DNA of 42,634 nt from Cochliopodium minus (taxonomy: Eukaryota; Discosea; Himatismenida; Cochliopodiidae): NCBI GenBank assembly GCA_024220525.1, contig JAMYWO010000302.1:1-42634 (forward strand), in the 5' to 3' direction. This document shows positions 1 to 42,634 of the stretch, one piece after another. Position 1 is the first letter of the stretch. Each line of letters begins with the position of its first letter. The notes under the pieces were generated by a model. It saw only the letters and a program-made list of their open reading frames with translations, was not told where the DNA came from and searched no databases. Position numbers and translations under genes: made by a program.

Positions 1-393
1 AAAACATCTACGGAATTAGAAATTTCTTCATCCAACTCAAAGGTTTCAACTACAAAGAAAACAAAGAAATTTTCATTTGTTCTTTCCTCTACATTTTAGA
101 ATGTATTTGTGAAGAGTAAAAAAATTTTTCTATTTTCTATTTTTTATTTTTTATTTTTTATTTTTTATTTTTTATTTTTTATTTTTTATTTTTTATTTTC
201 TATTTTTTATTTTTTAATTTGTAAGAATTAATTCAAAATACCAGATAGAACTATGGAATGATAAGCCCCACTTTGCATATCTATTATTTTTTTGTCAAAA
301 ACTTTGGTTGGAGTTTTTAATTCAATTATATCCACGCCAAGCTGTCCACAACTATTGAAACCAATAAAAAATAAAAAATAAAAAATAAAAAAT

Positions 394-430
<37 letters not shown>

Positions 431-1361
431 ATAAATGTTTTTTTTAACAGTCAAAATTAAGGTACGTTCCATTCCACAACTCACCCTCATAATTTTCTTG
501 TTAAAAGATAATGATTTGAAACTATGTGTATCTTCAAGTATGAGTTTCCCCGAGTAAAGTATTGTTGCATCTTCTGTAAGATTCAAAAATGAATTGAATT
601 AATTTAAAGAAAATTTGTCAAATAATACTGAAAATAAGCGAATTTTTTGTTGAAGCATTAAAAGCAATTTAAAAACATAGAATTTAAAGATCTCATATCA
701 ATAATCTCGAGAAAAATGAATTCAAATTCACAACATATCTTTATTAGAAAGAGAAAATGAGATCTGTCATATTCGAGACCTCAATCTCAACGGGGATACC
801 TCGAAGTACTGGCTTCGTTCAAAATTGGATGTTCGAAGTTTAAATTTTGTTAACAAAAATTTTATATCCGCTAATAAAAATTTTCGAAATATTTGGATAA
901 ATATTTCTATTGTTTTCTGCTGATAAATTTTATAATAAGAAAAACAATGAGATCCATTATTTTAATTTATTTGTGAGATTAATTTTGATTCATGAATCGT
1001 TCATTTTTAGATTCTTTGTTTCTTATTTCTTACCCAATAATAAAACAGAGTGAAATCTTGATAGACTTATTTCCTTTATCTTTTCATTTTTGAGCAATAA
1101 TTTGGGTTTTATTTGTAAAGATCCTGGTTTTTTTGAATTTCCCATCAAACTAAATTTTATGAAAATTAATAGAACCTTATTGATGTATTATTACCCAAGT
1201 GAATTCATTCCCATTCGATATAATTCTCCATTCTCTATTAAAAATCGTGAATTAAATATATGCATAATTCAATCAAACAGAATTTGTTAATTTTATTCAA
1301 GATTAAATAAATATAATTTTTTACTTGTAAGATAGAAAGTGCAATTTGACAAGGAACTCAT
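1..1361 (-). CDS. RCC1-repeat protein, copy A (3' end outside window)
   Basis: Partial RCC1-type beta-propeller gene read leftwards from ATG 1361-1359 (MSSLSNCTFYLT). Exons recovered by alignment with copy B at 1421-3843: a short first exon, an exon giving NGELYRMGMNSLG, an exon ending at 1034 (IKPKLLLKNEKIKEISLSRF), an exon about 575-464 (EDATILYSGKL), RCC1 residues GFNSCGQLGV at about 360-243, and an acidic exon at the left edge (ETFELDEEISNSV). Start and first exons are almost identical to copy B, so the two are tandem duplicates. Oddity: the acceptor and first residues of the fifth exon are missing, replaced by a TTTTTTA repeat (about 364-432), and no simple splice restores the frame. The copy may be decaying or the repeat mis-assembled. 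Family assignment is good; function unknown. Confidence 0.6.
129..222. repeat. (TTTTTTA)n minisatellite
   Basis: Near-perfect tandem heptamer TTTTTTA with minor variants, inside an intron of RCC1 copy A. The same heptamer recurs at 364-432 (as AAAAAAT) and in an intron at 7857-8090, so it is a common intronic filler in this genome. Confidence 0.85.
364..432. repeat. (AAAAAAT)n minisatellite at a damaged exon border
   Basis: Tandem AAAAAAT heptamers (TTTTTTA on the coding strand) where copy B has the start of an RCC1 exon. In copy A the residues matching ENNELYSL are lost here, leaving the exon without an in-frame acceptor. Confidence 0.8.
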
Positions 1362-1420
1362 TTTTATTATTTTATTATTTTTTCAATTTCAAGATATTTT
1401 ATTTATTTTTTATTTTATTA

Positions 1421-3843
1421 TTATCTTGTTGAAGCAAATTTAAATATTTCAAAACAAACAAATTTGGGAATTTTGAAAGAGCTGTTCCCTTTCTTTTGGA
1501 TTCTTTTCAAACAAAGCAAAAAAGTTTGGATGGTTGATTTCACAGATTTGGGGAACCGTTTGTGATTTTCGACGGACCATTCTCTCACCATTTCCATGTT
1601 TGGAAATAGAAGATCATCTTTTTTGGTAATTAACTCTAATTGAGAAACTGTTGAGGGTAATGATCCCAATTCTCCGTTCGAGTTGGATCCCAATCTAAAA
1701 AAATAAGAAAAAAAAAATTTATTTAAAATAATTTAATAAGAAGTGTCTCATTAATATAGAAAAGAATTTTTATTAAATTTAGAAAAAAAAAATATAAATT
1801 TATTTAAAAAAAAATAAAAAATAGATTACCCCAATATTTCTCCATTTGCTTTTTTTTTTTTTTGAAAAATTTTTTTAAATTAATTTTTAAAAACCAAATA
1901 AATCATATAGAGATGTTCAAAATTTTACAACAGTTGAAAATTTGTTAGTTATAAATTAATATAGGCTAATAAAGTTGTAAATTTTGAACATGTCTAAAAA
2001 TCATAAATTTAAAAAAATATTTTTTTTTTTTTACACTTTTGGAAAATGCAATGAACACTCCCACAAAAAACGAAATCAATCTTCGGATCATTCGTTAAAA
2101 AATGAGGAGATCTTTTATCTTCTTTAGTTCCAGTACCCCCTTTATAACCGAAAACTAAAACATCACCATTCGATTTGAGAATTACAGTGTGACAATCACC
2201 ACAAGATATTTGCTTAATGTTTTTATCATTCATCAATAATCTTGGTGTTCTTACTTCAGTGTCGTTGATACCTAGACCCAATTGACCACTTGAGTTGCAA
2301 CCAAACACCAAAACATCTCCATTTGCTATATTTTAAAAAAATAATTTGGAATAAAAAATTTCTTAAATAAAAATAATAATTTCAAGAAAAAATTTTAATT
2401 TTTAAAAAATAATTTGGAATGATTTCCACATAGAAAAAATTTTAATGTACAAAAAAAAAACATCTTTTTTTTAATAAATTGAATTAAAATTAATTCAAAC
2501 TTTTTTTTTAGATACTCGAAAAAATACAAATTAATAAAACTTCTTTTTTTTTAGCAAACTGATAAAAAATAAAATTATTTTTTAAAAAAATAAATCATTT
2601 GAAAAAAATTTCTTTTTTACTTAAGTAAATTATAGTGTGGTAGTATCCACACGTAAAAAACATCGTTTCTTCTTTCATCAACAGTTTTGGAGTAAACAGA
2701 TTTTCTTTTTTTTCAAACCCCAACTGTCCTATATTTTTAAATAAAGTTAACAAACTATAAAAAACTGGAGAAAAAAAAAAAAAAGATTAAAATATAACCA
2801 TGAGTATCAGCACCAAAACTGAATATTTCATCATCTTCTAAATTGAATTTGAAAATATTAAAATAATTTTTATTTTTTTATTTAGGTAAAAAATTTTATT
2901 TAATTATTTATTATCATTTACCAGATTGAACTATGGAATAATAAGCTCCACATTTCATATCCACGATTTTTTTTTCAAAAACCTTTATTGGAGTCTTTGA
3001 ATCAGTCTTACTTTCCACACCTAACTGCCCGGTACTGTTGCTACCAAGCGAATAAAGTTCATTATTTTCTGGATAAAATAAAAAAATTAATAAAATGAGA
3101 AATAAAAAATGAGAAATAAAATAAATTGAAAAAAAAACAAAAAATAATTTTTTGGGATTTTTTTTACCAGTCAAAAGTAAGGTAAATTCCATCCCAGAAC
3201 TCACTTTCCTGATTTTCTTGTCGAAAGGAAAAGGTTTGAAACTGGGTGTCTCTTCGAGATTGAATTTCCCAGTGTACATAATTGATCCATCATCTTCATT
3301 CAATAAAAATGAAAAATGCAAAGAAAATTCATTAATTTGTTTCAATAAAAAATTATTATAAAAAAATATGAAAAAAGGGTTTTAAAAAAAAAAAATTTTT
3401 GATGGGATAATGATTGTTATATTGTATTTGTTTATGTAGATTCTTTATTTAAAATATGGTTTATTTTATTTATCTTTACCCAATAATAAAACGGTGGTAA
3501 ATCTTGATAGACTTATTTCCCTTATCTTTTTGTTTTTGATCAATAGTTTGGGTGTTTTCTGTTGAGTTCCTGATTTTATTGAAACATTTCCCATCACCCT
3601 TTATTTTAATATTTGAATTAAGACAAATGAAAAGATTGGAATATCATTACCCATAATAATTCATACCCATTCCAAATAATTCTCCATCTTCTATTCAAAA
3701 GAAAAATAAATTTTGAGTTTATAAACGTTAATTGAAGAATCAAATATAAATTCAGGCAGATAGATCAATAAACAAAAGATATAATCAAAATATAATTTTT
3801 TTTTACTTGTGAGATAGAAAGTGCAATTTGCCAAAGAACTCAT
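1421..3843 (-). CDS. RCC1-repeat protein with C-terminal adaptor-like tail, copy B
   Basis: Complete RCC1 propeller protein of about 400 residues in ten exons. Start is ATG 3843-3841 (MSSLANCTFYLT), stop at 1421-1423. Successive exons carry RCC1 blades: DGELFGMGMNYYG, NNELYSLGSNSTGQLGV, DDEIFSFGADTHGQLGF, NGDVLVFGCNSSGQLGLG, NGDVLVFGYKGG and NGEILGLGSNSNGELG. After the last blade comes a non-RCC1 tail (about 1640-1421) with WSVENHKRFPKSV, FLLCLKRIQKK and KIPKFVCFEIFKF. The same tail ends the LRR protein next door. RCC1 folds act as exchange factors or protein-binding platforms; which applies here is not visible. The next copy starts only 60 bp beyond its stop, in head-to-tail tandem. Confidence 0.8.
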
Positions 3844-3921
3844 TTTTTTTATATTAAATTATTTCAATTTGGAATTTACAAATTTCATTTCTCTTAGAAT
3901 GTTTAATTAGTTTTTAATTTT

Positions 3922-5268
3922 CTAAAACAGTGGAACATAACTCAATGTAGTGAATATTATGATTTCAAACTTCACAAACTTGGGGACGAAGAGAGGTACA
4001 ATGGAAGATTTGGTTTTGTTGTGGAGCAGCTTCAAACACATGAGAAAAGCGAATACATTTTGTTTAAAGGATAAAGGAAATCTAGGATGGTACTCAGGAG
4101 TCCATCGCTTTTTAGAAAATAAAAATTTAATCAAATAAAAAATTAAAAAATTTTAAATTTATTATTATTTGTTATTTTAAATTTTTAATTATTTTTTTAC
4201 AATTAATTTTCCTTCTTTTATTTTGTCTGATCTTTTTTTAGCTTCTTCAGGAAATTTTTTGTTAAATTCTACTATATCTTTGATTATGGTGTCACCGTCC
4301 ATATTGACATTGGTCAAGTTGCAGTTGATTGTAACAGCTTCAATAATCAAATGGTAATTCCTAAAAGGATTGTTCCTCAAATTGATATAATACCTTTAAG
4401 TTTAAAAAAATAAAAGAAAAAAAAAATATTATTTAAATAATTTAAAAATATTAATTTATTTTTTAAAAAAAAATTGTGTTTAATAAAAAAATTAAAAAAA
4501 TAAATGAAAAAAAAAATATTATTTAAAAATTTTTAAAAATTATGTTGTACAAAGTATCATTCCATGCAATTGCTTCGCTTAATATTTCTAAAGAAAGATT
4601 ATCCAATCCACAGTTTGACAAGTCCATGTATGTAGCTCTATGATTAATTACTATCTCTTGTGAAATGATCCTTATTTCGTCTAACCCAAGTTTGGTATAA
4701 CTTTCATTTGTTTAAAAAAACTAAATATAATTTAAAAATATAATTTTTTTTTTTACCTAAAATTTAATGCACTTCCGCAATTATTTATCTGATTTAAAAA
4801 AAGAAAAAAATTAAAAAAAAATTTATATTTTGGTTCAATTTTTGTTAAATTACTTTATCCAAAATCCACTGATATTTTTCTTTCTCAAGAACAGTAAATT
4901 TTTTTTTGTTCATCTCTTCTTATATGTTTAAGACTTTAAAAAAAAAAAAAGGAAAAAAAGGAAAAAAATAGGGTACTTGGTTTTTGTTCCATCTTTTTTG
5001 ATTCTTCCTTTGATTCATTTTTCACGATTTTATTATCTTCTTTTCTTTCTTGTTGAATATCCTCCCTTGATTTTTTATCCTCCCTTTATTCATAACAATA
5101 TAATTTCAATAAAATTGTTTATGAACATTATAATTGAATAAGATAGAATGTTCTCTTTATAAATTTAATTATATTTTTAACTTACTTCGTTTCTTCTTGT
5201 ACGTTATAGATTTCCTTTAAGGATAATTTTTCATCATCTATTTTATTCTTATTTTGTGTATTTCCCAT
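3922..5268 (-). CDS. Leucine-rich-repeat protein with the same C-terminal tail
   Basis: Start ATG 5268-5266 (MGNTQNKNKIDDEKLSL). A charged Lys/Glu-rich N-terminal stretch (REDIQQERKEDNKIVKNE) precedes LRR units: INNCGSALNFSYTKLGLDEI, YMDLSNCGLDNLSLEILSEAI and YYINLRNNPFRNYHLIIEAV, then NLTNVNMDGD. An apparent stop near 4189 lies in an intron: donor GTAAAA at 4200, acceptor AAAAAG ending at 4108, 93 nt, phase 0. The final exon 4107-3922 adds RWTPEYHPRFPLSFKQNVFA, FLMCLKLLHNK and VPKFVKFEIIIF, homologous to the tail of the RCC1 protein. Without this splice the tail would be an orphan exon. About seven exons. Likely a protein-binding adaptor; the partner is unknown. Confidence 0.72.
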
Positions 5269-5507
5269 CACTGATGATGTTGTCAAAAAGGTTTAATTTT
5301 GTGGGAGGAAATTGAACGAATTTTTTTTTTTATTTCTATTTTTAGAAAAATATCATCATTCAAAAATTAAATCTTGAATCCAAGTGAATCTCAATTTGTT
5401 GGTAATAATCAAAATATTTTTATTGGATATTCAGGAAATTACCTCCAAATAGAAATTTCTTCAAACTTTTTTCTTTTAATATAATTTACTTTCAAAAAAA
5501 TAAAAAA
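5269..5507. other. Divergent intergenic region between LRR and receptor genes
   Basis: 239 bp of AT-rich sequence between two divergently read start codons, presumably holding both promoters. No specific element could be recognised. Confidence 0.4.
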
Positions 5508-6973
5508 ATGAAGTTTTGTTCTAACTATATATCAGATGAAACAACCAAAATCTTCAATTATATTCAATTGGTGGAAGCGATCATAGTAGTTATAACGAGT
5601 TTATTACTGTTATATTTTATTATAAAGAAGACAAAGAGGAAAATGAAGTTGATAGACTTGATAGAAGATAATGAGGGCATAAATATCCTCAAATACATAA
5701 TGTTCGTTGCTCTATTTGATATACTGCTTTCATTATCAATTGCGATCTCAAACAGCTTTTTTTTATTCAATCAAGAGGTCTATAACAACAATTTAATAGC
5801 ATGCCAAATCCTTCAATTCTCTGGATTCTTTGCGATATTCGGGCAATATATTTTGACACCAGTGGTAATGAAAATTATATTGTTATACTTTTTTTTTTAT
5901 AAAAATAAAAATAAAATTGAATAAAATAAAAAAAAAGAAACATTGATAAACATTAATTTTCTTTTAAAAATACTTTGACCAAATTGATATTACATAGATT
6001 TCAAAATATTTTTGAAAAGAATTCACAAAGCTCAATTTTGATTCGTTATATTTTTAGAATCAAAAATTCTTTAATTATTCCAAATTTTTCTAAATTTATT
6101 TTGATACATTTCCTATTTTTTTTTTCAATCATTTTTTTATTTTAAATAGATCGCCTTTTATTTTTGGAACGTTGTTTACGGAAAAGTAAAAATGAGATTT
6201 TCAATATCAATGATTTTGATAGCCATCCCAGCACTGGCTTTTGCCTCCTTTTTTTCATTCGGAAAATATTCGATGTGTACTTCTGCTAACACTAATGTAA
6301 TTATCCTTTCTTTGTTTTATGCCATTCAGTTTTTCTCCATTTTCATTGCTATCACCTCTTCTTTGCTCTTTTATTATTTTTCCATGAGAAAAATGTACGG
6401 GATGGGTCTAATGAAAAAGTAAAAAATAATAAAAATATGAAAAAAAAAAAAAAATATAAAATTTGAAAAAAAATAAATTAATAATTAAAAATAAAATCAC
6501 AAAAAATAAGAAAGAATAAACAAAAATAAATTTGAGATCTAAACAAAAAATAAAAAAAAAATGAATAAAATATAAAACAAAAAATAAATAAAATAAAAAT
6601 AAAAAATAAAAATGAAAAATAATATGAAATATGAAATAATCAAAAAAATATGAAATAAAAAATAAATAAAAATAAAATATTTAATAAATAATGTAATTTT
6701 TTAAAAAGTTTGATGATAAGAAAAATAAAACTGACGATATTCACGTTTTTGGTTTGTTGGTTTCCCTTCATGGTCTACAACCTCTTTATCTTCTTTGGAT
6801 GTAACAACAGTTACTTCCAGATGATCTCGACAATATTCATGGACTTTTTAGGATTCGCCAACTTTGCATCTTGGAGTGGCAGAACGTTCATTAGGAAGTG
6901 TTTGTGTCGCCGAAAGTACAAGAAACTAAGAAATAAGTTTGACACAGACACTATTAGTTCTGAATTGAAATAA
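5508..6973 (+). CDS. Seven-transmembrane receptor, cAMP-receptor-like (class E type)
   Basis: Three exons: 5508-5864, 6150-6418, 6709-6973. The spliced protein of about 295 residues has seven hydrophobic helices: TM1 AIIVVITSLLLLYFII, TM2 around YIMFVALFDILLSLSIAI, TM3 ending at ILTPVIAFYFWNVVYG, TM4 MILIAIPALAFASFF, TM5 FYAIQFFSIFIAITSSLLF, TM6 FTFLVCWFPFMVYNLFIFF with the CWFP motif usual in GPCR helix 6, and TM7 FMDFLGFANFASW. A conserved-type Cys (ACQILQF) starts TM3. The short Lys/Arg-rich tail (RKCLCRRKYKKLRNK) fits a G-protein-facing C terminus. The layout matches the cAR/Crl receptors of Amoebozoa. Ligand unknown. Its 3' end converges with the next gene, 113 bp apart. Confidence 0.75.
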
Positions 6974-7086
6974 AAAATGTTTGTGTTGTTTTTTTAGGTT
7001 TAATAAATGTCAAATAAAAAATATTTAAAAAGTTTTTTTTTCTAAAAACAAATTTTTATTTTTTTTTTTAATTATTATTTATTTTA

Positions 7087-8882
7087 TTATTTTTCGATTT
7101 CTCCTTCATCAAAACCCACATCATCTTTTCCCAAATTGGTTTTGACAAAGTCGAAAGAGAAGTAACCCATGTTCCTTTGTCTTTTGTCCAAATCGTCGAA
7201 CTTCTGGTAAACGTTCTCTAGCCTGCTCGTCCATCTTTCTATGTGTACTTGTGTCTTGTTTCTCTGCTCCAAAACTCGGTTGAAATAGTTATTGAGGTGT
7301 CTGAAAATGAAAATAAATTTAAAAAAATATTAAATAAAAAAATTTTAAAAAAAATTTATTAAATTAATAAAAATTATTAAAATAAATTTAAAAAATAAAT
7401 TATGATTGATTTAAATTTTGTTTACACTTGAGTTTCTTCTTTAGATTTGTTGAATTCATCATTTTGAGGAACTATTTTGGTGGTTGATAAATCCGTTAAG
7501 ATTTTCTCCTTGTGTTCGATGTAGGTAGTGTACTCCTCACTAGTAACTTTTGCTCTGTTGACCCAAGAATCCAAAATTTCTTCAAATTTCTTTCTTTTCT
7601 TTATTTAAAATAACAATTTTATTTTTTTTATTTTTTTATTTTTTATTTTGTTATTTTTATTAATTTTTTTTATTTTATTTTATTTTCATTTATTTTCATT
7701 TTTTTTATTTTTACTTTCAAGAGATCAAGTTTGTTTATTTTGAGTTTGACTTGTTCGGTCATTTCTATCATGAGCTTGTTAGAAAGGATGAGTTTGAAAG
7801 CCAGCAAAATTCTTGGAGAGGCCGCCTTGATGCACATCCTTTCCATTCTATACGATCTAAAAAAAAATAAAAAAAAATAAAAAAAAATAAAAAAAAATAA
7901 AAAAAATAAAAAAAAATAAAAAAATAAATAAATAAATAAATAAATAAATAAAAAAATAAAAAATAAAAAATAAAAAATAAAAATAAAAAAATAAAAATAA
8001 AAATAAAAAAATAAAAAATAAAAAATAACAAATAATAAATAAAAAATAAAAAATAAAAAATAAAAAATAAAATAAAAAATAAAAAATTTACAAAACAGAT
8101 TCAACGGTTTGATNGAGTAAAAAATTAATTTAGTTAAAATTTTTTTAATTTTAATTTTAATATTTTTTTATTTTTTATTTTTTATTTTTTTATTTTTATT
8201 TCAATTGTTTTTACCATTTATCCCTGAAATGGAATTGAGTGATTCATCTCCCACAACTCCAAACAAAGGATGTGTAAGTTTTTTTGCAACAGATATCATC
8301 TGTCAAAATAAATAAAAAATAAAAAATAAATAATAAAAAATAAAAAATAAAAAAAAAAACAAAATTATGAAGTTGAAGTAATATTAAAAATAAATTTTAA
8401 ATTAAAAAAATTTAAATTAAAAATAAATGTAAAATAAATTAAAATTGAAAATTTTTTTTCACAATTTTTTTCTGTATTTGAAGCAAATCTTCTTCGTTGA
8501 AAGAATCTAATTTATCTAACTTTTTTTGGGATGCAATCAATTGATAATTCTTCAATATCTCGCTTTTTATCTCTCCCAATTCCTTTGTGAATTCATAGAA
8601 TTTGAGAGATGAAGATGATGGAGGGATGGGATTTCTATTGAGTTTAATGTCTTCCTTATTATTTTCTATTTCTTTATTATTATTATTATTCTCTGAATTT
8701 TTATTATTCACCGAATTTTTATCTTCTTTATTTATAAAATCTTCTTTTTGTTGGTTTTTGAGGTGAAGATTGTATAGATAGATGATGAAAGATAGCCAAA
8801 ATACAATTTCAATCGATACTTTCCAAGCAATTATTGACAAAATTGATAATAAAATGGTAATTTTTAGATATCTTGTCTTCAT
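7087..8882 (-). CDS. Membrane-anchored coiled-coil protein, unrecognised
   Basis: Start ATG 8882-8880. Residues 1-45 hold a hydrophobic hairpin or double anchor (ITILLSILSIIAWKVSI, VFWLSFIIYLYNLHL), followed by an Asn/Lys-rich linker and then a helical, charged region. Exons recovered: about 8882-8463; MISVAKKLTHPLFGVVGDE at about 8300-8215; a short QTVESVL exon at about 8112-8090; SYRMERMCIKAASPRILL to NKLDLLK (about 7857-7718); a coiled-coil exon (KKRKKFEEILDSWVNRAKV, about 7600-7430); and a last exon ending at 7087 (FDDLDKRQRNMGYFSFDFVK). The single N at 8114 sits where the acceptor of the short exon should be. I do not recognise the family. A cytosolic coiled coil tethered to an internal membrane is the only inference offered. 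Confidence 0.6.
7857..8090. repeat. Long A/T minisatellite in an intron
   Basis: Runs of (AAAAAAT)n, (AAATA)n and (AAAT)n (the last at about 7921-7950) fill one intron of the coiled-coil gene. The long hydrophobic FYFLFF-type ORFs read through it are artefacts of TTTTTTA repeats. Confidence 0.85.
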
Positions 8883-9161
8883 TTTTTTTTTAAAAAATCA
8901 ATTAAAAAGATCAAATTAGTTTATCAAATCTTATTGCAAGACTGATTAACATTTTGTATATCCTTGTATTGTGAAGAAAATAATTTTTTTCAAAAAAAAA
9001 AAAAAAAGACAAATGTATTCTCATCACATTTAAGTATAAAAAACCATCTTATTTGTTCCTTTCATTTAAAAATATCAGCCCTTTCTTAATTAATATAAAC
9101 AAAAAAAAATTGAAATTGTAAATCTCCCTTTTTTGGATTAGTTTGTTAATTAAATAGGAAC
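8883..9161. other. Divergent intergenic region
   Basis: 279 bp between the starts of the coiled-coil gene (minus) and the first LPCAT gene (plus). A/T homopolymers only; presumably both promoters, with no recognisable motif. Confidence 0.4.
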
Positions 9162-11807
9162 ATGGATAAACCAAAATTTAAGATCAATTTAAAAGATGAG
9201 GATGATTATGATGAGGAATTGAAGGAGAATCACGAAGAAGAGGAGAAATCGAAAAAAGAGAATATGGTGAATCCTTTCGATTTGAGTCCAATACACAAAA
9301 AGAAAAGAGATGCATATGATTGGTTCAAGGTAAAAAAGGAAGAAAAATTAATTAAAATAAAATTTTATTATTATAATTGCCATATCCTTACCAATAATCA
9401 TTATCAACTTGATATATTAACTAATGTTCAATTAATTAACAATAAATGGAATAGATAATCGTTTGTGGGTAAATTTATTGAGAAATAATTTACTTTTGAT
9501 TTTTTTAATCCCTCCCACTTATTTGATTATCAGATTAACCTTGCTTCCAATCAGATTGATCCTTCTGATATTGATCCTATGCATCAACTATCTTCTCATC
9601 AAACTCACGATTATAGGGAAATCTTTCAAAGATCTTCAAGAAAAGCCACTTACAGGATGGAGAAGAAACTTGAGAGACTATTCAATCAAAATTTCAACCA
9701 GAATGATTATCTTTTTGTTGGGGTAATTTCTTTTTTTCTTTTTTGTATTATTCAAAATTTATTCAAAAAGATTTTATTGGATAAACGTGAAAGGAAAACC
9801 AGCAAGTAGAAACGAAGCACCAGTGGTTGTTGGGAACCACACTTCATGGATAGAACCTATTTTGATGACTTCCCAACTTTGGTAATTTAAAATTTTATTT
9901 TAATTTATTTTACTTTTAAAATTTATTCTGATAAAATTTTTTCCACAAGTCCAATGACTGTTTCAAAAGTAAAATTAATTTAAATAATAATTTATTTTTT
10001 ATTTTAATAATAATTTTATGTATATTTATTAATGTGTTTTTTCTTTTAAAAAGATTGAAAATGCAAAACTTCCATTTATAGGTTCTTTTTTTTTGTCAAC
10101 ACAGTCAATATTGATTGCAAGAGAAGATAAAAATAATAAAGAAGGAGCAAAAGTATTACTTGAGTCAAGACCTAAATCAAATTTACCATGGAAACAACTC
10201 TTGATTTATCCTGAAGGTAAAATAAAATAAAATTTTTTAATTATTTTAAAAGATAGATTAAATGTGATTTTTAAATTAAAGGAACTTGTACAAATGGAAA
10301 TGCATTGGTCCAATTCAAACAAGGTAAAATAAAAGTCTTTTTAGTTTATTTCATTTTAAAAAATTCAATTTCTCAAATAATTTTAAAAGGAGCTTTTTTG
10401 AGTGGAGTTCCTGTTCAACCAGTGATTGTTTCATGGAAAAGAAATAAACACTATGTAAAATTTATCAAATTTAATTTATTCACCACAATTTGAATTAAAA
10501 TTTTGTTTTGTTTATTTTCGAAATAGGATCCTACATTTCCAAGTAAGAAAGTTTTTTCAAAAATTTGTTTTTAATGATTGAATTGGATTAGTTGGAGTAA
10601 ATATGGGATTATCTTTTTTGAAATGTTTGACTCAATTTGTAAATTACGTTGATATTACTTACTTGGATGTATACTATCCAAATGAAGAAGAGAAAAAAGA
10701 TCCTTTTTTGTATGCTGAAGGAGTTCGCCAAAAAATGGCCAGTGCAATGTAAAATAATTTTATTTGTTCATCATTTTTTGTTTTGAATTTGATTTGATTT
10801 TTTTTGATTTTCATTTTTTCATTTTTTAAAATTTTAAATATTTAAAGGAATGTTCCGACTACTAATCATGCTTTCGAAGATGTTATTATGATGCAAAATG
10901 CAATCAAGAAAAACCTACCAAGAAATTCCTACAATACACAATACAGTACTTTAAGACAAATGTCCAAAGATTTTTCACTCGACAAAGTAAAACAATCAAA
11001 CTTTTCTTTTTGTTTCATCTTGAAATAATTTCATTTTTTATTAAAGGCGAAAGAGCTTCTAGAAAAGTTTGCTAATTATGGGCAAAACCACACCGGGAAA
11101 GTTTCAGCAAGCGAATTTTGTCACGTAAAATTTTTTTTTTACTCTTATTCTTTAAAAGTTTTATTTCTTTTTTCATTTTTCCAAAATAACAAAAAAATTA
11201 TTTGAAATTTTAATAGGCTCTTTCAATGCCATTCAACGGGTTTACATCTCAACTCTTCCAATTATTTGATGTAAATCAAGATGGTGAAATTGATTTCAGG
11301 GAATTTGTTATTGGGTAAAAATAAAATACATGAAACAATGAAACAAAACAATATTTCTTATTTAAAAACTTTATTATTTAATATGAATAATATTTTAATT
11401 GAAAAAGAATGACTTATTTGAGCTCCAAAAATAATGCAGAAGCCTCTAAAACGATCCAATTTTGTTTTGAGGAGTTGGACAGCGACAAAGACGGCTTTAT
11501 TGAGAAAAAAGACTTCAAATCTCTTTTCGGGAAAATCGCTGGAAACAGTTGGAAGGAGATCGAAGCTATCTTCGACAAAATCGATACATCTCAGAGCGAA
11601 AAGATTTCATCCAAACAATTCATCGATTATCTCAAACATAATCCTGAACATACTTTCATCTTCAAAGCTTTGGCTTATGCCATCATTGAAAACACCAACT
11701 TGAACAATATTAGAATGAGCAGGCTTAGACAGGGTTCTGTTTCTATGAGTGGTTTTATTTTGGAGTATCAAAAGAGAAAAGAGCAACAATCTAAAGATAA
11801 TAATTAA
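9162..11807 (+). CDS. LPCAT-type lysophospholipid acyltransferase with EF-hands, copy 1
   Basis: About 14 exons. A short acidic N terminus leads to a membrane anchor (LTLLPIRLILLILILCINYLL), then the PlsC/LPLAT acyltransferase domain: motif 1 VVVGNHTSWIEP, motif around YWINVKGKPAS, motif 3 LIYPEGTCTNGNALVQFKQG and motif 4 SGVPVQPVIVSW. The C terminus has three EF-hand units: FDVNQDGEIDFREF (complete loop), DSDKDGFIEKKD (near-complete) and DTSQSEKISSKQ (degenerate). This order matches LPCAT1/2, which reacylate lysophosphatidylcholine with acyl-CoA at ER or lipid-droplet membranes. Oddity: motif 1 is HX4E rather than HX4D (residues encoded at 9838-9855). Several exons are very small, for example IIVCG (14 nt) and DPTFP (16 nt). 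First of three tandem copies. Confidence 0.88.
9601..10220 (+). repeat. Conversion tract 1, partner 12230-12849
   Basis: 620 bp aligned to copy 2 at a constant offset of 2629, with no indel and only two substitutions found by eye, including the introns. Sequence on both sides is clearly diverged. Confidence 0.85.
10389..10913 (+). repeat. Conversion tract 2, partner 13006-13530
   Basis: 525 bp aligned to copy 2 at offset 2617, with no difference found by eye across exons and introns. It is separated from tract 1 by a diverged block (10221-10388). Confidence 0.85.
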
Positions 11808-11920
11808 AAAGTCTGTTTTCCAAAATTTTTTTTATCATTCTCTGTCGGAACTTTTTTTTTGATCATTGTGGATCTCCAACCAAAAATTCTTTGAAAATAA
11901 ATAATTAAAAATAAAAAAAA

Positions 11921-14382
11921 ATGGAAAATTTGAGAAAAGAGAATATTTTGAATCCTTTCGATTTGAGTCCAATACACAAAAAGAAAAGAGGTGCATATGA
12001 ATTGTTCAAGGTAAAAAAAGAAGAAAAAAAAAATTCATCACAATATCTTTCAATCATTGACATTAATTAACAATAAATGGAATAGATAATCGTTTGTGGG
12101 TAAATTAATAAGAAATTATTTTACTTTTGATTTTATAATCCCTCCACTTATTTGATTATCAGATTGACCTTGCTTCCAATCAGATTGATTTTGATATTGG
12201 CAACCTTTGTTACCACATTGATGATATTAAAACTCACGATTATAGGGAAATCTTTCAAAGATCTTCAAGAAAAGCCACTCACAGGATGGAGAAGAAACTT
12301 GAGAGACTATTCAATCAAAATTTCAACCAGAATGATTATCTTTTTGTTGGGGTAATTTCTTTTTTTCTTTTTTGTATTATTCAAAATTTATTCAAAAAGA
12401 TTTTATTGGATAAACGTGAAAGGAAAACCAGCAAGTAGAAACGAAGCACCAGTGGTTGTTGGGAACCACACTTCATGGATAGAACCTATTTTGATGACTT
12501 CCCAACTTTGGTAATTTAAAATTTTATTTTAATTTATTTTACTTTTAAAATTTATTCTGATAAAATTTTTTCCACAAGTCCAATGACTGTTTCAAAAGTA
12601 AAATTAATTTAAATAATAATTTATTTTTTATTTTAATAATAATTTTATGTATATTTATTAATGTGTTTTTTCTTTTAAAAAGATTGAAAATGCAAAACTT
12701 CCATTTATAGGTTCTTTTTTTTTGTCAACACAGTCAATATTGATTGCAAGAGAAGATAAAAATAATAAAGAAGGAGCAAAAGTATTACTTGAGTCAAGAC
12801 CTAAATCAAGTTTACCATGGAAACAACTCTTGATTTATCCTGAAGGTAAAAAGTTCTTTAAAAGTTAATCATTTTTAAATGTGATTTTTAAATTAAAGGA
12901 ACTTGTACAAATGGAAGTGCTATTGTTCAATTCAAACAAGGTAAAATAAAAGTCTTTTAGTTGATTTCATTTTAAAAAATTCAATTTCTTAAATGATTTT
13001 AAAAAGGAGCTTTTTTGAGTGGAGTTCCTGTTCAACCAGTGATTGTTTCATGGAAAAGAAATAAACACTATGTAAAATTTATCAAATTTAATTTATTCAC
13101 CACAATTTGAATTAAAATTTTGTTTTGTTTATTTTCGAAATAGGATCCTACATTTCCAAGTAAGAAAGTTTTTTCAAAAATTTGTTTTTAATGATTGAAT
13201 TGGATTAGTTGGAGTAAATATGGGATTATCTTTTTTGAAATGTTTGACTCAATTTGTAAATTACGTTGATATTACTTACTTGGATGTATACTATCCAAAT
13301 GAAGAAGAGAAAAAAGATCCTTTTTTGTATGCTGAAGGAGTTCGCCAAAAAATGGCCAGTGCAATGTAAAATAATTTTATTTGTTCATCATTTTTTGTTT
13401 TGAATTTGATTTGATTTTTTTTGATTTTCATTTTTTCATTTTTTAAAATTTTAAATATTTAAAGGAATGTTCCGACTACTAATCATGCTTTCGAAGATGT
13501 TATTATGATGCAAAATGCAATCAAGAAAAATCTTCCCCTTAATTCATACAACACTTTTTACAGTAATCTTAGAGAAATGTCCAAAGATTTTTCAATAGAC
13601 AAAGTAAAACAATCAAACTTTATCTTTTTGTTTTCAAATAATTCCATTTTCTTTTTACAAAAGGCGAAACAACTATTAGAAAAGTTTGCGAGTTACTGTA
13701 AAAATAATACTGGAAAAGTTTCAGCAAGTGAATTTTGTCAAGTTAAAAAAAATTTTTATTTTTTTTTTCTTCTTTAAAAGTTTTATTTCTTTTGTCATTT
13801 TTCCAAAATAACATAAAAAATTATTTAAATTTTAATAGGCTCTTTCAATTCCATTCAATGGGTTTACATCTCAACTCTTCCAATTATTTGATGTAAATCA
13901 AGATGGTGAAATAGATTTCAGGGAATTTGTCTCTGGGTAAAAAATAAATAAAATAAAAAAATATTAATAAAATAAACAATATTTGTTAATAAAATTTTAA
14001 ATTACAAAGAATGTTTTATTTGAGCTCCAAAAATAACGCTGAAGCTTCTGAGACTATCCAATTTTGTTTTTCTACAATGGACAAAGATAAAGACGGACTT
14101 GTTGACAAAAATGATTTCAAAACTCTTTTCGGAAAGATTTCTGGGAAGAACTGGCCAGATGTTGAAAGATTATTTGACCGAATAGACAACAAAAGAAACA
14201 AGAAAATCTCCGCAGATCAATTCATTGAATTTCTCAAGGATAATCCTGAGCATACTTTTATTTTCAAAGCTTTGGCTTATGCCATTGTACAAAATTCTAG
14301 CATTTCTGATATTAGATTGAGTTTATTGAATCAATCTATAAATTTGAGTAACTTTGTATTAGAAGATGATTCTTCCAAATGA
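11921..14382 (+). CDS. LPCAT-type acyltransferase with EF-hands, copy 2
   Basis: Same architecture and intron positions as copy 1. The N terminus is shorter (MENLRKENILNPFDLSPIHK) and starts only 113 bp after the copy 1 stop. Anchor LTLLPIRLILILATFVTTL; motif 1 VVVGNHTSWIEP, again HX4E (12467-12484); motif 3 LIYPEGTCTNGSAIVQFKQG; motif 4 SGVPVQPVIVSW. EF-hands: DVNQDGEIDFREF, MDKDKDGLVDKNDF, and a third degenerate unit DRIDNKRNKKISADQ. The acyltransferase core is almost identical to copy 1, introns included, while the ends (exon 3 start, exon 7, exon 11 end, EF-hands) differ at many sites. No broken frame was seen. Likely a phospholipid-remodelling enzyme with possible calcium response; the E-for-D change makes its activity uncertain. 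Confidence 0.87.
12230..12849 (+). repeat. Conversion tract 1, partner 9601-10220
   Basis: See 9601-10220. It includes the exon with the HX4E motif, so both copies carry the same altered motif. Confidence 0.85.
13006..13530 (+). repeat. Conversion tract 2, partner 10389-10913
   Basis: See 10389-10913. Identity stops abruptly inside an exon, right after the codons for AIKKN. Confidence 0.85.
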
Positions 14383-14874
14383 ATTACAATACTGCGATAA
14401 TAAAATTTTTTTTTTAATTTTGATGAATCAATCAAATCTAGAATTGAAACTGCATCAAATAACATGTTTTCTCCATCTCCATGAAAGCAAATTTTTATTA
14501 AAAAGGATTAGAAAATACAGCAATGAAGTTAATCAATGAATTGTATTTAATTTTGTTTTTTTATGTTGAATTGCTTTAACATCCAATTAATTAAAAAAAT
14601 CTAAAACTGTTTGGTATACACCTCATTCTTTATTCTATTCGATAATTTCTTTTCAGCTAAATTTTATTTATTTTACAAAATTGTTTAGATTTTTGATTTT
14701 TCTTTCAAGTTAAATCAATTATATGATAATTTTTAAAAAAGATGGATTATTAGGACCATTATCCAAAAGAATTGTTGAAAATAATAATTGACATTTTTAT
14801 TTAAAAAAAAATAAAAAAAAATTTCAGTCTAACCATCCGAAAAATAAAGAGAAAATTACTTACAATCCAAAAAT
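14383..14874. other. Intergenic region between LPCAT copies 2 and 3
   Basis: About 490 bp with no gene, repeat or RNA feature that I could recognise. It probably holds the 3' end of copy 2 and the promoter of copy 3. Confidence 0.5.
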
Positions 14875-16688
14875 ATGAATAATAAAATCAAGTCAGAACA
14901 AAAGAATGGAATAGAAGAAATAAATCCATTTGAACAGTCTATTCTTCATAAGAAAAAAGGAATATATCAATGGTTCAAAGTAAATAGACATATATAATGG
15001 AGAAATAGAAATTAATATTCCTTAATTTTCCTTTAAAAACAAAAGATACTATTATGTGGGTAAAATTTCAAAAAATTAAATAAAAATTAAATTTCAGCTA
15101 AATTAATTTATAATTATCCTTCAAGATTAACCTTGCTTCCTATAAGAATAATCTTGTTCATGTTTATTGCATTCTTGAATTATGTTTGCAATAAAATAGC
15201 ATTGAGTGGTCTTTCATTCGAAGATATACAAAGAGATCCATTGAAAGGATGGAGAAAGAGTTTGAGAGATAAATCATTGTTTGTAACAAGCAAAATAGGA
15301 TTAATTTTATTAGGGTAAATAAAAAATCAATAATAATTTAAAAATAATTGAAATTTCAGTAAAATTTAATTATGCTAACAATTTTTTTTAAAATTAGATT
15401 CTATTGGGTCAATGTGAAAGGAAAACCTGCAAGAAGAGAAGATGCTCCAGTGGTTGTTGGAAATCATACATCGTGGATAGATCCTATCCTCTTTGAATCA
15501 CAACAAATGTAAAAAAAATAAATAAAAAAAATTCATTGAAATTATTCTTTTTTTTGTTTTTGAAAAGATGTTCACCTGTATCAAAAGTAAAATCAACAAA
15601 GTTTTTTATTTTATTTTTATTTTATTTTTTTTATTTTAGATTGAAAACTCAAAAGTTTTGTTTGTTGGAACTCTTTTGTTAGCCATACAATCTGTTTTAG
15701 TTGAACGTGAAAGTAAAGAAAAAAGGGGAGAAGCAAGAGAATTAATAATCAACAGAGCCAAGTCCAACAAAAAATGGGATTCCATTCTGATTTATCCTGA
15801 AGGTTAAAACAATTTTAATTTTGTGTTTATTCAAGTTTATTTTGATTTAATTTTAAATTCAACTTTTTTTAAAGAATTTTTTTTTCAAATTAAACTTTTT
15901 TTTCTTAGGAACTTGCACAAATGGAAAAACTTTGATAAAATTTAAACAGGGTGCTTTTGCAAGTGGATTGCCTGTACAACCAGCTGTTGTTTCATTCCAT
16001 AGAAATAAGTTTTTTGTAAAAAAATTTTTTATTTTTTTTAATAAAAAATTAAATTTCTTAAATTCAAATTTTTTATAAGGACCCATCTTTTCCACGTAAT
16101 TAATTTTAATTTTTAATTTTTTTCTTTTATTGATAAATTTTATTCTACAGATGGATTAAATTTGTTTACTTCAATGTGTCTTTGTATGGTTCAGTTTGTA
16201 AATTATGTTGACATTACTTATTTACCAGTGTATAACCCAAACGAACAAGAAAAGAAAGATCCTGTTTTATTCTCTGAAAATGTTAGACAAGAAATGGCAA
16301 AAGAACTGTAAATAAAAAAATTAAGTAAAACAATAAAACAAAATTTAATTTTTTAAAAAAGAAATATACCTCTTTCCAAAAACTCCTTTGAAGATCTTTT
16401 AAAATTCCGTGCTTCAAATGAGCAAAGCAAAATAGCTAAAACCAAAACAGAAAAACAGCATAAAGAAAATACAAAGTTAAATCCAGTTAAAAAATTACCA
16501 AATGATTCAATGGTAAACCTCTTTTTTTTTATTAAAATGATTATTTTTAATTGTTTTAAAAGGCAAAAGAAATTATGGAAAACTTTGCTCATTCAGACAA
16601 AGATTGTGAATTTAATAATGATGATAATGAATCTGTGGACAAATCTCTTTTCAAAAAGATTTCTTCTGACAATAAAAATTTATTTTGA
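14875..16688 (+). CDS. LPCAT-type acyltransferase, copy 3, C-terminally truncated
   Basis: Start ATG 14875 (MNNKIKSEQKNGIEEINPFE). Anchor LTLLPIRIILFMFIAFLNYV; motif 1 VVVGNHTSWIDP with the canonical HX4D (15465-15482); motif 3 LIYPEGTCTNGKTLIKFKQG; motif 4 SGLPVQPAVVSF. Exons 7 and 8 of the other copies are fused here, one intron fewer. The segment after the catalytic core is rewritten as a Lys/Gln-rich stretch (SKIAKTKTEKQHKENTKL). The frame closes at TGA 16686-16688 (SSDNKNLF). In another frame the sequence continues to 16752 with FEILDKRDDCEYVDNLLEK, which matches the first EF-hand of copies 1 and 2, so a frameshift is likely. EF-hands 2 and 3 are absent. Catalytically this copy looks the most canonical of the three. 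Confidence 0.82.
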
Positions 16689-16805
16689 AATATTGGATAA
16701 AAGAGATGATTGTGAATATGTAGATAATTTGTTAGAAAAGAAAATGAAATAAAAATAAAAAATAATATAGTTTAAAAATTTTTTTTTTATTTTCTTTTAA
16801 ATAAT

Positions 16806-19800
16806 TTAAAAACAACATTTGCACAAACAAGTAGGACAACGAAAAGTCTCTTTGAGTTGAAACCATTCATTGATATGTTGAGCATGTCCTCCATGTCCAC
16901 AAAGCAAACAAACCATTGACAACCTAAAATAAAAATAAAAAAATAAAAGGAAAAATTGAAAAATACCCTTGACCAGTGACCTACACACAGAGCATGTAAG
17001 AGGATAATTTTGCAAACTTTACATACAGAAAACTTTTCATCAACATTTGTGTAGTCTTTCTTTTTCAACTTTTTTCTTTGATGCTTCGCAATGACAGACA
17101 ACTCTGATCGCATTTTCAAAAAATTAATTAAAAATTTTCATAAAATTAAAATAATTTAAATTTTAAATTATTTACATATTTCAGACACCTTTGTTAAATA
17201 TTGGAAAGTTTATCCAAATTGTGAAAGGCAAAACTGATACAGATTCCATAGGAAGTCTTGTCATCAAACTCCCAACGAGACAAAATTCTGAAAATACAAA
17301 ACACATTGAGAGTATTTCTTGTGTTCCTTTGTAACAATGTGTGTTTACTTCTATGTACAAATTGTTCATTTTGTTTTGTTTTTCTAAAAAAAAATTATTT
17401 TAATTTTCAATCTTATTTTTATTTATTAAATTTAATTTATTTAATTTTTAATTTTTATTTTATTTTTAAAAATTTATTATTTTATTTACCTATCAAAAGC
17501 TCTTGGAAACGAATCTCATTTTGGGGAAAAGGTTTTCAAGATTTTCAGTGAAAATAGATTTTTTCTCGAGACTAGAACTTTGGTCTTTGAATTTTTTTGG
17601 GTGAGAAAATTTTGGCTTTGTATCACATTCCTTCATTCTAGTGAAAATTTTAAAAAAATAAAATTTATGAAATAAAATAAAAAATAATAATAAAAACTAA
17701 ATGAATTAAACAAAAATTTGATGAAAAAANNNNNNNNNNNNNNNNNNNNNNNNNNNNNNNNNNNNNNNNNNNNNNNNNNNNNNNNNNNNNNNNNNNNNNN
17801 NNNNNNNNNNNNNNNNNNNNNNNNNNNNNAAAAAATAAAATTTATGAAATAAAATAAAAAATAATAATAAAAACTAAATGAATTAAACAAAAATTTGATG
17901 AAAAAAAAAAAAAAAACAAAAAAATTTTACTTGCAATGAAGTGAAAAATTAATGGACAAAAATAAAAAACATATGAAAACAACAATATTAAATCAAAAAA
18001 TAAAAATCAAAAGGAAAAATAAAATATTAATAAAAAGTAAATCAAATTGACAAAAATAAAAAATTTATGAAAACAACAATATTAAATCAAAAAAAAAAAA
18101 GAATTAAAAAAAAAATATTAATAAAAAGTATATGAAATTGACAAAAAATTTTACTTGGAATAATCCTTGATGGAAGAGTTGTGATGATAAACAGGAGGAT
18201 TATTCTCACCTTTAGAAAACAAGTTGCGGATCTTGTTGGTGAAAGGGCGGACAGGCTCAGTGCTCTTCTCCAAAAGATCTTTGTCGAAAGAAGAGTTGAT
18301 TTTTTTGTTTTCGTCGTTGAGAGGAGGAACCCTCTTCTCTTTTTGTTGTTTCTCCACTTTTTTGTTGATTCTGTCGAATTTTCTCTTTTCTTTTTCGAAC
18401 AAGGCCCTGTCCCAGATGCTTAGCACGTATATCAGCAAGGAGCATGTTTCCACATCTTTCTTTTGGAGGTAGTGATCAAATCTTTTTTCAGTATTAAAAT
18501 AAAAATGTGATTAAAAAATTTAAAAAACCAAAAAATTATAACAAATTAAAAATTAAATCAAAATAAATTTTAAATAAATAATTAAATTCGAATTAAATTT
18601 GAATTAAATTTAAAAAATAATAAAAAAAAACATTAAAAAATATTAATCAAAATTTTAAAATTTAAAAATAAGAAAAAATAAATAAGATGATTTTTACAGA
18701 TCGTTGGTTAGTTTTGTCCCATTTGGAGTAACATTCCAGAGGAAGTTGGGTTTATATTCAGTGAAACTCTGTTTGTACATGTCAACAGAAGCCTCTATCA
18801 AATCCTTGACAATCTTCCACAATTTAATCAAATCTGTTCTCTAAAATTTAAAAAAAAAATTAAAAAAAAAAATTCAAAAAATGAATTAATAATTTTAAAA
18901 AAAAAAATTCTAAAATTTTGTATTTACCCTTTTTTCTATTGACATTTTGATTAAATCTTCACATGCTGTAATTGGATTAAGATAATCAAAACTAAAAAGA
19001 AAAAATTGGTTTTCGAATTTATTTTTATTTTTAAACATTTAATAATTTTATAAATATCCATTTTTAATTAAATTTAATTTTTTATTTATAAATGTCATTA
19101 ATGTTTATTTATTAAGTTTTTATTTATTAAAGTTTTATTTTTTAAATATTTATTTTTATATTTATTTTCAAAATTTCCTAATTTTTAAAATGTTTTTTAA
19201 ATCAAAATTTTTGTTTTTGGTACCTATAAAACTTGACAAACTTCTTGGAGAGATAAACAGAAGGATCACAATTAATGACACAAAACTGAGGCAAAAGAGG
19301 AGAACCAAAATGAGTAGAACTAACACTGCTGCCACTGAGACCATAAAGCTGCAAAAAATCGAAATAAGTTTTGTTAGGGGTTTCTCCGTTCAAATAATCC
19401 ATAAATTCATAAGACTCGTACTGTGAGTTTGTGTTTTGTTGATAATCAAAGTAGGATTTGGGGAGGAGCTGGTCTTCTTTGTTTTGTTGTTCGAAGGACT
19501 CGTTGGTTTTCTTCTTTTCGCTTGTGTTTTTGTTGATGAAGTAAACCAGCTTTCCGTTGGGTGCGAATGTTGCTCCACATGTTCTAAAAAATAATTTATT
19601 GATTTTAAAATAAATAATGGATATTCCAATTTTCATTTTTTATTTTTCTTTGTATTTTTGTTTTTTTATTTTTTTTATTAAATTTTTATTTTTTTATTTA
19701 TATTGTGTTTATTTTTATATTTATTTTGATTCACTATTTATTTTCTTAAGAAATTTTTTACCTTGGAAAGGGAATTTGTCTTTCTAAATAACCAGGAGGA

Positions 19801-22245
19801 TAAACAGGATTTTCCATTTTCTAAAAATTTTGAATGAAACAAAAAATTAAATTAAACAAATTTTTTAAATTGAATGAAATATTAAAATTATTGTTTGAAA
19901 TGATCAACAAAATTGTTTTTTTTACTTTGAGTTCATTTTGGTCGTTCAAAAGGTTGGAGAGTTGGGTGAGGCATTCTATCAAACAAGTCTTGTTCTGATT
20001 GACGCGAGTTTGGGCAGCTTCGTTGAGGAGTTCGGTAATTCTGGATTTTGCCTGAATAGAAACAGTTGTGGTATTCAAAAAGTCGAATCCAGCTTTTTTT
20101 AAAAAAAAAAAATGTAAATATTGAATATTGAACGAAAATATTCTAAACATTTTGATTGATTAAATGAAAAACAAATTATTAACAAAAAACGAAAAATAAA
20201 AATAAAATATTAAAAATTAAACAAAATTGAAAACAAATAAAATTTAATATCAATGATAATAATAAATAATAATCATATCTTTACGTGAAGCATGAGGATA
20301 CATGGATGGAAAAGTAATTTTTATGGAAACGACAATATTATCTTTCGAAATGGTGGCAACAAGTTCACGATTGGCACTGGAGATGTTAGTTAAATGTACA
20401 TCGGGGATGTTGAAAACGGTCAAGTAGGATATTTCCTGAGTCAAGTTGACAAAGTTTAAGTTCATGCTTTCTTGTGATTTTTTTGTTTCGTTGTTTTTGT
20501 CAATACTAGTGTTCATTTTGTTTTCTTTAGCAGGTGTGATATCCAAAGTCTTCAAAAAGTAATTTTAAAAATAGTTAGTTGAAAAAAAAGAAATTTTTAT
20601 TTGTTTAAATAATGATAAAAGGAAAACTTTTAATTGAAACTTTAAAAAAAAACCAAATATCAAATAAATAATTAAAATAGGTAAAATATTTAAAATAAAT
20701 TGAAATTTTTAAAAAAAAAAGTAAGAAACTTATCAACTAAAATAATTAAAATTAAAAAATTTTAAAAAAAATAATTAATTAAAAGATTATTACTTTAAGT
20801 TGACTCTCTGTTATGACCCACTCTCTAAGGCACGAATCTCTTGAAGTGGCCAAGATACGATAAGAATTGTTTCTCAGTATCCAGACGAAATTCTGGACAG
20901 AATCCGTGCATCCATTGAAAGAAAAGAGATTGTTGTTATGATTATTGTTGGACCACAATTTCAATGATAAGTCTCCACTTTCATGAGTTACAAAACCATC
21001 ACCAGAAGGCTTTTAAATTATTTTTGATAAAAATAAAAATATTTAAAATAAAAATATTAAAAAAATCAAAAAAAAAAAAATCAAAAAACTTTTTACATTA
21101 AACTTTGCGTTTAATACAGGAGAAGATAGCATAAATGTGCTTTGAGATTTTTTGGAAAAAGTATCCCAAATTTTGACAGATTTGTCATGACTGGAAGTGA
21201 GGAGTTGAAACTCACTCTGATAACTCCAGTCTATTGAAGATATTTTGCCAGAGTGAGCTGTTATGAAACTGACGGGACTTTTCTTTCTTATATCCCAAAA
21301 AAACACAGCTCTTTCATTACCACTTGCAAGCAAATTTGGGTTGAACCTAAAAAAAAGAAATTTAAAGTTTCAAAAAAAATTGATTTTAAAAAAAAATTTA
21401 AATATTGAAACAAGAAATTTTCATAAAACAAATTTTTACAAAGAACAAGAAATTTTAAATTATTTGAAAAAAAAAAATTTTTTTTTACCTGTTCCATTTT
21501 ATTGTGGTGACACCATTTGAATTCATCCGAACTTCTTTGCTGTTGTTAAAATTGCTTACGGACATCTGTGGAGTATTAGAAACAGTGCTGAAAGTTTTTA
21601 TATCCCATATTTTTATCGTCTGATCTGCAGAACAGGTTGCCACCAATTCTTTCTTGAATAAACTCCACGAGATATCTGATATGGGTCTTGTATGTGCCAT
21701 CATACTTGAGATATGTGTCTTTTGATTCCCATCTACATCATAGATGAACAGATGTTTGGTTGATCCACAGATCACCAGGTTTTTGCTGATATTATGTGGT
21801 GAAAATTGGATGCTGTTGAGATCTCTGCTATCATACGGGATGTATTCTTTCTCCTTTTCGAATGTTGATGTATCTATTATCACCAATTCCTTCTTTCTTT
21901 ATTTGATTTGCAAAAATAATAAAATAATTAAAGTATTCAATCAAAATTTGAATGTGATATTCCAAATGGATATTCAAAATGAAAATTATGCGTAGATATG
22001 TATGATTATGTCTTTGTATTTTTTTTTTGTGGAGAAATTTTATATCTGAGTATAAATTATATGCCAATTTCATTTTGTTCAACAATCCAGATCTCAGAAT
22101 ATATGGCAAATATTGTTTATATATATAGCCAACTAAAAAAAAAATTTATATTTTCTTACATAGAGACTGCAATTTTACTGCTGTCAAATGATGAAGATAA
22201 TAATGAGATATTCTTTAATTTTAATTCTCTTGTGGGATCTATCAT
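16806..22245 (-). CDS. WDR59: WDR59 homolog, GATOR2 complex subunit
   Basis: Start ATG 22245-22243 (MIDPTRELKLKNISLLSSSF), first intron about 260 nt. Order of parts: WD40 propeller (DISWSLFKKELVATCSADQT, IKIWDIKTF, SSIDWSYQSEFQLLTSSHDK, VKIWDTFSK, LREWVITESQLK); RWD domain at about 20550-20285 (VNLTQEISYLTVFNIPDVHL, ITFPSMYPHAS); the conserved junction YPPGYLERQIPFPRTCGATF (19820-19560); a helical middle; and a C-terminal zinc module LTCSVCRSLVKG, LSMVCLLCGHGGHAQHINEW and FRCPTCLCKCCF. This order is that of WDR59/Sea3, a GATOR2 subunit acting upstream of TORC1 at lysosomes. Oddities: several single-base frame breaks between 17530 and 16930, mostly in A/T runs, and a 100-N gap at 17730-17829. 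Identity is firm; the 3' gene model is uncertain. Confidence 0.85.
17653..17729 (+). repeat. 77-bp direct repeat, left of assembly gap
   Basis: Identical, base for base by eye, to 17830-17906 on the other side of the N gap. Probably one locus present twice because two contig ends were not merged. Confidence 0.9.
17730..17829. other. Assembly gap of 100 N
   Basis: Exactly 100 N, the usual placeholder for a gap of unknown size, inside an intron region of the WDR59 homolog. Confidence 0.98.
17830..17906 (+). repeat. 77-bp direct repeat, right of assembly gap
   Basis: Same 77 bp as 17653-17729. It suggests the gap may have zero or negative true length. Confidence 0.9.
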
Positions 22246-22925
22246 ATTAAAGGTAGACTCACAATGAATTTTTTTTTTTCTTAATCTGTATGTGTCAATT
22301 GAAAAAAAAAAAAAAAAATAGATTTAAAAAAAAGGTTGAGATCCAAAATGTTCTTCTAAATTGCTATTCACAACAAAAAAAAAGTTGATAATGAGGTTTT
22401 CTATTAAAAGAAAATTTTTTTCAAATTAATATTTGATAAAGAGTTTTTTTTAATTTTTTCATATAAATTTCAACTTTGCCTATTTTGATAAAATTAATTA
22501 ATATTTCACCTTCCAAACTTCCACAATTTCATTTGACTCTGAAGAAAATTTTTCATTGTTAAAGTTTAACTTTTTCCAAATGTTTTTTTAAAACTACTAG
22601 TTAAGTTTTTAATGAGTTAAAATGAAAAATAGGCTTAAATTCAAACATATAATACATAAAAATTTAATTAATTCTCAAAAACTATTTTTTATTTTTTTGA
22701 TTTAATTTATTTGTTGGAAATTTTCTAAATAATATGGATAAGCCTTTAATCAAAAAAAAAAGATAATTGGATTAGCTTATTTTCTTGAAGAAAAAAAAAG
22801 ATTTTTTTTTGTTGTGAAAAATATGTTGGAAATAATTTTTTATAAACTTTGTAAAATAAAATTAAAAAAAAATTAGTTTCCAAATAACTAATAGGATATA
22901 AATTCATTTTTTGCCTTCAAAGATA
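22246..22925. other. Divergent intergenic region, WDR59 / RRM-RS gene
   Basis: 680 bp of A/T-rich sequence with homopolymer runs between two divergent starts. It presumably holds both promoters. No gene, RNA or repeat recognised. Confidence 0.5.
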
Positions 22926-24730
22926 ATGGATAATAATAATAGAGATCGAGATAATAGAGATCGTGATCCAATAAAAAGACCAGATAACTCAAGGCTCTTT
23001 ATAGGAAACTTGGTACTTTAATGATAAAATAAATATAAATAAAATAAATATTCTTAAAAAGGAAAATTAATAATTCCTCAATATTTCTTAAACAGGCTTC
23101 TGAAAAAACAAATAAAAAAGAACTTTATGATATATTTAAGCAATATGGTAAGATAATAGAAGAAATAGTGATCAAAAAAAGCTTTGGTTTTGTCCAATTC
23201 GATAATCCTGAATCAGCAAAAGCTGCAATGAAAGGAGAACAAGGAAGATTAGTAGGAGATATGAGATTAGGTAAAAGAATAGAAATTTATTTAATTCACT
23301 TTCTCATTTTTTATAACCACAAATAATCACTTCTATTCATTATTTATTATAATAACTGAAATTAATTTCTTTTTATATAATCAGATTTGAATATAGCTGA
23401 TAATAGAGAACCAAGGAATAGAATCAATAATAAAAGATCAAGAAGTTCTTCAAGATCTAGGAACAGATCCAAAAGTCCAAAACGAAATAGATCTAGAAGC
23501 AGGAATACAAGGAGAAGGAGATCTAGATCGAGATCAAGGGATAGATCAAGATCTAGAGATAGAAATAGTAGAAACAATAATCATAAAAGAAGAAACAGTT
23601 ATACACCAGAAAGAAAAGATGATTCGAGAGTATTGAAAGTTTTATATCTGGGAGATCAACAATTGTAAAAAAAAAAAAATATTTTTTTGTTATTTGGAAC
23701 TAATATTTATTTTATACCTTATCATCTTAAATATACCCTTTATAAATTAAATCTTACTTTATATTGAAAAATAATGATTTAATGCTCGAAATTCAGTGAT
23801 TATGCAGAATCTATAGCGAATATAATCAGAACCAGATTTGGATGGGGAGCCGCTTCTTTGTTCCTAGACAAGAATCCCATCCAAGAAGCGATACAAGAAG
23901 CAGAAATACAAGGCTACAGATATGTGATCGTAGTGGGCAGAGAAAACCTGAAAAACCAAACGTGCAGATTCAACGTGTTGGGAAAAAAGAGGAGAGAGCA
24001 GGGAATAACTGACATCTCTGTTTCGGAAGTTGCATCCATCGTTGCAAAATACGAAAAAATAAATTTGTCCACTTTCCAACCTTTTAATCAGTACCAACAA
24101 CAACAACAACAACAGCAACAACCCCAACAACAGTTTCTTAATAATCCATTGTTTACAAACAATAATAACCAAAGTCAACTTCAAGGAAATCTTTTGTCCA
24201 ACCCTCTTGTCACCAATTTGCTCAGCATGTTGATTGCCAATCCCTCTTTGATGAGTAATTCAAACGTCTTTCCCCAGGTCGGTAATTTGCCTAACTCCGG
24301 CAATCCCAATCCCCAAACTTCTTCCCTCAACCATTTACCCAATTTGACCAATTTTAACCAAGTCCAACCTCTTCAAAGTCTTTCCAATCCTTACTTCCAA
24401 CAAGGCCAGCTTCCCCAACAATCCCAACCACAGCAACAACAACAAGACAACAGTTTAAGCAGCCAAATCCACAAGTTTATGAACAATACTTCCTCCAGTT
24501 TAATCCCTCCCCAAAATGATCCAAACTCTTATTACCAACAATCCCATCCCCTTTTAACCCAACAATCCAACAATCCTACTCTCCCTCCCATTCCCACCAG
24601 TCTTCCCACTTCCCTTCCCAGTAGTATCCCCAACCAAATCCAATCCATTCTTTCTTCTTTACAACAGCAACAAGATGGGCAAAACCCTTATAACCCTTTT
24701 TCAAGTACCAATAATGATAACAATTATTAA
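22926..24730 (+). CDS. RRM + RS-domain + anticodon-binding-like protein, NCOA5-like
   Basis: Four exons, start ATG 22926 (MDNNNRDRDNRDRDPIKR). An RRM has RNP2 LFIGNL and RNP1 KSFGFVQF. An Arg/Ser domain follows (SRSRNRSKSPKR, RSRSRSRDRSRSRDRNSR). Exons 3-4 then carry VLKVLYLGDQQLDYAESIAN, SLFLDKNPIQEAIQEAEIQG and YRYVIVVGRENLKNQTCRFN, which resembles the class II tRNA-synthetase anticodon-binding-like fold of NCOA5. The rest is Gln/Asn/Pro/Ser-rich low complexity, including a polyQ run at 24098-24135. RS plus RRM suggests nuclear RNA processing or coactivation; NCOA5 is a transcription coregulator in animals. The NCOA5 relation is from memory of the domain pattern. Confidence 0.75.
24098..24135 (+). 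repeat. CAA/CAG repeat coding polyglutamine
   Basis: Near-pure CAA tract with one CAG and a CCC interruption, in frame in the C-terminal prion-like region of the RRM-RS protein. Likely length-polymorphic. Confidence 0.85.
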
Positions 24731-25235
24731 GTCCGATCCGTCTAATTGGAAAAGTTTTTTTTTTTTGCTTTTTTTCTTTCTCAAATTTCTCCCTTTAGAC
24801 ATCAATATTTTTTTTATTAAAAAACAATCTTTAGACAAATTTAACAAGAAATTTTCTTTCAACAAAAATTATTTTAGGAAAAGCTATTACGAATCCATCC
24901 CCATTTATTTTTCGGTTTACTTTATAATTTATTTAATTTTCTTATATTTCATTTACTTAATGTTCAATGTTTTTGGAAGAAAGTACCTGACCCAAAAGGA
25001 TTTTTTATAAATTTTATTTTCCTCCTTTTAAAAATTTTTTTCACTGAAAAATTAATTATTTTTTTTTTTAATATTGACTTTTTTGGATAAAAATATATAA
25101 AAAAAAAAAAAAGAAATGATTGGATTATTAGTAAAAAAACAATTTGATTCAATATTGTTTTAATTTTTTTTTTCTTTCTTCTTTAAAATTAGTTTTAGAA
25201 TTATAAGATTAATAGAAAAACAACATCGAAATAAA
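24731..25235. other. Intergenic region
   Basis: About 500 bp with T-rich runs, 3' of the RRM-RS gene and 5' of the small RRM gene. ORFs here are hydrophobic Phe/Ile/Tyr strings from T-rich sequence and are not credible genes. Confidence 0.5.
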
Positions 25236-25708
25236 ATGATTAAAAATTGTAAAAACAAGAAAAAAATATTGGTGGTGATTTATGAAAAAGATATCTCCCA
25301 AATACAATTGTTTAATTTCTTTTCGCATTATTCACAAATTCAAAAAAATGAAATGGGTTATTATGATATAAAAATTGAAAGAGATTCAAATAAAAAATTC
25401 ACAGGATTTATAGAAATTTCTTTTACTACTGAAGATGGAGCAAAACAAGTTTGCAATATTCATGACAAAAAATTTGGAGGTAAGAAAATTAAATTTAAAA
25501 ATAAAAGATTTTTTGAAAAAAAAAAGATATATCTCAAAAACCAATACAGGTTTATTCTTATAAGGATGGAAAAAAGTATAGAAAAATAAAGGAGAAAGAG
25601 GAAAAACAACTTCAAAAACTCGAAAGACCAGAATACAAAAACAACAAATGTTTTGGAAGATCTTATTTCGAAGAGTGTTCGATCAAAGAAATTAATCGAA
25701 CAAATTAA
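25236..25708 (+). CDS. Small RRM protein with basic C-terminal helix
   Basis: Two exons, 25236-25479 and 25527-25708, intron 47 nt. The first exon holds an RRM-like fold: strand ILVVIYEKDI, helix QLFNFFSHYSQI, RNP1-like strand FTGFIEISFTTEDGAKQV, ending at HDKKFGG. Splicing joins this to DISQKPIQVYSYKDGKKYRK and the charged IKEKEEKQLQKLE, ending KEINRTN, TAA 25706-25708. RNP1 is divergent (FTGFIEISF instead of the usual GFGFVxF), so RNA binding is probable, not certain. About 140 residues. No specific family recognised. It converges with the pyrophosphatase gene. Confidence 0.6.
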
Positions 25709-25945
25709 AAAGTGTTTTTTTTTAAAAAAATATTTTCTTTTCTTGTTTAAATTTGAAAAAGAAAATTCAAAAAGAAATTTTTTTTTTTACCTTCTAACGA
25801 AAGATCTGTTCTTTTTAAAAAGATCTGCAGTTTTTTTTAAAAAAAGGATTAGGATCAATGAAGGTAATAAATATTTTTTAATAAATATATTAATCAATTC
25901 ATTGGCATACAATATAATTTTGTGGGTGAGTTCATCTAGATGGAC

Positions 25946-27072
25946 TCATTTGGCGAAAGAATCCCTATTCAACCTCCACTGCTCATGAGTCTCATCCAAA
26001 ACGCGCTCCATCATCGATCGATTCACAGGCTTCCCATCAAAAGCAAAATCGTTCTCGCCCTTCCCCTCATGAGTCTTGTAAGTCTTGTACCAATGATAAA
26101 TCTGTTGAAGTCTGCCAGGCAAGAATTTCTCCACATCCTCGATATCATTGATTTGTTCGTAGAGTTCATCGTAGATGGGGATGGATAGGGCTTTCCAATC
26201 TATCTCTCCTTGATCCAGAAGGGCGAATCCTCCCACCACTTTGATTGGCACCACTTGTCCTGATTGCAGTCTGTGGCTGCTCAGATCTACCACGTCGACG
26301 GGATCTGAATCTCCTGGATAGCCCGTGATCTTATCTTTTTGATTTGGATTTTCCCATGTTTGTGGTATTGCTCCATAATTCCATGGTTTATTTATACCTA
26401 AGTATCTTTTTTTTTTGAAGAGAAATATTTTTTAAATTTTATGTATTCGAAATTTGAGGATCTTTGTTTCAAAATTTATATTTTTTTGATTATGAAATAT
26501 GGATAGGATGTAATTATGTCCAGATGTATATATATGATTGTGATTCAGATAATAACATCTAATTCATTTAATTTTTGGAAATTTTTTATTTATTTCGTAA
26601 TTTTTATGATAACTGATGATATCGGATCCAATTGTTGATAAATAATTGATAAATATGGATCTCATTTTAAATATAATGTCTTATTGAATGATAATATATT
26701 TTTACCTTATCAATCCTTCCTTATCCAAACTCTGTTTGATTGGATTAAATGGGGTCCCTGTTTCAATTTCCAATTTATTATTTGTGCTTTTTAAAAAGGT
26801 AAAGGAAAAATCAAAGAAGAGTAGAAAATTAAGAAAATATTTTACTCTTTTGGTATTTCAACTATGAAATTGTACAATCCCTCTTCATTTTTATAATCTA
26901 TATCATGCCATGGTGAGATCTTTTCTTTTCCCCTATAAAACAAGATGCTAAAATCATCATCACCCAATTTACCATTGATAAGAGGGATCAAATATTTATT
27001 GTTTTTGGTGGACATGGATCTAGATAATACATTTTTGAAATATTTAATGGTGGGTTTTTTTAAATTTTTCAT
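25946..27072 (-). CDS. Soluble inorganic pyrophosphatase (family I)
   Basis: Hydrolyses pyrophosphate to two phosphates. Three exons: 27072 to about 26846, about 26792-26707, and about 26410-25946 (TGA stop). The signature region reads YLGINKPWNYGAIPQTWENP followed by ITGYPGDSDPVDVVDL, with the metal-binding DSDPVD core of family I enzymes. Upstream HDIDYKNEEGLYNFIVEIPK and KLEIETGTPFNPIKQ match the eukaryotic family. Later conserved parts are KVVGGFALLDQGEIDWK and FLPGRLQQIYHWYKTYK. The N terminus MKNLKKPTIKYFKNVLSRSM is basic and amphipathic, and may be a mitochondrial presequence; a second Met (MSTKNNKYLIP) could give a cytosolic form. About 260 residues, near the usual catalytic length. 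Divergent from the ATPase gene. Confidence 0.92.
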
Positions 27073-27353
27073 TTTTTTTTTTTATTTTTTATCAATTTTT
27101 CTTTTTTTGAAAATGAATTTTTTTTTGAATAAACAAGCCCACATTTTGGTGAAAAAATTAACTTCTTTGACTCAATTGAAGTTCATAATTTCTAAACTTT
27201 CTATTAAAATTTAAAAAACAGATCACGAAGACCAATAGCTTTAAATAGATCAAAATTGAAGAGCTAAAATTTGAGTAGGAAAGTGGTTCAACAAAATGAA
27301 TTTTTTTCATTTGATTTTTATAAAAAAAAAAGTAAAGAAAGAAAAGGATATCA
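27073..27353. other. Divergent intergenic region, pyrophosphatase / ATPase
   Basis: 281 bp between the two start codons, presumably a shared promoter region. No metal-responsive or other defined element could be identified. Confidence 0.4.
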
Positions 27354-30300
27354 ATGGAATTAGAAGAAAATACATCAGATTTAACCAATATTAGAGAAGA
27401 ATCTATTTTTGGGAATGATCTAAAGAAAAATAATGGCCCCTCATTTAAATTTACAACCTGCAAAAAAGGATGTTGTGATAAGAAAGAATCATCGGGATTT
27501 AATGAGGGAAATAAAAAGAAGAAATCAGAATCATCATGCGAAGAATCTTATTGTTCAGAAGATAAGGAAATTATCAACTCAAATTTGAATAATAAGGATA
27601 TTGAGGAAAAATCTTGTTGTGATGAGAATGGATCTTGTAATGGTGAAGATAAAGATCCAATTGTGATTCAATCAGAAGAAAAATCATGTTGTGATGAGAA
27701 TGGATCTTGTGGTGAAGAAAAAACCGAGATTGTTGAAAAAATAAGCACAGATTCAGAAAAGAAAGTTGAGGAAGAATTTAGTTGCTATGAGAATGGATCT
27801 TGTAATGAAGAAAATAAAGAGCCAATTTTAATTCAATCAGAAGAGAAATCTAGTTGTGATGAAAATGGATCTTGTGGTGAAGAAAAAACCGAGATTGAAA
27901 TAATCAGCACAGATTCAAGAAAGAAAGTTGAGGAAGAATCATGTTGTGATGAGAATGGAATATGCAATAGCACCAAAGATTCTAGTTTTGTTTTTGATGA
28001 ATCTTCTTTTGATCAGTTAAAGTCCTTCGCCATAGAGAACAGAAAACCTTGCTGCGAGAAGGGATCATGCATCACCTCCAAAACATCCAACACCAACAAA
28101 TCTTGCAAATCATGCTGTACTAAACCTTGTTGTGAGAATAAGATTCAATCTGCATCTCCTGAAAATTCGTGTTGCGATGAGAATGGAATTTGTAGTGAAG
28201 AAAAAAAGGAATCCCTTGTTACCCAAATCGTTGAGAAATCGTGTTGCGATGAGAATGGATCTTGTAATTCTGTCTTGAATGTTGAATCGATTTCTTTTGG
28301 GGAAGTAGATGGTACTTTGGGAAAAGATCCCACTGTTTCTCGAATATCAGAAGAAAAGTCTTGTTGTGAGGGAGGATCTTGTGGAGATGAAGAAAGAAAA
28401 ATCGAATCAAATTCAATAATGAAATCATCGTGTTGTGATGAGGAAGGATCATTCGATAACAAAACAAACAAAGAGTCCCAACCAAAAGAGAAATCATGTT
28501 GCGATGAGAAAGGATCTTGTAATTCAGGCTTGAATGTTGAATCTATTTCTTTCACTGAAGTAAAATCATCGTGTTGTGATGAGAATGGATCATGCAATGA
28601 AGAAAAGAAAGAACCTTTTGTTATTCAAAAAACAAAGACAACGTGTTGCGATGAGAAAGGATCTTGTAGTAGTGAAAAAAAAGAATCTCTTATTCTCCAA
28701 ACAAAAGAAAAGTCTTCTAGCAATGAGGTGGGATCCTCTAATGGGGAAATTATAATTGAGCCCATCATAACCCAAAAATCAAAGAAATCTTGTTGTGACG
28801 AAAGAGGATCTTGTAATGAAGGGAAGAAAGAACTGATTGTAATTCAAGAAGAAAAGAATTCATGTTGTGATGAGAAAGGATCTTGCAGCTCAACTAAAAA
28901 CATAGTCCAAAGCATTGTGATTCCCACTTTTGGTCGATCTTTCGTAGAAACAAAGAAATCTTGTTGTGGTGAGAATGGATCTTGTAATGAAGAAAAAAAA
29001 GAACCGATTGTAATTCAAGAAGAAAAGAATTCATGTTGTGATGAGAATGGATCTTGTAATGAAGAAAAGAAAGAACCGATTGTAATTCAAAAAACAAAGG
29101 TATCATGTTGTGATGAGAAAGGATCTTGCAGCTCAACTAAAAACACAGGCCAAAGCATTGGGATTCCCTCTTTTGGTCAATTTACTCCCAGCAACCAAAT
29201 AAAGAAAGATCAATCCGTCGTAGAAACAAAGAAATCTTGTTGTGATGAAAGAGGATCTTGTAATGAAGGGAAGAAAGAACCGATTTTAATTCAAAAACCA
29301 AAGGTATCATGTTGTGATGAGAAAGGATCTTGCAGCTCAACTAAATCAACAAATAATATTGAAATGATCTCTTTTAGCGAAGCAAAGTCATGTTGTGAAA
29401 GTAAAAATTGTGAAGATGACATAGAAATTAAAGAGTTAGACGATGATGATATGAATCTGCAATTAATTATTGAAGGGTATGGACTAGATTTTTAATTTTT
29501 CTTCTTTAAGCATTTTTTGTTTAAAAGTATGGACTGTGGAGGTTGCTGTAACGAAATTGAGAACAAGCTGAAAAACAACGAGGGAATAGAAAAGGTGTTC
29601 GTCAATTTCATCAACTCCACCTGCTACATCAAGTACGATGAAAGAGCAACGGACATTAAAGAAATAATAAAGAACATTGAATCGCTAAACTTCAAGGCCT
29701 CCATTAAAGACACCAGCAAAGGAAGCGACATTGATCTTATCAGCAAAAAAGATGAAATCCAAAAAAACAAAAATTACTTTATATTTTCTTTGATCTTCTT
29801 CGCTCCTGTTTTGTTGACGATGATTTTGCTCCTCAACAAGAAAACCAAACAAACCATTCAAAAGAAGAGGGTAGGAATCATGAGTATTGAGTACATCGTC
29901 GCTTTCATCTTTTGTTTGCCTTCTCATTTTTGGCTGGGGAGAATATTTCATCTTCCAGCTCTAAAGGCCATCATGGCCAAAACAGCAACAATGGATGTTT
30001 TAGTAAAATTTTTTAAAATAAAAAATATCAAGAAAAAAATTAATTTATAATTTAAATTATTTTTTAAAAAATATTAATAAATGAAATTTTAATTTCATTA
30101 TTAAAAAGAAACATGATTTTCATTTTTTATTGATTCTAGGTGTCAATGGGAATGTGGGCAGCTTTTATTTACTCTTTCGTTGCAATGGTGATAGGCTTTT
30201 TTGACAGTAATTTCAACAGCCCTCTTTTCTTCGAAACTCCCGTCACACTCATCACGTTCATTCTCTTGGGAAGACTAATTGAATCGATTGCCCAGTCAAA

Positions 30301-33300
30301 AACGACCGAGTCACTCACAAAGTTGATAAGTTTACAAGTGCAATCTGCTCATTTAATCGTAGAAGCAAAGAATTATGACCAAAATGAAGTTAATTTTCAT
30401 TCTTTGAAGGAAAAAGAGGTAGAAACTTCTTCCTTGAAGAAATTCGACATCATTAAAATCTACCCCGGAGAAAAAGTTCCTATTGATTCTGTTGTGGTCA
30501 AAGGGGAAAGTTCGGTTGATGAATCTATGGTTAGTGGTGAATCGATGCCTAGAAACAAGATTGTGGGAGACAAATTGATTGGATCCACAGTAAACCAAGA
30601 AGGTTGAATCTTTTTTTAAATCTTTTTTTTTTTGATTTAATTTTTTGGTTTTTAGGTCTTTTAATTGCTCAAGGTGAATTATTTTTTAATTTTTATTAAT
30701 TTTTTATTTTTTCCAGTTTATTTTTTTAATTTATTTAAATTATTTTGATTTGGATTTGGATTTTTTTTATAATTTTGATTTGATTTATTTTTGTTTTTCT
30801 GTTACTTATCATTTTAATTAATATTTATAAATCTTTTTATTTTTCTTTTTATATTTTTATATTTTTTTAGTAAGCAAAGTTGGTTCGCAGACGTTTCTTT
30901 CCCAAATGATAAGACTAATAGAAAACGCACAAAAAGAAAAGCCAAAAATCCAAAAGATGGTCGATAAAGCTTCTTCTGTATTCGTCCCATTGGTCATTGC
31001 TGTTTCTCTTTTTTCATTTTTGATCTGGTTCTTTTTGTCATCAGCACATATAGTAAAAAACAAATTCAATAAAATAAAAATAAAATTGATTATCTTTTCA
31101 TAAAAAAATATTTAAAATTAAAAAATTTAAAAAATAAATTAAATATTTTTAAATTTAAATTAATTAAATTGTTTTCATAAAAAATTTTAGATCCCAGCTA
31201 AATGGATTCCAAAAGGTATTCTTTTTTTTTTTTTTTGAATTTTTGTTGAAAACTTTTTTCGTTTTTAAAATCAGAGTACAACAACTTTCTCTTCTCTCTC
31301 ATCTTTGCAATTTCTGTTTTGGTTATTTCATGTCCTTGTTCTCTTGGTAAAAATTAATTAAACAGTCTCATTTTTATCATTTTTAACATTTTATTTTAAT
31401 TTTTTTTTTAAAAAAAAATAAGGATTGGCAGTTCCAACAGCAGGTAAAAACATTTTTTCAAACATAAATTTTGATAATTTTTTTGTTTGATTTTAATTTT
31501 TTCATTTATTTTAGTTATGGTGGGTGTTGGTGTGGCTTCAAATTATGGAATACTTATTAAGGACGGATCTATTTTCCAAAACACCCAAAAAATAAAACAC
31601 TTTGTGTTTGATAAAGTAAAAAATAAAAAATAAAAAATAAAAAATAAAAATAAAAATATAAAATTTTTTAAAAAATAAAAAATGAAAAATAAAAAATGAA
31701 AAATGAAAACTAAATATTTAAAAATTGATTTTAGACAGGAACCCTCACTCATGGAAACTTTTCCGTTACTGATTGGACTCTATTGGACAGAGGAGTGTTT
31801 GAAGATGACAAATCTTTCTTTAGGACCTTGGCCTCTGCTGAAAATCCAAGCCAACACTTGCTAGCAAGAGCGATCAAAAGTAAAAATTTAAAAAATCAAA
31901 AATTATTTGGAAAAATTAATTTAAAAAATCAAAAAATATTTTAAAATAATTCAAAAAAAGTATTAAAAAAATTTTTTAAAAAGAAAAAGCAAAGGAGTTT
32001 TTGGAAGATGGAGAAATGAAAGAGGCTTTGAAGTGGCAAAGCTTCTCAGGGAAAGGAATCTCTTGCGAAATCGACAAACAACAAGTTTTGATAGGAAACA
32101 AGGAATGGGTTCTCAAAGGAGAAAAAGTTAACATTCTTCTGGAAGAACAAATAAGGAATTTTTCTAATGAAGGAAAGACTGTCTTGTACGTTAGTGTAGA
32201 TGACAAATTATCTGGTAAAAATTCTTAATTTTTTTTTTTTTTTTTATTTTTCAATCTTAATTTATATTTAAATATTTATTTTTATTTTTATTTTTATTTA
32301 ATTTTATCTTTTTAATATTTAATATTTATTTTTAATTAGTTTCAATATTATGTTTATGTTTATTTTTATTTTTATTTTTATTTTTATTTTTATTTTTATT
32401 TTTATTTTTATTAATAGGTCTTATCTATTTTGCTGACACTGTTAGAGAGCAAGCATCTACAGTTATTCACCACCTTGAAAACAAACTTAATATAAGATGT
32501 TGGATGATAACTGGTAAATAAATATTTCTTCAAAAAAAAAGTTTTTTTTTGTTTTATTTTAATTTTTTTTTTTAATTTTATTTTTTATTTATATTAATTC
32601 ATTTTTTTGTACGAAGGAGATAATTTTACTGTTGCAAGTAGAGTTGCTGAACAAGTAGGTATCGACACCAACAACATACTTGCTGATGTTTTACCTGAGG
32701 ACAAAGTAAATAAAATACCTTTTTTCCCAACAAATTTTTTTGAAAAAAAAATAAAACTAAATTTTTTAGGTGAAGAAAATCAAGGAATTACAAAATGGTA
32801 ATACTGTGGTAAAATTTTTTAAAAAAAAACTTTTTTTCTTTAAAAATTTTTCTCAAAATCATTAAGGTGGCAATGGTTGGAGATGGAATCAATGATTCTC
32901 CGGCATTGGTACAAGGTAAATTCTAATTTTTCTTTAAAAAAAAAAATTAAAAGATTAAATCCAATACATTTTCAAAATTTAGCTGATTTGGGAATTGCTA
33001 TAGGAGCAGGAACAGACATAGCACTAGAATCTGCCCAAGTAGTCTTGGTGAAAAGCGATCTCAAGGATCTCCTCACCCTCCTCTCCCTCTGCAAATCCAT
33101 CTTCACCTCAATCAAATTCAACGTGGCATGGTCTTTCTTGTTAAACTCTGTCGCCATCTCTTTTGCAAGTGGACTGTTTTATCCTTTTATTAATCCTGTC
33201 ATCATTCCTCCTTCTTTGTCTGCTGTTGTCATGCCTTTCACTTGTTTGGTCATCATTCTCAAGTGCCTCTCTTTGAAGTTTTTCAGGCCTCCTTTTGTTC

Positions 33301-33353
33301 AAGAAGTAAAGTTGAAAAAGAAACGTGGTTATCAAAGATTGATCGATAATTAA
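27354..33353 (+). CDS. Copper-type P1B ATPase with long Cys-rich N-terminal array
   Basis: ATP-driven metal exporter with an extra N-terminal domain, about 1,500 residues in 16 exons. Exon 1 (27354-29476) codes ~700 residues with about 24 Cys-rich units. A 51-nt intron (29477-29527) joins NLQLIIEG to MDCGGCCNEIENKL, giving one complete HMA domain with the GMxCxxC metal site. ATPase parts follow: ATMDVLVSMGMWAAFIYS; actuator VSGESMP; metal-site helix VISCPCSLGLAVPTAVM; phosphorylation site DKTGTLTHG; SQHLLARAI; MITGDN; hinge MVGDGINDSPAL; last helices WSFLLNSVAISFASG and SAVVMPFTCLVII. CPC, MDVL and PTAVMVG are typical of Cu(I) P1B-1 pumps (CopA/ATP7). Departures from the family: SEHPL appears as SQHLL, the TM7 YN as LN, and the TM8 MxxSS as MPFTC. 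The array probably binds Cu(I), as metallothioneins do. Confidence 0.85.
27459..29413 (+). repeat. Cys-rich tandem repeat array (core CCDENGSC)
   Basis: About 24 units with core S-C-C-D/E-E-N/K/R-G-S-C, separated by Lys/Glu-rich spacers such as NEEKKEPIVIQ or NSVLNVESISF. About 70 cysteines. Spacers fall into a few recurring classes, pointing to higher-order duplication. One unit (28713-28739) has every Cys replaced by Ser. Confidence 0.92.
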
Positions 33354-33600
33354 TTCTCATTAAACAAATTTCCTTTCCCTAATTTTTTTAATTTATTATT
33401 TTAATTGTTTTATTTATTTTATAAAATAAAAAAATTAAAATTTTTTTAAAAATCAATTTGACAACTAAATCAAAAGAAATCAATAAGATAGGTTTGATTA
33501 AACTCAGTTACAGAAAAGGGACATTAATTTTAAAAAAAAATTTTAATTCCAAAATGAAATTATTCAAAAAAAAAATAAAAAAAATTGTTCAGTTTATAAA

Positions 33601-35617
33601 ATGAACGAGAATATCAATTCAAGGAACAAGAGATCAACATCCTTATCCATCAAAAAGGATACATCTCCAACACTCCCCATCAACATCCCAATCAACTGTG
33701 GAAACAATAATAATAAGAGGGAGAAAGATAAGGAGAAGGACAAATCATTCTCCCTCTTGAGATTTCTCACACCAAGAGGAAGAAGCAAAGAAATATTGAG
33801 TTCTAGTGTAAATAGTCCCAATATACTTAGAAAAGAAAAATCTACAAATGGTTTGTTGGATGAAAAATTTATGGAGAAAGATCGCAAGAAAAATTTCATG
33901 GTGAGAACTAAGAGTGCATCCAATAAGAAGAAGATGCAAGAAATATCTGCTCCTATCAATTATACAAGGGCTTTTTATGTTTCTGAGAATCTCACTTGGG
34001 AATTCAAGGATAACAAAGATTTGCAGTTGGTTCTCAAATTGGGACAAGGGTAAAAAAATAAATATTCCTTTTATTGAGAAAATAAATTTTATATTTCATA
34101 TATTTTAAATTAATTATTATGATTTCTCCATATATATTCAATGGACCTTTAAATCTTTCATATTTTCTCTTTTATAAATAAAGTTATATTTTATTATTTC
34201 TCCTTTTTCTATATTGTCCGATATATTTGAAATCAAACATCTCTTATTATAATAAAAAAAAGATCATTTCTTTCCTCTTTCTATCGAGTTCATTCTTTGA
34301 TAGAAAAAAAGAGTATATAATCAATCTTGAAGAAATTAAATTATTTTTTGCCAAAATTATAAATTGATCTTTGTCAAAAAAAAAAAAAAATCACAATCTA
34401 TGAAGATCTATAAAAAAATAAATTCAATATTCCAAACCAATATCAATAAAATAAAAATTTTCAAAGGATACTCAATTTAAATTTAAAAAATAATAAAATT
34501 TCACCTTAATTAAAATATAATTTCATTTCATAGTGGATTTGGGACAGTATTCAAAGCTGTGCATAAATTCAGCAAATTTGTAGTTGCAGTGAAAGTTATA
34601 AAGAAAGAAAATGGAGAGATTATGAATAAAGATATGGTAGAGAAAGAGATGGATGTGCTGAAACAATGTCAACATGAAAATCTGGTTCAATATTATGGAT
34701 TTACTATTACAGATAATGAAATATGGGTAAAAGATAAAAAAAAAAAAATTTCTTCGAAATTTCAAAGCAAAATAATCATTTTATAATTCATAATTCTAAT
34801 TTTCATCCTTTTAAAAAGTTAATCACAAAATTTTTTGAAAATGGATCTGTATTTGATATCATGAGTACCCTCGAATCTCCATTGAGTGAGAAGCAGATTG
34901 CGACAATAATAAAAGATGTGATAAATGGATTGGAATATCTCCACAATAAAGGATTTGTGCATAGGTATAAAAAAAAAGAAAAGAAAACTATATTCTGATT
35001 GAATAAGGAAATAATATATCAAATGTATAATCATTAATCATTATATAAATTATCAAAAAATAAATAAATCTTTATTCTCAATCTTTTTATATTTTGATAA
35101 TATCGATCATTTCTTAATTATTCGTTTACATTACAAAAACAGAGATATAAAATCAGCGAATATATTATTAGACTCACTTGGTAACGCAGCATTGGCAGAC
35201 TTTGGATCAGCATTCAACAAAGAAGTGTCGTCATCAGTAGGGGGGGGAACACTAGCATTTTTGGCACCAGAAACAGTCGAACAATCTCTTTTCTCAGAAA
35301 AATCGGACATATATGCATTAGGAATCACTTGTATAGAAATGGCAGAAAAAAATCCTCCTAACGCTGAATTATCTCCTCAACAATTAGCCATTAAAATCAT
35401 CACAGAAGATTCTCCAAAGCTTAAAAACTATAGAGAATACAGCATTCATTTCAATGATTTTGTTTCTTGTTGTTTGGAAAAGGATTATGAGAAGAGACTT
35501 GATTTGAAGGGAATCAAAGAAAAGATTTATCTCTCTTATGCTTTACCTCCTAAAGAATCTTTGTTTCCCATGCTTTCTGTTTATTCCAACATCAAGCTAA
35601 ATAGTTCTAGTAACTAA
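33601..35617 (+). CDS. Ste20-like serine/threonine protein kinase
   Basis: Four exons: 33601-34049, 34534-34726, 34819-34964, 35143-35617. The N-terminal ~145 residues are Lys/Ser/Asn-rich and probably disordered. The kinase domain has glycine loop LGQGGFGTVFKA, VAVKVIKK with the ATP-anchoring Lys, EKEMDVLKQCQHENLVQYYG, catalytic loop HRDIKSANILL, DFGSA, activation segment GGGTLAFLAPE, and SDIYALGITCIEMAE. All catalytic residues are present. The exon borders split GQG/GFG and H-R/D. Features fit the STE group (Ste20/MAP4K/MEKK range) rather than tyrosine kinases; subgroup uncertain. The domain lies at the C terminus with only a short tail. Intron 1 (34050-34533, 484 nt) is the longest of the gene and shows no recognisable element. 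Confidence 0.88.
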
Positions 35618-36089
35618 TATCTTTTATTGTTTTTCTCTCTTTTTTAATGCTGACTTCTTCTATTTTTTTTTTTGGCTCTTCTTTTTCTCAACAAACTTTT
35701 GTATCATTACTTTTAAAACCACTTTTTTTTTTCTTTTTGTATCAAAAAAAAATCTATTTTTTTGGGTTAAAAATAGATAATTTTGTCAATAAAATAAATT
35801 TAAAATTAACTGTTCTTAATCTGGCCTCTTTGGTTAGAAAAAGTTTTTCTTTGTAACAAAGTGATCTGAACACCAATTTGTAGTTTTTGAATGAATCCTA
35901 AAAATTTTGAATGATTCAATGTCATGGGAGATTTGGAAATTCTGTCTCAAACAATTTTTTTTTTTTTTTCAGTACATTATAAATTAATTTTAAAAAAAAA
36001 ATAAAAAAAAAATAAAAAAAAATTGAATTGTTCAAATTCATTTTATTTATAAAAAGCCCAAATAAAAAAAAAAATTCCAAATTTTTTGA
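35618..36089. other. Intergenic region, kinase / PTEN-LIM
   Basis: About 470 bp, T-rich then A-rich, with no recognisable feature. It contains the 3' end of the kinase gene and the promoter of the PTEN-LIM gene. Confidence 0.5.
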
Positions 36090-39000
36090 ATGAAATTAGT
36101 TAGAAGATTAGTATCAAAAAACAAGAAGAGATTCCAAAGCGATGGATACGATTTGGATTTATCATGTAAAAATAAACAAACAACTTTCAATTTGATTGGA
36201 TATTTAAAAATTTTTAAATTTAAAAAATTTTAAAAAAGATATAACGGATAGAATAATCGCAATGGGATATCCAAGTGAAGGAAAAGAAAGTTTCATTAGA
36301 AATAGGTCAAACAAATAATAAAAAAAATATTTAAAATTTTTTATAGTGTATGAATTATTTATTTTATTCGTGATGTTTTTGATTGTGCAGAATGATTGAT
36401 GTAAAAGAATTCTTTCAAGAATATCATCCAGGGAAATACATGATTTATAATTTATGCAGTGAAAGAAAATACAATCCTTCTCATTTTCTTGGGAATGTCC
36501 AAGAATTTGGATTCGATGATCATAATGCCCCACCATTCAAGATGATCATAGAATTTTGCAAACATGTATCTGAATTTTTAGAGAAGGATTCCGAGAGGAT
36601 AGGTAAGGAGAAAGCGGAGTTTTTTAAATGCTATTATTTAGTTAATTGTAACTATCTTTTTACTCTTTATATTCAATTCTAGTTGCGATTCATTGCAAGG
36701 TATGAATCTATCAAATATAACAAAAACATTCATTTCAAAGGATTTATTTTCAAATAAAACTTATCATGTTATTTGATCTATCCAAATTTACCAATTAATA
36801 AATATATAATCGGATAATGAAAATATTTATACGTATAATATTAAATTGAACATAATATCCAATCAAAATAAACAACTCATCTTGATCAAAAAATCAAACA
36901 CATCTGATTAATATAATTTTTTTCAAAAACATTTATTTAGGCAGGCAAAGGAAGAACAGGAACGATGATCTGCTGCTTTTTAATATTCAGCAACAAATGT
37001 CAATCAGCATCTGAATCTCTCAACTTTTATGGCAACATCAGAACCAAAGATGGCAAAGGGGTCACCATCCCTTCTCAGATCAGATATGTGGGGTATTATC
37101 ACAAGTATCTCACTTCTGGCAATAAGATCCCCTTTCCCACCAAGAGAATCCTCAAACATATAAAGATCAATTCCATCCCTGATTTCGATGTATTTGGTGG
37201 TTGTTCGCCATGGTAAATCTTGATTATTTTATTATCAAAAAAAAAAAAAAAAATGGATAAATTCAAAATAACAACAATTTCTGAAGATTATACTCTTTGT
37301 TGATGAAAATTTGTCAGTAAAAATGTTAGAAGAATCGTATTTATAAAAATATACAAAATGATAAAATGATAATTAAGATATATATTTAACTTATGTTGAG
37401 ATATAAATGATCCAACATATATTGAGCTGACTAAATTCTTACAAAAAAAATTTCAACAATTATATTCAATATATTCAGGACAATACTTTCCTTATTCTTT
37501 AGAATCAACTTAAATTTAAATAATTTATCCTTTACAAAAAAAGAATCTTTTCACCATAAAATATTCATTGTTATTAATTAACATTTTATGAAGGTTTTCT
37601 ATCACGAGTTTATTGAGCGAAAGAACTTTGTATTCTACAAAACCACTCAATGGCGCCAAAGGGAAGTACCAAGTTGAGTTCTCTTGCCATTCGATACAAC
37701 TGGAAGGAGATTTAAAAATTTCTTTCTTCAACAAAAATTCCTCTGTAATTTTTTTTAAATAAAATGTTAAATTAAAAAGTTTAAAATTCAATAATCAAAA
37801 TTCAAAATTCTTTTTTGTTAAAATTTAATTTTCATTTTTTAAAATAGAATTTGATGTTTTATCTTACCGTAAATCTGGGATTTATCAACTTATCAGGAAA
37901 CGTGGTTATAAAGAAAAGAGACATAGACAAAGCACATAAAGACAAAGAGTGCAAACACTTCCCAGAGTATTTTCAAATCGAGCTCTTCTTCGACATGGTC
38001 ACCGAGAAGCCTCCTTGTCCTGGTTGTAGCAGCAGTGATTTTGGTTCTAACAAGGAGTCTATCGTGATCAATGGGGTTGTTTGGCATTGGGATTGCATTT
38101 GCTGCAAAACCTGTAATACTTTGATTGGGAAGGATGCTGTCTTTGTGGATAATTTCGCTTATTGTCAAGAGTGTAAGGTAAGAACTCTATGTTTTTAATT
38201 TTTTTTCATTTTATTTTAATATATTTTTGTTATTTATTTTTTTGATTAAATTTAAATTTAATTTAAAATATAATTTTTATTTTATTATTTATTTTTTTAT
38301 TTATTAGTCAGAGTTCTTTGCAAATTGCCAATCTTGTAAAAAGATGATAGGAAGACAGGGTTGTAAGAATGTGGGAGGGTTGTCGTGGCACAAAGAATGT
38401 TTCAAATGTATTGTCTGCACCAAACATGTCACAGACAAAAAGAAATATTTGACAGGCGACAAAAAACCTATCTGTAAAACTTGTTACAGAATCAGTTTAG
38501 AAGAATTAAAAGATAGTGTTGAATTAGGTAAAATTTCATTTTAATTTCTTTTTTATTTATTTTTATTTTATTTTTCTTTAATATTATCTTAAATTTCAAA
38601 ATTTTTTTTTATTATTATTTGATTTTTTTATTTTTTATTTATATTTATTTTATTATTAATTTTGTAAAAAATATTTTCTAATAATTTTATTTTTTTTTAA
38701 AAATAGAGGATTATGATGAACCTGCAGAAGAGAATTTGATCAATGATTTGGAAGAGATCATCGAGGAGATAATAGAGGAGATCCCAAATAAAGTGATCAT
38801 CACCCAGCAAGTAGTTTTAGAAGAAGTGAAAGCACCTTCTCCCATAATAGAAACCCCTCCCAAACAACCCGAACCAAAAATAGAAACTAAATCTGAACCA
38901 AAGCCCGAAACCAAACCTGAACCTAAAGCTGAACCCAAAATTGAAACTAAACATGAGCCAAAACATGAACCAAAGTTTGAATTAAAATCGGAACCTAAAC

Positions 39001-40458
39001 AAGAGCCAAGGATTGAACCAAAACAAGAATTTAGACATGAACCTAAACAAGAATTTAGACATGAACCTAAAGGTTTTTTTTTTTAAAAAAATATAAAATT
39101 TCCAAATAGAATTGAATTATTTTGCAGTAAAATAAATTAAATTAAAATTTTACATTTATTTTAGTTTTTATTAAAATTAATCTATCTAAAATAAATAAAA
39201 AGAATTTCAATTTTATGAATAAATAAAAACCCAATTTTTTAAAAAAGCGTTTTAAAATTAACTTGATTCTATTTTTTTTTTTCAAAAAAAAGCTACATCA
39301 CCTCGTAAAGATAACATCCCACCTCCACAGCCAAAGCAAGAGACCCAACAGCCTAAACCCAGACAAGACAACCCTCCTCCACAAACCAACCAACAAACCA
39401 AATATGTCAACATGACTCCTCCCCCAAACCAATCCCAAAATCAACCACAAAGAAATTTACAAAAACCCAATCCAAATAGTAACAATCCTCCTACCTCCAA
39501 TAACCCTGTACAGTATGTTAATATGACTCCCACAAGAAATTCTGTGTAAAATTTTTTTTTATTTTTTTTTAAAAAAAAATCTATTTTTATTTATATTTTA
39601 ATATTTTTATTTATATTTTTATTTATTAATATATTTTTTTATCAATATTTTTTTTCATTTTTTTTCATTTTTTATTTTTTTTATTTTTTTTAGTACTTCT
39701 CAACCTCGTACACGTCCTGATATTAAAAACACAAACCAAACACAACATCCTCCAAACCAAAATATATCAAACAATAGACGAGATGAACCAAGAAGGGATT
39801 TAAAGTATTTTTCTTCAACTTTTCAAAATTTTTATTAATTTTTTTTTAAAATTTATCATTGAAATTTTTATTTTTAATTTATTGTTGTTAATTTCTTTTT
39901 ATTTATAAATAATAAAGTCAAAATGTAAACACAAATCGTGATAGAGAGAGTAAGGGAAGAGAGTTGCCTATCTGTCACACTTGCAACAAGGAAATAACCT
40001 CGATTGCTACTGTTGCAGGAGGACGTCGTTATCACAGTCAATGCTTCGGGTGTACAAAATGCAAAAAGAGGTAAATTTAAGAATTAAAAAAATAAAATTA
40101 TTTCTAAAAAAAATTTAAATAAAAAATAAATTTAAATTAAAAATATTTTTTTAAAAAAATGTTTATTACAAAAAATGTAACGAAATTATTTTTTTTTAAA
40201 ATTTTTAGTATCTTTTCTTCGAGCTATTATGTGATTGACAGTAACCCTTTGTGTATGACTTGTTACGAAGATTACAAAAACAACAGAGCTAATAATTGTG
40301 CTAAATGTAACCAGAAGATTATAGGTCCTAATGTCATCGCCATGAACAAATCTTTTCACGAAAAATGTTTTGCTTGTCAGAAGTGTCATAGACCTATCAA
40401 CGATTCAATGTTTTATTTTCAAAATAACTTACCCATCTGTAAATCTTGTTCTAATTAA
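36090..40458 (+). CDS. PTEN phosphatase-C2 protein fused to four LIM domains
   Basis: About 13 exons. Start ATG 36090: KLVRRLVSKNKKRFQSDGYD aligns with the PTEN N-terminal lipid-binding segment. The phosphatase domain has DRIIAMGYP, MIYNLCSERKY, the WPD-equivalent FDDHNAPP, P-loop HCKAGKGRTG and GVTIPSQIRYVGYY; all catalytic residues are present. The C2 domain follows: CSPWFSITSLLSERTLYS, KGKYQVEFSCH, LKISFFNK, and DIDKAHKDKECKHFPEYF up to IELFF. Instead of the PTEN tail, LIM1 (PCPGC, WHWDCICC, YCQEC) and LIM2 (CQSCKKMIG, WHKECFKC, CKTCY) follow at once. Next come an acidic helix, an EPK-rich repeat and a Pro/Asn/Gln-rich linker with two YVNMTP motifs. LIM3 and LIM4 (ICHTCNKE, YHSQCFGC, NCAKCNQK, FHEKCFAC) end the protein at TAA 40456-40458. 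Predicted PtdIns(3,4,5)P3 3-phosphatase placed on an actin or adhesion scaffold. Confidence 0.9.
38868..39070 (+). repeat. EPK-type short tandem repeat in the LIM linker
   Basis: In-frame imperfect repeats of EPK-x-E-x-K, ending in a duplicated KQEFRHEP unit. Charged and disordered; likely variable in length. Confidence 0.8.
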
Positions 40459-40614
40459 ATTTTTTTGGGATCATCTTTTTTTTTTTTTTAATTGATCTCA
40501 ATGATATTTAAAAACTTTTTTTCAAAGATTAAAGATTTTATTTGATCCTCATTAAATATATCACAGTCAAAATCAAAAAAAAAAATACCTTTACGGAAAA
40601 AAAAAAAAAAAAAA

Positions 40615-42634
40615 ATGAAGGAAGAAAATAGTCAAGAAATATGGACTCATTTTGTTGATTTGATTGCTTTTCCTATTGGTCTCAAAGAAAAAATATATAA
40701 TTTCCTCCTGAAGATGAATATAAGGACACTTGATGAATTGTTTGAATTGCATGGTGGGTTGAATCTGAAGAATCACTTTCCAGAAAGTATTGCAATTAAA
40801 ATTGAAGCTCAAATTATCGAAATCAAAACCAACAAAGAAAAAAACGTATTGGATTTAATTCCCTTCGTAGAAAATAAATTAATATTTTTTTTAATTTTTT
40901 GAATAGGAAGAGAGAAATGAAATTGTTTGGAAATTTGTTGATTCTATTGATTTGAGCCCCAAATTAAAGGAGAAATTGTACAATATAATTTATATTGACA
41001 ATTATATCTCCACACAAGAAGATATTGATAGGCTGAATGAGGATTTCTTGAGGAATATGATTGGAGATTGTGAATTGAAAGAACATATAAAGTCGATTAT
41101 GTCAAAAACATTCAAGGTATATAATATCATTGAGTTCATAAAAAGAAATAATCATTTTTTTTAAATTTTTTTTTTGACAACTTTTTTTAATTATATAAAT
41201 TAATAGAAAGTGACATTTGATCAACTTTCAGAGTCTCATTCAAAATATAAGGAGACATCAAAAGAGATTGTAGCTCTTATCAATCAATTAACAAAAAGAT
41301 ATGAAGAAATACCTGATCCACTAAAAACAAGCTACATGAAAAAAGGGTTTTCCAAACTAGATAGTATTAAAAAACTTCTTGAAAACTTGAACTGTTCTGT
41401 CATGGTACTGGGAGATGTTAATACTGGAAAATCATTATTAGTTAACATTATTCTAGGAATGTATATTGTACCATCTATCGGAGTGAGATTCACAAGCTCC
41501 ATTACTGAATTATATTACAGGGAAGAAATAGAGTGCGAGTACAAAGCAAATGTTTTTTCGGAAATTAACGAACATATTTTTGATTTTGACAACAAAAATA
41601 TTTTAAAGGAATTGAATGAAAAATCCTTGACTTTCATTAAAAAGACAGACATGAATTCTTCTTCGTATGACAATCTTTTTGAGCAAGTCAACGAACATAT
41701 CAACAATGAGCAAGTAAATGAAGAAACACCAAACCAAAAAATTGAAAATAATTTGATGAGTTCTTTTAAATGGGAGAAATTGGAATTTTCTTTAAGTGAA
41801 AAAAATGGCGAAAACGTGTTACCTGAGAATTATATGAACAAGATCAAAGAAGGGAAATGTATTGTAAGATTGGGTGTTCCAAGTGAAATATTGAAAAATG
41901 GAATTACAATGATTGATACACCTGGAATCAATGAAAATAAAACTTTGGACAAAGTGGTTCACCGCAAAATCAGCCAAAGTGAACAAAAAATTTTTGTTTT
42001 GAGTACGAATGCAGGTACTTTGACAGAATCAACTAAATCTCTTCTTGAAACTATCAAAAATGAAACTGATTTTTATGATGATATTTTCTTTTTGGTGAAT
42101 ATTTTCAATCACAGGGAGCCTGTGTCAAAAGAAACATTGATCGAAAACAAGAAGATAATTTTGGGAGAAATTATACAACTCTTCCCAAATTTTAAAGTAA
42201 AATCCAATATTCATTATTCAGATTTGGACAAAGCTAAATCGAGAGATAATCAAGAATATGTTGATTTAATGAAATATATTTTAAATTTTTTGGGAGAATC
42301 TTACAGGTTCAAACTTTCCAAAATTGTGAGCCAAGTGATACACTTTTCTGAAATAATGAAAACTTCTCTTTCTTTTTATTATGGTGACTGTAAATTAGAA
42401 AATAACGAAGAAATTGTGAAAAAGTTGAAAATAGAAATCGAAAAATTAGAAAAATACAACAACAACATTTTAGAAGAATTTGAAAAAGATTTAAACAGAG
42501 AAAAAGACATATTGGAAAGTGTTGGCACAGAAGAACTCAAAATTTTGTTGATAGAAAAGACACTTTTGAGTGAGTTTGATTATAATCAAAGCCAAATCAG
42601 TTTGGTGAAGAGCTTTTTCGAGGAATTGACAAAA
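40615..42634 (+). CDS. Dynamin-superfamily (mitofusin/Fzo-like) GTPase, 3' end outside window
   Basis: Exons 40615 to about 40845, about 40907-41115, and from about 41207 to the window edge without a stop. Two N-terminal related helical units of about 70 residues, IWTHFVDLIAFPIGLKEKIY and IVWKFVDSIDLSPKLKEKLY, look like an internal duplication. The GTPase domain follows: G1 VLGDVNTGKSLLVN, G2-region RFTSSITELYY, G3 MIDTPGINE, and a weak G4 with LVNIF where NKxD is expected. A long coiled-coil region follows (KKLKIEIEKLEKYNNNILEE). The layout (large GTPase then coiled coil) fits dynamin-like membrane-remodelling GTPases, closer to mitofusin/bacterial DLP than to classical dynamin. No transmembrane segment is seen before the edge. 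Insertions between G1 and G3 make it longer than usual. Confidence 0.72.

Follow-up and report, generated by a model that had tools for sequence, protein, structure and literature searches.

The window analyzed here, a stretch of 42,634 nucleotides from Cochliopodium minus (contig JAMYWO010000302.1), carries on its forward strand a predicted gene in which a long cysteine-repeat array precedes a heavy-metal pump of the P1B type. The array, the single HMA domain, the pump and the splice joining them are read directly from the sequence. In window positions, the features are:

27354..33353, + strand: whole array-pump gene; spliced, 16 exons, 1497 residues and 82 Cys
27354..29476, + strand: exon 1, with the Cys array and the start of the HMA domain (open reading frame, splicing, composition count)
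27615..29333, + strand: 21 recognizable CCDENGSC-type units (repeat finding, unit comparison)
29391..29411, + strand: terminal CCESKNC at residue 680, directly before the HMA domain (motif count, position read)
29463..29696, + strand: single HMA domain with GMDCGGC, interrupted by intron 1 (PF00403)
29477..29527, + strand: intron 1, 51 bases (GTATGG...AAAAG), holding the in-frame TAA 29493-29495 (splicing)
29528..30002, + strand: exon 2, with the bulk of the HMA domain and the first transmembrane helices (profile match, splicing)
30140..30602, + strand: exon 3, actuator domain with SGES replacing TGES (PF00122, 57.1 bits; open reading frame 30140-30604)
31331..31339, + strand: CPC of the transport helix (splicing, position read)
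31610..31743, + strand: DKTGT phosphorylation motif, cut by the intron 31616-31734 (splicing)
31855..31860, + strand: HL replacing the HP dipeptide of the nucleotide domain (alignments)
33141..33146, + strand: helix 7 Leu-Asn replacing Tyr-Asn (alignments)
33231..33245, + strand: helix 8 MPFTC replacing MxxSS, with one Cys gained (alignments)

All 15 introns removed from positions 27354-33353 are of the GT-AG type, the spliced frame has no internal stop, and an in-frame TAA lies 5' of the start codon at 27333. The exon borders were placed by eye, guided by family motifs, and the contrast in GC content between introns (10%) and exons (36%) supports this choice. The open reading frame that carries the array extends from 27354 to 29495, where it ends at a TAA.

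Elsewhere on the contig, two EF-hand open frames (11409-11807 and 14011-14382) lie in surroundings that themselves repeat, with tandem-repeat units matching at 9978/12607 and 10777/13394, which suggests a tandem gene duplication. A piece of a protein kinase domain (PF00069; 35192-35617) is found 3' of the pump gene, and a tandem repeat with periods of 12 to 48 bases (38866-39071) lies within the open frame 38736-39086, for which no Pfam family was found at E<=0.01.

Of the complete codons in exon 1, 707 in number, 70 specify Cys (9.9%), in agreement with the original prediction of about 70. Glu accounts for a further 15.4%, Ser for 15.1%, Lys for 12.4% and Phe for 2.5%; His and Trp are absent. 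The regularity of the array was likewise correctly described, but its size was overestimated at about 24 units: 21 units are recognizable and 17 of these keep all three Cys, with one Cys missing at residues 143, 167 and 360 and all three missing at residue 455. A Cys cluster, CKSCCTKPCC, lies apart from these units at residues 251-260. The commonest spacing between CC-x4/5-C motifs is 24 residues or 72 bases (7 of 18 spacings), and nine pairs of units stand at exactly this distance with spacers that resemble NEEKKEPIVIQ, e.g. NEEKKEPIVIQEEKNS. Chance or a low-complexity artefact is ruled out as the source of the array by the conservation of the Cys codons and by the number of CC-x4/5-C motifs: the array has 19, whereas 2000 shuffled versions of its residues averaged 1.2 and never exceeded 6.

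When 19 of the 21 units are compared, excluding those of only 7 residues at 233 and 337, pN/pS amounts to 0.09 at the three Cys codons, 0.29 across all eight codons of the motif and 0.48 in the nine doublet spacers, and without the unit at 455 it falls to 0.04 for the Cys codons and 0.23 for the motif codons; all these ratios are rough given possible sequence exchange among repeats and synonymous Cys sites close to saturation. Even so, the low values and the synonymous changes in the Cys codons indicate that the Cys residues are retained. Metallothioneins are small, very Cys-dense proteins with few aromatic residues, and the array, with 707 residues, 9.9% Cys, 2.5% Phe and no Pfam family at E<=1 in a profile search, does not fit this description. 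A search of solved structures in the PDB with the array gave no match at E<=0.01. A repeat of this composition would probably fold poorly and, given the conserved Cys codons and the absence of His and Trp, its role is likely to be metal binding.

The pump core scores 569.9 bits against NCBIfam TIGR01525 (cut-off 346.25), which places it among the P1B heavy-metal ATPases. With the copper family TIGR01511 it reaches 502.3 bits, relative to a cut-off of 397 that is not clean and is also passed by the Zn-type frames L088 and L078, and with the cadmium family TIGR01512 it reaches 345.8 bits (cut-off 313.5), ~157 bits below TIGR01511. The best PDB matches are the P-type Cu(+) transporter and Copper-transporting ATPase 2, which we take to be ATP7B, with 566 bits each, followed by copper-transporting HMA4 (521 bits), CopA (446 bits) and a zinc-transporting ATPase (230 bits). 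A paralog from the same genome, on contig C277, shares 48.7% of 754 aligned positions with the core, EcCopA 31.0% and EcZntA 27.1%. With CPC, DKTGT, TGDN and GDGIND kept and the frame open across 16 exons, the prediction of a complete CPC-type ATPase is confirmed, as is that of a single HMA domain, for which PF00403 gives one match.

To place the ion site, the pump was aligned with 21 others, i.e. EcCopA, EcZntA, the C277 paralog, a C-terminal piece from contig C44 and 17 bacterial frames longer than 450 residues with DKTGT, from which shorter and duplicate frames had been dropped. Cu(I) pumps of the P1B-1 group are marked by YN in helix 7 and MxxSS in helix 8. The helix 7 Tyr and Asn and the helix 8 Met are present in all eight comparators with CPCxLG, and the helix 8 Ser-Ser in all seven of these that cover the site, the gene model of the C277 paralog stopping at the Met; Y-N-M as such occurs in 13 of the 21. 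The pump has LN in helix 7, which alone is no safe mark because L070, a comparator with CPCALV that passes the TIGR01511 cut-off, shares this LN and continues with H and GS. The HP dipeptide is found in 20 of 20 comparators covering the site and is HL in the pump, with the histidine kept. SGE in place of TGE also occurs in one bacterial comparator (L072). The P1B-2 marks, Lys in helix 7 and Asp in helix 8, are absent from the pump, which has Asn and Met at these positions. Its HMA domain has GMDC rather than GMTC and fits the GMDCxxC of P1B-2 pumps, a common but not universal mark; the Asp is found in three of four comparators with the Lys and Asp marks and in none of nine with Y-N-M and an aligned residue, four more being gapped there.

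The copper-pump family scores combined with the changed residues in helices 7 and 8 indicate that the core descended from copper pumps and that its ion site has been altered. The original assignment as a copper ATPase therefore holds at the level of family and PDB scores, but not for the ion-site residues, which depart from all eight CPCxLG comparators. Copper identity is not established because the helix 7 Tyr and the helix 8 Ser-Ser are replaced, and with two copper-site hallmarks changed and HP replaced by HL, transport or copper specificity may be reduced. From the sequence, copper is a reasonable guess for the transported metal, and we give Cu(I) and Cd(II) roughly even odds as the metal moved. 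For the original suggestion of a role against copper loading in phagosomes, the analysis provided no support. An altered ion site on a copper-type core also provides a natural test of the residues that set metal choice.

In the genome as a whole (44.65 Mb, 598 contigs), a 24-base pattern of the unit, allowing as many as three mismatches, gives 15 matches at the array locus and a single further one, isolated, on contig C87, and a search with the array as protein found no locus besides the array-pump gene. Matches to the pump core fall in the C277 gene and in parts of C44 and C87; several other contigs have one weak match each, and these may represent further P-type ATPases. The C277 paralog (L035, reverse strand), modelled short of its first and last exons, is a pump of the Cu type that has CPC, MYN and a pair of HMA domains with MTCSSC, ahead of which a degenerate HMA domain is possible; its modelled exons contain no Cys array. 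On C87 (L038, 114001-122000), fragments of another Cu-type pump seem to be arranged in the wrong order about a run of N, which may reflect misassembly or the decay of this copy. An exon-by-exon search, the count of which is a lower bound, found at least six HMA matches, none of them outside C277, C44 and the array-pump gene, and no stand-alone Atx1-like chaperone. A Ctr-type copper importer is represented by one match in the genome, and an Fe-hydrogenase by two adjacent matches, which are probably from one gene and uninformative as a marker of anaerobes.

Beyond this genome, the exact motif pattern occurs in nine prokaryotic contigs of the genome_contigs collection (84,980 species), with a single match in each, compared to a chance expectation of ~7 that is a rough, uncomputed estimate; the adjoining stretches read contain neither an array of the CCDENGSC unit nor a P1B pump. 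Two of the nine matches lie in long Cys-rich frames, L046 from Polyangiaceae (91 Cys) and L053 from Myxococcaceae (81 Cys), each with one CCDENGTC amid different Cys-rich sequence. Among viral contigs, the exact motif scan gave no match and the pump-core search no confirmed relative. Plasmids searched with the array gave no match, and for the pump core the best identity was ~36-37% among the matches listed. Together with the 15 introns, the intron-exon GC contrast and best PDB matches that are eukaryotic-type copper pumps, so low an identity argues against bacterial contamination or a recent transfer of the pump. In open-licence titles and the openings of abstracts, we found no P1B pump fused to a metallothionein-like or Cys-repeat array of such regularity.

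Array and pump do not lie in one continuous frame, and joining them requires the removal of intron 1, which is shorter than any of the other 14 and has a donor, GTATGG, that is among the four of 15 other than GTAAA(A/T). Across this intron the splice product reads LQLIIEG/MDCGGCCNEIENKL (the slash marks the intron), MDCGGCC following the Gly. In the C277 paralog an intron lies inside the same Gly codon before IEG/MTCSSC, in phase 1 as opposed to phase 2 in the array-pump gene, and a Gly-codon intron recurs before its next ISIEG/MTCSSC; an intron after TMDVL has place and phase common to both genes. Spliced, the HMA domain scores 54.0 bits with PF00403 over profile positions 2-62. The alternative is that the locus holds two genes, i.e. 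a free Cys-repeat protein of 713 residues acting as a metallothionein-like chelator, and a pump that starts with a clipped HMA domain at the ATG at 29529. The first open frame does stop at the TAA, the clipped domain, read unspliced from the exon 2 ATG, still reaches 47.0 bits over profile positions 7-62, the intron donor is of a less common type, and free multi-module metallothioneins occur in Oikopleura (PMC8283569). Against these points, the TAA and the ATG are only 33 bases apart, the first residues of the HMA domain are encoded ahead of the TAA, and the paralog has an intron in the same codon. We consider two separate genes very unlikely indeed and, from the split HMA domain, the paralog intron and the 33-base gap, suggest that array and pump very likely form one gene; the original prediction is thus supported by sequence in joining the two, although not as one unbroken frame. 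The 9-base sequence GTATGGACT opens intron 1 at 29477 and recurs directly across its 3' boundary at 29527 (29477-29535), one base off the splice sites; an origin of intron 1 from a target-site duplication is not upheld, as this repeat is offset and none was found in register.

As the best reading, we suggest that the pump is a soft-metal exporter derived from copper pumps with a tethered thiolate buffer or sensor, akin to yeast Pca1 and plant HMA4 but having a longer and regular repeat. More specifically, one gene would encode a P1B-1-derived heavy-metal exporter with an N-terminal tether of ~20 three-Cys soft-metal sites, which on the sequence data we hold to be somewhat probable. In this model, (i) the N-terminal half would be a tether, probably disordered, with ~20 three-Cys sites, (ii) the Cys thiolates would bind a soft metal, either Cu(I)/Ag(I) or Cd(II), and paired units with six Cys could perhaps build one metal cluster, (iii) the loaded array would buffer metal at the membrane and may signal its load via stability, targeting or relief of inhibition, and (iv) the HMA domain or the cytosol would supply the CPC transport site, with ATP driving export. 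Judged from its number of thiols, the capacity of the array could be ~20 ions if each takes three Cys, and more if clustered. Points against this buffer-pump model include the loss of Cys in four of 21 units, the TIGR01512 score above cut-off, the changed copper-site residues and, for the junction of array and pump, the shortness and less common donor of intron 1 and its phase, one base off that of the paralog. Under a rival explanation, which we regard as unlikely, the pump has drifted and moves metal poorly, and the protein is chiefly a membrane-anchored chelator or sensor. The changes of YN to LN, MxxSS to MPFTC, HP to HL and TGE to SGE fit such drift, and there is a parallel in Pca1, in which copper resistance depends on N-terminal Cys binding and not on ATPase activity (PMC5909057); but DKTGT, CPC, TGDN, GDGIND and the histidine of HP are kept, the 16-exon frame is intact and SGE recurs in the bacterial comparator.

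That the array is a degradation or targeting switch, with an unloaded array marking the pump for removal, metal hiding the signal and capacity being secondary, has a precedent in the Cys-rich N-terminal domain of Pca1, which is a cadmium-sensing degradation signal (PMC10654040), but ~20 repeats would seem more than a switch needs and look built for capacity; we consider this quite unlikely. A combined scheme, in our view very unlikely, would have a copper-type pump rewired for another soft metal such as Cd(II), an amplified ZntA-like CCDxxGxC buffer and two outputs, with splicing of intron 1 giving the tethered pump and its retention a free 713-residue metal store that stops at the in-frame TAA; if true, how much metal is stored and how much exported would depend on a single splicing decision. 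The tethered buffer or sensor that we favor bears on a wider debate, in which the Cys- and His-rich tails of eukaryotic metal pumps are seen as receptors, targeting signals, filters or brakes (PMC10654040) and autoinhibitory tails are argued for (PMC11970713). As ~20 near-identical units allow stepwise shortening, capacity and signalling could be separated in the array.

Among known systems, the original prediction allowed copper pumps only short Cys-rich ends, which is too strong a statement in light of PcaA (PMC5909057) and plant HMA4 (PMC10654040). Pca1 and PcaA resemble the array-pump gene in combining a Cys-rich N-terminal extension that binds Cd with a CPC-type P1B pump, PcaA also having an HMA domain (PMC5909057, PMC10654040); this likeness, taken from descriptions, is one of architecture. 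In PcaA Cys makes up 8.2% of the first 400 residues, by arithmetic ~33 Cys, and the excerpted description mentions no regular repeat (PMC5909057). The tail of the Arabidopsis Zn pump HMA4, with 13 Cys pairs and 11 terminal His, is similarly a long, Cys-rich, high-capacity chelator or sensor (PMC10654040), but it is C-terminal, ends in His and belongs to a P1B-2 pump, whereas the array is N-terminal, His-free and attached to a P1B-1-derived core. Full-length HMA4 gives yeast no protection until this tail is shortened (PMC10654040), suggesting that a tail need not feed its pump.

The E. coli ZntA sequence has CCCDGAC ahead of a GMDCAAC HMA domain, as the array has repeated CCDENGSC ahead of GMDCGGC, but in ZntA the motif is single and the core is of the Zn type (27% identity); the likeness of the motifs may be due to chance. 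In the N-terminal domain of ZntA, Pb binding is lost once CCCDGAC is removed (PMC10800456). The P1B-1 copper pumps (ATP7A/ATP7B, the copper-transporting HMA4 of the PDB and CopA) provide the top family and PDB matches of the core, but have YN and MxxSS where the array-pump gene has LN and MPFTC. Eukaryotic copper pumps have one to six HMA sub-domains, with two in Dictyostelium (PMC3308323), CrpA combines three HMA domains with two CxxC motifs (PMC5447758), and an autoinhibitory role has been proposed for the tail of LpCopA (PMC11970713). A paper on copper in Naegleria mentions a copper-exporting ATPase, and the word cysteine is absent from its text (PMC9035749). The Oikopleura metallothioneins (OdiMT2) share with the array their tandem Cys modules, the number of which sets metal capacity, but are free proteins of 12-Cys modules with no pump attached (PMC8283569). 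Among the known P1B pumps with a Cys-rich tail, the array-pump gene is unusual in scale and regularity.
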